Origin: Candidatus Rokuibacteriota bacterium
GTDB taxonomy: Bacteria > Methylomirabilota > Methylomirabilia > Rokubacteriales > CSP1-6
Direction: 5' to 3'
Length of the DNA: 56,783 nt
Assembly (NCBI GenBank): GCA_003221515.1
Contig: QHSI01000132.1
Span: 1 to 56,783, forward strand
In this document: piece after piece, positions 1 through 56,783 of the stretch
Position numbering within the stretch: position 1 is the first letter of the stretch
How the letters are laid out: each line of letters begins with the position of its first letter
Position numbers and translations under genes: made by a program
Notes under the pieces: generated by a model
Database searches by the model: none
What the model saw: the letters and a program-made list of their open reading frames with translations, nothing else
What the model was told of the DNA's origin: nothing

Positions 1-5
1 TCGCG

Positions 6-827
6 CTAGCCCCTTCCAGCCTGTTGCGGGTCCAGCCAATCGCGGAGCCCATCGGCCAGCATGTTGAAACCGAGGACGGCCGCCAGGATGGCGAGACCCG
101 GGAACACGACGACCCACGGCGCCTGCAGCATGAAGCCGCGGCCGTCGGAGAGCATCAACCCGAGCGATGGCGTGGGCGGCCGCACGCCGACGCCGAGGAA
201 CGACAGCGCCGCTTCCACCAGGATCGCGATGGCCATGAGCACCGAGGCCTGGACGAGCAGCGGCGTCACACAGTTGGGCACGATGTGGCGCAGCACCAGC
301 CGCGGCGCGGCGGCGCCGACCGCGCGCGCGCCTTCCACGTAGACCTCGGCCTTGGTCGCGAGCACGGCGGCGCGGACGACGCGGGCCACGATCGGGACGT
401 AGACCACCGCCAGCGCCAGCGACACCAGCACGACGCCGGTGCCGAAGACGCTGGTGAGCGCGATGGCCAGCAGGATCGCCGGGAACGCCATCAAGATGTC
501 GAGCGGCCGCATAATCAGATGATCCATCACGCCCTCCGCGTAGCCGGCGAGCAGCCCGAGCGGCAGCCCTACTACCACCGCCATCGCGACCGACGCCAGC
601 GCCACGCCGAGCGAGACGCGATAGCCGTGCACGACGCGGCTCAGCACGCTGCGGCCCAGGTCGTCCATGCCGAAGGGCTCGCCGAGCGTGGGCGGCTTCA
701 GCGCGAGCGCGCTCGCGATCGCGGTGGGGCTTCGCGGCAGCGCGTGCGGCGCCCCGACCGCCAGCAGCGCGAGGAACGCGACGATGGCGAGGCCTGCCAC
801 CGCGATCGGCGATCGGCCGCGCGTCAT
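6..827 (-). CDS. Peptide/nickel-type ABC transporter permease (DppC-like)
   Basis: Inner-membrane permease of an oligopeptide-type ABC importer, 273 aa, the usual size for DppC/OppC. A first membrane segment lies at about residues 8-30, followed by an extracytoplasmic stretch with the family hallmark PFGMDDLGRSVLSR, then further membrane spans. The cytoplasmic EAA loop (EGARAVGAAAPRLVLRHIVPN region) that docks on the ATPase is intact. The ATG overlaps the stop of the upstream DppB-like gene by 4 nt (ATGA), so the two are translationally coupled. It is the last operon gene visible; the ATPase genes would be expected beyond the window edge. Substrate cannot be read from the sequence. Confidence 0.93.
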   Translation of the reverse strand: MTRGRSPIAVAGLAIVAFLALLAVGAPHALPRSPTAIASALALKPPTLGEPFGMDDLGRSVLSRVVHGYRVSLGVALASVAMAVVVGLPLGLLAGYAEGVMDHLIMRPLDILMAFPAILLAIALTSVFGTGVVLVSLALAVVYVPIVARVVRAAVLATKAEVYVEGARAVGAAAPRLVLRHIVPNCVTPLLVQASVLMAIAILVEAALSFLGVGVRPPTPSLGLMLSDGRGFMLQAPWVVVFPGLAILAAVLGFNMLADGLRDWLDPQQAGRG

Positions 828-1774
828 CGTCGTCGGAGCCGCGGGTCGATCACGCCGTAGAGCAAGTCGGTGACGAGGTTCACGACCATGAACATCGCCC
901 CGACCACCAGCAATCCGCTCTGCACCACGGGATAGTTCCGCTCGAGCACCGCGTCGAGCGTCATGCGCCCGAGGCCGGGCAGCGCGAAGATCGTCTCGAC
1001 CACGATGGCGCCCCCGAGCATGTAGCCCACCTGGAGCCCGATCACCGTCACGATCGGGATCGCCGCGTTGGGCAGCACGTGGCGCAGCAAGATGGCGCCC
1101 TCGCCCAGCCCTTTGGCTCGCGCGAACTGCACGAACGGACGGTGGACCACGTCGAGCACCGCGGCACGTGTGAGCCGGCCCAGCGCGGCAGCTCGGCTGG
1201 CCGCCAGCGTCAGCGTCGGCAGCACGAGGTACTGGAAGTTCTCGAGCGGGCTCTCGGCGAAGAACACGAAGCCGCTCGACGGCAGGAGGCCCGCCGCCAA
1301 CGACAGCGTCAAGATGAGCATGATCCCGAGCCAGAAATCCGGGATCGAGATCCCGACGAGGCCGAGCGCCAGCGAGGCCCGGTCGGCGGCGCCGCCGCGA
1401 CGGGCCCCGGCCAGCAAGCCGAGCGGCACGCCGATGAGCGCGGCGGCGAGGGCCGCGAGCAGCGTGAGCTCGAGGGTGACCGGCAGGCGATCGAGGATCA
1501 TCTGGCCGATCGGCTCGTTCTGGCGGTAATCGATGCCGAAGTCGCCACGCAGCACGCCGCCAAGCCAGCGCAGGTACTGTTGCGGCAGCGGCTCGTCGAG
1601 GTGGAAGGTCTCGCGCAGCGCGCGGATGCTCTCGGGCGTGGCCTTGTAGCCGAGAACCACCACGGCCGGATCGCCGGGGATGACGCGCATGAGCCCGAAC
1701 ACCAGGAGGCTCATGCCCAGTAGCAGCGGCGCCGCCAGGGCCAGCCGCCGCGCCACGTAGATCAGCGAAGACAA
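824..1774 (-). CDS. Peptide/nickel-type ABC transporter permease (DppB-like)
   Basis: Inner-membrane permease pairing with the DppC-like gene; 316 aa, normal for DppB. The N-terminus (YVARRLALAAPLLLGMSLLVF) is the typical first membrane helix, followed by the conserved GDPA motif and LGLDEPLPQQY-like periplasmic region. The EAA loop reads FVQFARAKGLGEGAILLRHVLPN in the C-terminal half. The longest frame starts with TTG at 1774, 16 nt after the binding-protein stop; a GTG six codons downstream is an alternative start. It is co-directional with the substrate-binding gene and overlaps the next permease by 4 nt. Confidence 0.93.
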   Translation of the reverse strand: MSSLIYVARRLALAAPLLLGMSLLVFGLMRVIPGDPAVVVLGYKATPESIRALRETFHLDEPLPQQYLRWLGGVLRGDFGIDYRQNEPIGQMILDRLPVTLELTLLAALAAALIGVPLGLLAGARRGGAADRASLALGLVGISIPDFWLGIMLILTLSLAAGLLPSSGFVFFAESPLENFQYLVLPTLTLAASRAAALGRLTRAAVLDVVHRPFVQFARAKGLGEGAILLRHVLPNAAIPIVTVIGLQVGYMLGGAIVVETIFALPGLGRMTLDAVLERNYPVVQSGLLVVGAMFMVVNLVTDLLYGVIDPRLRRR

Positions 1775-1790
1775 TCGCCCGCCGTCGCGA

Positions 1791-3341
1791 TCAGGCGATC
1801 CAGACGTCCTCGAAGCGCAGCTCCAGGGAGGGCAGCGGCACCACGCCGTTCACGTTGGGCTTCGTCCAGTACCGCTGGATCTCGTTGCTGAAGATGATCA
1901 GCGAGCCCTCCTCCTGGAACCAGCGGACGAGCTCGGGATACATCTTCTTGCGCGCCACCGGGCTCGCAGTGTAGCGGAAGGCGTCCAACCGCCTGTCGGC
2001 TTCCTCGGACTTGAAGCCGGTGAAGTTCCAGGCCGACGCCGAGTGCTGGAGCGGGTTGTAAAACATATCGGGGTCGACGGTGACCGACCACCAAGCGCCT
2101 GCCACGTCGTATTTCTTGCCTACAAGGGATTCGAAGTACTGTCCGGACTCCATCGGCTGGACCTCCAGCGTGATGCCGACCTTCTTGAGCTGTTCGCGCA
2201 GGATCTCGCCCGTCTTGACCAGCACCGGCACCTGCGACTTCACGAGATACGTCAGCGTCAGTCCGCCGCCGACCCCGGCTTCGCCCAGGAGCTGCTTGGC
2301 CCGAGCGAGATCCGGCCCGGACTTGTGCGCGTTCACCCCGGTGCCCCACACGCTCGGCTCGGGCGTGGGCTCGGCGGTGACGACGTGGCTGCCGAAGTAG
2401 ACGAGCTTCACGATCTCCGTGCGGTCCAGCGCCCACGCGATCGCCTGGCGCACCCGCTTGTCGTTGAGCGGCGGCTTGGACGCGTTGAGCATGAAGAAGA
2501 ACGGGAAGTATGGACGTCCGGGCGACGATTTGATGTCACGCGCCTTCTCGAGCTCGGGGATGCGCTGGGGCGGGACGGTCTGGATCCAGGTGAACCGTCC
2601 GGTCTGCAGCCCGGTGAGCCGCACGGTGTCGTCGGCCGGCGCGTAGAAGATGACCCGGTCCAGGTACGGACGCCCGGCCCGGTGGTACTTGTCCCAGCGC
2701 TCGAGCGTGATGTGATCGTCCTTCACCCACTCCACGAACTTGTACGGCCCGGTGCCGATCGGGAAGAGCTTCGGATCCTTCTCCTTCAGCGCGTTCTCGT
2801 TTACGATCTCGGTCGCCGAGGACATCACCGCCAGGAGCGGCCCGAACGGGCGGCTCAGGTGGAAGCGGACCTGGTGCGTCCCCGACGCCTCCACGCCCTC
2901 GAGCGGCGAGAAGAAGACACGCATCGGCAGCTTGTTCTTGGCGTCGAGCAGCCGGGTGAACGTGAAGACGACGTCCTTGGACGTCAACGGCTCGCCGTTG
3001 TGGAACACGGCGTTGTCGACGAGGTCGAAGAGCCACGTCTTGTCGCTCTCCTGCTTCCACGACCTGGCCAGGCCGGGAACGAACTGGCCCGACTCGTCGA
3101 CGTACACCATCTTGTTGTAGACGTTCTGGTAGACCTGCAGCGACGAGTAGAGCTGGGCGTAGCCCGGGTCCATGTTCACCGGCTTGTCGACGGTCGCCGC
3201 TCTTATGACTCCGCCCCGCTTCGGCTGCCCCTGGGCCGCCGCCGTCCTGACGCCGGGCCCGACGAGGGCGCCGAGCCCCGCGCCGGCCGCGAACCCACCC
3301 GCCCGATCGAGCCACTGCCGTCTGGTGATCCGATCGCTCAT
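1791..3341 (-). CDS. ABC transporter substrate-binding protein, family 5 (peptide/opine type)
   Basis: Periplasmic solute-binding protein of 516 aa (SBP_bac_5 family) feeding the two downstream permeases. The N-terminus has a twin-arginine-like signal (TRRQWL followed by a Gly/Ala-rich hydrophobic stretch ending near AAAQ), so Tat export of a folded protein is likely. The mature start QPKRGGVIRAATVDKPVNMDP is the standard family opening. The open frame extends further upstream, but the ATG at 3341 is preferred: it has a GGGAGGAG ribosome site and overlaps the upstream amidohydrolase stop as ATGA. Coupling with an amidohydrolase suggests an amide or peptide-like substrate that is imported and hydrolysed (inference). 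Confidence 0.92.
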   Translation of the reverse strand: MSDRITRRQWLDRAGGFAAGAGLGALVGPGVRTAAAQGQPKRGGVIRAATVDKPVNMDPGYAQLYSSLQVYQNVYNKMVYVDESGQFVPGLARSWKQESDKTWLFDLVDNAVFHNGEPLTSKDVVFTFTRLLDAKNKLPMRVFFSPLEGVEASGTHQVRFHLSRPFGPLLAVMSSATEIVNENALKEKDPKLFPIGTGPYKFVEWVKDDHITLERWDKYHRAGRPYLDRVIFYAPADDTVRLTGLQTGRFTWIQTVPPQRIPELEKARDIKSSPGRPYFPFFFMLNASKPPLNDKRVRQAIAWALDRTEIVKLVYFGSHVVTAEPTPEPSVWGTGVNAHKSGPDLARAKQLLGEAGVGGGLTLTYLVKSQVPVLVKTGEILREQLKKVGITLEVQPMESGQYFESLVGKKYDVAGAWWSVTVDPDMFYNPLQHSASAWNFTGFKSEEADRRLDAFRYTASPVARKKMYPELVRWFQEEGSLIIFSNEIQRYWTKPNVNGVVPLPSLELRFEDVWIA

Positions 3342-4531
3342 CGTCCGCTCCTCCCGACAGCTCCCTCGTAGGTCACGCCATCTTTCATGACAAGGGTCAC
3401 GCGTGCCATCGCCTTGATGTCCTTCAGCGGGTCGCCGTCGATCGCGATCAGGTCCGCGCGCTTGCCGGCCGCGATCGTGCCCACCTCGCCGTCGACGCGA
3501 CAGGCCTCGGCGCCCCAGCGCGTGCCGGCCAGCAGCGCATCGGCGGGCTTCACGCCCAGGCGCACCAGCGTCTGCAGCTCGAACGCCATCAGCCCGTGCA
3601 TGCTGTCGGTGCCGCACGCGAAGCGCACGCCCGAGGCCAGGTGCCGGGGGAAGTTCTCGTCCACGACGCGACGGGCCCAGCGGACCTTGTCCATGATGGT
3701 CGCGCGCTGCCCGTCGCCCTGCTCGATGCCCGTCGGGTGCATGAAGATCCCGAACGTGCACACGAGCCAGGCCCGGCGCTCGATCATCAGCGCGATGTCC
3801 TCGTCGCCGGCCAGGGCGCCGTGCTCGATCGTCGCCACGCCCTCCTCCACCGCGAGCCGCAAGCCGGCGCCGCCGTGGGCGTGGGCGGCCGCGTAGGTGC
3901 CGGCACGCTCCGCCTCCTCGACCGCCGCGCGGATCTCTTCCCGCGCGTAGGCGCTCGAGGTGGACATGGCGCCCGGCGAGCTCACGCCGCCGGTGACGAA
4001 GATCTTCACGTGGTTGGCGCCCCGTCGGAGATTTTCGCGGGCGCCACGGCGGACTTCGTCGACACCGTCGTAACTCGCCAGCGCGCGTCCGTGACCGTTA
4101 CTCGCCGCGAGGCCCCGCCCGGCCACCAGCAGCCGCGGACCGACGACGATCCCGGCCTCGACCGCGGCGCGGACGTCCAGGTCGAGGAAGTGCTCCTCGC
4201 CCATCACGCGCATGGTGGTCGTCCCCGACGCGAGATCCGTTCTCAAGTTCGCGGTGGCGGCCAGGGCCTGCGGCACCGGGGAGCGGCAGAGCTGGCCGAG
4301 CTGATCGCCGAGGCCGGGCACGATCGAGGCGTGGCTATGGCAGTCGACGAGGCCGGGCATCACGAACCGGTTCGTCAGGTCGAGCGTCGCGGCGCCGGCG
4401 GGCACCGGGGTCGTCGCCGCGGGGCCGACCGACGCGATGCGGCCGTCCTGCACGACGACGAGGGCGTCACGCAGCGGCCCCGCGCCGGTGCCGTCGAACA
4501 GGGTGCCGCAGCGGATCGCCCGGCTGGTCAC
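3338..4531 (-). CDS. Amidohydrolase family protein (imidazolonepropionase-like)
   Basis: Metal-dependent hydrolase of 397 aa, cytoplasmic TIM-barrel type. Visible ligands are HSH in PGLVDCHSHAS, a Lys in HVKIFVTGGVSSPG (candidate carboxylated lysine), HAHG, IEHG and the terminal Asp in CGTDSMHG. The C-terminal strand GKRADLIAIDGDPL is the usual return to the composite N-terminal domain. GTG at 4531 is taken as start because the protein-like sequence begins there and a TATACT hexamer lies 8 nt upstream. It heads the operon with the binding protein and permeases, overlapping the former by 4 nt. Substrate unknown. Confidence 0.88.
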   Translation of the reverse strand: MTSRAIRCGTLFDGTGAGPLRDALVVVQDGRIASVGPAATTPVPAGAATLDLTNRFVMPGLVDCHSHASIVPGLGDQLGQLCRSPVPQALAATANLRTDLASGTTTMRVMGEEHFLDLDVRAAVEAGIVVGPRLLVAGRGLAASNGHGRALASYDGVDEVRRGARENLRRGANHVKIFVTGGVSSPGAMSTSSAYAREEIRAAVEEAERAGTYAAAHAHGGAGLRLAVEEGVATIEHGALAGDEDIALMIERRAWLVCTFGIFMHPTGIEQGDGQRATIMDKVRWARRVVDENFPRHLASGVRFACGTDSMHGLMAFELQTLVRLGVKPADALLAGTRWGAEACRVDGEVGTIAAGKRADLIAIDGDPLKDIKAMARVTLVMKDGVTYEGAVGRSGR

Positions 4532-4538
4532 GCGCCCG

Positions 4539-4544
4539 AGTATA
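4539..4544 (-). promoter_or_regulatory. Candidate -10 element of a leaderless promoter
   Basis: On the minus strand this reads TATACT, a near-perfect -10 hexamer in GC-rich DNA. Its downstream edge lies 7 nt from the GTG start of the amidohydrolase at 4531, so transcription would begin at or next to the start codon. No convincing -35 is visible. Confidence 0.4.
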
Positions 4545-4649
4545 AACCGTGCGCCGTTCAGTATTCCGCCCCAGACATCTCGGGCGGTCGCCAGCCGCGC
4601 AGGGGTTTCTAGCGATTGGTCCTCGCTGTCCGAGCGTGCGCCATGCGCG

Positions 4650-6116
4650 TCAGCGGCCGTACTCGCGCGCGGAGTCTGACGGCACGAGGATGCGCTCGCC
4701 GTGGTGGGCCAGCACGATGCCGTCCTCGACAATGTGCTCGATGACGGCGCCATTCTCCATCGTCTCGCCTTCGACGTACTTGCGACCGTTCACGTAGACC
4801 ATCCGCTCCTTCGGGTCGGGCCCCCAGACCAGGATGTCGATCTTGAACCCCGACTCCGGCGGGTCGACTTGCGTCGCCGGCGTCGTCGGCTCGCCCGGAG
4901 AAGCCTGTCGCGCCGGGGTTTGCGCGGGTGCCGTGGACTCCGGCGCGGCGGTCAGCCCCGGCAGGGTCGGAGGCGCCTGCGCAGGCGTGGGGACGGCGGG
5001 CATCGCCGGCGGTGGGCTCGTCCGATCCGGGTCGCGCCGCTCGGCGGACGGCGCAGGCGCCGTGGGCTCTTCCGTTGTGGGCGCGGCCGCGCGCTTCTCG
5101 ACCGGGGCCGGAGGAGGCGCGACGACCCTGTGGTCGGAAGGGCGGGTGACGACCAGGACGGTGCCGATCGCGAGCACGTAGATAACGAGCCCGGCGGCCA
5201 CGAGCCACGGCCAGAGCGGCCGCCGGGCCGGCGTGGTGGCGCGTTGCGGCAGCGCCTGGCCAGCCGGCGCGCGATCGAAGGCCGGGAGTCCGGACTCCAC
5301 GAGCGGCTCGTGGGCCGCTGCGCGTACGGTCGGCGGGTCCACCGTTTCCCGCCGCTGAGCGTGCGCGCCGAGCAGGGCACGATCGCAGATCGCGTTGATC
5401 AGCCGTGGCACACCGCCCGACAGGCGATAGACCTCACGGATCGCGTCGGTCTCGAAGAGGTCCCGGCCAGCCCCGGCCTGAGTCAGCCGGTGGGACACAT
5501 AGGTGAACGTATCGTCCTCGGCGAAGGGCAACAGATAGTACCCAGCGGTGATGTGCGGTGAGAGTCCGTGCAGCACCTCGACGCCGAGGAGTTCGATCAG
5601 CCGCGGCTGCCCGACCAGGATGATTTCGAGGAGCTTCTGCGTCCCGGTCTCGAGGTTCGCCAGCAGGCGGACCTGCTCGAGCGCGCCGACGCCGAGATTC
5701 TGGGCTTCGTCGACGATCAGGACCGTGCGTCGCCCGCTGGCGCGTACGGCCTGCAGATGGGCGTGGAGCGCGTCGACGAGGATCGCCTGGCCGCCGGCGG
5801 CGCGCTCGTGCTTCACGCCAAGCTCGTCGCAGACGGTGAAGAGGAGCTCCGCGGGCGTGAGCGCCGGGTCGGGGATGAGCGCCGCGTGGACGCCCTGCGG
5901 GAGCCGATCGAGGAGCAGACGGCACAGCGTGGTCTTGCCGATGCCGATCTCTCCGGTGAGGTGCACGACGCCGCCCCGCTCCTCGATGCCCCGCCGCAGA
6001 TGCGCGAGCGCCTTTTTGTGGCGCGCGCCGAGATAGACGAAGCGGCTGTCAGGTGTGTGCGAGAACGGGGATTCGCGGAGGCCGAAGTACCCGACGTATG
6101 GCGCGCTTGCCGTCAC
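4650..6116 (-). CDS. GspA-like AAA ATPase fused to a GspB-like C-terminal domain
   Basis: 488-aa protein combining two type II secretion accessory modules. Residues 1-270 form an ExeA/GspA-type ATPase: the YFGLRESPF opening, Walker A GEIGIGKTT (55-63), Walker B LIVDEAQ (133-139), QPRL sensor region. A Lys/Arg-poor membrane helix follows (about 301-323), then a long Pro/Thr/Ala-rich periplasmic linker. The last about 60 residues (VYVNGRKYVEGE ... ILVPS) resemble the GspB/PulB C-terminal domain. In characterised systems GspA and GspB are partner proteins that help the secretin insert into the outer membrane. The start is GTG at 6116, 15 nt after hyuB. No other secretion gene is present here. 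Confidence 0.85.
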   Translation of the reverse strand: MTASAPYVGYFGLRESPFSHTPDSRFVYLGARHKKALAHLRRGIEERGGVVHLTGEIGIGKTTLCRLLLDRLPQGVHAALIPDPALTPAELLFTVCDELGVKHERAAGGQAILVDALHAHLQAVRASGRRTVLIVDEAQNLGVGALEQVRLLANLETGTQKLLEIILVGQPRLIELLGVEVLHGLSPHITAGYYLLPFAEDDTFTYVSHRLTQAGAGRDLFETDAIREVYRLSGGVPRLINAICDRALLGAHAQRRETVDPPTVRAAAHEPLVESGLPAFDRAPAGQALPQRATTPARRPLWPWLVAAGLVIYVLAIGTVLVVTRPSDHRVVAPPPAPVEKRAAAPTTEEPTAPAPSAERRDPDRTSPPPAMPAVPTPAQAPPTLPGLTAAPESTAPAQTPARQASPGEPTTPATQVDPPESGFKIDILVWGPDPKERMVYVNGRKYVEGETMENGAVIEHIVEDGIVLAHHGERILVPSDSAREYGR

Positions 6117-6131
6117 GCTGGCCCTGCGGGA

Positions 6132-7829
6132 CTACCCGGATGCGCCGCGCGCCCCGACGCCGTAGTCGCGCCGAGCCGCCTCTGGTGAGACGTACCCCTC
6201 GCGCACGTCGCGACGGACCGCCGCGGGATCGCGCTCCGAGGGCGGGCCGAAGCCTCCCCCGCCCCCGGTCATGATGCGGACGGTCTCCCCGGCCGCGATC
6301 GGGTGCTGGGTGGCCTTGCGGACGTGGCGCGTGGCGCCGTCGGGCGCGGTGATCTCCACGCCGTTCACGGCCCCGTCCTTGCCGCCCCAGAGCCCCCACG
6401 GCGGTGTGGCCTTGCGCTCGAGGCTGAAGGTGATGAAGGCCGGCAGCAGGAACTGGTACTCGCGCTCGATGCCGAGGCCGCCGCGATGACGGCCGGCGCC
6501 GCCCGAATCCTGGCGCAGCGCGTAGCGCATGATGCGAATCGACGGCAGCCGCGACTCCACGACCTCGACCGGGTTGTTGCGCGCGGTGGAGCCCGCGAAG
6601 ATGATCATCGCCGACTCGCCGTCGAACGCCGGCCGCGCCCCGGTGCCGCCGGCGTTGAGATCACCCTGGATGAAGAGCCGGCCGGTCTCGGGATGCGTGC
6701 CGAACGCGATCGTCGGCATCTGGTCGCCGTAGGATCCGGCGGGCACCGCGTCGGGCATCGCCGGCGCCAGCGCGCGCAGCCCGAGATCGAGCAGCAGATT
6801 GACCGGCACGTAGTAGCGCGCCGTCGGCGCCGGCTCCTGAGCGGCCAGCACCGAGCGCGGCGGGATCACCACGGTGAGCGGCCGGAAGCAGCCCTCGTCC
6901 ACGGGATCGAGCGGCGTCGTCAGGCACTTGATCAGCATCCGGCAGGCGCTGATCGTGATCGCGTCGCCACAGTTGAACGGTCCCTTTACTTGAGGGTCCG
7001 AGCCCGCGAAGTCGACGGTCATACCGCCGTCGGTCACGGTGATCGCCATCTCGACGCGCACCGGCCGGTCCAGCGTGATGCCGTCGTTGTCGAAGTGCCC
7101 GACGGCGCGATAGACGCCGGCGGGGATCCGGGCCAGCGCGTGCCGCGTGCGGCGCTCGGACTGCTCCATGTAGACGCGCGCCGCCTCCAGCACCGTGTCG
7201 CGGCCGTACTTGGCGAGGACCTCGCGAAAGAAGGTATCACCCGCCCGGCACACCGCGAGCATGGCCTGGATGTCCTTGAGCGTGCCACTCTCGGTGCGGA
7301 TGTTGCCGGCGATGATCCGCATGACCTCTTCGCTCAGCTCGCCGCGGCTCACCAGGCGGACCGAGCGGAAGCGGAGCCCTTCCTGGCGAAAATCGGTCGA
7401 GCCCACCTGCATGCTGCTCGGCACCGGACCGCCGACGTCGCTCCAGTGGGCCTTCACCGCCACGAAACCGGTGAGATGCCCTTCCCAGAACACGGGCGCC
7501 GACATCGCGACGTCGTTCAGGTGGTTGCCGTTGCCGGTATACGGATCGTTGTGGATGAACACGTCGCCTTCGCGGAAGGCGTCGATGCCGCGGTCCGCGA
7601 TGGTCGCCTGGATCGGAAACCCGAGGTGCCCCTGGAAGACGGGCAGCCCGACGCCCTGCGCGATCATCTGCACGTCGGGATCGAAGATCGCGCACCCGAA
7701 ATCGAGGCTTTCGCTGATGATGTGGTTGTACGCGGTCTTGATCATCGTGATCCGCATGCGCTCGGCCGCGGCGTTGAGCGCGGCCCGGATGATTTGGGTG
7801 GTGATGTTGTTGATTGTCAGGGGGAGCAA
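6132..7829 (-). CDS. hyuB: Hydantoinase/oxoprolinase subunit B
   Basis: 565-aa HyuB-family subunit. With HyuA it would carry out ATP-dependent opening of a cyclic amide such as N-methylhydantoin, 5-oxoproline or an acetone-carboxylase-like substrate; which one is not readable. Recognisable segments are the N-terminal IIRAALNAAAERM, the CAIFDPDVQMIAQGVGLPVFQGHLG region, DVFIHNDPYTGNGNHLND, and the C-terminal QDSGGAGRHRGGLG. The start is unusual: TTG at 7829 lies inside a repeat and has no clear ribosome site, 8 nt after the hyuA stop, so initiation may depend on coupling to hyuA. Confidence 0.9.
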   Translation of the reverse strand: MLPLTINNITTQIIRAALNAAAERMRITMIKTAYNHIISESLDFGCAIFDPDVQMIAQGVGLPVFQGHLGFPIQATIADRGIDAFREGDVFIHNDPYTGNGNHLNDVAMSAPVFWEGHLTGFVAVKAHWSDVGGPVPSSMQVGSTDFRQEGLRFRSVRLVSRGELSEEVMRIIAGNIRTESGTLKDIQAMLAVCRAGDTFFREVLAKYGRDTVLEAARVYMEQSERRTRHALARIPAGVYRAVGHFDNDGITLDRPVRVEMAITVTDGGMTVDFAGSDPQVKGPFNCGDAITISACRMLIKCLTTPLDPVDEGCFRPLTVVIPPRSVLAAQEPAPTARYYVPVNLLLDLGLRALAPAMPDAVPAGSYGDQMPTIAFGTHPETGRLFIQGDLNAGGTGARPAFDGESAMIIFAGSTARNNPVEVVESRLPSIRIMRYALRQDSGGAGRHRGGLGIEREYQFLLPAFITFSLERKATPPWGLWGGKDGAVNGVEITAPDGATRHVRKATQHPIAAGETVRIMTGGGGGFGPPSERDPAAVRRDVREGYVSPEAARRDYGVGARGASG

Positions 7830-7873
7830 TGCTTTTGTTAACGTCGGGGGGAGCGATGCTCGCTCCCCCCGAC
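7817..7873. repeat. Palindromic repeat at the hyuA/hyuB junction
   Basis: 7843-7873 is a perfect inverted repeat: 14-bp arms (GTCGGGGGGAGCGA and its complement) around a 3-nt loop. A second, imperfect copy of the half-site (GTCAGGGGGAGCAATGC) lies at about 7816-7832, separated from the first by a short AT-rich spacer (minus strand GTTAACAAAA). The element encodes the last residues of HyuA and the first codons of HyuB, including the TTG start. It looks like a small REP-type palindrome that inserted at a gene boundary (inference). Confidence 0.75.
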
Positions 7874-9898
7874 ACCCCCCATCGCCTCGACGGCCGCGAC
7901 GTGAATGATCAGGCTGCCGTGGTCCTCGACCGAAAGGGTGTCGCCGGTGTCGATGAGCGTGGTCGTGCCCGACTCTTCGATTGCCGCGGGCCCGGTAACG
8001 GTATCGCCGGCGCGTAGGTGGTCGCGCTGATAGACGCGATATTCGAGCAGGTCCTCGACGACCGTGGAGTAGATCTTGCGCGTCTCGAACGCGGGCGCGC
8101 CACCGGGGCGACGCTCGAGGGTGGGCAGGCGCGGCGGGTCGAGCGGGAAGACAACCGTGAGTCTGAGGTTCAGGAGCTGCACCTCCACATCCGGCGCTGC
8201 GTACCCGTAGGCCCGCTGGTGAGCGGCGTCGAATTTCTGGCGTAGCTCCGCCCAGTCGCCGAGATTCTCGATCACGATCGTCACCGTGTGCTCCTGCCCG
8301 AGATAGCGAAGGTCGGCCGCGCGGTGGCTGACGGGCACGCCGACCGCCGGCAGGATCGACTGGAGCTCGCGCTGCATCTCGCCGTAGCGCGCCTCGGCCC
8401 AGGCGGCGTCCGTGCGCTCGAGCGGCTCGATGACGGTGCGCACGAGATCATGGCGCAGATCGGTCGCCAGCATCCCCCAGGCCGAGAACGTCGAGGGCGA
8501 CGGCGGAACGACCACGCGGGGAATCCCGAGCTCGCGCGCGATCGCCACGGCGTGGAGCGGTCCGCCGCCGCCGTAGGCGACCAGCGTGTAGTCGCGCGGA
8601 TCGAGGCCGCGCTCGGTGGTGATGCTGCGCACCGCGAGCGCCATCTTCACGTCGGCCAGCCGGACCACGCCGGCCGCCGCGGTCGCGCGCTGGAGCCCGA
8701 GCGGCGCACCGACCTTCTCGTCGATGGCCCGGGTGGCGCCCGCCAGATCGAGCGGCATCGTGCCCCCGAGGAACCGGGCGGCGTCGATCCGACCGAGCAC
8801 GAGGTTGGCGTCGGTGACGGTCGGCTCGGCGCCGCCCCGCGCGTAGCACACCGGCCCGGGATCGGCGCCCGCGCTCTGCGGGCCGAGGGCGAGCGCGCCG
8901 CCCGGGTCGATCCACGCGATCGTCCCGCCGCCAGCGCTCACTTCCTCGATGTCGATCACCGGGATGCGAATGGGATGGCCGTCCACCTGGTACTCGTCGG
9001 TCGTCTGCACGTGGCCGCGCTCGACGATGGCGCACTTGGCGGTGGTGCCGCCCATGTCGAACGAGATCAGCCGGGCGGCGCCCAACACGGTGGCCAGACG
9101 CGCGCAGCCCGTCACGCCGGCGGCGGGCCCGGACTCCATCGTGTGCACCGGCTTCGAGCGCGCGGCGTCGAGCGAGAAGGCGCCGCCGTTCGACTCGGTG
9201 ACCAGGAGCTGACCGCGGAAGCCTCGGCCCTCGAGCCCCCGACGGAAGGCGCCGAGGTAGCGGTCCATGATCGGCTGGACGTACGCGTTTACGACGGTCG
9301 TGCTGGTGCGCTCGTACTCGCGCCACTCCTGGGTGATCCGGTGCGACGCCGAGACGGCGACGCCCGGAAGCTCGCGGGCCACGATCTCGGCGGCGCGCTG
9401 CTCGTGGGACGGATCGCGATACGAGAACAAGAAGACGATCGCGACCGACTCGACGCCGTCGGCCGCGAGCTGGCGCGCGGCGGCTCGCACCGCCTCCTCG
9501 TCCAGCGCCACCAGCACGTCGCCCGTCGCGGTCAGACGCCCGGGGACTTCTTGGCAGCGGCCGCGCGGCACGAGCGGCGCGGGACGGCGGTAGAGCACGT
9601 CGTACATGCGCAAGAAATTGCCGCGGCCGATCTCCAGGACGTCGCGGAACCCCTCCGTGGTCACGAGGCCGGTCGTGGCGCCCTTGCGCTCCACGAGCGC
9701 ATTGATCCCGATGGTCGTGCCGTGGATGACCAGCCGGCAGTCGGCGAGCCGCACGCCGGCCTGGTCCACGCAGCGCAGGACGCCGGCGAGCAGCTCGCGG
9801 GGCGTGCTGAGGGCCTTGGTGGTAACGACCGTGCCCGTCGCCTCGTCCAGCGCCACGAGATCCGTGAAGGTACCGCCGATGTCGACGCCGATTCTCAT
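7838..9898 (-). CDS. hyuA: Hydantoinase/oxoprolinase subunit A
   Basis: 686-aa HyuA-family subunit, ATP-binding partner of HyuB. The N-terminus [19 protein letters not shown] contains the sugar-kinase-like phosphate loop; further family marks are [17 protein letters not shown], the GGTTAKCA actin-like motif in the middle and [18 protein letters not shown] near residue 440. The last 13 residues ([13 protein letters not shown]) fall in the palindromic repeat and look appended. ATG at 9898 gives the standard N-terminus; no strong ribosome site precedes it. It forms an operon with hyuB and possibly the GspA/GspB fusion downstream. Confidence 0.93.
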
Positions 9899-9962
9899 AA
9901 GGGCGCGCTCGCCGCGAGGGGCCGCGTGACCCTCGCGACGAGCGCTCCGCGCAGAGTCTCGA

Positions 9963-10580
9963 CTACTGTAGCGGAGAGAAGGCGGACGGAAGGAGGATCT
10001 TGTTCTCCTGCGTGAGCAGCCGATCGGCGCCGCCCGGCGGCGGCCACACGCCCTTCTTCCGCGCTTCCTCGCGCACCTGCATCCGGTTGTCCATCGACGA
10101 GTAGCCCCAGATGTGGACGAAGCCGTTGGCGCGGCCGAACTCCACGCCGCCCGCGAACACGATGGGCGAGAGCTTCGAGCGCTCGCCGATCTTGGACTCC
10201 CAGCCCTTCGCCGTGTCCGGCAGCGTGCCCGGCTTCAGCGTGTAGTAGCGGAACTCGTAGACCGGGCCCAGCTTCCCGGCACGGGGCTCGGGGATGAACG
10301 AGAACGGCACAACGATCTCTGAGCGCATCTGGCGGATGAACTCCTGGATCTTCGGCGGCCAGTTCGTCTCTTTCGAGGCCTCACCACGGACGCGCGCGCG
10401 ATCGGCGAGGTCTTTATACCCCCAGATGTGGACGATCTCGTTGAGCGGCCCGACCTCGGTGTGCAGGAAGGCCGTCAGCTCGGAATACTTCTTCCGGTAC
10501 TGGTAGGCGTCCCCGAAGCGCTTCTCGACTTCGCCGAGGCTCCCCGGCGCGATCTGGTAGGTGCGAATCTCGTAAATCAC
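9963..10580 (-). CDS. NIPSNAP family protein with two tandem domains
   Basis: 205-aa protein made of two ferredoxin-like NIPSNAP repeats: YEIRTYQIAPGSL ... VHIWGYKDLADR (residues 2-100) and YEFRYYTLKPGTL ... VHIWGYSSMDNR (about 108-205). NIPSNAP proteins are dimeric alpha/beta-barrel proteins often found near catabolic enzymes; no catalytic activity can be assigned. The start is GTG at 10580 with AAGGAG 6-7 nt upstream. It is separated from hyuA by 64 nt and read in the same direction. Confidence 0.9.
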   Translation of the reverse strand: MIYEIRTYQIAPGSLGEVEKRFGDAYQYRKKYSELTAFLHTEVGPLNEIVHIWGYKDLADRARVRGEASKETNWPPKIQEFIRQMRSEIVVPFSFIPEPRAGKLGPVYEFRYYTLKPGTLPDTAKGWESKIGERSKLSPIVFAGGVEFGRANGFVHIWGYSSMDNRMQVREEARKKGVWPPPGGADRLLTQENKILLPSAFSPLQ

Positions 10581-10748
10581 GTGCGACTCCTTTCGACGGT
10601 GTGGGTTGCCAGCCCGCCCAACGCGGGTCAGGGCTTCATTAAGCCCGGACCCAGGGGCGCGTCAACTGCTTTCCTCGACCGTCAGCGAGGATGGTACAGT
10701 CCTAGGCCATGGCGACATCCCGCGTGACCGATAGATAAGGAGACCATC

Positions 10749-11810
10749 ATGGCGAACTCGTCAGGACTCTCGCACGTTTACGTCGGAGCGGCGGCGCGGA
10801 TGCGTGGGGCGCTGTCGGGGATTTTCCGGCAATCGGTGGGCAGCGACCACTGGGAGCTCCTTCGCAAGGGGCTGCCCGAGCGCATGGACGTCCAGACGAT
10901 CACGATTCACCCGACCGACCCCAACGTGATCTTCGCGGGCTCGCAGGACGGGCCGTACCGGAGCCGCGACCGCGGCGACAGCTGGGAGAAGCTCCCCTTC
11001 CCCGACCCGGGGCTCGAGGTGTGGTCGATCCTCATCCATCCGCGTGATCCCCGGGTCATGTACCTCGGGACCTCTCCAGTAGCGATCTACCGGAGCGACA
11101 ACGGCGGCGACAGCTGGCGCAAGCTCCCGCGCGTGACCTCGCCGGGGCGCGTCCAGATGGGTTTCCCGTGCCGGGTCATCCGCATGGCGATCGATCCGTC
11201 GAACCCCGACGAGGTCTACGCCGGGCTCGAGGTCGACGGAGTGCTGAGAAGCCGTGACCGCGGCGAGACGTGGGAAGACGTGGGTCAGGACCTGGTCAAC
11301 CTCGCCCAGCGGCCGAACCTCAAGAGCAAGATCGGCAGCGACAGCGAGAACGAGGGCATGCTGGACGCGCACGCGCTGACCGTGTCGAGCGCCCAGCCGG
11401 GCACGGTCTTTCTCGCCGTGCGCATGGGCCTCTTCCGCAGCACCGACCGCGGCAGCACCTGGCAGGACATGGAGATCGGGCGCTTCTCGCCGCTGACGTA
11501 CGCGCGCGACGTGCAGGTCTCGCCGCACGACGCCCGGACGCTGGTCGCCGCGCTCAGCCCGGCGGCGCGCAGCACCGACGGCTCGCTCTATCGCAGCGAC
11601 GACCTCGGGCAGAGCTGGCGACGCATCGACCACGGCATCAAGGCCGAGAGCACGATGATGGCGGTGGCGCTGCACCCGCGCGATCCCGACCAGGTGTACA
11701 GCGTCGCGCGCCAGGGCCAGGTCTTCGGCACCCGCGACGGCGGCAAGAGCTGGAAGGAATGGCGGCTGCCGGACACGGTCCAGGACGTCTACGCGGTGGC
11801 TTGCGGCTGA
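10749..11810 (+). CDS. Asp-box (BNR/sialidase-like) beta-propeller protein
   Basis: 353-aa repeat protein. Six Asp boxes of the form S/T-x-D-x-G-x-T/S-W are visible: SRDRGDSW, SDNGGDSW, SRDRGETW, STDRGSTW, SDDLGQSW and TRDGGKSW, each following an HPxDPxxVYAG-like strand. This predicts a six- or seven-bladed propeller, as in WD40/YVTN or Vps10-type folds. There is no signal peptide and no sialidase catalytic triad is evident, so glycosidase activity should not be assumed. An AAGGAG ribosome site precedes the ATG. The gene converges on the OB-fold/thiolase operon. Confidence 0.88.
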   Translation: MANSSGLSHVYVGAAARMRGALSGIFRQSVGSDHWELLRKGLPERMDVQTITIHPTDPNVIFAGSQDGPYRSRDRGDSWEKLPFPDPGLEVWSILIHPRDPRVMYLGTSPVAIYRSDNGGDSWRKLPRVTSPGRVQMGFPCRVIRMAIDPSNPDEVYAGLEVDGVLRSRDRGETWEDVGQDLVNLAQRPNLKSKIGSDSENEGMLDAHALTVSSAQPGTVFLAVRMGLFRSTDRGSTWQDMEIGRFSPLTYARDVQVSPHDARTLVAALSPAARSTDGSLYRSDDLGQSWRRIDHGIKAESTMMAVALHPRDPDQVYSVARQGQVFGTRDGGKSWKEWRLPDTVQDVYAVACG

Positions 11811-11831
11811 GGAACACGCTCCCGCCTCAGC
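11806..11831. terminator. Hairpin at the end of the propeller gene
   Basis: GCTGAGG at 11806-11812 pairs with CCTCAGC at 11825-11831 around a 12-nt loop. It overlaps the stop codon of the plus-strand gene and the end of the minus-strand methyltransferase stub, so it could act as a bidirectional terminator. No T-run follows. Confidence 0.4.
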
Positions 11832-11925
11832 GCTTCGCTGCGCGAGTGATCGCCGCCGCTAGGCGCGGATCGGCACGGCGGCGGTCCCGATAGCCGATCC
11901 CGATCTCGTCGTAGAGCTCGGCCAT
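11827..11925 (-). pseudogene. N-terminal stub of a SAM-dependent methyltransferase
   Basis: 32-codon reading frame starting ATG (MAELYDEIGIGYRDRRRADP) and ending TGA. This is the characteristic opening of class I methyltransferases that begin LYDxIGxGYxxRRRxDPR and then run into a glycine-rich SAM motif; here the frame stops before any SAM-binding residues. It follows the OB-fold gene by 35 nt in the same direction and abuts the converging propeller gene. It is best read as the remnant of a third operon gene truncated by deletion. The family call rests on one short motif. Confidence 0.6.
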
Positions 11926-11960
11926 GTGTTCTGAGCCGCGCCCGGGGCCGGCGCGGACGA

Positions 11961-12353
11961 TCAGGCCGGGCCGAACATCGGGACCGGCGGCCCGCCGTCG
12001 GTCGGCTTGAAGACGACCTTCACGCGCTGACCGATCCGGATCGCGTCCAGGCTGCAGTCGACGATGTTGGTCATCATCGTCACGCCTTCCTCGAGCGTCA
12101 CGTAGGCGATCGCGTACGGTACCGGCACGCGACGCATGACGCTGAAGGAGTAGATCGTTCCGCGGCCCGACGCGCTGATCCATTCCGTGCGTTCGCTTCC
12201 GCAGAAAGGACAGATCGCGCGCGGATAGTGATGGATCTGGCCGCAGGCCGCGCACTTCTTGAGGGCCAGCTTGCCCTCGGCGGCGGCGTCGAAGAATGGC
12301 TTGATCTCGGGGTTGACCGCGGGCGCCGGGTACTTCCGCTCGACCGTGCTCAT
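11961..12353 (-). CDS. Zn-ribbon/OB-fold protein (DUF35 family)
   Basis: 130-aa partner of thiolase-like enzymes. The N-terminal rubredoxin-like zinc ribbon has CAACGQ and CPFCGSE (two CxxC knuckles), followed by an OB-fold that begins RGTIYSFSVMRR. In archaea and bacteria these proteins bind a thiolase and HMG-CoA synthase-type enzyme and help channel acyl-CoA. ATG at 12353 is chosen, 4 nt after the thiolase stop; a longer upstream frame is antisense-like and lacks conserved sequence. The pairing with the next gene is typical. Confidence 0.9.
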   Translation of the reverse strand: MSTVERKYPAPAVNPEIKPFFDAAAEGKLALKKCAACGQIHHYPRAICPFCGSERTEWISASGRGTIYSFSVMRRVPVPYAIAYVTLEEGVTMMTNIVDCSLDAIRIGQRVKVVFKPTDGGPPVPMFGPA

Positions 12354-12357
12354 CGCG

Positions 12358-13527
12358 TCACTCCCTGCCCATGATGACGGTGGCGCTACCGTGGCGCGTG
12401 CCGAGCGAGCCACCGGTTCCGTGCGCCAGCGCGATGTCGCAGTTCTTCACCTGGACCTTGGGATGCGCCTCGCCGCGAAGCTGTCGCACCGCCTCGACCA
12501 CCTTCGTGAGCCCGCCGCGGTTGGCGGGGTGGTTGTTGCAGAGCCCGCCGCCGTCGGTGTTGAACGGCAGCTTGCCCACGCCCGAGATCAGGTTGCCGTC
12601 GGCCACGAGCTTGCCGCCCTGGCCCTTGGCCGCGAAGCCCAGATCCTCGAGCGTGATCAGCACGGTGATCGTGAAGCTGTCGTAGATCGACACGTACTTG
12701 ATGTCGGCGTGACTCACGCCGGCCTCGGCGAACGCCGCGGGACCGGACCAGACCGCGCCGGAGTAGGTCAGGTCGACCTTGCCGCCCATCTGATGCTTGG
12801 GCGCCTCGCCGGCGCCCAGCACGTTCACCAGGGGGCGCTTCAGGCTCCGCGCGATCTCGGGCTTCGCGACGACGATGGCGCCGCCGCCGTCGGTGATCAC
12901 GCAGCAGTCGAGCCGGTGCAGCGGGTCGGCGATCATCGGCGAGTTGATGACGTCCTCGACCGTGACCACCTCGCGCAGCAGCGCGTTGGGATTGTGCTGA
13001 GCGTGCTGCGAGGCCGCGACCTTGATCCAGGCGAGCTGGGCGCTGGTCGTGCCGTACTGGTGCATGTGGCGCATCGCCGCCATCCCGTACTGGTTCGCGA
13101 CGGTCGGCCCGTACGGGTACTCGAACGGCGCGTCGGGCGAGGCGGCGACGGGCGCGCGCGGCACGGTGCCGGTGGCCATGCCCTCGGCGCGGGGTCGGCC
13201 GGCGAGCGTGATCAGCGCGACGCTGCACCTGCCGAGCGCGATCGCCTCGGCGGCGTGGCCGACGTGGATCACGTAGGACGACCCGCCGGTTTCCGTCGTG
13301 TCCATGTGCCGGAGCTTGAGGCCCATGTAATCGGCCATGGAGAGCGGTCCCAGCCCCGGCGCGTCGCCGGCGCAGAAGTAGCCGTCGACGTCGTCCTTGG
13401 TCAGCCCCGCGTCGGCCAGCGCGCCCATCGCGGACTCGGCGTGCAGCTGGGCCAGCGATTTGTCGTCGGCGTTGCGCGTGGGATGCTCGTACACTCCCGC
13501 GATGTACGCCTTGCCCTTGATCGTCAT
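12358..13527 (-). CDS. Thiolase-like acyl-CoA protein lacking the nucleophilic Cys
   Basis: 389-aa member of the SCP-x/lipid-transfer branch of the thiolase superfamily. The fold is recognisable from VDGYFCAGD, the helix HAAEAIALGRCSVALI, YNHP-like NNHPANRGG and the C-terminal HGTGGSLGTRHG. The position of the usual catalytic Cys (before the HAAEAIALG helix) is occupied by Gly82/Ser83, so it probably does not form the standard acyl-enzyme; this is common among thiolases that work with a DUF35 partner. ATG at 13527 with a GGGAGGG ribosome site. Likely role is in CoA-linked degradation of a steroid, terpenoid or aromatic side chain (inference). Confidence 0.87.
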   Translation of the reverse strand: MTIKGKAYIAGVYEHPTRNADDKSLAQLHAESAMGALADAGLTKDDVDGYFCAGDAPGLGPLSMADYMGLKLRHMDTTETGGSSYVIHVGHAAEAIALGRCSVALITLAGRPRAEGMATGTVPRAPVAASPDAPFEYPYGPTVANQYGMAAMRHMHQYGTTSAQLAWIKVAASQHAQHNPNALLREVVTVEDVINSPMIADPLHRLDCCVITDGGGAIVVAKPEIARSLKRPLVNVLGAGEAPKHQMGGKVDLTYSGAVWSGPAAFAEAGVSHADIKYVSIYDSFTITVLITLEDLGFAAKGQGGKLVADGNLISGVGKLPFNTDGGGLCNNHPANRGGLTKVVEAVRQLRGEAHPKVQVKNCDIALAHGTGGSLGTRHGSATVIMGRE

Positions 13528-13647
13528 GCGCGCGGTCCCTCCCTCTCGCTAGAGGCCGCCATTCTACTCCTCCGCTTCGGGCCGCGGCTCTCGTGCGCGG
13601 TGGCCATTACCTCCGGGGTAATCACAGATCACGCGCGGCTGAGCGCG

Positions 13648-14589
13648 CTACCCGCCGGCCACGCCCTGCGTGTTGACGTAAAGCGCGTACACGGACTGGC
13701 TGGCCGCCATGAAGAGCCGGTTGCGTCGGACCCCGCCGAAGCAGAGGTTCGCGCATCGCTCCGGGAGCGAGATGCGCCCGATGCGCTTGCCGGCCGGGTT
13801 GAAGATGGCCACGCCGTCCTCCTGCTCGCCGCCGCCCCAGCCGCACCAGAGGTTGCCGTCGACGTCCGAGCGCAAGCCGTCGGGAACTCCGTTTCCGCAG
13901 TTGATGAAGACCCGGCCGTTGGCGAGCCTCGCCCCTTCCACGACGTCGAAGACCCGGATCTCGCGCGGCTCGGCGCCGCTCACGACCACGTAGAGCTTCG
14001 ATTCGTCCGGCGAGAAGCAGAGCCCGTTCGGCCGCGGCACGGTATCGGTCGCGACGGTCAGCTCGGCGGTCCGGGCGTCGACCCGGTAGACGTTCGTCGA
14101 GAGCTCGACCGCCGCCGGGTGGCCCTCGTAGTGGCCGAGGATGCCGAACGGTGGATCGGAGAACCAGATCGAGCCGTCCGACTTGCAGACGACGTCGTTG
14201 GGTGAGTTGAGCGGCTTGCCCTGATAGCTGTCGGCCAGCACCGTGATCGTGCCGTCGTGCTCGGTCCGCGTCACGCGCCGGGCATCGTGCTCGCAGGACA
14301 CCAGACGCCCCTGCCGATCACGCGTGTTGCCGTTGGTGTTGTTCGAGGGCTTGCGGAAGACCGACACCGCGCCGGTCTCTTCCTCCCACTTCATCACCCG
14401 ATTGTTCGGGATGTCGCTCCACAGCAGGAAGCGCCCGTCGCCGAACCAGACCGGGCCTTCCGCCCAGCGGAATCCGGTCGCGAGGCGCTCGACCGCGGCG
14501 AGGTTGAGCCGGTACTTCGCGAAGCTCGGATCGATCACCTGCACGGCGGGATCCGGATACCTGACGGGGCTGCCGGGCCAGCGATCCAT
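13648..14589 (-). CDS. SMP-30/gluconolactonase family lactonase-like protein
   Basis: 313-aa six-bladed propeller of the SMP-30/gluconolaconase/LRE family. Metal-site residues are in place: Glu in FRWAEGPVW, Asn in NSPNDVV, and Asp in VPDGLRSD; WFSDPPFG and RPNGLCFSPDE are family signatures. Probable activity is hydrolysis of a sugar lactone or other cyclic ester, in the cytoplasm because no signal peptide is seen. The ATG at 14589 is preceded by AAGGGCAATAGC, a weak ribosome site. It is divergent from the enoyl-CoA hydratase operon. Confidence 0.9.
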   Translation of the reverse strand: MDRWPGSPVRYPDPAVQVIDPSFAKYRLNLAAVERLATGFRWAEGPVWFGDGRFLLWSDIPNNRVMKWEEETGAVSVFRKPSNNTNGNTRDRQGRLVSCEHDARRVTRTEHDGTITVLADSYQGKPLNSPNDVVCKSDGSIWFSDPPFGILGHYEGHPAAVELSTNVYRVDARTAELTVATDTVPRPNGLCFSPDESKLYVVVSGAEPREIRVFDVVEGARLANGRVFINCGNGVPDGLRSDVDGNLWCGWGGGEQEDGVAIFNPAGKRIGRISLPERCANLCFGGVRRNRLFMAASQSVYALYVNTQGVAGG

Positions 14590-14740
14590 GCTATTGCCCT
14601 TGTGGCCGCAGAGGATAGCGCACCCGCCCTTCCGGTGGAAGCGCGCCCGAGCCGGCCTCGGGTCGCCCTTGCGTCACACGCGCCGACGCGATACACCGTA
14701 GGTCTGACGCCATCCATTTCGTAAGCGACGGGGAGACGCC

Positions 14741-15535
14741 ATGAGCGAGACGCCGAAGCTCCTGCTGCAGAAGGACGGGCCGATCGGCTGGATCATCTTC
14801 AACCAGCCGGAGAAGCGCAACGCGGTAAGTCTAGAAATGTGGCAACGGATGCCGGAATACGTCCGCGAGCTGTCGACCGACGACGCCATCCGCGTCGTGG
14901 TCCTGCGCGGGGCCGGCGATCAGGCGTTCGTGGCCGGCGCCGACATCTCGCAGTTCAAGGAGCGCCGGCGCAACATGGCCGACCAGGAGGAGTACGCGAA
15001 GATCTCGGCGGCGGGCCAGGACTCGCTCGGCATGCTGACCAAGCCGCTCCTGGCGATGATCCACGGCTACTGCGTGGGTGGCGGCGTGGGCATCGCGATC
15101 GGCTGCGACATGCGCATCGCGTCGGACGAGGCGCGCTTCGGGATCCCGGCCGCGCGGCTGGGCCTCGGCTACCACTATCGCGGCATGGAGAAGCTGATGA
15201 ACCTGGTCGGGCCGGCGTACGTGAAGGAGATCTTCTTCACGGCCCGCACCGACTTCAGCGCCCAGGACGCGCTGCGCATGGGGCTGGTGAATCAGGTGGT
15301 GCCGAAGGCCGAGCTGGAGAGCTTCACCCGCGACTACGCCCTGATGATGGCCCGCAACGCCCCGCTCACGCTGCGCTCGGCCAAGGCGACCGTGGAGCAG
15401 CTGGTGCGGCCCGACGGCGATCGCGACCTGCCGATGCTGGACAAGCTGATCGCCGACTGCTTCAACAGCCAGGACTATCAGGAAGGGGTGAAGGCGTTCT
15501 CGGAGAAGCGCCGGCCGCAATTCCAGGGACGGTGA
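14741..15535 (+). CDS. Enoyl-CoA hydratase/isomerase family protein
   Basis: 264-aa crotonase-fold enzyme acting on acyl-CoA substrates. Oxyanion-hole segments AGADISQF and HGYCVGGGVGIAIGCDMRIA are present. Of the two acid/base glutamates of true hydratases, the second is retained (YVKEIFFT) but the first (normally in the GxPEx motif) is Ala in FGIPAARLGLG, so hydratase activity is not assured; isomerase, lyase or ring-opening chemistry is possible. GGGGAGA precedes the ATG. Its stop overlaps the ATG of the downstream amidohydrolase (TGATG), so the two are coupled. Confidence 0.9.
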   Translation: MSETPKLLLQKDGPIGWIIFNQPEKRNAVSLEMWQRMPEYVRELSTDDAIRVVVLRGAGDQAFVAGADISQFKERRRNMADQEEYAKISAAGQDSLGMLTKPLLAMIHGYCVGGGVGIAIGCDMRIASDEARFGIPAARLGLGYHYRGMEKLMNLVGPAYVKEIFFTARTDFSAQDALRMGLVNQVVPKAELESFTRDYALMMARNAPLTLRSAKATVEQLVRPDGDRDLPMLDKLIADCFNSQDYQEGVKAFSEKRRPQFQGR

Positions 15536-16905
15536 TGAGCCTCAAGATCGACAACGCCCGCTACATCCTCACCGTCGATCGCGAGCGGCGGATCATCCAG
15601 AACGGCTCGATCATCATCGACAACGGCCGCATCATCCGCCTGGGCAAGGCGGCCGGGCTGGCGGACGCGCGGGCCGATCGGGTGATCGACGGGCGGCACC
15701 TGGTCGTGACACCGGGCTTCCTCAACGGCCACATGCACATCAGCTACGCCCACGCGGTGCGCGGGATCTTCCCCGACAACCTCGCGAGCCCGCTCGCCCA
15801 CGTGTTCAAGCTCCAGATGGCCATGACCGAGGAGGAGGAATACCTCACGACGCTGCTCGGCCTGGTCGAGCTCGTGAAGAACGGCACGGTCTGCTTCGTG
15901 GATCCCGGGTCCACCAAGTTCCCTGACGCGTGTCTGCAGGCGTACCAGGACGCCGGGCTCCGAGTGATCCTCGGCGAGTGCGTGTCGGACCGCGAGGCGC
16001 CGTTTCCGCTGCCGCGCTATACCACCGACGAAGCCGTCAAGCGCACGTCGGCGTTCATCGCAAAGTGGCACGGCCGCCTCGACGGCCGGATTCGCGCGTG
16101 GGCCATGCCCTTCTCACCGGAGACGTGCTCCGCCGGGCTCATGACCGCGCTCAAGCGCGTGGCCGACGAGCGCCGCACGTCGCTCACCCTGCATCACGGG
16201 AGCGGGCCACAGGCGCTCAAGGACTACCAGGCCCGCCACGGCAAGACGCCGACCGAGTACCTCGAGTCGATCGGCGTGCTCGGGTCCAACGTGGTGCTCG
16301 CGCATTCGCTCGGCCTGGTCGACGCGGAGATCGACTGCCTGGTCAGAACGGGCGCGACCGTCGCCATGTGTCCCGTCACCGCGGCCAAGGGCGGCCGCGG
16401 CGTGGCCGAGCACGGCCGGATGCCGGAGCTGCTGGCGAAGGGCGTCAAGGTCGCGCTCGGCTGCGACTCGCCCAACAACTCGAACCACCTCGACATCGTG
16501 CGCGCCATGAACATGGCGGCCCTCCAGTACAAGGACGCGCGTCAGGACACCCGCCTGATCCCGGCCGAGAGCGCGCTCGAGATGGCGACCTTCACCGGCG
16601 CGCAGGCGCTCGGCATCGCCGACGAGATCGGCTCGATCGAGACCGGCAAGAAGGCCGATCTGGTACTGTTCGACACGCAGCGGCCGGAGTGGCAAACGCT
16701 CTTCAATCCCGTCAACAACCTCGTCTACAACGCCGACGGCCGGAGCGTGCACACGGTCATCATCGACGGCCACGTGACCGTCGACGCGTACAAGCAGACC
16801 TTCGTCGACGAGCCGAAGCTCTACGCCAAGGTGCAGGCGGTCGGCGAGCAGCTCATGGCGCGCACCGGCACCTCGTTCCCGCGCTCGCGCTGGAACATCA
16901 TCTGA
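15535..16905 (+). CDS. Amidohydrolase family protein (cytosine deaminase/chlorohydrolase type)
   Basis: 456-aa metal-dependent hydrolase. The frame stays open far upstream, but the real start is the ATG at 15535 overlapping the hydratase stop, which gives the standard N-terminus (MSLKIDNARYILTVDRERRI). Metal ligands are HMH in FLNGHMHISYAH, LHHGSG, LAHS and the Asp in ALGCDSPNNSNH; GKKADLVLFDT closes the barrel. The Asn-rich loop after the metal Asp differs from deaminases with TDG/TDA. Coupled to a crotonase-fold enzyme, it may remove an amine or amide from a catabolic intermediate (inference). Confidence 0.9.
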   Translation: MSLKIDNARYILTVDRERRIIQNGSIIIDNGRIIRLGKAAGLADARADRVIDGRHLVVTPGFLNGHMHISYAHAVRGIFPDNLASPLAHVFKLQMAMTEEEEYLTTLLGLVELVKNGTVCFVDPGSTKFPDACLQAYQDAGLRVILGECVSDREAPFPLPRYTTDEAVKRTSAFIAKWHGRLDGRIRAWAMPFSPETCSAGLMTALKRVADERRTSLTLHHGSGPQALKDYQARHGKTPTEYLESIGVLGSNVVLAHSLGLVDAEIDCLVRTGATVAMCPVTAAKGGRGVAEHGRMPELLAKGVKVALGCDSPNNSNHLDIVRAMNMAALQYKDARQDTRLIPAESALEMATFTGAQALGIADEIGSIETGKKADLVLFDTQRPEWQTLFNPVNNLVYNADGRSVHTVIIDGHVTVDAYKQTFVDEPKLYAKVQAVGEQLMARTGTSFPRSRWNII

Positions 16906-16910
16906 TTACA

Positions 16911-16934
16911 AAGGGGGCCTCGAAGGGCCCCCTT
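16911..16934 (+). terminator. Stem-loop terminator after the amidohydrolase
   Basis: AAGGGGGCC at 16911-16919 pairs with GGCCCCCTT at 16926-16934 around a 6-nt loop, starting 5 nt after the stop codon. The stem is strong; there is no clear U-tract downstream. Confidence 0.6.
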
Positions 16935-16993
16935 CGACCCCCGCGCTCGGGACGCCCCGGCACAGCCGTGGCGCCCCTCGGTTGGGCGCGCGG

Positions 16994-17016
16994 GCTGGGG
17001 CCTCGAAGGGCCCAGC
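16994..17016 (-). terminator. Second stem-loop, ending the minus-strand exporter gene
   Basis: GCTGGG(G)CC and GG(G)CCCAGC flank TCGAA at 16994-17016, 2 nt beyond the exporter stop. The core GGGCCTCGAAGGGCCC is identical to the core of the upstream hairpin at 16911-16934, so the intergenic space holds two copies of one hairpin, one per converging gene. Confidence 0.55.
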
Positions 17017-17018
17017 GG

Positions 17019-20000
17019 TCAGCTTCCTGCCGCGGCGGCGGAAGTGCCCGCGAGCTGGCGGGCGACGAGATGCGCGTAGAGGTGGCCGCGGGCGAGGAGC
17101 TCGGCGTGGCGGCCGATTTCCGCGACGCGGCCGGCGTCCAGAACCGCGATGGCGTCGGCGTCGCGCACCGTCGAGAGGCGGTGGGCGATCACCAGCGTGG
17201 CCCGGTCGCGCGCGAGCCGCTCGAGCGCCTCGCGCACCTGCGCCTCGCTGATCGCGTCCAGGTGCGAGGTCGCCTCGTCCAGGATCAGGACCGGCGCGTC
17301 CTTCAGGAACGCGCGGGCGATCGCCACGCGCTGGCGCTGGCCACCCGAGAGCTGAGCGCCGCGCTCACCGACGATCGTGTCGAGGCCGTCCGGTAGCTCC
17401 GCAACGAGGTCGCCGAGCGCCGCGCGGTCGACGGCCGCATCGACGGCCGCGGCGCTCGCGTCGGGCCGGGCGAGCAGGACGTTGGCGCGCAGCGTGTCGT
17501 TGAACAGGTAGGTGTCCTGGGCGACCAGCGCGATGCGCCGGCGCAGGTCGTCGAGCGCGTACTCGCGCAGGTCGTGACCGAAGAGCCGCACCACCCCCGA
17601 CTGTGGATCCCAGAAGCGCAGCAGCAAGCTCGCGACCGTCGTCTTCCCGGCGCCCGACGGCCCGACCAGCGCGACCGTGCTGCCGTCGGCGATGCGGAGC
17701 GAGACCCCGTCGAGCGCCGGCCGCGGACGACCGGGATACGTGAAGCACACGCTGGCCAGCTCGACGGCGGCGGCGCCGCGCGCCACGGGCGACGGCACGC
17801 CCGGCCCGTCGGTCACCGGCACCGGCTCGGCGTCGATGGCGTGGAGCCGGCGAGCCGCGCCGAGCGTGTCCGCGAGCTGGCGGCCCACCTGCGCGACCTC
17901 CCACAGCGGCACGAACGCCGAGAGCGCGAGCAGCGTGAGGAGTGGGAGCGCGCTCGGGTCGAGGCGGCCCTGGTGGATGAGCCACGCGCCGGTCGTGATC
18001 ACCGCGAGCCCGCCGATGCCGGTCGCCGTCTCCTGAAACGCGGTCTGACGCGTGAGATCCCGGAGGAACGGCAGGCGCAGCTCGTGGAAGCGCTGGGCCT
18101 TCGCGGCGAGCTCCTCGCCCCACGCCTTCACCTGGCGATAGGCGACGATTTCAGCGAGGCCCTGGACCGTATCGACTGCGTGCGCGTTCAGATCGCCGGA
18201 GGCCTCCCGGGCGCGCGAGCCCAGGCGGTCGATGCGGGCGCGGCCGAGCACCGGCACCAGCGCGGTGTAGACGAGGAACGGCACCAGCACGAACGCGAGC
18301 GCGGGGCCGAACGAGCCGAGCACCACGAGGACCGCGGCCGGCACGAGCACGGCGACGAACGCCGGCGTCACCGTGTGCGCGAAGAAGTACTCGATCAGCT
18401 CCACGTCGTGGGTGGCGGCGCCGACCAGATCGCCAGACCGCCGGCGCGTCAGATAGGCGGGCGCGAGCGCGTCGAGCTTGTGGAAGACGGCCAGCCGCAT
18501 GTCGGTCAGCAAGCGGTAGGCGACGTCGTGGGCCATCCACGACTCGACCCAGTGCAGGGCCCCGGCGAGCGGCGCGATCGCCAGTAGGCCCGCGAGCAGC
18601 GCGCTCGACGGCTCACCGCGCTTGACGGCGCGGACGGCCAGCGCGCTGAGGACACCGACGCCGATCAGCGCCGTCACCCGCGCCACGCCGAGCGCGAACG
18701 TCAGCGTGAGGCGGCCGCGATAGCCGCGCGTCCTGTCGAGGAGCGTGCCGAGCACCGCGCGCCAGCCGACGGCCTCGGCGCCGACGATGCCGTGCGCGTC
18801 GCCGTCCCGCGTCGCGAAGCCGTCGGCCGCAGTCAAGTCGTCGCCGTCGACCTCCAGCGTGGACGGACGGGTGCCGACCGCGACGGCGCCCGCGCCGTCC
18901 CTCGCCTGGCCGGCCATCAGCCGCGCGTAGGCCCCGCCGCGGACGATCAGCTCGGCGTGCGTGCCCTGCTCGACCAGGCGGCCCTGGTCCAGCACGAGGA
19001 TCCGGTCGGCGCCCACGACGCTCGACAGGCGGTGCGCGAAGACGAGCGTCGTGCGGCCGAGCATGAGTCGGTCGAGCGCGGCCTGGATCAGCGCCTCGCT
19101 CTCGGCGTCGACGGACGAGAGCGCCTCGTCGAGCACCAGCACGGGCGCGTCGCGCAGGAGCGCCCGCGCGATCGCGATGCGCTGCCGCTGGCCGCCGGAG
19201 AGGCGCACGCCCCGCTCGCCGACGACCGTCGCGTAGCCCTGCGGGAGCCGGGCGATGAACTCCTCGGCGTTCGCCGCCCGCGCGGCGGCCCGCAGCTCGT
19301 CGGGACTCGCATCGGGCTTGCCCATGCGGATGTTGTCCTCGACGGTGCCGTGGAAGAGCCACGTGTCCTGGCTGACGAGCGCGATGCGCCGGCGGATCTG
19401 GTCGAGGCTCAGCGCGCGTAGGTCCCGGCCCCCGATCGCCACCCGGCCGCGGTCCGGATCGTGGAACCGGAGCAAGAGCCGGGCGATCGTCGACTTGCCC
19501 GCGCCGCTCGGCCCCACGATCGCCACCCGCTCGCCCGGGCGCACGGCGAAGCTCAGGTCCTCGTGGGCGACGCGCCGCGAACCGGGATAGGAAAACGTGA
19601 CGGCCTCGAACGACACGCCGGCGTCCCGGGGCTCGGGGCCGGCCGCATGGTCGCGGACGATGGCCGTGGCGTCCAGAATCGCGAAGATGCCGCGGGCGGC
19701 GGACGTCCCGAGCATGCCCTGGTGGAGGAGCGTGCGCAGCTCGCGCAGCGGCCGGAACACTTCGATCCCCAGCATCAGGATCACGAGCAACGCCGGCAGC
19801 GACATCGCGCCGGTGGAGACGCGCCAGGCGCCGAGGGTGAGCGCCGCCGCGGCGCCGATCGCGATCCCGGTGTCGGTGATACCGCGCGCCAGCGTGTTGC
19901 TGCCGAGCACCCACATCGTGCTCTTGAACAGGGCGTGGGCGCGCTCGCCGAGCTGGCGGGCGCGCGCACCGCTCTGGCCGAACGCCTTGAGCGTCGCCAG

Positions 20001-20612
20001 GCCCTGGACCGCGTCGAGGAAGTCGGCGCCGAACGCCGCGTACGCCCGGCTGCGCGCCATGCTGGCCTGCCGATCGTGGCCGTGCCAGAGCGCGGGCGCC
20101 AGCATGATGACGATCGCCGCCACCAGCAGGACGAGCGCGACGGGCAGATCCACGAACGCGACGAACGCGAAGATGAGCAGCGGGGTCAGCGCGGCCACGA
20201 AGAGCTGCGGCAGGTACTGACCGAAGTACACCTCGAGCTGCTGGACGCCCTCGACCAGCGAGACCATCACGTCGCCGGTGCGGGCGCGGGCGAAATGGGC
20301 CGGGCCCAAGTCGGCGACCTGCGCGTAGATGGTCTGGCGCAAGCGCCCCTGGACGCGCGCGGCGGTGTGATGCGCGACCATCGCGCGGGCGTAGTCGAGC
20401 GCGCTGCGCGCCGCGAGCGCCCCGACCGTCAGCGCGATCGCGGGGACCAGCGCGGCGAGCGGCTCGCCGGCCAGCACGCGGGCCAGGAGCCAGCCGAGCA
20501 GCGCCAGCCGCGCGATCCCGGCGGCGACCGCGGCCAGGCCCACGAGGACGGTGACGGCGATCCGGCCGCGCACGCCGGCCGTGAGCGCCCAGAGCCGCGG
20601 GTCGAGGTACAC
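17019..20612 (-). CDS. Fused ABC exporter with two permease-ATPase halves (CydDC-like)
   Basis: 1197-aa single polypeptide containing two complete exporter halves. Half 1: membrane domain about 15-305, then a nucleotide-binding domain with Walker A GPSGAGKST (367-375), signature LSGGQRQR (471) and LVLDEALSS. Half 2: membrane domain about 625-930, then GPSGAGKTT, LSGGQRQR, LILDEATS and an AHRLST switch. The loop VYFGQYLPQL in half 1 resembles CydD, and the ESWMAHDVAYRLLTDMR region of half 2 resembles CydC. CydDC exports reduced thiols or haem and is needed for cytochrome bd, but no cydAB is nearby, so a lipid or drug exporter cannot be excluded. It starts 9 nt after a small upstream gene. Confidence 0.88.
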   Translation of the reverse strand: MYLDPRLWALTAGVRGRIAVTVLVGLAAVAAGIARLALLGWLLARVLAGEPLAALVPAIALTVGALAARSALDYARAMVAHHTAARVQGRLRQTIYAQVADLGPAHFARARTGDVMVSLVEGVQQLEVYFGQYLPQLFVAALTPLLIFAFVAFVDLPVALVLLVAAIVIMLAPALWHGHDRQASMARSRAYAAFGADFLDAVQGLATLKAFGQSGARARQLGERAHALFKSTMWVLGSNTLARGITDTGIAIGAAAALTLGAWRVSTGAMSLPALLVILMLGIEVFRPLRELRTLLHQGMLGTSAARGIFAILDATAIVRDHAAGPEPRDAGVSFEAVTFSYPGSRRVAHEDLSFAVRPGERVAIVGPSGAGKSTIARLLLRFHDPDRGRVAIGGRDLRALSLDQIRRRIALVSQDTWLFHGTVEDNIRMGKPDASPDELRAAARAANAEEFIARLPQGYATVVGERGVRLSGGQRQRIAIARALLRDAPVLVLDEALSSVDAESEALIQAALDRLMLGRTTLVFAHRLSSVVGADRILVLDQGRLVEQGTHAELIVRGGAYARLMAGQARDGAGAVAVGTRPSTLEVDGDDLTAADGFATRDGDAHGIVGAEAVGWRAVLGTLLDRTRGYRGRLTLTFALGVARVTALIGVGVLSALAVRAVKRGEPSSALLAGLLAIAPLAGALHWVESWMAHDVAYRLLTDMRLAVFHKLDALAPAYLTRRRSGDLVGAATHDVELIEYFFAHTVTPAFVAVLVPAAVLVVLGSFGPALAFVLVPFLVYTALVPVLGRARIDRLGSRAREASGDLNAHAVDTVQGLAEIVAYRQVKAWGEELAAKAQRFHELRLPFLRDLTRQTAFQETATGIGGLAVITTGAWLIHQGRLDPSALPLLTLLALSAFVPLWEVAQVGRQLADTLGAARRLHAIDAEPVPVTDGPGVPSPVARGAAAVELASVCFTYPGRPRPALDGVSLRIADGSTVALVGPSGAGKTTVASLLLRFWDPQSGVVRLFGHDLREYALDDLRRRIALVAQDTYLFNDTLRANVLLARPDASAAAVDAAVDRAALGDLVAELPDGLDTIVGERGAQLSGGQRQRVAIARAFLKDAPVLILDEATSHLDAISEAQVREALERLARDRATLVIAHRLSTVRDADAIAVLDAGRVAEIGRHAELLARGHLYAHLVARQLAGTSAAAAGS

Positions 20613-20621
20613 GCCGGTAGC

Positions 20622-20828
20622 CTAGAGCCTATTCGCGAACTTTGGAAGCGCGAGATGCGACGCCCGGGCGACCATGACGCGCCACCAGAGGGCGAGCCGA
20701 CGCCAGCGGTCGGGTTCGGGACGCTCGCCGAGCCTCGCGTTCAAGCGCGAGTAGAGTGTCGCGCGGGCTTGCGCCTCGCGGAGCCGCTCGCGGGCGAGAA
20801 ACTGCAGCATGTACTCGTTGTCGGGCAT
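20622..20828 (-). CDS. Small hypothetical protein upstream of the exporter
   Basis: 68-aa Arg/Leu/Ala-rich protein (MPDNEYMLQFLARERLREAQ ... LALWWRVMVARASH). It has a clear GGAGG ribosome site 8 nt before the ATG and ends 9 nt before the exporter start, so it is very probably expressed in the same operon. It is predicted mostly helical with a Trp/Val/Met-rich segment near residues 43-53 that could touch the membrane; no known family is recognised. Its untranslated leader carries the hairpin repeat at 20851-20901. Confidence 0.65.
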   Translation of the reverse strand: MPDNEYMLQFLARERLREAQARATLYSRLNARLGERPEPDRWRRLALWWRVMVARASHLALPKFANRL

Positions 20829-20850
20829 TGTGTGTTCCTCCGTTCGTAGC

Positions 20851-20901
20851 GCGCCTCGGCCGACGGGGCCCAGCCCCGCGACGGCCTGCGGCGCTCACTG
20901 C
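20851..20901 (-). repeat. Leader-located hairpin repeat, copy 1
   Basis: A 51-nt element matching 51714-51767 at about 46 of 51 aligned positions. Its core is CGGGGC/GCCCCG around CCA, enclosed by GGCCG/CGGCC. It sits 22 nt upstream of the minus-strand start at 20828, directly before the ribosome-binding site. Confidence 0.7.
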
Positions 20902-21011
20902 CTGGCACCAGTCGACCACGGCCGGCTCGCCGGCGGCAGTCTCCAACCTCGGATCGCCCCGCTCCGGATTCGAAGCGCGTGCCACCGGGCGAAGTTGCTA
21001 AGCTGGCGGGC

Positions 21012-21935
21012 GTGCAATGGGACGACCTGCGAGTCTTTCTCGCCGTCGCCCAGGCCGGGAGCCTGCGACGGGCCGCTCGGGCGCTCGGCTTCGGGCAGCC
21101 CACGGTGATCCGCCGCCTGCGTCAGCTCGAGGAGAGCCTGGGCACGCGACTCTTCGAGCGGACGCCCGATGGCCATCGGCTCACGAAGGGCGGCCAGCAC
21201 CTGCTACCGATGGCCCAGGGCGTGGCCGACGCGGCGACGGTGATCGACCGCCGGCGGATGGCGTTCGGCGACGACGCCGGCGGTGTCGTGCGCGTGACGA
21301 CCGGGGAATGGGTCGCGCGCTTTCTCGCGCCGCACCTGGCCGGCCTGGCCGACACGCATCGGGATCTCACGGTCGAGCTCGACGAATCGCACATGGAGCC
21401 CGATCTCGATCGGCGCGAGTCCGACCTGTTCGTCCGCCACGGGCTGCCGGCGCGCGGCCATCTCGTCCGGGTCGGCCTGGGAAGCATCGCCGCGGCGATC
21501 TACGGTGCGAAGAGCCTCGTGGATGCTCAGCCGGCGGCGAGAACCGACACGCGATGGCGCGCCTGCCCCTGGGTGGCCTACGACGCGCCCCATGAATACT
21601 TCCGCTCGATGGCCTGGCTGATGGAGCGCCTCGGCGATCGCCGGCCGCAGGTGCGCGCGTCACGGTTCTCGCTCCAGGTCGAAGCGATCCGCGCGGGCGC
21701 CGGCCTCGGCATCCTGCCGTGCTTCGTCGGCGACGCCGACGCGGGACTCGTGCGGCTCACCGCGCCCATCACCGAACTGGGCGCCGACTACTGGCTCCTC
21801 GTCCATCCCGACCTCAAGATGGTCCCGCGGGTGCGGCTCCTGATCGATTGGATTCGGACGGCGTTCAAGGACAGCCGGCGGGCGCTCCAGGGAACGGGCC
21901 CGTTGCGACGCTCCGCTGGAGGCGACGGGCGATGA
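21012..21935 (+). CDS. LysR family transcriptional regulator
   Basis: About 307-aa regulator. The N-terminal winged helix-turn-helix is standard (WDDLRVFLAVAQAGSLRRAA, then GQPTVIRRLRQLEESLGTRLFER), followed by a periplasmic-binding-like effector domain with VRVTTGEWVARFLAPHLAGL and EAIRAGAGLGILPCF. GTG at 21012 puts the usual LysR N-terminus at residue 1; a second GTG at 20979 would add 11 residues. It is divergent from the exporter operon, a common arrangement for a regulator and target. The stop overlaps the ATG of a broken substrate-binding gene, so it once led an operon with that gene. Confidence 0.9.
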   Translation: MQWDDLRVFLAVAQAGSLRRAARALGFGQPTVIRRLRQLEESLGTRLFERTPDGHRLTKGGQHLLPMAQGVADAATVIDRRRMAFGDDAGGVVRVTTGEWVARFLAPHLAGLADTHRDLTVELDESHMEPDLDRRESDLFVRHGLPARGHLVRVGLGSIAAAIYGAKSLVDAQPAARTDTRWRACPWVAYDAPHEYFRSMAWLMERLGDRRPQVRASRFSLQVEAIRAGAGLGILPCFVGDADAGLVRLTAPITELGADYWLLVHPDLKMVPRVRLLIDWIRTAFKDSRRALQGTGPLRRSAGGDGR

Positions 21936-22110
21936 GGCGGTCCCTGGTCTGCGTGGCGCTCGTGACGGGCTCGCTGGTGCTCGCGTCGCGACGGTGGCGC
22001 CCGCGCAGCAGCCGCAGCGCGGCGGCGTGTTGCGGATCGGGATCCCCGATCCGCCGGCGCTCGATCCGCATCAGGTCGTCAACGCCGATGGACTTCGGGC
22101 TCTCTCTTGA
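21932..22110 (+). pseudogene. Frameshifted N-terminal remnant of an ABC substrate-binding protein
   Basis: An ATG overlapping the LysR stop opens a signal-peptide-like start (MRRSLVCVALVTGSLVLA). Shifting frame near 21986 gives VAPAQQPQRGGVLRIGIPDP and then DPHQVVNADG before a TGA at 22108. The QRGGVLRIGIPDPPALDPH stretch is the typical start of a mature family 5 peptide-binding protein, like the intact copies at 1791-3341 and 26723-28270. The rest is gone and a toxin-antitoxin module begins about 30 nt later. It is a deletion or insertion scar with a secondary frameshift. Confidence 0.72.
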
Positions 22111-22125
22111 CCAGGCTCCCTGAGC

Positions 22126-22139
22126 GATGTATATACATC
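22126..22139 (+). promoter_or_regulatory. Palindromic operator/promoter of the toxin-antitoxin genes
   Basis: GATGTATATACATC is a perfect 14-bp palindrome ending immediately before the antitoxin start at 22140. It contains TATATA/TATACA, a -10-like element. Ribbon-helix-helix antitoxins bind such short palindromes to repress their own promoter, so this is a likely operator that also covers the -10 region. Confidence 0.6.
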
Positions 22140-22400
22140 ATGATGGTCCGGACGCAGCTCTATCTCGACGAAACGATCCATCGCCGCCTGCAAGGACTGG
22201 CGCGACAGCAGGGGCGCACGATCTCCGAGCTCGTGCGCGACGCTCTCCTGCGAGCGTACGGTGCCGGCACGAACGAGCGCGAAGCGACGCTGCGCGCGAT
22301 CGAGGGTCTATGGCGAGATCGCAACGATATCGGCGACACCAGAGGGTACGTGAGGCGACTGCGCCGCGATACGCGCCGGGTTCGCCGCCCCCGGCCGTAG
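22140..22400 (+). CDS. vapB: Ribbon-helix-helix antitoxin (VapB type)
   Basis: 86-aa antitoxin. The N-terminal beta strand and helices (VRTQLYLDETIHRRLQGLAR, then GRTISELVRDALLRAYGAG) are a CopG/Arc-type ribbon-helix-helix DNA-binding unit. The C-terminal part (GLWRDRNDIGDTRGYVRRLR) is the tail that wraps the toxin. Adjacent ATG codons at 22140 and 22143 are both possible starts. The palindrome at 22126-22139 leaves no room for a ribosome site, so translation may be leaderless. The 3' part overlaps the toxin frame by up to 91 nt. Confidence 0.85.
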   Translation: MMVRTQLYLDETIHRRLQGLARQQGRTISELVRDALLRAYGAGTNEREATLRAIEGLWRDRNDIGDTRGYVRRLRRDTRRVRRPRP

Positions 22401-22789
22401 CGGGAATTCTCCTCGACTCCGACGTCATCATCGACGTGCTTCGTGGCCGTCGCGAGATCAGCGATGGTATTCGCTCGATCGAGGCCGGCGGCGTGCCGAC
22501 CTACTGCTGCGCCATATCGTTCGCAGAGATCTGGGCGGGCGTTCGTTCAGGCGAAGAGGCGATCACGGACGCGTTCTTCCATGCTCGGGGCGAGGTCGTG
22601 CTCGACGCCGCCGTGGGACGGCACGCCGGCACCTATCTGTCACGTTACTCGCGCTCGCACGGGCTGCAGATCGCCGACGCGCTGGTCGCCGCCGCGGCGA
22701 GCACTGCCGGTCTTCGACTGTGGACGCTCAATCGGCGGCACTATCCGATGAGCGATCTGGCGTTCCACGACGGTCAGGCGCCGACGTAG
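22310..22789 (+). CDS. vapC: PIN-domain ribonuclease toxin (VapC type)
   Basis: 159 aa from the ATG at 22310 (GAGG 5 nt upstream). The PIN domain starts at about residue 33 with ILLDSDVIIDVLRGRREI; acidic catalytic residues are D36/D38, E73 in SFAEIWAG and D123 in IADALVAAA, with the usual WTLNRRHYP end motif. VapC toxins cleave tRNA or rRNA. The 32-residue extension before the PIN core is unusual; no ATG, GTG or TTG lies at the expected place just after the antitoxin stop, only GTA and ATT. The end overlaps the converging deaminase gene by 16 nt. Confidence 0.82.
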   Translation: MARSQRYRRHQRVREATAPRYAPGSPPPAVAGILLDSDVIIDVLRGRREISDGIRSIEAGGVPTYCCAISFAEIWAGVRSGEEAITDAFFHARGEVVLDAAVGRHAGTYLSRYSRSHGLQIADALVAAAASTAGLRLWTLNRRHYPMSDLAFHDGQAPT

Positions 22790-24273
22790 CGCGTGATGTG
22801 GTACGGAACGGCGGCGAGGCCGGGACAGAAGCGGCCAACGACCACCGCCAGCTGCTCGTAGAGCGCCTTGCCCGGCGCGTTGATCCCGGCGAGCCGCTGC
22901 CGCGCGGCCTCGACCTGACGGGCGAGCGCGGCCACGTCGACCGTCGTGACGCGCCGGTCCTGCACGACCAACCGGCCGCCGATCATCACGTGCTTCACCG
23001 CGCCGCCGTCCTCGGTGTGGACGAGCTGGTTGGTCGGATCATTGAGCGGGATCCAGTTCACGTGCCCGAGGTCGAGGAACACGATGTCGGCCTTGGCGCC
23101 AGGCGCCAGCCGGCCGATCTGGCCCTCGAGGCCGAGGGCGCGCGCACTGCCTTCGGTCGCCGCCAGCACGACCTCCTCGGTGGTCACCCAGCGCTCGGCG
23201 TCCGGGCGCTGAGCCTTGGAGGCGAACGAGGCCAGACGCATCGCCTCGTACATGTTCAGGTTGTCGGAGCAGTTGGCGCCGTCGGTCCCGATCCCGACGT
23301 TCACGCCGTGCCCGAGCATGCCGCGCATGTCGCCGAGACCGTTGCCGAGCCGCATGTTGCTGCCGGGGTTGTGGGCGACGGAGGCGCCGTGGCCGCCGAG
23401 CCGCCGCATGTCGTCGCCGTCGAGCCACACGCCGTGCGCCACCGTGAAGTGCGGACCGAGCGCGCCGAGGTCGTCTAGATGCGCGGTGAGCGTCTTGCCG
23501 TAGCGCTTGAGCCCGACGATCGCCTGCACCTTCGACTCGGCCACGTGGCTGTGCATCCCGACGCCGTGCTCGCGGCTGAGGGCCACGCAGGCGCTGATGA
23601 ACTCGTCGGAGCAGTGGTGCGGGATCGTGGGCGCCACCGCGAGGCGGATCTGTTCGGCTCCGAGCTTCCAGCGCGCGAGCGCCTGGCGCATGTTGGCTTC
23701 GCTCGTCTTCCACGGCGCCGGGCGGAGCTTCTCGACGTCCTTCTGCATGGCCGGGGGGAGAACGTCCATGAGCCCGGGGATCGCTTCGAAGAAGGTGCGG
23801 TCGGCGACCATCGGCGCGACGACCGCGCGCATACCGACCTCGGCGTACGCGCCGCCAACCGCCTCCAGCCCTTCGAGCGTGGGCGCCGGCCACTCGAGCG
23901 TCAGGTCGTAGGCGGCCGTGCAGCCCTTGAGCACCATCTCGACCGCGCCCAGCTTCGCGCTCAGGTGCTTGTCCTCGAGCGAGCGCCCGCCGCTGAGCCA
24001 GGGCCCTGCGGTGAGCAGGAGCTCGAGCGTCCAGCGGTCACCCATTCCCTTGGCGAGGTTGCCATGGGCGTGGGTGTGGGCGTTGATCAGCCCAGGATGA
24101 AGCAGGAGGCCGCGCGCGTCGACGACCGCTGCATCGGGCGGCGCGGCGAGCCCGGGGGCGCCGATCTCGCGGATCGTGTCACCGTCGATCAGCACGTCCG
24201 CCGCCTCCGCGCGGTGGGCGCGGATATCGAGCAGGACGCCGCCGCGGATGACGCGGACTATCGTCGCGCTCAG
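22774..24273 (-). CDS. Amidohydrolase/deaminase-like protein (COG0402 type) with possible CTG start
   Basis: About 499-aa metal-dependent hydrolase related to cytosine/adenosine deaminases and TrzN/AtzA chlorohydrolases. Metal and catalytic residues are visible: HTH in LINAHTHAHGNL, HSHVAES, VAHGVWLD and the Asp in GIGTDGANCSDNLNM. No ATG, GTG or TTG precedes the conserved N-terminus (SATIVRVIRGGVLLD). CTG at 24273 overlaps the TGA of the CoxL-like gene as CTGA, so reinitiation at CTG is the best guess. Coupling with a molybdenum hydroxylase subunit suggests a shared N-heterocyclic substrate (inference). Confidence 0.87.
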   Translation of the reverse strand: MSATIVRVIRGGVLLDIRAHRAEAADVLIDGDTIREIGAPGLAAPPDAAVVDARGLLLHPGLINAHTHAHGNLAKGMGDRWTLELLLTAGPWLSGGRSLEDKHLSAKLGAVEMVLKGCTAAYDLTLEWPAPTLEGLEAVGGAYAEVGMRAVVAPMVADRTFFEAIPGLMDVLPPAMQKDVEKLRPAPWKTSEANMRQALARWKLGAEQIRLAVAPTIPHHCSDEFISACVALSREHGVGMHSHVAESKVQAIVGLKRYGKTLTAHLDDLGALGPHFTVAHGVWLDGDDMRRLGGHGASVAHNPGSNMRLGNGLGDMRGMLGHGVNVGIGTDGANCSDNLNMYEAMRLASFASKAQRPDAERWVTTEEVVLAATEGSARALGLEGQIGRLAPGAKADIVFLDLGHVNWIPLNDPTNQLVHTEDGGAVKHVMIGGRLVVQDRRVTTVDVAALARQVEAARQRLAGINAPGKALYEQLAVVVGRFCPGLAAVPYHITRYVGA

Positions 24274-26630
24274 CGCCGCGCCTTCGCGTCCTGGATCGCG
24301 CGCCAGACGCGCTCGGGAGTCACGGGCATGTCGAGGTGGCGGACACCGAGCGGCGCCAGCGCATCGTTGACGGCGTTGAGCAGCGCGGGCAGCGCGCCGA
24401 CCGTGCCTGCCTCGCCGACGCCCTTGGCGCCGAGCGGATTCACCTTCGTCGGCACCTCGTGGGCGTCCACGTCGAACGTCGGCATGTCGTCGGCGCGCGG
24501 CATCGCGTAGTCCATGAAGGACCCCGCGAGGAGCTGGCCCGTCGACGAATCGTACGCGAGCTCCTCGTAGAGTCCCTGCCCCAGGCCCTGCACCACGCCG
24601 CCGTGGATCTGGCCCTTCACGAGCATCGGATTGACCATCTTGCCTACGTCGTCGACGACCGAGTGGCGCACGATGCGCACGACGCCGGTGTCCTCGTCGA
24701 TCTCGACTTCGCAGATCTGCGAGCCGTTGGGGAACGTGACCGACGGCGGCGTGAACGCCGCCTCCTCGCTGAAGCCCGGCTCCATGCCCGGCGGCAGCTG
24801 GCGCGGCACGTAGGCGGCGCGCGCGACGTTCGCGAACGTCACGCCGCGGTCGGTGCCGGTCACCGTGAACTTGCCGTCGCGGTGCACGATATCTTCCGGC
24901 GCGGCCTCGAGCAGCTTGGCAGCGATCCGCCGCCCGCGCTCGATGACTTTCTCGGTCGCGCGCGTGACCGCGGAGCCTCCCACGGTGAGGGCGCCCGAGC
25001 CGCCGTTGCCGCGCCCGGCGCCGAGCGCGTCGCTGTCGCCCCAGAACACCTGGACGCGCTCGGGCGGCACGCCGAGCCGATCGCACACGATCTGGGCAAA
25101 GGCGGTCTCGTTGCCCTGCCCCATCGACGTCGACCCGGTGAACAGCGAGACGGAGCCGTCGGGATTGACCCGCAGCTCGGCGGTGTCCGGGTTCATCGCC
25201 GTGTAGGGCCCGCCGGCGACCTCGATCGGGTTCGCGATTCCGAGGCCGCGCAGCTTGCCGCGCTGGCGCGCCTCGACGCGGCGCTTCTCGAAGCCCGAGC
25301 GATCGGCGAGCTTGAGCGCCATCTCCATGCCGCGCGCGAAGTCGCCGCAGTCGTAGGTGAAGAGGAGCCCGGTCTTGAACGGCATCGCGGAGGACGGGAT
25401 CAGATTGCGCCGACGCAGCTCGATCGGGTCGATGCCGAGCTCATGGGCCGCCACGTCGATGACGCGCTCGATCGCGTAGGTCGCCTCGGGACGGCCGGCG
25501 CCGCGATAGGGACCCGTGGGCGTCGTGTTGGAGAACACGCCCGTGGTCTGGACGTGGATCGCCGGCGTGGTGTACGTGCCGGCCAGGCCGCCGACGTTGT
25601 TTGTGCCCGGGCCGGCGCTCCGCGGCGTGATGTAGGCGCCGATGTTCAGCGTGATCGTGACGCGCAGCGCCAGGAACTTACCCTGCGCGTCGAGGGCCAG
25701 CTCGGCGGTCGAGACGTTGTCGCGCCCGTGCTCGTCGGTCACGAACCCTTCGCGCCGATCGGAGGTCCACTTGACCGGGCGGCCGAGCCGCTTGGCCGCC
25801 CACAGCACGAGCGCGTGCTCCGGATAGGCGCCGCTGCGCATCCCGAAGCTTCCCCCGACCTCACCGGTGATCACGCGCAGATGGCTCTGCGGCACCCGGA
25901 ACACCTGGTCGGCGAGGAGCTGACGGAGCCCGTGCGGCGCCTGGATTCCGGTGTGGAGCGTGTAGCGCCCGGCGCGCCGATCCCACTCGCCAACCGCGGC
26001 GCGCGGCTCGAGCGGCGCCGCGGCCACTCGCGTGACGACGAACTCGAGGCGCGTGACGTGAGCGGCGCCGGCGAACCCGCGGGCCACCGCGTCGCGATTG
26101 CCGGCCTCCCAGACGAACGCGACGTTGTCGGGCGCGTCCGCCCACACCGCCGGCGCGCCGGGGCGAGTCACCTCGGCGGTCGCGGCCACCGCGGGCAGCG
26201 GCTCGTAGTCGACGGCCACGAGCTCGGCCGCGTCGACGGCCTGTGATTGCGTCTCGGCGACGACCAGGGCGATCGGATCGCCGACGTGCCGGACGCGATC
26301 GCGGATCAGCGCCGGTCGTGGGGTTGCGATCGCCGGCGACCCGTCGCGCCGCTTGCGCGACTTGTCGGTCGGCATGTCGCCGAGGCCGTCGGCGGCCCAA
26401 TCGGCGCCGGTCAGCACGGCCAGGACGCCGGGCGCGCCGCGGGCCGCCGAGGTGTCCATGGACCTGATGCGCGCGTGGGCATGCGGCGAGCGGACCACGA
26501 CGGCCGACGCCTGGCGCGGCAGGCTCACGTCGTCGGAGTAACGCCCGAATCCCTGGATCAGGCGCGGGTCTTCGAGACGGCGGACCGACTGGCCGATCGC
26601 GAACTTTTCGACGGTGATTGGTTCACTCAT
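24270..26630 (-). CDS. Xanthine dehydrogenase/CoxL-family molybdopterin-binding subunit
   Basis: 786-aa large subunit of a molybdenum hydroxylase. The N-terminal a/b hammerhead (GRYSDDVSLPRQASAVVVRSPHA) is followed by the Moco-binding domains; the active-site loop reads PYRGAGR, matching the form II (AYRGAGR-type) rather than the CO-dehydrogenase AYXCSFR loop. The catalytic Glu is in KGVGEAG at about residue 740. It should hydroxylate an aldehyde or N-heterocycle. The partner FAD and 2Fe-2S subunits are absent from the neighbourhood and not fused. ATG at 26630 is used; no ribosome site, but a TATACT lies 11 nt upstream. Confidence 0.92.
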   Translation of the reverse strand: MSEPITVEKFAIGQSVRRLEDPRLIQGFGRYSDDVSLPRQASAVVVRSPHAHARIRSMDTSAARGAPGVLAVLTGADWAADGLGDMPTDKSRKRRDGSPAIATPRPALIRDRVRHVGDPIALVVAETQSQAVDAAELVAVDYEPLPAVAATAEVTRPGAPAVWADAPDNVAFVWEAGNRDAVARGFAGAAHVTRLEFVVTRVAAAPLEPRAAVGEWDRRAGRYTLHTGIQAPHGLRQLLADQVFRVPQSHLRVITGEVGGSFGMRSGAYPEHALVLWAAKRLGRPVKWTSDRREGFVTDEHGRDNVSTAELALDAQGKFLALRVTITLNIGAYITPRSAGPGTNNVGGLAGTYTTPAIHVQTTGVFSNTTPTGPYRGAGRPEATYAIERVIDVAAHELGIDPIELRRRNLIPSSAMPFKTGLLFTYDCGDFARGMEMALKLADRSGFEKRRVEARQRGKLRGLGIANPIEVAGGPYTAMNPDTAELRVNPDGSVSLFTGSTSMGQGNETAFAQIVCDRLGVPPERVQVFWGDSDALGAGRGNGGSGALTVGGSAVTRATEKVIERGRRIAAKLLEAAPEDIVHRDGKFTVTGTDRGVTFANVARAAYVPRQLPPGMEPGFSEEAAFTPPSVTFPNGSQICEVEIDEDTGVVRIVRHSVVDDVGKMVNPMLVKGQIHGGVVQGLGQGLYEELAYDSSTGQLLAGSFMDYAMPRADDMPTFDVDAHEVPTKVNPLGAKGVGEAGTVGALPALLNAVNDALAPLGVRHLDMPVTPERVWRAIQDAKARR

Positions 26631-26641
26631 GATGGTGCGGC

Positions 26642-26647
26642 AGTATA
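26642..26647 (-). promoter_or_regulatory. Candidate -10 element, near-leaderless promoter of the CoxL-like gene
   Basis: Minus-strand TATACT with its downstream edge 11 nt before the ATG at 26630. The predicted transcript start leaves about 5 nt of leader, in keeping with the absence of a ribosome site. Confidence 0.4.
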
Positions 26648-26722
26648 CGCGAGGTATCGAGCGTCGGGAATCCTTGCCCACACGCTGGGCAACGCGGTAC
26701 AAGGCCCCCGGAGGGACGGCGA

Positions 26723-28270
26723 ATGATCGGGAGATCGAATCGGGCGGTGGTGGTCGCGGCGCTCCTGTGCGCCCTGCTCGCGAGCGGGCTCGCCGGCCCG
26801 GCCGAAGCCCAGCCGAAGCCGGAGGGCGAGGTCCGGTGGGCGCTCTACGTGACGCTCACCCCGCTCTGGTTCGACCCGGCCGAGGTCGTGGGCCAGCTCA
26901 CGCCGTTCTGGGTGCTCTACGCGATGCACGATGCGCTCGTGAAGCCGATGCCCGGCAACCTCATGGCCCCGAGCCTGGCCGAGTCCTGGACGCTGAGCGC
27001 CGATCACCGCACGTACGAGTTCAAGCTGCGCGACGGCCTGAAGTTCCACAACGGCGACCCGTTCACCGCCGAGGACGTGAAGTTCAGCTTCCAGCGCGCC
27101 AAGGGCGCCCGTGTCCTGAAGGAGAAGGTCCGAGAGATCGAGGTCGTCGGGGCCAACCGGGTGCGCTTTCACCTCCACGAGCCGTTCCCGGATTTCATGG
27201 CGTTCTACGGGACCCTCGCCACCGGCGCGGGCTGGATCGTGCCCAAGGCGTATGTCGAGAAGGTGGGCGACGACGGCTTCAAGCGACAGCCGATCGGGCT
27301 CGGGCCCTACCGGTTCGTGAGCCACACGCCCGGCGTCGAGCTGGTCATGGAGGCGTACGAGGGCTACTGGCGAAAGATGCCCTCGGTGAAACGGATCGTG
27401 TTCAAGGTCGTGCCCGAGCCGACGACGCGGATGGCGATGCTGAAGCGGGGTGAGGTCGACATCGCCTACCTGCTGGACGCTCCTCAGGCGATGGAGGTGA
27501 AGCGGGACGCCAATCTCAAGCTGGCGTTTTCCGGGGGCATCGGGATCTTCTTCCTGGACTTCCTGGAGCAGTGGGATCCGAAGTCCCCGTGGGCTGATCG
27601 GCGAGTGCGCCTGGCCGCGAGCCACGCGCTCGACCGCCAGGCGCTGAGCGATTCGGAGACGCTCGGGGCTTCGAAACCCGCCGGGAACTTCATCCCCAAG
27701 AGCTTCGAGTTCGCCCTGTCCCTCGAGCCCCACCCCTACAACCCCGCCCGGGCGAAGCAGCTCCTGGCCGAAGCCGGGTATCCCAACGGGTTCGATGCCG
27801 GCGCGCTGCACCAGCTTCCGCCGTATTTCTCGCTGGGCGAGGCGATCGTCGGGTATCTCGGCGCCGTCGGCATCAAGCTGAAGATGCGGCCGATGGAGCG
27901 CGGGGCCTATCTGGCGGCGGTGGCGTCGAAGAAGCTCAAGGGGGTGTGCGTCTGCACGAGCGCGTTGTACGGCAACGCCGCCTCGCGGATGTCGGAGGTC
28001 TACCCGAGCGACGGCGCCCTCGCCTACGGCGGCTATCCCGACGTCGACGCGCTCTACCGACAGCAAGCGCGAGAACCCGACCGGAAGAAGCGTGAGGCGC
28101 TGCTGCACCAGATCCAGCAGATCGTCCACGACCGGGTCCGGATCGCACCGATCTACGAGTACATCTGGCCGAGTGGCATCGGCCCTCGGGTGGCGGACCC
28201 CGCGCTGATGCTCATCAACCCCTACCCCTGGTCGGCGCCTCTCGAAGAGGTCCGGCTGAAGAAGAACTGA
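26723..28270 (+). CDS. ABC transporter substrate-binding protein, family 5
   Basis: 515-aa periplasmic binding protein of the peptide/nickel family. A Sec signal peptide (basic MIGRSNR, hydrophobic VVVAALLCALLASGLA, cleavage near AEA-QP) precedes a mature domain with family motifs YEFKLRDGLKFHNGDPFTAEDV (about residues 99-120) and RRVRLAASHALDRQAL. GGAGGG lies 7 nt before the ATG. No permease or ATPase genes follow, so it is an orphan receptor; downstream genes are an alpha/beta hydrolase and a dehydrogenase that could act on the same imported compound (inference). Confidence 0.92.
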   Translation: MIGRSNRAVVVAALLCALLASGLAGPAEAQPKPEGEVRWALYVTLTPLWFDPAEVVGQLTPFWVLYAMHDALVKPMPGNLMAPSLAESWTLSADHRTYEFKLRDGLKFHNGDPFTAEDVKFSFQRAKGARVLKEKVREIEVVGANRVRFHLHEPFPDFMAFYGTLATGAGWIVPKAYVEKVGDDGFKRQPIGLGPYRFVSHTPGVELVMEAYEGYWRKMPSVKRIVFKVVPEPTTRMAMLKRGEVDIAYLLDAPQAMEVKRDANLKLAFSGGIGIFFLDFLEQWDPKSPWADRRVRLAASHALDRQALSDSETLGASKPAGNFIPKSFEFALSLEPHPYNPARAKQLLAEAGYPNGFDAGALHQLPPYFSLGEAIVGYLGAVGIKLKMRPMERGAYLAAVASKKLKGVCVCTSALYGNAASRMSEVYPSDGALAYGGYPDVDALYRQQAREPDRKKREALLHQIQQIVHDRVRIAPIYEYIWPSGIGPRVADPALMLINPYPWSAPLEEVRLKKN

Positions 28271-28325
28271 CGTCATGAACGTCGGGCCGACATGGTCCTC
28301 GAGTGAGACCGGCAAGGAGAACGGC

Positions 28326-29207
28326 ATGGAAGAGCGGGTGACGTTCGAATCCGACGGCCTGAAGCTCGCCGGGGTGCTCCACCTGCCCGAGGGCCGCGCC
28401 CCCCGCGAGCGGCGGCCCGCCTTTCTCGTCCTGCACGGGTTCGGCAGCAGCAAGGACAGCGGCGGGAGCACGACGACCGCGAAGCTGTTCGCCGAGCTCG
28501 GATACGCGGCCCTCCGCTTCGACATGCGCGGCTGCGGCGAGAGTCAGGGCCCGCGCGGCCGCGTGATCTGTCTGGAGCAGGTCGAGGACGCGAAGAGCGC
28601 GCTCGCGTTTCTCGCCACCCGGCCCGAGATCGATGCTGACCGTATCGGGGCGATGGGGGCGAGTTTCGGCGCCGCGGTGGCCATCTACGCCGCCGGCGTG
28701 GACGGGCGGGTCGCCGCGTGCATCTCGGCCGGTGGCTGGGGCGACGGCGAGAAGAAGTTCCGCAAGCAACACGAGTCGCCCGAGGCCTGGAAGCGGTTCA
28801 GCGGCATGCTGGAGGAAGGCCGGCGGCGGCGGGCGCGGACGGGCGAGTCGATCATGGTCCCACGCTACGACATCGTGCCCATTCCGCCCACCCTGCGCAG
28901 CAACGTCGCGCCGGGCTCGATCATGGCGTTTCCCTTCGAGGTCGTCGAGAGCATGTACGCGTTCAAGGCCAACGACGTGGTCGGCAAGATCGCGCCGCGG
29001 CCGCTCCTGCTCCTGCACCCCGCGAACGACTCGGTCACGCCCACCGAGCAATCGATCGACCTCTTCCGTCACGCCGGCCAGCCGACGGACCTGCACCTGG
29101 TCGCGGGGGTCGACCAGTTCGTGCTCGCGGAGAGCAACACGCTCGTCGTCACGCTCGTGCGCAACTGGCTCGAGAAATACTTCCCGCTGACGCCCGCGAA
29201 GCGATGA
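28326..29207 (+). CDS. Alpha/beta hydrolase lacking a recognisable catalytic His
   Basis: 293-aa alpha/beta hydrolase (dienelactone-hydrolase/acylaminoacyl-peptidase-like). HGFGSSKDSG carries the oxyanion segment, Ser113 lies in the nucleophile elbow GASFG and Asp235 in LHPANDSVTP. At the place where the triad His is expected (GxDHF) the sequence is GVDQF with Gln264, so the hydrolase may be inactive or use another base. ATG at 28326 with AGGAG 7 nt upstream is preferred over an ATG at 28275. Its stop overlaps the next ATG (ATGA). Confidence 0.85.
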   Translation: MEERVTFESDGLKLAGVLHLPEGRAPRERRPAFLVLHGFGSSKDSGGSTTTAKLFAELGYAALRFDMRGCGESQGPRGRVICLEQVEDAKSALAFLATRPEIDADRIGAMGASFGAAVAIYAAGVDGRVAACISAGGWGDGEKKFRKQHESPEAWKRFSGMLEEGRRRRARTGESIMVPRYDIVPIPPTLRSNVAPGSIMAFPFEVVESMYAFKANDVVGKIAPRPLLLLHPANDSVTPTEQSIDLFRHAGQPTDLHLVAGVDQFVLAESNTLVVTLVRNWLEKYFPLTPAKR

Positions 29208-30355
29208 GCTCCGGCCGCGGCGGCGCTTCCACCGCGGCCACCATCGCCACCGCCGACGCGCTCACCCGCTTCACACGCGACGTCTTCCAGCGCGCCGGCA
29301 TGTCCGAGGTGCACGCGGCCACCGTCGCCGACGTGCTCGTGTGGGCCAGCCTGCGTGGCGTGGACTCCCACGGAGTGGCGCGGATCCCGATGTACGTGCG
29401 GTTGATCGACGACGGCGACTTGAACCTGGCGCCGACGATCGCGGTCCAGACCGAGACCGTCGCCTCCGTGCTCTTCGACGCCGACCGCGCCGCCGGCCCG
29501 ATCGCGATGACCACCGCGACGCGTGCGGCCGTGCGCAAGGCGGGCGACGCGGGGATCGGGATGGCCCTGGTGCGCGCCACCACGCACACGGCGGCGCTCG
29601 GCTACTACACGCTGATGGCGGCGCAGGACGGCATGGCGGCGATCGCGGTGTCGGCGTCGACGCCGTTCATGGCCTACCATGGCACCCGCGTCGCCGGCGT
29701 GTCGACGAACCCGATCTCCATCGCGGTGCCGGGTGGCGCGCGCGGGCCGGTCGTGCTCGACATGTCGACAGGCGTCGTCGCGCGCGGCCGGCTCGTGCAG
29801 GCGAGCAAGACAGGGCAGCCGATCCCCGCGGGGTGGGCCCTCGATCGCAACGGCAACCCCACGACGGATCCGCGCGAGGCGCTGACGCTACTGCCGCAGG
29901 GGGGCGCGAAGGGCTCGGGCCTCTCGCTGATGATCGAGCTCATCACGAGCCTCGTGGTCTCGAACCCGATCATCGCCGAGGCGCTGGAGGGCACCGACGA
30001 GGGCGGCCGTCACCGGCAGAACGGCCTGGTGCTCGCGATCGATCTGCGCCGGTTCGGCGACCCGGAGGCGTTCCGATCCGAGGTCGACCGCGTGATCGCG
30101 GCGTTGAAGGCCTTGCCTCAGGCCCCCGGCGTTCTCGAGGTCCTCATGCCAGGCGAGCGCGGGCACCGCACGCTCGCGGCCCGCACGCGCGACGGCATCC
30201 CGCTGCCGCGGGCGATCGTCGACGAGCTGCGCGGCGTGGCGGCCCGCTTCGGCCTGACGAGCTTTCGTCGTTCCAGATCGTCACGCGGTGGCCGGCGACC
30301 TTGCCGTAGCACGCCAGCGTGCGGATGGTGTCCTGATAATCGTCGAGGATCGTGA
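29204..30355 (+). CDS. Ldh-family (malate/L-lactate/ureidoglycolate type) dehydrogenase with foreign C-terminus
   Basis: 383-aa NAD(P)-dependent oxidoreductase of the Ldh_2 family. The catalytic His region [15 protein letters not shown] (about residue 53), [11 protein letters not shown] and [16 protein letters not shown] are diagnostic; it would oxidise a 2-hydroxy acid. Family members end a few residues after [11 protein letters not shown]. Here the frame runs on for about 32 Arg/Ser/Cys-rich residues that are antisense to a broken phosphoglycerate-dehydrogenase start (30267-30362), so the authentic stop was lost in a rearrangement. Coupled to the hydrolase by ATGA. Confidence 0.87.
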
Positions 30356-30362
30356 TGTTCAT
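30267..30362 (-). pseudogene. N-terminal stub of a D-2-hydroxyacid (phosphoglycerate-type) dehydrogenase
   Basis: A frame starting ATG at 30362 encodes [12 protein letters not shown] ... GHRVTIWND, the typical first 32 residues of D-3-phosphoglycerate dehydrogenase-like proteins. After about 30267 the frame runs into the antisense of the Ldh gene and the similarity ends. Its ATG overlaps the stop of the O-methyltransferase (ATGA), so it was the second gene of that operon before truncation. Confidence 0.72.
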
Positions 30363-30964
30363 CTCTGGCTCCAGGCCGGATCGGCTTTGACGGCGAGAAA
30401 CTCCCCATTGCCAACGGGCACGAGACTGGTGACGAACGCGCTGTCCGCCTTGACCAGCGCCACGAACGGCGCCATCTGCTCGGGGTGAGAGATCGCGTTA
30501 TCGACGACCAGCAGCCCGCCCGGCCGGAGCACTCGGCGGAGATCCGGCCACCAGCCCGGGTACTCGGGCCGCTCGGAATCGAGAAAGATCAGATCGAAGG
30601 CCGCGTCGGCCGAGCGGGTCAGCACGCGTCCGGCGTCGTCGTGAACGAGCGAGATCGATGGGGCCAGGCCGGACCGGGCGAAGGTCGCCGAGGCAAGGCC
30701 GATCTTGTACTCCGCGAGCTCCACCGTGGTCACCTTCCCGCCGATCGCGCGGGCCCCACTCGCGAGCCACAGCGTCGAGTAGCCGTTCGACGTGCCGATC
30801 TCGAGCACCCGTCGGGCCACGCACGCGCGAACCAGCACCGCCAGGAGCTCGCCCGTGTCCCGCGTGATGTTGAGCATCCGACGCGGCCGTTCGGTCGTGG
30901 ACCCGTCGTTGGCCTGGCCGAACCGCTCGAGCTCGTCCAGCAGCTTGTCGAGTGCGTCCGTCAC
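30359..30964 (-). CDS. Class I SAM-dependent O-methyltransferase
   Basis: 201-aa methyltransferase of the catechol/caffeoyl-CoA O-methyltransferase family. The SAM site is [16 protein letters not shown] (about residues 53-68), with VELAEYK after strand 2, [15 protein letters not shown] carrying the metal Asp, and the [13 protein letters not shown] motif (about 148-160) for the second metal ligands. Expected substrate is a small phenolic, not determinable here. Start ATG at 30964. The downstream gene is the truncated dehydrogenase. Confidence 0.9.
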
Positions 30965-31048
30965 CGGACCTCCTCATTGACGAGCGCGCGAGCTCCGCGC
31001 GCCTGGACTCGACAGCCTAGCACGGTCCGTGGGAGAGTAGGCCCGGCC

Positions 31049-32158
31049 ATGCGCATCGAGTCCATCGAAGCGATCCCGATCGCCATCCCGCTCGCCAAGA
31101 ACTTCGGCGGCAGCACCTACAGCGTCCTCACGCGCTGCACCGTCGTGACGCGCATGCGCACCGACGCGGGCCTGGTCAGCGAGGTCTACAACGGCGACAA
31201 CCGCGAGCACGGGCGCGAGATCGTGCGGCTGATCCACGAGACCCTGGCCCCGCGCGTCCGCGGCATGAGCATCTTCGAGGGCGAGCGCATCTGGGAGACG
31301 CTGTTCGCCCTCAGCCACACGAGCCGGGACCGCAAGGTGCTCCTCGAGGCGATCGCCTGCGTCGATTGCGCGCTGTGGGACCTGGTCGGCAAGGCGCTCG
31401 GCAAAAGCGTGTGCGCGCTGCTCGGCGGCTACCGGCAGCGGCTGCCCATCATCTCCATCGGCGGCTACTACATGGAAGGCAAGACGCTCGCTGACATCGG
31501 CCGGGAGATGGAGGCGTACCGCCGGGCCGGCATGGCCGGCTGCAAGTTCAAGGTCGGCGGGCTCACGCCCGAGGAGGACGCCAAGCGAGTCGACGCGGCG
31601 CGCCGGGCGGCGGGCGCCGATTTCGTCCTGGCGGTCGACGCCAACCGCGGCTGGTCGGCGCAGGACGCGATCCGCTTCGCGCGCCTGATCGAGCCGCTCG
31701 ACATCCGCTGGTTCGAGGAGCCCTGCCACTGGTACGACGACGCGGCGCTGATGGCCCGCGTCCGTCAGGCGACGCGCATCCCGATCACCGCCGGCCAGTC
31801 GGAGATCACCAGCCACGGCGTGCGCCGGCTGCTCGACGCGGGCGCGGTCGACTTCGTGAACGTCGACGCCTCGGAGTGCGGCGGCGTCACCGAGTGGCGG
31901 CGGGCCGCGGCGCTGTGCGGCACGGCGGGCGTGCAGATGGCACATCACGAGGAGTCGCAGATCGCCCACCATCTGCTGGCGGCGGTGGAGCACGGGACCT
32001 ACGTGGAGTGCTTCGCCGACCCCGAGCGCGATCCGGTGTGGCAGACCATGTGGGCGAATCGTCCGACGATCAAGGACGGCACGATGGAGGTGCCCGAGGC
32101 CCCGGGGTTCGGTCTGATCCTCGACCAGGGCCTGGTCCGGGAGTATCGCGCGGGCTAG
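31049..32158 (+). CDS. Mandelate racemase/muconate lactonizing enzyme family protein
   Basis: 369-aa enolase-superfamily enzyme. The capping domain (1-125) is followed by the barrel: KFK (K166/K168), metal ligands D197 (VDANRGW), E223 (WFEEP) and E252 (GQSEITS), and a His pair at 299-300 (MAHHEESQ). The Lys pair plus C-terminal His fits the mandelate-racemase subgroup, so sugar-acid dehydration or racemisation is likely. The true start is ATG at 31049; the frame stays open upstream but there it is antisense to the methyltransferase. It ends 2 nt from the converging DksA-like gene. Confidence 0.92.
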   Translation: MRIESIEAIPIAIPLAKNFGGSTYSVLTRCTVVTRMRTDAGLVSEVYNGDNREHGREIVRLIHETLAPRVRGMSIFEGERIWETLFALSHTSRDRKVLLEAIACVDCALWDLVGKALGKSVCALLGGYRQRLPIISIGGYYMEGKTLADIGREMEAYRRAGMAGCKFKVGGLTPEEDAKRVDAARRAAGADFVLAVDANRGWSAQDAIRFARLIEPLDIRWFEEPCHWYDDAALMARVRQATRIPITAGQSEITSHGVRRLLDAGAVDFVNVDASECGGVTEWRRAAALCGTAGVQMAHHEESQIAHHLLAAVEHGTYVECFADPERDPVWQTMWANRPTIKDGTMEVPEAPGFGLILDQGLVREYRAG

Positions 32159-32160
32159 CC

Positions 32161-32553
32161 TTACCCGGCCTCGCTTCTGAGCTCACCCGCCTCCACTTCC
32201 GCCTGACACGCGGTGCAGCGCGGGGCGAAGGGCAGCGCCTTGAGCCGCCCGAGCCCCATGAATACGCCACAGTCGCGGCAGATCCCGTACTCGCCCCGCG
32301 CCAGGCGTTCGAGCGCAGCGTCGATCTGCGCGGCCTCGCGGCTCTCGCGATCGAGCATGGCCACCTCGAAGTCCTCACCGATCGACTGGACCGCGTTGGT
32401 GGCAGCCTCCGGACTCCAGCGGGGCTCGCCCGCCCGGCGCTCCGCCATCCTCGTCCGGACGGACTCCTGGAGCCTGGCGCGCCGCTCCAGGAGGAAGGCT
32501 TTGAGCTCCTCGACGATCGTGCGATCGAGCGTGTCGGTCGTCTCCATGGCCAT
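32161..32553 (-). CDS. TraR/DksA-family zinc-finger protein
   Basis: 130 aa. An N-terminal coiled-coil (about residues 10-90, rich in Glu/Arg) ends in GEYGICRDCG, and the C4 zinc finger uses C92, C95, C113 and C116. DksA proteins insert the coiled coil into the RNA polymerase secondary channel; short members like this often lack the DxxDxA tip and have unknown targets. Here the tip region reads ATNAVQSIGEDFEVA and no clear DxxDxA is present. Start ATG at 32553 with a weak AAAGG site; a second ATG lies 6 nt downstream. It follows a small membrane gene. Confidence 0.88.
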   Translation of the reverse strand: MAMETTDTLDRTIVEELKAFLLERRARLQESVRTRMAERRAGEPRWSPEAATNAVQSIGEDFEVAMLDRESREAAQIDAALERLARGEYGICRDCGVFMGLGRLKALPFAPRCTACQAEVEAGELRSEAG

Positions 32554-32555
32554 CT

Positions 32556-32885
32556 CTACCTTTCGTACCGATACTGTGCAGCGGACGACGCGGGAACGGC
32601 CTTCGACCAGACCACGACCTGCTTGCCACTGGCGTTGTCGTGACGGACGATCGTCTGCATCTCCGTACCGTCCACGGTGAAGACAGCGACGTAGATGACG
32701 TGCGCTTCCTCGTGCCTCGACAAGATGATGCAGGGCGCCCGAGCGTTATCGGGGCCAGTCCGACACAGCGAGACCGCCTCGACATCGAGGCCCCGGAGCT
32801 CTTGTTCCTGGCCCCAGACGCGGAAGACGACGCTCAGGATGAATACGATCGTTGCCATGAGGGTCAGCACCACCTGCGTCGGCAC
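32556..32885 (-). CDS. Small membrane-anchored hypothetical protein
   Basis: About 109 aa: an N-terminal membrane helix (VVLTLMATIVFILSVVFRVW) followed by a soluble domain of about 85 residues with two Cys (SLCRTGPDNARAPCIIL) that could pair. No family recognised. Of two GTG starts, the one at 32885 has GGGAGG at ideal spacing, whereas GTG at 32894 overlaps that ribosome site. The gene ends 2 nt before the DksA-like start, so both are co-transcribed. About 190 nt of upstream DNA (32890-33077) holds no gene; it includes short palindromic motifs such as TTCCGGAA. Confidence 0.7.
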   Translation of the reverse strand: MPTQVVLTLMATIVFILSVVFRVWGQEQELRGLDVEAVSLCRTGPDNARAPCIILSRHEEAHVIYVAVFTVDGTEMQTIVRHDNASGKQVVVWSKAVPASSAAQYRYER

Positions 32886-33077
32886 CGCGCTCACCTCCCT
32901 ACCTCATCGTGCGTGATCCGATTGTGTCGTCGCGCCCCGGATGCAGTCGATCAGGGGGTTCACCACTTTTCGGGAGAAATGACCCTAAGGGGATATTCCA
33001 GGACCATTCCGGAAACTCTGGCGAGCGGACCGTCGCTCGATCGAGGCGGGAGGCGGGTCAGGCGGCCGACGAAGGGG

Positions 33078-33854
33078 TTACGCGGGCGCAGCCGCCCGGA
33101 CGAGCGCCACGTGCTCTTCGACCGTGTCCTTCGCGGTAATCGCGCGTATGACGACCTCGTCCACGACCCCCTGCCACTTGGCGAGCCCCCGCCGGATCGC
33201 GTCGGGGCTCTCGGCGGCGATCGCGGTCTCCACCGGCTTCAACCCCATGCGCGCGAAGTTGGCCGCGTACGCCGGAATCGCCGCGTACCGATTCGCCTCT
33301 TCCTGCAGCCGATCGCCGGCCGCCGGGCCGAGCGCGGCGCGCACGTACGCGTAGAGCTGCGGCGTCGGCCGGCGCGCCGCGGCGGCGCCTTCGCGGACGC
33401 GGTCGGCGGAGAGGCGCGCGTATTCCGGCGTCAGCCAGTTGAAGAGCACGCCGTCGGCGATTTCGCCGGCGAGACGACACATCTGCGGCCCGAGCGCCGC
33501 CACCACGAGCCGGGTCGACAGCTTCGACCGGAGCTCGGCGATGCCCGAGCGCACGCGCTTGAGCGCCTCCGGGTTTGGGCTGCCGACGCCGAGGAGCAGG
33601 CGATCGAGCGGGAGCGTGTTGGCCGTGACGCCCTGCACGATGCTCTCGGGCCCGCGCGTGTGAAGCGGGATCACGCCGATACCGAGCTCGAGGCGTCGGG
33701 TCTCCCGCGCGGCGTGATCGAGCGCGGCGAGGCCATCGGTCGAACCGGGGTGATTGACCCAGAAGGAGTTGACTCCGAGCCGCTCCGCCTCCCGCGCCGA
33801 CGCGCGGATGATCTCGGGGGTCGTGCCGGCGAACACCGCAAAGCCAAGTCCCAT
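33078..33854 (-). CDS. LLM-class flavin/F420-dependent oxidoreductase
   Basis: 258-aa luciferase-like monooxygenase-fold enzyme, somewhat shorter than typical. The opening MGLGFAVFAGTTPEIIRASA and VIPLHTRGPESIVQGV region mark the family; GVLFNWLTPEYA provides part of the cofactor pocket. It would bind FMN or F420 and oxidise a small organic compound. ATG at 33854 with AGGAG 9 nt upstream. It is divergent from the MoaD/AOR operon and appears to share a promoter element at 33902-33909. Confidence 0.88.
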   Translation of the reverse strand: MGLGFAVFAGTTPEIIRASAREAERLGVNSFWVNHPGSTDGLAALDHAARETRRLELGIGVIPLHTRGPESIVQGVTANTLPLDRLLLGVGSPNPEALKRVRSGIAELRSKLSTRLVVAALGPQMCRLAGEIADGVLFNWLTPEYARLSADRVREGAAAARRPTPQLYAYVRAALGPAAGDRLQEEANRYAAIPAYAANFARMGLKPVETAIAAESPDAIRRGLAKWQGVVDEVVIRAITAKDTVEEHVALVRAAAPA

Positions 33855-33901
33855 CAGGAAATCTCCTCTCGAACTTCCGCCCGTGTCAGACGCCGTCGGG
33901 C

Positions 33902-33909
33902 AGTATACT
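33902..33909. promoter_or_regulatory. Shared bidirectional -10 element
   Basis: AGTATACT is self-complementary, so both strands show TATACT here. Leaders of roughly 40-55 nt reach the ribosome sites of the LLM gene (minus) and the MoaD gene (plus). A further ATACTT follows at 33915. No good -35 boxes are seen. Confidence 0.4.
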
Positions 33910-33968
33910 CCAGCATACTTACGATGGGCGGCCTCAGGGACGCGCGAACCGATGCGAGGACCATCACG

Positions 33969-34244
33969 GTGACGGTCACCTTCTTCGCCGACCTCAGGCG
34001 TTTCCTGCCGCGCGGCGCCGACGGCCCGCAGCGCTACACGGTGCCCGGCCACGCGACAGTCCACGACCTGCTCGCGACGATCGGCATCGCGCTCGACGCC
34101 GACATCACCGTCGCGGTGGACGGCGAGCAAGCGTCCCGAGAAACGCCGTTACACGACACCGCCGACGTGATGCTGCTGAGTCCAATGGAAGGGGGAGCCG
34201 CAGCCGAAGGCGAGGCGACCTCGTTCAACGAAGGGGGAGCGTGA
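33969..34244 (+). CDS. MoaD/ThiS-like ubiquitin-fold protein with tail after Gly-Gly
   Basis: 91-aa beta-grasp protein (VTFFADLRRFLP ... VHDLLATIGIALDADITVAV) of the MoaD family, the sulfur carrier in pterin-cofactor synthesis. The functional C-terminal Gly-Gly falls at residues 75-76 (LLSPMEGG) but is followed by 15 more residues ending NEGGA, so it would need processing to expose the diglycine. GTG at 33969 with GAGGA upstream is preferred; an ATG at 33924 is possible. The stop overlaps the ATG of the tungsten enzyme (TGATG), a classic partner. Confidence 0.82.
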   Translation: MTVTFFADLRRFLPRGADGPQRYTVPGHATVHDLLATIGIALDADITVAVDGEQASRETPLHDTADVMLLSPMEGGAAAEGEATSFNEGGA

Positions 34245-36061
34245 TGGACCGCTACGCTTACTGGAACAAGATCCTGCACGTCAATCTGTCGGACCGCACG
34301 ACCTGGATCGAGGAGCCCGGCGACGCGTTCTTCCGGCGTTACGCGGGCGGCCGCGGCCTGATCGCGCACTACCTCCTCAAGTACGTGCCCAAGGGCGCCG
34401 ACCCGCTCGGGCCCGACAATATTCTAGTAATCGCGCCCGGCGTGCTCACCGGCGCGCCGGTGCCGGGCGCGGGCCGCCATAGCGTCGGCGCCAAGTCGCC
34501 GCTCACCGGCGGATTCGGGGAGTCGGAGTCCGGCGGGTACTGGGGCGCCGAGCTGAAGCGTGCGGGCTGGGACGGGATCGTCTTCCACGGCGTCTCCCCC
34601 ACCCCGGTCTACCTGTGGATCAACGAAGGCGCCGTCGAGATCCGCGCCGCCTCGCACCTCTGGGGCAAGATCACCGGCGAGGTCGAAGACATCCTGCTCG
34701 CCGAGCTCGGCGACAAGCTCATCCGAATCGCCCAGATCGGTCCCGCCGGCGAGAACCTGGTGCGATTCGCGTGCATCGCCAACGAGCTGAACGAGGTGGC
34801 CGGGCGCACCGGGATGGGCGCCGTGATGGGCTCGAAGAAACTCAAGGCCATCGCGGTCCGCGGCAAGACGTCGGTGAAGATCGCCGACCAGCCCGGACTC
34901 ATGACGATCGCCAAATGGGTCTCCGGCACCATGGACGAAAAGCACCGAGCGTTCCACGAGTTCGGCACGGGCGCTGCGATGCAGGGCAAGAGCCTCGAGG
35001 GCGGCATGCCCGTGCTCAACTACCGCATGGGCGCCGCCGACACGATCGCCAAGGTGGACGCGATCGCGGTGCGCGACCAGGTGCGCGTCAAGATGGGCGC
35101 CTGCTACGCGTGCTCCGTGCGTTGCAAGAAGGTCGTCCACATCGAGGAGCGCGAGGAGGCGGCGCGCGCCGCCGCGGAGACCGTGTACAAGGGCCGCGCG
35201 CGGGTGGCGGTCGATCCCATGGGTCGGTACCGGGTCGACCCGCGCTACGGCGGGCCGGAGTACGAGTCGCTCGCGTCGCTCGGCGTCAACCTCGGGCTCG
35301 ACGACCTGGTCGCGATCTGCAAGTCCAACGAGATGTGCAACTACCTTGCGATGGACACCGTCTCGCTCGGCGCCACGCTGGCGTGGGCAATGGAGTGCTT
35401 CGAGAAGGGCATCCTCACTCTCGAGGACACCGGCGGCGTGCCGCTGAACTTTCACGACGCTGACGGCGTCATCAAGGTCGTGGAGTTGATCGCCTATCGC
35501 CAAGGCATCGGCGATTTGCTGGCCGAGGGATCACTCCGCGCCGCGCAGCGGCTGGGTCGCGGCTCCGAGGCGTTCCTGACGACGGTGAAGGGCATGGAGA
35601 TGGCGATGCACGACCCGCGGCACATGCCGGCCATGCGCGCCTCGTATCTCCTGGCCCCCACCGGCGGCGACCACATGCGCCAGACCAGCAACCGCAACGG
35701 CCTGCGCAACCAGATCGGCCTCTGCCACTTCCTCGCCTACGAGGACGACCAGTCGCTCGCGATCCTCAAGGCCGTCACCGGCTGGGACATCACGCCGGAG
35801 GAGATGGTGACGACGGCGCACCGCGGGCTCACGCTCGCGCGGCTCTTCAACCTGCGCGAGGGTATGAGCCGCGCGGACGACCGGCTGCCGGCGCGATTCA
35901 GCGATCCCCTGCCCAAACACGCGGGGCTCACCCGCGAGCAGCAGGACAAGATCGTCACCGAGTACTACGTCGAGCAGGGATGGGATCCGGCGACGGGCGT
36001 GCCGACTGCGGAGACGATCCGCGCGCTCGAGCTCGAGGCCGACGCCGTGCACACGGGGTAG
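34244..36061 (+). CDS. Tungsten-containing aldehyde:ferredoxin oxidoreductase
   Basis: 605-aa AOR-family enzyme oxidising aldehydes to acids with ferredoxin as acceptor, using a bis-pterin tungsten cofactor and a 4Fe-4S cluster. The N-terminal domain shows the RRYAGGRGLIAHYL and GAKSPLTGGFGESESGGYWG cofactor segments. Cluster cysteines are C287, C290, C294 (CYACSVRC) and C365 (NEMCNYL). GAGENLVRFACIANE and ARTGMGAVMGSKKLKAI are strong family motifs. AAGGGGGAG precedes the ATG, which overlaps the MoaD stop. Such enzymes are usually oxygen-sensitive, which hints at a micro-oxic or anoxic capability. Confidence 0.94.
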   Translation: MDRYAYWNKILHVNLSDRTTWIEEPGDAFFRRYAGGRGLIAHYLLKYVPKGADPLGPDNILVIAPGVLTGAPVPGAGRHSVGAKSPLTGGFGESESGGYWGAELKRAGWDGIVFHGVSPTPVYLWINEGAVEIRAASHLWGKITGEVEDILLAELGDKLIRIAQIGPAGENLVRFACIANELNEVAGRTGMGAVMGSKKLKAIAVRGKTSVKIADQPGLMTIAKWVSGTMDEKHRAFHEFGTGAAMQGKSLEGGMPVLNYRMGAADTIAKVDAIAVRDQVRVKMGACYACSVRCKKVVHIEEREEAARAAAETVYKGRARVAVDPMGRYRVDPRYGGPEYESLASLGVNLGLDDLVAICKSNEMCNYLAMDTVSLGATLAWAMECFEKGILTLEDTGGVPLNFHDADGVIKVVELIAYRQGIGDLLAEGSLRAAQRLGRGSEAFLTTVKGMEMAMHDPRHMPAMRASYLLAPTGGDHMRQTSNRNGLRNQIGLCHFLAYEDDQSLAILKAVTGWDITPEEMVTTAHRGLTLARLFNLREGMSRADDRLPARFSDPLPKHAGLTREQQDKIVTEYYVEQGWDPATGVPTAETIRALELEADAVHTG

Positions 36062-36069
36062 CGGAGCGG

Positions 36070-36501
36070 ATGGGCCCGCGCGAAGACCTCCGGTTCGAGG
36101 CCAACGCTCGCCCGGAGGATGTCGCGCTCCTCGACGCCCGGCTCTACGAGTTCAACGCGGCCACGAGCGGCGTCGACAACGGCCGCTCGCTGGCGATCTT
36201 CGTGCGCGACGGTGACGGCACGATCGTCGCGGGCCTTCACGGGTGGACGTGGGGAGGGACCGGGTTCGTGCAGACGCTCTGGGTCCACGAGAAGCTGCGC
36301 CGGAGCGGTCTCGGGTCGCGCCTGCTCGCCGAGGCCGAAGCGGAAGCGCGGCGCCGAGGCTGTCACCAGATGCATCTCGATACGCACAGCTATCAGGCGC
36401 CCGGGTTCTACCGCCGGAACGGTTACGACGTGATCGGCGAGCTCCCGGGCTGGCCGCGCACCGACGACGTCCGGATCTTCCTCCACAAACGGCTCGGCTG
36501 A
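36070..36501 (+). CDS. GNAT family acetyltransferase (a)
   Basis: 143-aa GNAT fold. The acetyl-CoA loop is RRSGLGSRLLAEAEAEARRRG (about residues 80-100) and the C-terminal APGFYRRNGYDVIGE strand is typical. It starts 8 nt after the AOR stop and probably belongs to the same transcript. It is clearly paralogous to the gene converging from 36512 (shared LYEFN/LRRYN, RxQRxGSR-type loop and QAPGFYxRxGY). Substrate unknown. Confidence 0.88.
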   Translation: MGPREDLRFEANARPEDVALLDARLYEFNAATSGVDNGRSLAIFVRDGDGTIVAGLHGWTWGGTGFVQTLWVHEKLRRSGLGSRLLAEAEAEARRRGCHQMHLDTHSYQAPGFYRRNGYDVIGELPGWPRTDDVRIFLHKRLG

Positions 36502-36511
36502 CTCCGGCGCG

Positions 36512-36937
36512 CTAGGCGAGGGTCTTCGTCATGAACATTCGACGCGTCCCGGGAGGCCCGGACTCGATCGTCCCGAACGCGCGATAGCCGTGGCGCTCGT
36601 AGAACCCGGGCGCCTGGAAGCTGATCGTCACGAGCATCGCGGCCGAGCACCCGCGGCGCTTCGCTTCCTCTTCCGCCATCGCCAGCACGCGACTGCCGAC
36701 GCGTTGACCGCGCAGCCTGCTCGGCACGTAAAACAGGTCGACGAACAGGAGCCCGAGCGATGTGCGCCCGAGCAGCCCGCCCACGATCTCTTTCGTCTCG
36801 GGATCGGACACCAGCACCGCAAGCTCACGCGAGTCGGAGTAGCCGGCCTGCTCTTCGTTATAGCGTCGGAGCCCCTCGCCGATCACCCGGCGCTGCTCGG
36901 CGCTGGGCGCGTCGGTGAGCGTGAGCCCGGGATCCAT
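36512..36937 (-). CDS. GNAT family acetyltransferase (b)
   Basis: 141-aa GNAT protein, paralogue of the gene at 36070-36501. The acetyl-CoA loop reads RLRGQRVGSRVLAMAEEEAK and the C-terminal motif QAPGFYERHGYRAFG. The frame is open far upstream, but ATG at 36937 is preceded by AAGGGGGGC and gives the normal GNAT length. The two GNAT genes are tail to tail with a 10-nt gap. It follows an MBL hydrolase gene by 26 nt in the same direction, so they may be co-transcribed. Confidence 0.88.
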   Translation of the reverse strand: MDPGLTLTDAPSAEQRRVIGEGLRRYNEEQAGYSDSRELAVLVSDPETKEIVGGLLGRTSLGLLFVDLFYVPSRLRGQRVGSRVLAMAEEEAKRRGCSAAMLVTISFQAPGFYERHGYRAFGTIESGPPGTRRMFMTKTLA

Positions 36938-36963
36938 GCCGCCCCCCTTCGCGGTCCGCGCGT

Positions 36964-37962
36964 CTAGCTGACCATCGCGAACGTGCGCTCGATGTTGGCG
37001 AGAACGCCCGTTCGCCACGGTCGGTAGTCGGCGTACGCGGCGAAGGCCTTCTCGTGGCGCGGCGCCAGCTTCGCGACGACGCGCGGCTTGACCTCGTCGA
37101 GCGTGGCGCCGGTCGCGGCCTCCTGCCGCACGGCCTCGACCATCTCGTGCACGTAGCTCCGGAAGGTGCCGAGCCACTCGCGGCCGGCCACGTTGCCGTG
37201 GCCCATGATGATGTGGGTGAAGTCGAGCTGCGCGAGCCGGTCGAGCGTCGCCGCCCACTCGTCGGGATAACCGTCGCCCATGAAGGGCGTCCAGCCGATG
37301 AGCGCGTCGCCGGTGATCACCACCTTGTCCTTCGGCAGATAGACGAACACGTCGCCCTCGGTGTGGGCGCGGCCGAGGTGGAGCAGATGGATCTCGCGGT
37401 CGCGCCGGTAGAGCTTCATCGTCTGCTCGAAGGCGATCGTCGGCAGCGCCGGCTTGAGCGCGGTGACCTCGCGCAGGTACGACTCGGCGAGGCGCAGATC
37501 GGCGTCGAGCTTGGCGCGCTGGGTGGCGTTGGGCGCCGCGGCGAGGTCGGCCTTCAGCGTGGCGATCTCGGCGGGCACCTGGCGCACGTGATCCTGGATG
37601 CGCTTGAGCCCCTTCTTCAGCATGGCCTCGCGCGTGATCTGGTTGGTGACGATGTCGGCGCCCGGGTAGGCCGCCGGGTACACCTCGTTGCCGTGCCAGT
37701 GGTCCCAGTGGAAGTGCGTGTTGACGACGTAGCGGACGGGCTTCGGCGTCAGGTCGCGGAGCCGCTCGACGATCACGCGCGCCGCCGAGGGCTTCGAGTG
37801 CGTGTCGACGATCATGACCCCGTCGTCGATCTCGATGATCGCGGTGTTGCAGTTGACCTTGTACGCCGGCGACGCCACCGCGGCGTGCACACCGTCGGCG
37901 ACCTTCACGACGTCGAATCGCGCGTCTCCGCCGCCGGGTCCTTCGTGGCCACAACAATCCAT
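36964..37962 (-). CDS. Metallo-beta-lactamase fold hydrolase
   Basis: 332-aa MBL-fold protein. The dinuclear metal motif is THFHWDH (H83, H85, D87, H88); later ligands are in LGRAHTEGDVFVYLP, VVITGDALIG and IIMGHGNVAG. A helical insertion of about 80 residues (EAMLKKGLKRIQDHVRQ onward) between strands distinguishes it from small hydrolases. The N-terminus MDCCGHEGPGGG is Cys/Gly-rich and has no signal peptide. ATG at 37962 has GGGAG 8 nt upstream. Substrate cannot be inferred. Confidence 0.9.
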   Translation of the reverse strand: MDCCGHEGPGGGDARFDVVKVADGVHAAVASPAYKVNCNTAIIEIDDGVMIVDTHSKPSAARVIVERLRDLTPKPVRYVVNTHFHWDHWHGNEVYPAAYPGADIVTNQITREAMLKKGLKRIQDHVRQVPAEIATLKADLAAAPNATQRAKLDADLRLAESYLREVTALKPALPTIAFEQTMKLYRRDREIHLLHLGRAHTEGDVFVYLPKDKVVITGDALIGWTPFMGDGYPDEWAATLDRLAQLDFTHIIMGHGNVAGREWLGTFRSYVHEMVEAVRQEAATGATLDEVKPRVVAKLAPRHEKAFAAYADYRPWRTGVLANIERTFAMVS

Positions 37963-38009
37963 CGCTGATCTCCCTTCGGAAGTTGCCTTCGCCGCCCGCT
38001 GACCTGTGC

Positions 38010-39209
38010 TCAGGCGCGCCGGCGCGACGAGCCTAACGCGAACAGCCCCCAGCTCGCCAGCACAACCGCGGGCGCGGCGCCGAACGGGACGGCATACGAG
38101 CCGGTCAGATCGTAGAGAAAGCCGGCGGCGGCCGGACCGAGCGCGGCGCCGAGGCGCCAGCCGAGGTTGAGCACGCCGAGGATCGCGCCGAGGGCCCGCA
38201 TCCCGAAGACTTCGGGCACCGCCTTCGCCAGCATCGTGTCGGCCGCCGCGAAGCCCATCCCCAGCAGCACCAGCGAGCCGAGGAGCGCGGCGTGCGAGGA
38301 CAACCGCAGGAGCAGCAGCAACGCCACGAGCTGCAGGAGATAGCCGGCGCGGACCGTCGCGAACGTGCCGAGCCAGTCCGACACGACGCCCGAGCCGATG
38401 CGTCCGCTGACCGCGCCGATACCGTAGGCGGTGAGCGCCAGTGAGGCGCCGGCCAGGCTGATTCCCTGGTCGTGCGCGAACGGGACGATGTGGACGGAGA
38501 CCATCAGCGCGAGCCCGCCGAGCAGGAGCCACGCGACGTTCAGCATCCACTGGCGCGGATCGGCGAGCGCCGCCGCCAGCGTCACGCTCGGCTCGGACGA
38601 CGAAGCGGCGCGGCGCGCGTCCGCCGGCCCTTCGACCTCGTCCGCGCGCGGCAGCCGTACCGTCAGCGCCGCCAGCATCGTGATCAGGCCACACCCGATG
38701 CCGAGCGTCGCGTACGCGATGCGCCAGCCGAGCTGCTCGATCAGCCACGCCGCCAGCGGCCCGGCCGAGATGTACCCGAGATTGAATCCCACCAGCACGA
38801 GCGCCAGCGCCAGGCCACGGCGGGCCCCGAACCAGCGCGTGACCGTCGTGGTGCTGAGGAGATAGAAGCTCGACATGCCGACGCCGCCCAGCACGCCGAC
38901 GAACAAGTAAAGCTCCCCGAGCGTGTCGACGGTCGAGACGAGCGCGAACGCCACCGCGGCCAGCGCCAGCGTGGAGAAGAGCATCACGCGCGGCCCGTGC
39001 CGGTCGGCCAGGGCGCCGATGGCGAACCCGGCCAGGCCGCCGACCAAGAGGTTGACCGACAACGCCGTCGAGATGGCTCCCCGGCTCCACGCGAACGCCT
39101 CGGCGAAGACGGGTAGGAACACTCCGTAGGCGGCGAGCGGAGTCGAGATGCCGTAGGTGACCGTGAACAGCGCGGCCACGATCAACCAGCGACGAGCGAC
39201 CGGACGCAC
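38010..39209 (-). CDS. MFS transporter
   Basis: About 399-aa major facilitator with twelve predicted membrane helices. The loop 2-3 motif reads GALADRHGPRVML (about residue 60), and the second half has a related GRIGSGVVSDWLG. The N-terminal helix WLIVAALFTVTYGISTPLAAYGVFLP and overall pattern resemble the monocarboxylate/oxalate-formate antiporter branch. GTG at 39209 places helix 1 at the usual position; the open frame extends a further 39 codons through what looks like the promoter of the divergent gene, so upstream starts are unlikely. Confidence 0.9.
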   Translation of the reverse strand: MRPVARRWLIVAALFTVTYGISTPLAAYGVFLPVFAEAFAWSRGAISTALSVNLLVGGLAGFAIGALADRHGPRVMLFSTLALAAVAFALVSTVDTLGELYLFVGVLGGVGMSSFYLLSTTTVTRWFGARRGLALALVLVGFNLGYISAGPLAAWLIEQLGWRIAYATLGIGCGLITMLAALTVRLPRADEVEGPADARRAASSSEPSVTLAAALADPRQWMLNVAWLLLGGLALMVSVHIVPFAHDQGISLAGASLALTAYGIGAVSGRIGSGVVSDWLGTFATVRAGYLLQLVALLLLLRLSSHAALLGSLVLLGMGFAAADTMLAKAVPEVFGMRALGAILGVLNLGWRLGAALGPAAAGFLYDLTGSYAVPFGAAPAVVLASWGLFALGSSRRRA

Positions 39210-39288
39210 GCCGAGACTTCTATCACGAATGGCCGCGGTGAATCTCCCCGCTCCTCCGCCACCGCTGTCCTCACCGCCCGGATTGGTG

Positions 39289-39294
39289 TATAAA
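39289..39294 (+). promoter_or_regulatory. Candidate -10 element of the thioredoxin-like gene
   Basis: TATAAA in an otherwise GC-rich gap, about 44 nt before the ATG at 39338, leaving room for a short leader and the AAGGAGAG ribosome site. The -35 is not evident. Confidence 0.35.
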
Positions 39295-39337
39295 GAGCGG
39301 GGCGCGCAGTCGAACCACCAACACAAGGAGAGACCCG

Positions 39338-39928
39338 ATGGCTCAGCTCAGAATTCCCCTCGACGCCCAGCGCTTCTCCAAAGGCCTGACCTGGAAGGAT
39401 TACATGGCCCAGATGGGCGATACGCGGGCCCGCACCGAGGACAACTACGCCAAGTCCGTCCTGACCGCCGAGGAGCAGAAGGCCTTCAGCGGCCTGAGCG
39501 GTGTGAAGTACGCGATGATGCTCGCCGAAAACTGGTGCGGCGACGTCCATCGCAACTCGCCGCTGATCGCGCACGTGTGCGAGGCGCTACCGGGCTGCGA
39601 GCTACGCGTGTTCTTCCGCGACAAGGAGCCCGACCTGCGCGACACGTTCCTGAACAACGGCTATCAGTCGATCCCCGTCGTGGTCTTCTTCGACCAGAAC
39701 TGGAACGAGATCGGCCGCTGGCTCGAGCGGGCCCACGCCGCGACGGCGAAGGCCGCCCAGATTCGCGCGAACACGCTCGACAAGGCGACCAAGGAGCAGC
39801 AGGACGCCGCGACGGCCGAGTTCCGCAAGCAGGTCCAGGACGCGTACATGGACAAGGGCCACACGCTCTGGCGCGCGGCCGCGAACGAGATCAAGCTCGT
39901 CATCGAGCAGCGGGTCGGCAAGGCCTAG
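39338..39928 (+). CDS. Thioredoxin-like family protein with single-Cys WCGD site
   Basis: 196-aa protein with a thioredoxin-like core: the redox loop reads AENWCGDVHRNSP (Cys about residue 66), followed by the cis-Pro segment YQSIPVVVFFDQN. The second Cys of the CxxC box is replaced (WCGD), so it cannot act by the usual dithiol mechanism; monothiol peroxiredoxin-, glutaredoxin- or binding-type chemistry is possible. No signal peptide. AAGGAGAG precedes the ATG. It ends at a strong hairpin. Confidence 0.85.
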   Translation: MAQLRIPLDAQRFSKGLTWKDYMAQMGDTRARTEDNYAKSVLTAEEQKAFSGLSGVKYAMMLAENWCGDVHRNSPLIAHVCEALPGCELRVFFRDKEPDLRDTFLNNGYQSIPVVVFFDQNWNEIGRWLERAHAATAKAAQIRANTLDKATKEQQDAATAEFRKQVQDAYMDKGHTLWRAAANEIKLVIEQRVGKA

Positions 39929-39943
39929 CCTCCGAGCTCTCCT

Positions 39944-39988
39944 TCTCCGTGAGCCGCGTCGCCAAGACGTGACGCGGGCTCACGGAGA
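39944..39988. terminator. Bidirectional stem-loop terminator between convergent genes
   Basis: CTCCGTGAGCC-GCGTC (39945-39960) pairs with GACGCGGGCTCACGGAG (39971-39987) around a 10-nt loop, with one bulged base. It fills the gap between the thioredoxin-like gene and the converging oxidoreductase gene. No T-run is present on either side. Confidence 0.65.
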
Positions 39989-39993
39989 GTCGA

Positions 39994-40986
39994 TCACCCT
40001 CTCGATCGCGCGGCGACCTCGTACGCGCGGTCGATGAGACGCACCGCGCGCAAACAGTCCTGAACACCCGCCGGCGGCGGTGCGCCGCGCTGCCAGCAGT
40101 CGAGCGCATCGCGGAGCGCCGTGAGCGCCAGCGGCTCCGGCGGCTCCCCCGCCGTGACCTCTTCGCTCTCGCCGGCCGTCAACCGGATCGTGCCGTCTCT
40201 CAGCTGCACCATCGCGTCACGGCCGGCGACCTTCCATTCCGCGTCCGTGCCCGCACGCGGGAACGTGTTCCCGACCTCGATCGTTCCCAGGATCCCGCGC
40301 GTCGAGCGCAGCAGCACCGACGCGTAGTCCTCGACCGGCTGGCCGAGTGCGCTCGCGCTGAGCTGGGCGCCGGTGACGGTCGCGTCATCACCGGTGAGGA
40401 ACAGGAACAGGTCGAGGCCGTGCGGGCCGAGATTGCGCAGACAGCCGCCGCCGGCCGCCTTTGGATCGAGCATCCATCCGGCGTCCCATCCGACATAGCG
40501 AGCCGAGCTGGGGCGATTCAGCCGGAAGTACACGTGCGAGACGGGTCCCAGCGTTCCCGCGGCGAGCAGCGCGCGGGCCCGGGCGGTGAAGGGATGGTAG
40601 CGCTGGATCAACGGCACGGCGACGAACGCATGCTTTGCGGCGGCGCGCTCGGCGACGCGACTCACCTCGTCGCCGCTGACGCCCATCGGCTTCTCCATCA
40701 GGAACGGATAGCCGTGGTCGAGCAGATGGAGCGCGACCTCGGCCATGCTACTGTGTCGGCCGAGCGCGATCACGAAATCCGGCCGCGTCTCGACCAGCAT
40801 CCGCCGGTAGTCGGTGAAGATCGGCGGATCGCCGAGCGCCGCCGCGCGCTTGGCGGCGATCGCCGCATCGGGATCGTGGATGCCGACCAGCCGCATGTCG
40901 GGCAAGGCCACGAGGTGGCGCAGGTAGGCGGAGTCGTACAGCGAGTGCCAGTGACTCACCCCGATGGCCGCGACGCGTGCGGGCAC
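39994..40986 (-). CDS. Gfo/Idh/MocA family oxidoreductase
   Basis: 330-aa NAD(P)-dependent oxidoreductase. The Rossmann start is RVAAIGVSHWHSLYD, slightly unusual because GxGxxG is replaced by GVSHWH; EKPMGVSGDE is the conserved EKP cofactor motif (about residues 98-107), and GGGCLRNLGPHGLDLFLFL gives the GGGxxxDxGxH-like catalytic region. GTG at 40986 is the start; the ribosome site is poor. It is divergent from an ACMSD-like amidohydrolase with a 32-nt gap. Confidence 0.88.
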   Translation of the reverse strand: MPARVAAIGVSHWHSLYDSAYLRHLVALPDMRLVGIHDPDAAIAAKRAAALGDPPIFTDYRRMLVETRPDFVIALGRHSSMAEVALHLLDHGYPFLMEKPMGVSGDEVSRVAERAAAKHAFVAVPLIQRYHPFTARARALLAAGTLGPVSHVYFRLNRPSSARYVGWDAGWMLDPKAAGGGCLRNLGPHGLDLFLFLTGDDATVTGAQLSASALGQPVEDYASVLLRSTRGILGTIEVGNTFPRAGTDAEWKVAGRDAMVQLRDGTIRLTAGESEEVTAGEPPEPLALTALRDALDCWQRGAPPPAGVQDCLRAVRLIDRAYEVAARSRG

Positions 40987-41018
40987 GGGAGGCAGGATAG
41001 CAGGTACAGGAGGCAGCG

Positions 41019-42014
41019 ATGCGGAGCATCGACGTCCACGCCCATCTGACCCCGCAGTGCTTCTGGCAGGCCACGGAGAAGGGCGCCGACTGGCACTCGC
41101 TCAGGCGCGAGAAGGACGAGCGCGGCCAGGAGTGCGCCATCGTCGGGGATCGGCGGCAGGTGCTCCCGCCCCGCGCGAAGTGGACGCCGGAGGAGCGGCT
41201 GGCCGACATGGATTCGCTCGGCGTCGACGTGCATGTCGTCTCCCCGTACGTCGGCTTCTACAACTACCACCTCGACGCCAAGGTGGCGGCCGCGACCGCG
41301 CGGGCCACCAACGACGAGATCAGCTCGATGACGAAGGCCTGGCCCACGCGCTTCGCGGGGCTGGGGACGCTCCCGATGCAGGACGTGAGGGGCGCCATCA
41401 CGGAGCTCGAGCGCTGCATGACTCAGCTCGGCCTCAAGGGCGCCGAGATCAACGATCACGTCAACGGCCGCACGCTCGACGAGGCGGAGTTTCGCCCGTT
41501 CTGGAAGGCCGCCGATCAGCTCGGCGCGCTGATCTTCTTCCATCAAGGCGGCGAGACGCTGGTGAGCCCGCGCACGAAGCGGTATCACCTGCCGAACACG
41601 GTCGGCAATCTCGTGGACCGGGCGGTGACGTTCGCGACGCTGGTGTCGGGCGGCGTGATGGACGAGTGCCCGAACCTCAAGATCGTGCTGGGCCACGGCG
41701 GGGGGTACACGTGCTACGGCATCGGGCGCATGGATCGCGGGTGGCAGGTGCGTGCGGAGGCGCGCATCAACATCGCGAAGCCCCCGAGCACCTATCTGCG
41801 GAAGTTCTACTACGACTGCATCGTCTACACGGAGTCGGCGCTGCGCTTCCTCATCGACACGGTGGGCGCCGACCGCGTGGTGTTCGGCACCGACTGGCCG
41901 TACGACATGGCGCTCGACTGGCCCGTCTCCTGGATCCTCAGCATGGAATCGCTGAGCCAGGAGGAGAAGGACGCGATCCTCTGGAAGAACCTCGAGCGGC
42001 TGCTGAACCTCTGA
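41019..42014 (+). CDS. Amidohydrolase 2 family protein (ACMSD/resorcylate decarboxylase-like)
   Basis: 331-aa metal-dependent hydrolase or decarboxylase. Metal ligands: HAH at residues 7-9 (IDVHAHLTP), the His in LIFFHQGGE, the His in VLGHGGGY and the Asp in VVFGTDWPYD. This pattern fits the ACMSD-related branch, many of whose members decarboxylate aromatic or unsaturated acids rather than hydrolyse amides. AGGAGG lies 6 nt before the ATG. It converges with the UGSC gene, 28 nt apart. Confidence 0.9.
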   Translation: MRSIDVHAHLTPQCFWQATEKGADWHSLRREKDERGQECAIVGDRRQVLPPRAKWTPEERLADMDSLGVDVHVVSPYVGFYNYHLDAKVAAATARATNDEISSMTKAWPTRFAGLGTLPMQDVRGAITELERCMTQLGLKGAEINDHVNGRTLDEAEFRPFWKAADQLGALIFFHQGGETLVSPRTKRYHLPNTVGNLVDRAVTFATLVSGGVMDECPNLKIVLGHGGGYTCYGIGRMDRGWQVRAEARINIAKPPSTYLRKFYYDCIVYTESALRFLIDTVGADRVVFGTDWPYDMALDWPVSWILSMESLSQEEKDAILWKNLERLLNL

Positions 42015-42042
42015 GTTCGCGGCCCTACATCTGGTCGCGCGC

Positions 42043-43573
42043 TCATCGCCAGTCGTCCACCGAGACCGTCTTGGCGTACGAGGCGCCCATGATGCGCCAG
42101 TAGCCGTTGGTCTCGCCGCCGACGACCACGACGTGGATGTCCTCCCGCTTCCACATCTGGATCATCTGATCCGGCGCCGCCCTGAGCTTCGTCGCCCACG
42201 GCTCCTCGCCGAACGTGGCGCGCGGGTAGATGTAGTTCTGCACGAGCTGATAGTCCCAGTACTCGCCGGCCGGCATCTGGGCGTTCTCGTAGATCCAGTC
42301 GATCAGCGCGTCCTTCTTGGTGAACCCGCCGCGGTCGATGAACTGCCGCGCGGTGATCGGGTCGAGCACGAAGACGGGCGGGATGTGCGGATCCATCCCG
42401 CGCAGCATGTTGCGGACGTGCTCGCGCCAGTGCTGCTCGCGAATCCCGAGCGTGTAGGCGGTGGCGCGGCAGCCCGAGAAGACGCTGACGGTACTGTCGG
42501 TTGGACGGAACCCGCGCTGGACGTGGAACGGCTCCCAGGGGCTTCGCTCCTCGTTCTCGGGGAACGTGATGCTGTTGTAGGCGTAGTTGTTCCCCTGCGA
42601 GCCCATGTAGGTGAGTCCGGGCACCGAGCCACCCTGGAGGTTCTGCGAGAGCAGGCCATAGGCGCGCCCGATGGTGGCGTTGGCGTGGTTGTACGGCGCC
42701 AGCGCGCCGGTGCCAGCGTTCATCTTGATCTCCAGGCGGATCGGCCCGTTGACGACCGCCATCGCCGCCATCGAGCTGGTGGTGCTGCCGCGCGCGCTCA
42801 CCCCCGTCGCGGCGAGCGCCAGGATCAGGGGAAAATATTCCGGCCGCGCGCCGGCCATCACCGCGTTCACCGCGACCTTCTCGACCGTGTACTGCCAGGC
42901 CTCGCGGAAATGGGTCGGCCGCATGCGCCCGACGATCTCGTCGGGCTTGCGGCGGGTGCGGCGTGGACCGGTCGTACTCGATCCGGTCGCCGCTCTCCCC
43001 ATTCAACGGCGCCGTGAGCCCTTCGATGACTTCCTGCATGACCGGTCGCCCGGTGAGCGGGTCCTTCCCATCGACGTACGCGCGCAGCTCACGGGCAGAC
43101 TTGCCCATGACCGGCTGCGGGACGAACACTTGCCGGAGCCCGGCCATGCCGTTGACCGAGGCCACCGACCGGACGACCCGGTCGAACTTGTCGGTGTGCA
43201 TGGCGACGGTGGGAACACCGTACTTCGCTTCGATCGTCATCGCGTGCGCGGCGACCGCCGGCGCGCAGGTGCTTCAGTGTCCGACGCCGACGATCGCGGC
43301 GTGCCCCCTCGCCTTGATCTCCTCCCACGTGGACGGGTCATCGTTGAGGTACACGCTCGAAATCGGCTTGAAGACCGTCCGCACAGCGGGCATGTGCTCG
43401 GCGAACCACGCCTGCATCTGCTTGAGGAACACATCCGAGTCGTCGAACCGGCAGTCGACCAGATAGACGGTCTTGCCGTTCAGCGTGTCGAGACGCGGCG
43501 CCAGGTCCTTCTGGACCACCTTCGGCGCGAAGCCCGTCGGGTTCAGAACCGAGATCTTCTCCGGAGCACTCAT
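42043..43573 (-). CDS. UGSC-family selenoprotein: in-frame UGA (Sec100) and an internal frame change
   Basis: Composite gene of about 509 codons. From ATG at 43573 (GGAGG 7 nt upstream) 99 codons encode MSAPEKISVLNPTGFAP ... HAAIVGVGH. A TGA at 43274-43276 follows, then Ser-Thr-Cys and APAVAAHAMTIEAKYGVPTV in the same frame. This gives a U-S-T-C redox box (Sec100, Cys103) matching UGSC (seleno)proteins. A hairpin with a GGU loop begins 6 nt after the TGA. Coding in this frame ends near EYDRSTP (about 42965). The recognisable sequence resumes at KPDEIVGRMRP in the +1 frame (from about 42948) and runs to 42043 (TNGYWRIMGASYAKTVSVDDWR end). Function unknown; a thiol/selenol oxidoreductase is inferred from UxxC. 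Confidence 0.8.
42949..42965 (-). other. Frame-change site inside the UGSC gene
   Basis: Upstream of here the protein-like frame is the one containing the UGA; downstream it is offset by +1 nt. Neither frame looks protein-like across this short stretch (HPPQARR versus RRTRR). The cause may be a single-base insertion, a 3n+2 deletion in a linker, a sequencing error or recoding. An ATG at 43002 could start the second part separately, but it has no ribosome site. Confidence 0.7.
43243..43267 (-). promoter_or_regulatory. Bacterial SECIS-like hairpin downstream of the UGA
   Basis: In the mRNA the GGU lies 18-20 nt after the UGA. One fold closes loop GGUC with CGGC/GCCG and continues GCG/CGC below a bulged C. 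An alternative pairs UGCGCG with CGCGCA and CG with CG, leaving loop GCGGU. Both place G and U in the apical loop within the 16-37 nt window described for bacterial SECIS elements. The high GC makes chance hairpins common, so this is supportive rather than decisive. Confidence 0.6.
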
Positions 43574-43659
43574 CCCACACCTCCCGCTCGTGACGTGTCG
43601 ACGACGTGATCCCTAGTGTATAGCGGCGGCACCATCCGTGGACGGCGCACGACGCACCC

Positions 43660-44907
43660 TCACGCGGCGTCCGATCCCACGCGCTCGGCCAGCGCAGCCG
43701 CGACACCGCGCGCGGCGGCGACGCCCGACTCCCAGGCGCCGTTGATCTCGCCAAACGTCTGCGTCGTGCAGGCGTCGCCGGCGAAGAAGACGCGGCCGGC
43801 GAGGGGACGGCCGAGCGTCGCGCGGCAACGCGCGAAGCCTGGCTTCGCCGCGGAGTAGGATCCGCGCGCCCACGGGTCCCCCGCCCACGCCGTCGCGGTG
43901 GTCCGCCTGATGCGACGCTCGAAGTCGGCGCCGAAGAGACGCGCCAGCTCCTCGCGGGCCGCGGCGACCAGCGCCCCGTCGCGCTCGAGCTCTCTGGCGT
44001 AGCCGCCGCCAAAGTAGGCGAGCAGCACGTCATGCCCCGCGGGCCGCACGCTGAAGCTCGTGGTGCGCACGGTCGTTCCGCTGGCAATGAAGTTGGTCGT
44101 GCCCTCGAACGGCAACGCGCCATCCTCCACTTCGAGGAACACCTTGTTCGCGAGGCCGAGCGGGAGGCCAGCGAAGGCCTCCTCGTACTCCGGTGGCAGC
44201 GCCGGCGTGAAACGCGGCTCGCCGCGCGCCAGCAGCGTGGTCGGAACGGTCACGACAACGGCCTGGCACTCGAGCATCCCGCGCGGGGACGTCACGCGAA
44301 TCCGACGACCACTCCAGTCGATCGCGCTCACCGGACACGCCAGCGCGACGTCGAGCCCGCGCGCCGCGCTCGCCACGACGGCGCCGAGCCCTTCGGCGAC
44401 GGCCCAGTTGGTCTCGGAGTCGTCGCTGGCGGCGAAGTCGACGGTCGACAGCTCGTGGGTGTCCACGCCCATCCACCAGCTCATGATCGCGTCGAAGTGC
44501 GGCCGGAACTCGAGGTCGTCGGGCAAGACGGTCGAGACCGGAACGTCGCGCCCGGCGGCGGCCGCGGCCGTGATCGCCTCGGCCGCCCGGTCCCAGTCCG
44601 CGTCGCGGCGCGCGCGCTGGGCGGCGCTCAGCCGCTCGCGCCCGATCCGCTGTCCCCAGTCGGGCGGGCGCTCGAGCACGGTGAATCCGTGCGCACGAGC
44701 GTATGGCGCCCACGGGTTCTGCTCGGCCGAGTGTAGCCACGCGCAGCCGCGGTCGATCGGCACGCCGAAGGTCAGGCGCTCGGTCCACGCGCGTCCGCCG
44801 ACGCGGTCACGCGCCTCGAGCACTCGCACCGAGAGCCCAGAGCGCGCTAGCTCGCGCGCCGTGGTGAGTCCGGCGGCGCCGGCGCCGACGACGATCGCGT
44901 CCAGCAT
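43660..44907 (-). CDS. FAD-dependent amine oxidase/oxidoreductase
   Basis: 415-aa flavoprotein of the monoamine oxidase family. The FAD site is [17 protein letters not shown] (residues 5-21), with [13 protein letters not shown] (about 30-42) as the second dinucleotide motif, and the C-terminal FAD segment [25 protein letters not shown]. It would oxidise an amine or a C-C/C-N bond with FAD. ATG at 44907 places the Rossmann fold at the N-terminus. It lies 86 nt upstream of the UGSC gene and in the same direction, so co-transcription is possible. Confidence 0.9.
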
Positions 44908-45073
44908 GATGCGACTACCAGGACCTCTCGCGGACGATACCACGCCCCGAGCGTCGGAACCTTTGACGGTTTGAGCTCCGTCGCTGACGCGATCGAAAGC
45001 CCCGAGGGCGCCGGATCTGAAACAGGCCAATCTTACGCGTCTTTACTCACGCACCCCGTCGACTGGGCCTCTG

Positions 45074-45089
45074 CGGTACATCGTTTGCA
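45074..45089 (+). promoter_or_regulatory. Candidate sigma-54 promoter of the PEP-CTERM gene
   Basis: CGGTACATCGTTTGCA matches the sigma-54 -24/-12 consensus TGGCACG-N4-TTGCA at the invariant GG and GC (10-nt spacing) and at AC and TTGCA. It lies 70 nt before the ATG at 45160. PEP-CTERM genes in exosortase bacteria are often under sigma-54/PrsR control. Confidence 0.45.
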
Positions 45090-45159
45090 CGATGTCTCCT
45101 TGGCCGGGTCTGAGCGGCGCGAACTGGAAAGTATCCGGACACCCCGTTGGGGGATCTCG

Positions 45160-45804
45160 ATGAGGCGGAAGACAGGGAGGCGGAAGACAGGCAGGATCAC
45201 AGGCTGGTCGGTCCTCGGGGCCGCCCTGCTTCTGCTCGTCTATGGCCTCACCGGCGTCACCCCGTTCCGCGGCGGCGCCTCAGGACCTCAGAGCGTCGAT
45301 ACCGTGAGCGTCGACACCTCGAGCCTCGACGGGCCCTCGGTCGTCCCCGAGCTCGGAGAGTCAGTCGTCGGCTTCGGGTCGCCCCTGGAAGTGCAGGTCG
45401 CCGAAGCTCCGCCGTTAGTCGACGCGCTCGAGCTCAACGCCGCCGGGGGCCCGACCGGCCGTCTGGTGTGGGCCGGCCCTGGTGAGATCGTGCCCGCCGC
45501 GCAGTTCCCCCACGTGGCGCTCCCCCCTGGAATCGAGCCCGACTTCGGCGCCGCCGGCGGGCCGCCGGCCAACGACGCGCCGTTTGCCGCGTTCGGGGAG
45601 AACGCGGACGGCCTCGCCGGCCTTTCCTCCGGCAGCCTCGGCTCCTTCCTCGGTGCGGGAAGCGGGGCCGGAAACCCGAACGGGCCACCGCTACCCCCTG
45701 ACCCGCAGGTGCCGGAGCAGGTGCCGGAGCCGTCGCCGGTCGACTTGCTGCAGATCGCCCTGGCGCTGCTCGCCGGCCTCATGTACCGGCGCTTCCGCGC
45801 CTGA
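45160..45804 (+). CDS. PEP-CTERM sorting-domain protein
   Basis: 214-aa exported protein. A basic N-terminus (MRRKTGRRKTGR) leads into a signal/anchor helix (WSVLGAALLLLVYGLTGV). The middle is low-complexity, rich in Gly, Pro, Ser and Val with no Cys. The C-terminus is a textbook PEP-CTERM tail: VPEPS (about 188), a hydrophobic helix LLQIALALLAGLMY, then RRFRA. Such proteins are recognised by exosortase, cleaved and moved to the cell surface or matrix. ATG at 45160 is chosen; frame upstream lacks protein-like features. No exosortase gene is in the window. Confidence 0.8.
   Translation: MRRKTGRRKTGRITGWSVLGAALLLLVYGLTGVTPFRGGASGPQSVDTVSVDTSSLDGPSVVPELGESVVGFGSPLEVQVAEAPPLVDALELNAAGGPTGRLVWAGPGEIVPAAQFPHVALPPGIEPDFGAAGGPPANDAPFAAFGENADGLAGLSSGSLGSFLGAGSGAGNPNGPPLPPDPQVPEQVPEPSPVDLLQIALALLAGLMYRRFRA
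45162..45191 (+). repeat. Perfect 15-bp tandem duplication
   Basis: GAGGCGGAAGACAGG occurs twice in direct succession (45162-45176 and 45177-45191). It duplicates Arg-Arg-Lys-Thr-Gly in the basic n-region of the PEP-CTERM protein signal without changing frame. Confidence 0.9.
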
Positions 45805-45811
45805 CGACGTC

Positions 45812-46204
45812 TCAACGCTCCTTGCGCATCTCGCCGAAGACTTCCTTGGCCGTCAGCATTGCCTCCCTGATCAGCGGCACACCGACGTAGCCGGAGAGGT
45901 GCAGGAGCACCTCGATCAGCTCGTCTTCCGTCCATCCCTGGCGGCGCGCCATCCGCAAGTGGATCGCCAGCTCGGGCGTCCGCGCGGTCGCCGCGTCGGA
46001 CACGACGCAGATCAATGTGCGGGTCTTGAGGTCCAGGCCCGGCCGCGTCCACAGCGCGCCGAACACGGTCTCGGTCGCCAGATCGATGAACTTCTTCATG
46101 AGAGGGTCGGCGTACGCGGTCTGGTTCACGCGCTCGACGTACGCGTCACCGAGGAGCTGCCGGCGCAGCTCGCGCCCCTTCTCGTAGGTCTCGCTCACGG
46201 CCAT
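45812..46204 (-). CDS. Carboxymuconolactone decarboxylase family protein
   Basis: 130-aa AhpD-like/CMD fold protein. The conserved segment LKTRTLICVVSDAATARTPELAIHLRMA and the following GWTEDELIEVLLHLSGYVGVP are characteristic. The CxxC of AhpD peroxidases is not present (CVVS, single Cys), so it more likely belongs to the decarboxylase-type branch. ATG at 46204 with AAGGAGG upstream. It converges on the PEP-CTERM gene and is divergent from the alcohol dehydrogenase/CoA transferase pair. Confidence 0.92.
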   Translation of the reverse strand: MAVSETYEKGRELRRQLLGDAYVERVNQTAYADPLMKKFIDLATETVFGALWTRPGLDLKTRTLICVVSDAATARTPELAIHLRMARRQGWTEDELIEVLLHLSGYVGVPLIREAMLTAKEVFGEMRKER

Positions 46205-46295
46205 GGTCCTGCCTCCTTGACTTGAGATGGCGGGATTGTATTGTCATTCGACGCCCTGTGGTAGCTTCGCAGACGCGAACGACAAGGAGCGTGAG

Positions 46296-47297
46296 ATGAA
46301 AGTCGCAACGTGGCAGGGCGAGAACCGCTTCACGATCGACCAGGCGCCTGAGCCCGTCGCCGGTCCCGGCCAGGTCGTGGTCGCCGTCCACGCCGCGGGC
46401 ATCTGCGGCACCGACATCCACGCCACGCAGGGCCTCTTCCCCTGGCAGCCGCCGCTGGTGCTCGGGCACGAGTACGCCGGCGTCGTGCGCGAGGTGGGCC
46501 GGGGCGTGAGCCGCACGCTCGTCGGGCGTGTCGTGGGCTGCGAGCCTTCGTATGGCTGCGGCGCGTGCGCGGAGTGCGCCGCCGGGCGCGTGAGCCAGTG
46601 TCCGAAGTGCGTGCGCGTCGGCGGCTTTGCCGAGCGCGTCGCGCTGCCGGCGCGCGCCGTGCACGCGCTCCCGCGCGGCCTCGATCCCATCACCGCCGCG
46701 ATGACCGAGCCCACCGCGTGCTGCCTGGCCGGCCTCGAGAAGTTTCCGATGCGGCGCGGAGCGACCGTGCTCGTGATCGGCGGCGGCATCATGGGCCTCG
46801 TCACGATGGTGCTCGCCGGCCGGCGCGGCGCCAGGCGGCTGATCCTCTCCGATCCGATCGAGGAGCGCCGCCAGATGGCCAGGCGACTGGGCGCGAAGGT
46901 CGTCGTGGATCCGACCCGCGAAAACTTGCGCGAGCGCGTGATGGAGCTCACCGACGGACGCGGGGCCGACGTCGTGTGCGAGGCGGTCGGCAAGCCTCAG
47001 CTGGTCGCCGACGCGCTGACCATGACGAAGCCGACCGGCGTCCTGCAGCTCGTCGGCGTGAACCCGAAGGGCAGCACGCTCCCGCTCGATCTGTGGGACG
47101 TGCACTTCCGCGAGATCCGGATCGCCAGCGCGTTCGGCCGCGGCACCGCCTATCGCCGCGCGCTGGCGCTCATGCCGAAGCTCGGCCTCAAGGGTCTCGT
47201 CACCGCGAAGTTCCCGCTGGAGCGGATCGGTGAGGCCTTCGCCCATGCCGCCGCCGGCCACGGCGTGAAGACGATGATCACGCCGGCGAAGGAGTGA
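46296..47297 (+). CDS. Zinc-dependent alcohol dehydrogenase family protein
   Basis: 333-aa medium-chain dehydrogenase. Catalytic zinc ligands: Cys in AAGICGTDIHATQG and His-Glu in LGHEYAGVVREVGRG; a structural zinc lobe CGACAECAAGRVSQCPKC is nearly complete. The NAD(P) fold follows with VLVIGGGIMGLVTMVLAGRRG. Overall closest to threonine/sorbitol-dehydrogenase-like enzymes. GGAG is 8 nt before the ATG at 46296. It ends 4 nt before the CoA-transferase start, so they form an operon. Confidence 0.92.
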   Translation: MKVATWQGENRFTIDQAPEPVAGPGQVVVAVHAAGICGTDIHATQGLFPWQPPLVLGHEYAGVVREVGRGVSRTLVGRVVGCEPSYGCGACAECAAGRVSQCPKCVRVGGFAERVALPARAVHALPRGLDPITAAMTEPTACCLAGLEKFPMRRGATVLVIGGGIMGLVTMVLAGRRGARRLILSDPIEERRQMARRLGAKVVVDPTRENLRERVMELTDGRGADVVCEAVGKPQLVADALTMTKPTGVLQLVGVNPKGSTLPLDLWDVHFREIRIASAFGRGTAYRRALALMPKLGLKGLVTAKFPLERIGEAFAHAAAGHGVKTMITPAKE

Positions 47298-47301
47298 GGG
47301 C

Positions 47302-48507
47302 ATGAGTCGCCCGCTCGACGGCATGCTGGTGCTCGATCTCGGCCAGATCTACCAGGGGCCGTACTGCGGCCTCCTGCTCGGCTTCATGGGCGCGCGCGTG
47401 CTCAAGATCGAGAGCCCAGAGGGCGATATCGTCCGGCGCCGCAAGCGTCAGGTCGAGCCCTATCCCCTGGTCATGCTGAACTCCAACAAGGAGTCGGTGG
47501 TGCTCGACCTCAAGCAGCCCGACGGCAAGGCGCTCTTCCGGAGTCTCGTGCGCAAGGCCGACGTGGTGGTGGAGAACTTCGCCGTCGGCGTGATGGACCG
47601 TCTGGGCCTCGGGTGGGACGTGCTGCAGAAGGAGAACCCGCGGCTGGTCTACGGCAGCGGCACCGGCTTCGGGCTCAGCGGGCCCTACCGCGACCTGCCG
47701 GCGATGGATCTCACGATCCAGGCGATGAGCGGCATCATGAATGCGACGGGCTTTCCCGATCGGGCGCCAGTCAAGGCCGGCCCCGCCGTCTGCGATTTCC
47801 TCGGCGGCGTCCATCTCTGCGCCGGAATCCTCGGCGCGCTGGTGCAGCGCGCGCGCACCGGCCGCGGCCAGTTCGTGGAGGTCGCGATGCTCGACGCGGC
47901 GATCATCGCGCTGGCGAGCGCGCTCGGCGTCTTCATGGACGGCGACACGTCGGTGCCGCCACGGACCGGCAACCGCCACCCCGCGCTGGCGATGGCGCCC
48001 TACAACGTCTACGAGACCAGCGATGGCTATGTCGCGATCTTCACCGCGTCGGACCGGCACTGGGAGAGCATCACGAAGGTGCTGGGACGCGAGGATCTGC
48101 TGACGAACCCCGACTACGCGACCACGCCCGGTCGGGCCGCCCGCGTCGAGGAGATCGACGCGATGGTCACCACGTGGACGCGGGCGCGCACCAAGAACGA
48201 CGTCATGGCGGTCATGACCGAGGCGCACGTGCCGTGCGCCCCGGTGCGCACGGCCGCCGAGGTGGTCGCCGACCCGCACCTGAACGCGCGCGGCGTGTGG
48301 AGGGACATCGAGCATCCGCGGCGCGGCAAGACGAAGGTGCCGATCTCGCCGATCCGCCTCCATGGCGCCGAGCCCGCGGCTGTCGCTCGCCCGGCGCCGC
48401 TGCTCGGTCAGGATACCGACCGCGTGCTGGCGGAATTGCTCGGCCTGTCGGCCGACGAGCTCGGCACGCTCCACGCCGCCGGGGTGATCGAGCCCGTCAA
48501 GACCTGA
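47302..48507 (+). CDS. CaiB/BaiF family CoA transferase (family III)
   Basis: 401-aa enzyme transferring CoA between carboxylic acids. Family marks: VLDLGQIYQGPYCGLLLGFMGA at the N-terminus, KIESPEGD, LDLKQPDGKALF, VVVENFAVGVMDRLGLGWDVL, and the catalytic Asp in PAMDLTIQAMSGIM (about residue 135). The GHPALAMAPYNVYETSDGYV region closes the active site. GGAG lies 8-9 nt before the ATG. Coupled with an alcohol dehydrogenase, it suggests oxidation and CoA activation of an organic acid. Confidence 0.93.
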   Translation: MSRPLDGMLVLDLGQIYQGPYCGLLLGFMGARVLKIESPEGDIVRRRKRQVEPYPLVMLNSNKESVVLDLKQPDGKALFRSLVRKADVVVENFAVGVMDRLGLGWDVLQKENPRLVYGSGTGFGLSGPYRDLPAMDLTIQAMSGIMNATGFPDRAPVKAGPAVCDFLGGVHLCAGILGALVQRARTGRGQFVEVAMLDAAIIALASALGVFMDGDTSVPPRTGNRHPALAMAPYNVYETSDGYVAIFTASDRHWESITKVLGREDLLTNPDYATTPGRAARVEEIDAMVTTWTRARTKNDVMAVMTEAHVPCAPVRTAAEVVADPHLNARGVWRDIEHPRRGKTKVPISPIRLHGAEPAAVARPAPLLGQDTDRVLAELLGLSADELGTLHAAGVIEPVKT

Positions 48508-48555
48508 GCAACGCCGGCGCACGCTTCATCGTCGTCCCGGGCGCCGTCATCCGAC

Positions 48556-48561
48556 TATAAT
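48556..48561 (+). promoter_or_regulatory. Candidate -10 element upstream of the SDR gene
   Basis: A perfect TATAAT followed 9 nt later by TACAAT (48571-48576). The SDR start is at 48603 with an AGGAGGG site in between, leaving a leader of about 25-35 nt. No clear -35. Confidence 0.45.
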
Positions 48562-48602
48562 GACGGGCCATACAATAGCGCGTCCCCAGAGGAGGGATCC
48601 CG

Positions 48603-49379
48603 GTGGAACTTTCAGGACAGGTCGCGATCGTCACCGGCGCGGGCCGCGGCATCGGTCGCGCCACCGCGCTCGAGCTGGCCACGATGGGCGCCGACATCGT
48701 CGTCGCCGAGCTGGACCGCGAGGGCGCCGAGCGCACGGCCGCCGAGGTGAAGGGGCTCGGGCGCCGCGTGAGCGTCGTGCGCACCGACGTCACGTCGCGC
48801 ACCGACCTCATCGCGATGGCGGACCGGGCGCGCGCCGAGTTCGGGCGTATCGACATCCTGGTGAACAACGCGGGGATCTATCGCGCGGCCCTCCCGCTGG
48901 ACGTCACCGAGGAGCACTGGGACGCGATCATGAACGTCAACGCCCGGGCGGTGTTCTTCGCGAGCCAGGCGGTGCTGCCCACGATGATTGCGCAGAAGCG
49001 CGGCGCGATCGTCAGCCTGGCGTCGATGGCCGGCAAGGTCGGGAGCAAGAACAACCTGCCCTACAACGCGAGCAAGGCCGCGGTCGTCAGCATGACGAAG
49101 AGCCTCGCCCTGGCCCATGCCGCCGACGGGATCCGCGTGAACTGCGTCTGCCCGGGCTTCGTCGAAACCGACATGTGGACGAGCGTCGCGCGCGAGCAGG
49201 GCAAGCTCATGGGCATCACGCCGGAGGAGTTCACCCGCCGGCGCGCCGACACGGTCCCGCTCGGCCGGATGGAGCGCCCCGAGGACGTCGCCAACGTCAT
49301 CGGCTTCCTGGTCTCGAGCAAGTCGGGCTACATGACGGGCCAGGCGCTCAGCGTCGACGGCGGCCTGGTCATGCACTGA
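48603..49379 (+). CDS. Short-chain dehydrogenase/reductase
   Basis: 258-aa classical SDR. Cofactor motif TGAGRGIG (11-18), NNAG (88-91), catalytic Ser141, Tyr154 and Lys158 (YNASK), and PGFVETDM after it; acidic Glu36 at the end of the second strand (VVAELDREG) favours NAD over NADP. The C-terminus GQALSVDGGLVMH is standard. GTG at 48603 with GGAGG about 8 nt upstream. It is followed after 1 nt by the glycosyltransferase GTG. Confidence 0.93.
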   Translation: MELSGQVAIVTGAGRGIGRATALELATMGADIVVAELDREGAERTAAEVKGLGRRVSVVRTDVTSRTDLIAMADRARAEFGRIDILVNNAGIYRAALPLDVTEEHWDAIMNVNARAVFFASQAVLPTMIAQKRGAIVSLASMAGKVGSKNNLPYNASKAAVVSMTKSLALAHAADGIRVNCVCPGFVETDMWTSVAREQGKLMGITPEEFTRRRADTVPLGRMERPEDVANVIGFLVSSKSGYMTGQALSVDGGLVMH

Positions 49380-49380
49380 G

Positions 49381-50196
49381 GTGTGGTGGCCGAGCACGGA
49401 TTCCTCGATCGCGCCCTCTGGGGTTGTCGTCGTGACCGTGAACTACAACACGAAGCGCCTTGTCTCCATGCTGCTGTGGTCGCTCTACCGATTCTTGGGC
49501 TCCGAGCTCCGCTCCGTGGTCGTGGTCGACAACGGATCATCGGACGGCTCCACTGAAGTCCTCCAAGCCTGCGCTCGCGCTGATCTGTGCGAGCTGATCC
49601 CGAACGGCGCGAACCGCTACCACGGCCCGGCCATCAGCCAGGCGCTGTCTCATTGCGCTTCGCGCGCTACGGGCGCTCGGGGCGATCGTCCGTGGCTCTG
49701 GCTATTGGATTCGGACTGCGTGGTGGCACGACCGGATGCGGCGACCGCGGCAATGTCGGCGGCCAGAGCTAGCGGCGCCGCGCTTCTCGGCGAGGCCGCG
49801 TGGAACCCATGGCACGAGGACGTGCGGTTGTGCGGGTACTCACTCCTTATCGATCCCGCCCGCGCTTGGCGCCCCGAGATTGGACCGTTCCTCGACGGAG
49901 GCGATCCGGTTGGCGACTTCGAGCAATCGTGTCGACGTGTTCAAGTGCCGATGGCCGCGTTTCCATTCACGGCGAACGGATTCATCGTGCATCTCGGCCG
50001 GGGCACGCTGGCCGGCGTCTACGAGCGCCGCGAAGTCTCGAACGTCTTCTTCGGCTGGGCTGAGGGCCATCATGCGCCGCACTTCCAGCAGGTTTCCGAA
50101 GCGCCGGCCAGGTACTCGGCGCTGCTCGAGGAGTTCGCTGAGGCGGCGGGTAACCTGGGGCCGGAGCAGCTGGTGAGCGCGTGTCGCCGGACTTGA
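49381..50196 (+). CDS. Glycosyltransferase family 2-like protein
   Basis: 271-aa GT-A fold protein. VVVVTVNYNTKRLV at the N-terminus, VVVVDNGSSDGSTEVL (about 47-62) for nucleotide-sugar binding, and LWLLDSDCVV as the metal DxD-type motif. The second half is short and poorly conserved, so acceptor and product are unknown; rhamnosyltransferase-like enzymes are the nearest match by eye. The start is GTG at 49381 immediately after the SDR stop, without a separate ribosome site. Codon use looks less GC-biased than neighbours. Confidence 0.78.
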   Translation: MWWPSTDSSIAPSGVVVVTVNYNTKRLVSMLLWSLYRFLGSELRSVVVVDNGSSDGSTEVLQACARADLCELIPNGANRYHGPAISQALSHCASRATGARGDRPWLWLLDSDCVVARPDAATAAMSAARASGAALLGEAAWNPWHEDVRLCGYSLLIDPARAWRPEIGPFLDGGDPVGDFEQSCRRVQVPMAAFPFTANGFIVHLGRGTLAGVYERREVSNVFFGWAEGHHAPHFQQVSEAPARYSALLEEFAEAAGNLGPEQLVSACRRT

Positions 50197-50208
50197 GCGG
50201 AGAACATC

Positions 50209-50892
50209 ATGCATAAGCTGAACATCGATTCGTGGTTCTTGAACAAAGCGAAGCAGACACGCGACGGCCGGCTCAATGCCTATGACACGCTCGAGGCGCG
50301 CAAGACGGCGCTCGTTGTCGTCGACATGCAGAATTATTTCGTCGCCGACGGTATGCCGGGCTGTGCGGCCGAGGCGCGGACGATCGTGCCCAACATCAAC
50401 CGTCTAGCCCAGGCAACGCGGACGGCCGGCGGGACGGTGATCTGGATCCAGACCGAAGCGCTCATTGCGGACCCACTGGACTGGGCGAACCGCAAGGAAG
50501 CGACGAGCGCCGCGAGGTGGACGGAGCGCCAGTCGCTTCTGGCAAGATCCGGCGAGGGATTTCCGATCTATCGCGCCTGCGCGGTCCTGCCCGAGGACAA
50601 GATTGCGATCAAGTACCGCTACTCGGCATTCATTCCCTATCCGTCGGAGCTGGATGACCTGCTGCGCAAGCACGGCATCGATACGCTGCTCGTCACCGGC
50701 GTGGCCACCAGCACGTGCTGCGAGTCGACGGCGCGTGACGCGGCCATGTGGGGCTACCGCACGATCATGGTCTCCGACGGCAACGCCGACCACACGGAGG
50801 CCCTGCACAATCACACACTGGGAAAGTTCCTGGTGACCTTCGGCGACGTTCGGGCGACCGACGAATTGCTCACGAGGTTGAAGGGGGAGTAG
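50209..50892 (+). CDS. Isochorismatase-family cysteine hydrolase
   Basis: 227-aa cysteine hydrolase of the isochorismatase/nicotinamidase/N-carbamoylsarcosine amidohydrolase family. The triad is visible: D39 (ALVVVDMQNYF), K135 (AIKYRYSAF) and C170 (GVATSTCCESTARDA). The N-terminal 30 residues extend beyond the minimal domain. A GGAG site precedes the ATG at 50209. It may act on an amide or carbamoyl intermediate, consistent with the hydantoin- and amide-processing genes elsewhere in the window (inference). Confidence 0.92.
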   Translation: MHKLNIDSWFLNKAKQTRDGRLNAYDTLEARKTALVVVDMQNYFVADGMPGCAAEARTIVPNINRLAQATRTAGGTVIWIQTEALIADPLDWANRKEATSAARWTERQSLLARSGEGFPIYRACAVLPEDKIAIKYRYSAFIPYPSELDDLLRKHGIDTLLVTGVATSTCCESTARDAAMWGYRTIMVSDGNADHTEALHNHTLGKFLVTFGDVRATDELLTRLKGE

Positions 50893-50897
50893 AAGCG

Positions 50898-51689
50898 TCA
50901 GTTCCCCATCACGAGCCCGCCGTCGACGTTGATGGCCTGGCCGGTCATATAGTCGGAGTCGGGGCCGGCGAGGAACGCGACGACGCTCGCGACGTCTTCC
51001 GGGCGCTCCGGTCGCCCGAGCGGGATCGGACGGATCCTCCGCTTCCAGGTCTCGCCGGGAGCGCGGCCTTCGAGCGCGCCCCACTCCTTGTCGATCTGCT
51101 CCCACATGGCGGTGTCGACCGCGCCCGGGCACACGCAGTTCGACGTGATCCGATGGGCGGCCAGCGCCTGCGCCGCCGAGCGCGTGAGACTCACCACGCC
51201 GGCCTTCGAGGCCGAGTACGGCGTCATCAAGTGATTGCCGCCACGATACGACGCGATCGACGCGGTCTGGATGAGCTTGCCGCGAAGCTCCGAGCCGGCG
51301 ATGAGCCCCTGATCGAGCATGCGGCGGCTCGCGGCCTGCAGCACGAAGAACACGGCGCGCAGGTTCACGGCCATGACCCGGTCCCACTCGTCCTCCGTCA
51401 CCTCGAGCATCGGCTGCACGCGGATGACCCCGGCGTTGTTGAAGAGCACGTCGAGCCGGCCGAACCGCCGGTACGGCTCCTCGAGCATGCGCTCGATGTC
51501 CGGATGCCGGGTGACGTCGGCCCTCACCGACACCTGGCCGAGCTCGGCGGCGAGCTTCTCGACGCCGGCGCCGTCCTGATCGGCCAGCACCAGCCGCGCG
51601 CCTTCAGCGGCCAGCCGGCGCGCGCACGCCGCGCCGATCCCACGCGCCGCGCCCGTGATCAGCGCGGTCCTTCCGTCGAGCTGCCCCAT
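50898..51689 (-). CDS. Short-chain dehydrogenase/reductase
   Basis: 263-aa classical SDR. TGAARGIG (12-19), Asp37 after strand 2 (VLADQDG, suggests NAD), NNAG (84-87), Ser144, Tyr158 and Lys162 (YSASK), and PGAVDTAMW. A GAGAGGT ribosome site precedes the ATG. It has the same architecture as the SDR at 48603 but low identity, so it is not a recent duplicate. Its leader carries the hairpin repeat at 51714-51767. It converges with the isochorismatase-like gene, 5 nt apart. Confidence 0.93.
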   Translation of the reverse strand: MGQLDGRTALITGAARGIGAACARRLAAEGARLVLADQDGAGVEKLAAELGQVSVRADVTRHPDIERMLEEPYRRFGRLDVLFNNAGVIRVQPMLEVTEDEWDRVMAVNLRAVFFVLQAASRRMLDQGLIAGSELRGKLIQTASIASYRGGNHLMTPYSASKAGVVSLTRSAAQALAAHRITSNCVCPGAVDTAMWEQIDKEWGALEGRAPGETWKRRIRPIPLGRPERPEDVASVVAFLAGPDSDYMTGQAINVDGGLVMGN

Positions 51690-51713
51690 GCCGCACCTCT
51701 CTCGTCGTCATAG

Positions 51714-51767
51714 GCGCACCTCGGCCGGCGGGGCCCCAGCCCCGCGACGGCCTGCAGCGCGCACTGC
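51714..51767 (-). repeat. Leader-located hairpin repeat, copy 2
   Basis: 54-nt element nearly identical to 20851-20901 apart from a 2-nt and a 1-nt insertion and a few substitutions. The stem is GCGGGGC/GCCCCGC around CCCA, extended by GGCCG/CGGCC. It ends 24 nt upstream of the minus-strand SDR start, again just before the ribosome site. Confidence 0.7.
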
Positions 51768-51851
51768 ATTCGGTGTATATCAGAGGTCTCGGACGTCATC
51801 ACCTGGCCGAGGGCGTCGGCGGCCCATAGCGGTCAACGAGAGGAGACGATC

Positions 51852-52271
51852 ATGGCGTTCCGCATCAACCACATCCACCTGAAGTCCCCCGATCCGCGGA
51901 AGACGGCCGAGTGGTACGTGCGGGCCTTCAACTTCAAGATCATCAGCGACGAGACGCGCGTCTTCGGCGACCGCTTCGTGCGCTGCCAGAGCGAGGACGG
52001 CGGAATGGCCGTCAACATCTCGGGCGCGCGCACCGGTGAGAAGCTGGGCCCAGGCGACGCGAGCCCCCATCATGGCCTCGAGCACTTCGGGTTCGACTCG
52101 ACCCACCTCGAGACCGACATCAAGCGGCTCGAAGGGTTGGGCGCCCGGCTGCTGGAGGGGCCGATCCAGAATCCCAACGGTCCGCGGATCGCGTTCATGT
52201 GGGCGCCCGACGACACGCGCGTCGAGCTGATCGAGCCGCGCAAGGCCGGCATCTCCGGCGGCTGCTGCTGA
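51852..52271 (+). CDS. VOC (glyoxalase/bleomycin-resistance) family protein
   Basis: 139-aa single-chain VOC protein with two beta-alpha-beta-beta-beta repeats: INHIHLKSPDPRKTAEWYVRAF (about 5-26) and GLEHFGFDSTHLETDIKRLEGLG. Metal-ligand candidates are His7/His9, His75/His78 and Glu in TRVELIEPR. The C-terminus ends SGGCC, an unusual Cys pair. AGGAGA precedes the ATG. Such proteins may be dioxygenases, isomerases or resistance proteins; function not determinable. Confidence 0.88.
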   Translation: MAFRINHIHLKSPDPRKTAEWYVRAFNFKIISDETRVFGDRFVRCQSEDGGMAVNISGARTGEKLGPGDASPHHGLEHFGFDSTHLETDIKRLEGLGARLLEGPIQNPNGPRIAFMWAPDDTRVELIEPRKAGISGGCC

Positions 52272-52338
52272 GGCCGCCGCCATCGCTCGCGCGCGGCGCG
52301 TGACGCGCGCCCGGGGCTCCACGGGCGCACATGGATCG

Positions 52339-53223
52339 GTGAAGCTGACGCACCTGGGTGCGGCCGGCTGGGAGATCACGGACGGTCAGCGGGTGATCCT
52401 GCTGGATCCGTATCTCTCACGCCTGCGGTATCGGGGACGCTTCGGCAACATGGACACGCCCGAGGTGCCGGGCGACACGCGCCGCGCGTTCGCGATGGGC
52501 GAAGACCTCGTGTCCGACACCGCCGCGGCCGACGCGAGGATCACTCGCGCGGACCTCATCTTGATCTCGCACTCGCACTTCAACCACTCGATCGACATGC
52601 CCCACATCGCCCGCAAGACCGGTGCGACCGTGATCGGCACCGAGAGCACGGCCAACCTCGCGCGCGCCGGCGGGGTGCCCGAGGCGCAGATCCTCACCGT
52701 GCGCGGCGGCGAGGACTACGAGCTCGGCGCGCTGTCGGTCAAGGTGATCCCGAGCCTGCACTCGGCGCTGAGCGGCAAGCACTACTACGACGGGCGCGTC
52801 GTGCCGTCTGGCTTCGCCGGCCCGCGCCGCCTGGACAACGACATCGAGGGCGGGACGCTCGCGTATCTCCTGCGTCTGGCCGGCTACCGCATCCTCTGGT
52901 TCGGCTCGATGAACTACATCGAGCGCGAGGTGCAGGGGCTGCGACCGGACGTGGCCATGATCGCGGCCGCGCGCCAACGCCTCGAGATCCACGACTACAC
53001 CGGGCGGCTGATGCGCGCGCTCGACCACCCGCGTCTGGTGCTCGCCACGCACTGGGACGAGCAATCCCTGCCCTACGGCGCGCCGCAAGACGAGCGGCTG
53101 CGCGAGGCCGAGGTATTCGTGAAAGAGGTCAAGGCGGTGTCGCCGCGGACGCGCGTCATCGTCCCCCGCCACTTCCAATCTCACACGCTCGAGCCGAAGC
53201 GCCCGAGCGCGCGAAAACCGTAG
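52339..53223 (+). CDS. MBL-fold metal-dependent hydrolase with altered metal motif
   Basis: About 294-aa metallo-beta-lactamase-fold protein (UlaG/RomA-like). The metal motif is HSHFNH (H78, H80, N82, H83), so the second-site Asp is Asn; the later Asp ligand position reads WFGSMN instead of the usual GDT, while IPSLHSA and THWDEQ supply His residues. A single-metal or non-hydrolytic role is possible. GTG at 52339 gives the normal start KLTHLGAAGWEI; GTG at 52300 would add 13 residues. It converges with proS. Confidence 0.85.
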   Translation: MKLTHLGAAGWEITDGQRVILLDPYLSRLRYRGRFGNMDTPEVPGDTRRAFAMGEDLVSDTAAADARITRADLILISHSHFNHSIDMPHIARKTGATVIGTESTANLARAGGVPEAQILTVRGGEDYELGALSVKVIPSLHSALSGKHYYDGRVVPSGFAGPRRLDNDIEGGTLAYLLRLAGYRILWFGSMNYIEREVQGLRPDVAMIAAARQRLEIHDYTGRLMRALDHPRLVLATHWDEQSLPYGAPQDERLREAEVFVKEVKAVSPRTRVIVPRHFQSHTLEPKRPSARKP

Positions 53224-53233
53224 AGGTCTTCGC

Positions 53234-54673
53234 CTAGTAGGCGCGGCCGAAGATCGCCACCTGCTTGGCCGGCCGGCCGGTGCCGATGCAGGGACCTTCG
53301 CCGCCGGGCTGCTCCAGCGGAATGCAGCGGATCGTGGCCTTCGTCTCTTCCTTGATCTGGGCCTCGCGATCGGCGTCGCCTGCCCACCACACCCGACAGA
53401 AGAGCCCGGCCTCGATCGCCTGCTTGAGCTCGTCGTAGGTCCGGGGCTCCGACGTGTTGGCCCGCATGAACGTGAGCGCCCGCTCGTACATCGACTTGTG
53501 GATCGACTCGAGCATGGCCGTCACCGCGCCGCCGAGTCCTTCCTCCGGCGCGAACGACTTGCCGGCCTTCCCGGGCGTGTCGCGCCGGGCCAGGACGACC
53601 GAGCGCTTCTCGACATCCCGTGGGCCGATCTCGATGCGGAGCGGCACGCCCCGCATCTCCCAGTCGTTGAACTTGAAGCCGGGCGTGACGCCGTCGCGCT
53701 CGTCGAGCTTCACGCGTACGCCGCCCGCCACGAGCTGCTTCCTGACGCGCCTCGCGGCCTCGAGCACCGTGGCGCGCTCGGCGTCGCTCCGGTAGATCGG
53801 CACGATGACGACCTGGTGCGGCGCCAGCCGCGGCGGCAGGACCAGCCCCTGGTCGTCGCCGTGGACCATGATGATGGCGCCGATGAAGCGGGTCGAGAGC
53901 CCCCACGACGTCGTCCAGCAGTGCTGCAGCTCGTTGCCCTGGTCGAGGTACTTGATGTCGAACGCCTTGGCGAAGTTCTGGCCGAGATTGTGCGACGTGC
54001 CGGCCTGCAGCGCCCGCTTGTCGCCCATCATCGCCTCGATCGTGTACGAGTGGACGGCGCCGGCGAATTTCTCGGCCTGTGACTTGATGCCGGGGATCAC
54101 CGGTACCGCGGCTTCGTTGACGGCGAAGTCGGTGTACACGTCGAGCATCTGGCGCGTCTCGGCCTCGGCCTCGTCGTAGGTCGCGTGGGCGGTGTGGCCC
54201 TCCTGCCACCAGAACTCGAGCGTTCGCAGAAAGAGCTTGGTGCGAAGCTCCCAGCGGACGACGCTGTTCCACTGGTTGATCAGCACTGGTAAATCGCGAT
54301 ACGACTTGATCCAGTTCGCGTAGGCGTGGCCGATGATCGTCTCGGACGTCGGGCGGACGATCAGGGGCTCGGTCAGCTCCTCGCCGCCGCCGATCGTCAC
54401 CACCGCCAGCTCGGGCGCGAACCCCTCGACGTGCTGCTTTTCCTTCTCGAGGAACGATTTGGGAATGAACAGCGGGAACGCGGCGTTCACGTGGCCGGTG
54501 GCCTTGAAGCGCCGGTCGAGGGCGCCCTGGATGTTCTCCCAGAGCGCCCAGCCGTAGGGCTTCACGATCATGCAGCCGCGCACCGGCGCGTAGTCCGCCA
54601 TGTCAGCGCGCAGCACGAGCTGGTTGTACCACTCGTTGAAGTCCTGCTGCCGGGTCGGCAGGCTATCGGCCAT
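53234..54673 (-). CDS. proS: Prolyl-tRNA synthetase (archaeal/eukaryotic-type)
   Basis: 479-aa class II aminoacyl-tRNA synthetase charging tRNA-Pro. Motif 2 (QWNSVVRWELRTKLFLRTLEFWWQEGHTAHA, about 135-165) and motif 3 region GDDQGLVLPPRLAP are clear; the anticodon-binding domain follows and the C-terminal domain ends in IFGRAY with the terminal Tyr characteristic of this type. It lacks the editing insertion of the long bacterial ProRS. GGAGGTGG precedes the ATG. It is the only core-informational gene in the window. Confidence 0.96.
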   Translation of the reverse strand: MADSLPTRQQDFNEWYNQLVLRADMADYAPVRGCMIVKPYGWALWENIQGALDRRFKATGHVNAAFPLFIPKSFLEKEKQHVEGFAPELAVVTIGGGEELTEPLIVRPTSETIIGHAYANWIKSYRDLPVLINQWNSVVRWELRTKLFLRTLEFWWQEGHTAHATYDEAEAETRQMLDVYTDFAVNEAAVPVIPGIKSQAEKFAGAVHSYTIEAMMGDKRALQAGTSHNLGQNFAKAFDIKYLDQGNELQHCWTTSWGLSTRFIGAIIMVHGDDQGLVLPPRLAPHQVVIVPIYRSDAERATVLEAARRVRKQLVAGGVRVKLDERDGVTPGFKFNDWEMRGVPLRIEIGPRDVEKRSVVLARRDTPGKAGKSFAPEEGLGGAVTAMLESIHKSMYERALTFMRANTSEPRTYDELKQAIEAGLFCRVWWAGDADREAQIKEETKATIRCIPLEQPGGEGPCIGTGRPAKQVAIFGRAY

Positions 54674-54694
54674 CCGCCACCTCCGAGCGCACCG

Positions 54695-55822
54695 TCATCC
54701 CACGCGCTCGAGGATGTGGACGCCGCGCCCGCGGTCGACCAGGTACATGAGCCCGCGATCGTCGACGCACACGTCGTTGCTGCTCACGCGCGCCGAGCCC
54801 GCGGGCACGGGCGGCACGAAGTGCGCGACCTCGCGCGGCGCGTGCGGCTTCGCGATGTCCACGATGCGCAGGCCGTTGGCGAACCACGCCACCGGGATCT
54901 CGGTGGACGTGATCGCCTCGCACGGCTGATGGCAACCGGTCATGTCCGGCTGCGGGCCCTCGACGCCGTCGACCTGGAAGCTCGCGAACGGCACGGGCTT
55001 CTTCTCGTCGGTGATGTCGACCAGCCACAGGAACGCGGGTGGCCCGGGCTCGAGCTTGGCCACGTCTTCGTCCGCCACCAGCATGACGCGCCGGCCGTTG
55101 AGCGGAAACGGCACGGGCAGCGCCGTGTGGGTCGGCGTCAGGAACGGCGGGCTCCAGTCGAGCCCGGAGACGAAGCGCGGCTTCGCGAGGTCCTCCACGT
55201 CGAGGATGACGAAGCCACCGTGCCAGTAGCTGACGTAGAGCCGGTTGCCGAGACGGATCGGATGGTGGCAGCGGTGGTGCCGTCCCGACCACGACGGTGT
55301 CTCGCCGCCGGCCGTCCACTGCCCGGGCATCCACCAGCGGCCGACCTCTTGCGGCCGGCTCGGGTCGGCCAGATCGAGGATCAGCATGATGTTGCCGACG
55401 TACCCCTCCATCTCCGGCGAGAGGTAGGCGTAGCGGCCGTCGAAGGTGAAGCGATGGACGCCGGTGCCGCCGCTGCGCCACAGCGTGATCTCGCGAGGCC
55501 GGCTCGGATTCGACACGTCGTAGATGCCGAGCCCACGCGGCGGATTCGGCGACGACGGCTGGCCGCCGTGGGCTTCGCGGTTCACGAGCATGAGGCCGTG
55601 GGCGGCGCGCACCTTGTGCGAGTGCGTGCCCGGCGGCACCTCGATCGACGCGAGCTGTCGGGGTCGGGCCGGATCGCTCACGTCCACCAGCGTGGTGCCG
55701 TGCGGCGCCTTCATGTGCGCGATGAACGCCACGCGCCCGTCGACGACCACCTGCCCGCCGCCCGGGCAATCGAAGTAGCCGACCTGCTTCACGCCCTTGG
55801 CACTGGCACCGTTACCGCTCAT
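54695..55822 (-). CDS. LVIVD-repeat beta-propeller protein
   Basis: 375-aa protein with repeated strands of the form TTLVDVSDPARP, GLGIYDVSNPSRP, LILDLADPSRP, VILDVEDLAKP, LWLVDITDEKKP and LRIVDIAKPHAP, typical of LVIVD repeats that build a propeller. His-rich segments (SHKVRAAHG, RHHRCHHP, GCHQPCE) suggest a metal site, as in selenium-binding-protein-like methanethiol oxidases, but that link is only suggestive. No signal peptide. Start ATG at 55822 with GGGAGAG upstream; a longer frame exists but overlaps the divergent promoter. Located 21 nt after proS reads in the same direction but upstream of it is this gene, so they may share a transcript. Confidence 0.85.
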   Translation of the reverse strand: MSGNGASAKGVKQVGYFDCPGGGQVVVDGRVAFIAHMKAPHGTTLVDVSDPARPRQLASIEVPPGTHSHKVRAAHGLMLVNREAHGGQPSSPNPPRGLGIYDVSNPSRPREITLWRSGGTGVHRFTFDGRYAYLSPEMEGYVGNIMLILDLADPSRPQEVGRWWMPGQWTAGGETPSWSGRHHRCHHPIRLGNRLYVSYWHGGFVILDVEDLAKPRFVSGLDWSPPFLTPTHTALPVPFPLNGRRVMLVADEDVAKLEPGPPAFLWLVDITDEKKPVPFASFQVDGVEGPQPDMTGCHQPCEAITSTEIPVAWFANGLRIVDIAKPHAPREVAHFVPPVPAGSARVSSNDVCVDDRGLMYLVDRGRGVHILERVG

Positions 55823-55902
55823 GTCGTCTCTCCCTGAGCTCCAGCCGGCCGCGTCGTTGGAAGTCGTCGCAGTGTACCAAGACTCGCCGGCCCGGTCTGG
55901 CG

Positions 55903-55908
55903 TATAGT
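55903..55908 (+). promoter_or_regulatory. Candidate -10 element of a leaderless promoter
   Basis: TATAGT ends 8 nt before the ATG at 55917, so transcription should start at the start codon itself. There is no ribosome-binding site in the gap. Confidence 0.45.
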
Positions 55909-55916
55909 ACTGCGCC

Positions 55917-56783
55917 ATGGCCCAGACACCCGCGTTCCCTCGACCGTTCGCGACGCTCCCAGAGATCCGCCGCGCCGCTCATGCCCGCCTGCCCCGCGAG
56001 GCGTGGAACTTCGGCGACGGCGCCAGCGAGTCCGAAGCGACGCGGCGCCGCAACCGCCGCCACCTGAACCGGCTCGCGATCGCGCAGAACGTCCTCGTCG
56101 ACGTGCGCGAGATCGATCTCAAGACGACCTTGCTCGGCGTGCCGCTCTCGTCGCCGGTCGGCATCGCGCCGATGGGCGGCCTCGTCCTCTTCCATCCCGA
56201 AGGGGACGTCGAGATGGCGCGCGGCGCCGGCAAGGCCGACACGCTCCAGTGGCTCTCGGGCGCGACCGGCTGGCCGGTCGAGGACGTGGCCAAGGCCGGC
56301 AAGGCTCCGCAGATGTTCCAGCTCTACCACCACGGCGATCGCGGCTGGGTGGGCGAGCTGCTCAAGCGCGTCGAGGCCTCGGGCTACAAGGCCGTCGCCC
56401 TCACCGTCGACACGCAGCACTACAGCCGGCGCGAGCGCGACATCCTCGCGCGCTGGAGCCCGCGCAAGGCGATGGAGATCGCGCCCAACCCGCGCGGGCC
56501 GTTCCACGACTACCAGATGCGCCTCACGTGGGCAGACGTCGAGTGGCTCATCAAGACCACGAAGCTGCCGGTCGGCCTCAAGGGCATCATGACCGTCGCC
56601 GACGCCAAGCGCGCCGCCGAGATGGGCGTGCGCCTCATCTGGGTGTCGAACCACGGCGGCCGGCAGCTCGACCACACGCAGTCGTCCATCGAGGCGCTGC
56701 CGCCCATCGTCGACGCGGTCGCCGGCCGGGCCGAGATCGTGATCGACGGCGGCTTCAACAGCGGCACGTCGGTGCTGAAGGGG
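55917..56783 (+). CDS. FMN-dependent 2-hydroxy-acid oxidase family protein, 3' end outside the window
   Basis: 289 codons, open to the window edge without a stop; the family is normally about 360-390 aa. The TIM-barrel motifs are in order: LPREAWNFGDGASE near the N-terminus, SSPVGIAPMG for FMN, FQLYHHGDRG, ALTVDTQ, the Lys in GLKGIMT, and the catalytic His-Arg motif WVSNHGGRQLDH (about residues 243-254), then EIVIDGGFNSG. It resembles lactate/glycolate/mandelate-type oxidases; the substrate is not readable. A leaderless start at ATG 55917 is likely. Confidence 0.92.
   Translation, partial: MAQTPAFPRPFATLPEIRRAAHARLPREAWNFGDGASESEATRRRNRRHLNRLAIAQNVLVDVREIDLKTTLLGVPLSSPVGIAPMGGLVLFHPEGDVEMARGAGKADTLQWLSGATGWPVEDVAKAGKAPQMFQLYHHGDRGWVGELLKRVEASGYKAVALTVDTQHYSRRERDILARWSPRKAMEIAPNPRGPFHDYQMRLTWADVEWLIKTTKLPVGLKGIMTVADAKRAAEMGVRLIWVSNHGGRQLDHTQSSIEALPPIVDAVAGRAEIVIDGGFNSGTSVLKG

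Follow-up and report, generated by a model that had tools for sequence, protein, structure and literature searches.

A divergent UGSC-family selenoprotein gene with a fused partner domain, and its possible role as a GrdB/PrdB-like selenol reductase

The minus-strand gene at 43573-42043 of the window (the whole 56,783-nt stretch of DNA that was analysed) belongs to a group that, to judge from its orthologues, encodes a UGSC-family domain and a second, partner domain in a single chain; the UGA at its codon 100 is almost certainly decoded as selenocysteine. We favour, albeit with modest confidence, a function for the fused protein as a selenol reductase of the GrdB/PrdB kind, driven by the thioredoxin system and with the partner domain holding the substrate.

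Selenocysteine in a divergent UGSC protein

A frame of 99 codons runs from the ATG at 43573 (minus strand) to a TGA at 43276-43274, which occupies codon 100, and beyond it the same frame reads U-S-T-C-A-P-A-V-A-A-H; both the stop and the in-frame continuation described in an earlier note on this DNA are plain in the window sequence. The post-UGA frame comprises 105 codons and ends at 42959, where 119 nt that intact orthologues possess are missing. That this continuation, put at about 100 codons in the note, is protein-like is borne out by the Pfam UGSC model, PF24696, whose match spans the UGA and covers residues 9-167 (93.8 bits; cut-off 25), and by its low dN/dS; measured against the nearest orthologue, L088, the ratio is given for each of the three parts of the gene in Table 1. 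Likewise, a Shine-Dalgarno-like sequence lies where the note had placed the ribosome site, ahead of the upstream ATG.

Table 1. Features of the fusion gene in the window (positions are those of the whole stretch)
Feature	Position	Strand	Basis
Shine-Dalgarno-like GGAGGT, 5 nt upstream of ATG	43579..43584	-	Sequence
UGSC domain, codons 1-99	43277..43573	-	PF24696 match spanning UGA; dN/dS 0.10
UGA, codon for Sec100 (U-S-T-C box, with Cys103 after it)	43274..43276	-	TGA in orthologues, TGC/TGT in relatives, sel genes
Remainder of UGSC domain plus linker, codons 101-205	42959..43273	-	PF24696 match to residue 167; dN/dS 0.05
bSECIS-like hairpin CGGC-GGUC-GCCG, loop from 17 nt past the UGA (predicted)	43249..43260	-	Consensus structure; silent-site freeze
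Junction of 119-nt out-of-frame deletion relative to intact orthologues	42958..42959	-	Orthologue comparison
C-terminal partner domain, out of frame in window copy	42043..42958	-	75-96% identity to second half of intact fusions; dN/dS 0.10

Family membership is clear at the level of the Pfam model but not at that of the NCBIfam UGSC equivalog, NF041046, for which the score is 63.3 bits against a cut-off of 125. Moreover, the literal U-G-S-C motif is absent: the window gene and its orthologues have U-S-T-C, in which the U and the second C are conserved. The protein is therefore best described as a divergent UGSC member, or as belonging to a USTC-box subfamily, and the note's assignment to the UGSC family stands with respect to Pfam, but neither the equivalog score nor the box agrees with it. 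UGSC is among the commonest selenoprotein families of aquatic metagenomes (PMC2398784). Five UGSC genes, with one TGA each, are present in the window's genome; the four further copies (G000 contigs C150, C107, C71 and C164) have their single TGA in frame and a partner homologue adjoining, and as many as 12 UGSC matches occur in a single related genome.

All three kinds of evidence by which the earlier note proposed to check its reading, a UGSC-family match across the UGA, Cys homologues at position 100 and sel genes elsewhere in the genome, were found. All 24 close orthologues extracted carry a single in-frame TGA, at the codon-100 position. Additionally, scanning of genome contigs yielded 119 confirmed relatives, and of the 80 that were kept, 40 have TGA and 40 have TGC or TGT. 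These proportions are not a census, because one of the peptide patterns used for scanning held the Cys form of the box. The TGA forms come from Rokubacteria, from Chloroflexota (Caldilineaceae among them) and from a few single lineages, whereas almost all of the TGC/TGT forms belong to Proteobacteria; the frame of one TGC/TGT form, L166, is defective. Of the named relatives, Candidatus Rokuibacteriota MAGs from groundwater and soil are the nearest. A tree of 78 rows requires two changes to account for the Sec and Cys labels, and one Sec sequence, from Rhodospirillaceae (L160), falls within the Cys clade, possibly through a Cys-to-Sec change or the retention of Sec. In that locus (8001-9623) the sequence after the UGA differs, and its genome has a tRNA-Sec.

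The genome from which the window derives (191 contigs, 95% complete) encodes selA, selB, tRNA-Sec with a TCA anticodon (the note's selC) and selD, the first three together on contig C184. The selD gene (G000 C150:27763-28707) itself contains one in-frame TGA, and selenophosphate synthetase is therefore probably a selenoprotein too. When 20 of the relatives' genomes were tested, tRNA-Sec was matched with 67-80 bits in all eight that encode the Sec form and equally strongly in 3 of the 12 that encode the Cys form; in the remainder the score did not exceed 52 bits, which is close to the cut-off of 47. A review reports a Methylomirabilota MAG with 63 predicted selenoproteins; our search of the literature on selenoproteins together with Rokubacteria or Caldilineaceae found nothing on this gene.

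Silent sites just past the UGA provide a further line of evidence. Among 38 Sec orthologues (L160 being left out), codons 105-108 are identical at the DNA level and codon 104 is identical in 37, these five codons corresponding to 43264-43250 in the window; by comparison, of 147 other codons at which the amino acid is invariant, only 1.4% are DNA-identical. Codons 105 and 106 each occur in four synonymous forms among 39 Cys orthologues. In the consensus structure the frozen stretch forms a bSECIS-like hairpin, and it is predicted to function as one; there are zero compensatory pairs, because nothing varies, so that the support is silent-site conservation rather than covariation.

A fused partner domain and a deletion in the window copy

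The note overlooked both the frameshift in the window copy and the fact that the gene, as its orthologues present it, is a natural two-domain fusion. In same-genus and same-family genomes it is uninterrupted over some 549 codons, in which the UGSC domain is followed by a domain of about 340 residues, and the open reading frame at 42043-43002 of the window is the displaced C-terminal domain of this gene rather than a separate gene. Elsewhere the partner domain is encoded by a separate gene adjoining that for UGSC, before it in most of the loci examined and after it in some; the natural fusion supports a partnership between the two. No Pfam family matches the partner domain, and the candidate identification of it as a GrdE homologue was ruled out by profile comparison (hhalign, 0.1%). 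A UGSC/Unknown_1 fusion, in which Unknown_1 may or may not correspond to this partner domain, has been reported (PMC2398784).

Comparison with L048, the nearest orthologue (and one and the same gene as L088), shows the window copy to be exactly 119 nt short, the best junction being 42959/42958. Because 119 is not divisible by three, the gap puts the second domain (42958-42043) out of frame, and the copy as assembled would yield the Sec domain without an in-frame second domain. Given the low dN/dS in all three parts of the gene, the gap is either a very recent mutation or an assembly error. A same-genus orthologue, L075 (G008 C7), has a frame break elsewhere in the gene.

Predicted fold, remote kinship and gene neighbourhood

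An AlphaFold2 model of an intact orthologue, built from a 113-row alignment, has a mean pLDDT of 92.5 and a pTM of 0.91; an earlier model from 20 near relatives (pLDDT 56.7) was set aside. In the UGSC domain of this model strands and helices alternate, with U100 directly after the third strand, and the domain is thereby predicted to be flavodoxin/Rossmann-like rather than thioredoxin-like. This disagrees with the thioredoxin-like fold suggested for UGSC in the literature (PMC2398784 and a review). Comparison of the model with structures in the PDB gave no match at E<0.001 and no thioredoxin among the 50 matches listed, and a sequence search of solved structures gave no credible match.

Profile comparison points instead to the Sec domain of GrdB and PrdB: hhalign aligns the UGSC and GrdB profiles over about 95 columns (93.6%, E 2.2e-7), with UxxC on UxxC, whereas the control pairs partner/GrdE, partner/GrdB and UGSC/GrdE give 0.1%, 0.7% and 1.9%, respectively. 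Several split UGSC proteins match GrdB or PrdB models over the same stretch, albeit below threshold; the best of these scores, 20.3 bits, is far under the curated cut-off of 602, so UGSC is not filed as a GrdB or PrdB member. These alignments indicate a remote homology between the two Sec domains. In a separate observation, a UGSC gene lies within 6 kb of GrdE-like and GrdB-like genes on G000 C107 (about 11.5-17.2 kb).

Neighbours on the same strand and within 400 nt were counted for 40 Cys and 40 Sec loci, many of which are close relatives, so that the counts do not represent independent events. A TrxR-like gene occurs at 13 of the 40 Cys loci and 1 of the 40 Sec loci, and none was found beside the fusion gene in the window's own lineage; an AMP-binding gene occurs at 12 of the Cys loci, and PhyH at 15 of the Sec loci, all Caldilineaceae. 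On an Arthrobacter plasmid, trxB, trxA, partner and UGSC (in its Cys form) stand in a row; trxA and trxB also belong to clostridial grd operons (PMC10880999). The Rhizobial neighbours are catabolic (malonyl-CoA decarboxylase, malonyl-CoA synthase and transporters), the decarboxylase and synthase preceding the fusion gene on a Neorhizobium plasmid. The lineage-specific nature of these neighbours, PhyH in Caldilineaceae and the malonyl-CoA genes in Rhizobiales, means that no single substrate is indicated.

An FAD amine oxidase and an ACMSD-like amidohydrolase had been put forward in the earlier note as the defining context, but neither is conserved: the amine-oxidase cluster, present in at most 3 of 81 loci, comes 54th in a ranking by locus count, and the amidohydrolase flanks 8 of 80 orthologous loci and lies on the same strand within 400 nt in none. 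Both were dropped as functional context. The window also contains, on the plus strand, an aldehyde ferredoxin oxidoreductase-like gene (34241-36061; AFOR_N and AFOR_C) and a Thioredoxin_9 family protein (39338-39928), about 3 kb from the fusion gene and kept in same-genus loci.

Proposed function and relation to known systems

We infer GrdB/PrdB-like chemistry, a thioredoxin-system donor and a substrate site in the partner domain. In the intact form, Sec100-x-x-Cys103 lies within the predicted flavodoxin/Rossmann-like domain, with the partner domain following in the same chain. The partner domain would hold a small substrate for attack by the selenolate at an electrophilic atom; Cys103 would resolve the adduct to leave a selenenyl-sulfide, and re-reduction of the Sec/Cys pair would fall to thioredoxin reductase, alone or together with thioredoxin. 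Such an enzyme would carry out a reductive cleavage driven by NAD(P)H and would dispense with the pyruvoyl subunit of the glycine and proline reductases.

A rather less probable alternative, but a serious one, is that the protein is a selenol antioxidant of the thiol/disulfide or peroxide type. Its Sec-Cys pair would then cycle against disulfides or small oxidants, and its partner domain would serve for docking instead of holding a substrate. Such roles have been assigned to most UxxC selenoproteins, the literature places UGSC with thioredoxin-fold proteins, and the TrxR-like neighbours are equally compatible with it; however, the predicted fold is not thioredoxin-like, the profile kinship is with GrdB and PrdB, and the Rhizobial neighbours are catabolic. 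It is improbable that UGSC is instead a redox or metal-binding subunit, without a substrate of its own, that passes electrons or selenium/sulfur to another enzyme. GrdA is the electron carrier in glycine reductase, and a small UxxC domain with an obligate, larger neighbour might play a similar part; UGSC, however, is fused to one partner and is kin to GrdB rather than to GrdA. That the UGA simply ends translation or arose by mutation, with the downstream frame separately translated or a relic, is very improbable indeed: internal Met codons in that frame and the frameshifting deletion of the window copy would accord with it, but Cys orthologues read straight through, silent sites are frozen just past the UGA, purifying selection acts on either side of it, and the genome has the full Sec machinery.

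Returning to the proposed reductase, a broader version is speculative and, as a whole, doubtful: UGSC and its partner may constitute widespread GrdB/PrdB-related selenol or thiol reductases that lack the pyruvoyl subunit and are driven by the thioredoxin system. In bacteria of soil and sea they would cleave a carbon-heteroatom bond of a small carboxylic acid, and in some Rhizobiales the product would enter malonyl-CoA metabolism. In any event, an orphan family is now tied by fusion to a specific partner domain. Its Cys orthologues occur in named, cultivable bacteria (Neorhizobium, Ramlibacter, Bradyrhizobium and Chelativorans), which brings the family within reach of routine knockouts and enzyme assays; the pointers for such work are thioredoxin reductase as electron donor and GrdB/PrdB as distant kin, and the filing of UGSC as thioredoxin-like is called into question.

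With the UGSC family as known (PF24696; NF041046; the 'UGSC-containing' selenoprotein of PMC2398784), the window gene has in common a homologous UxxC domain, the existence of Sec and Cys forms and an adjacent partner gene; it differs in having USTC for UGSC, in scoring below the NCBIfam cut-off and in placing UGSC and then the partner in one chain. Thioredoxin-fold UxxC selenoproteins resemble it in the UxxC box and in a probable thioredoxin-system donor, whereas the predicted order of strands and helices in UGSC is flavodoxin/Rossmann-like. To the GrdB family (glycine/sarcosine/betaine reductase selenoprotein B) and PrdB (D-proline reductase), the likeness lies in the homologous UxxC stretch and, as in grd operons, in the thioredoxin-system genes near some UGSC loci; it is confined to the Sec domain, as the partner of UGSC is not GrdE-like.
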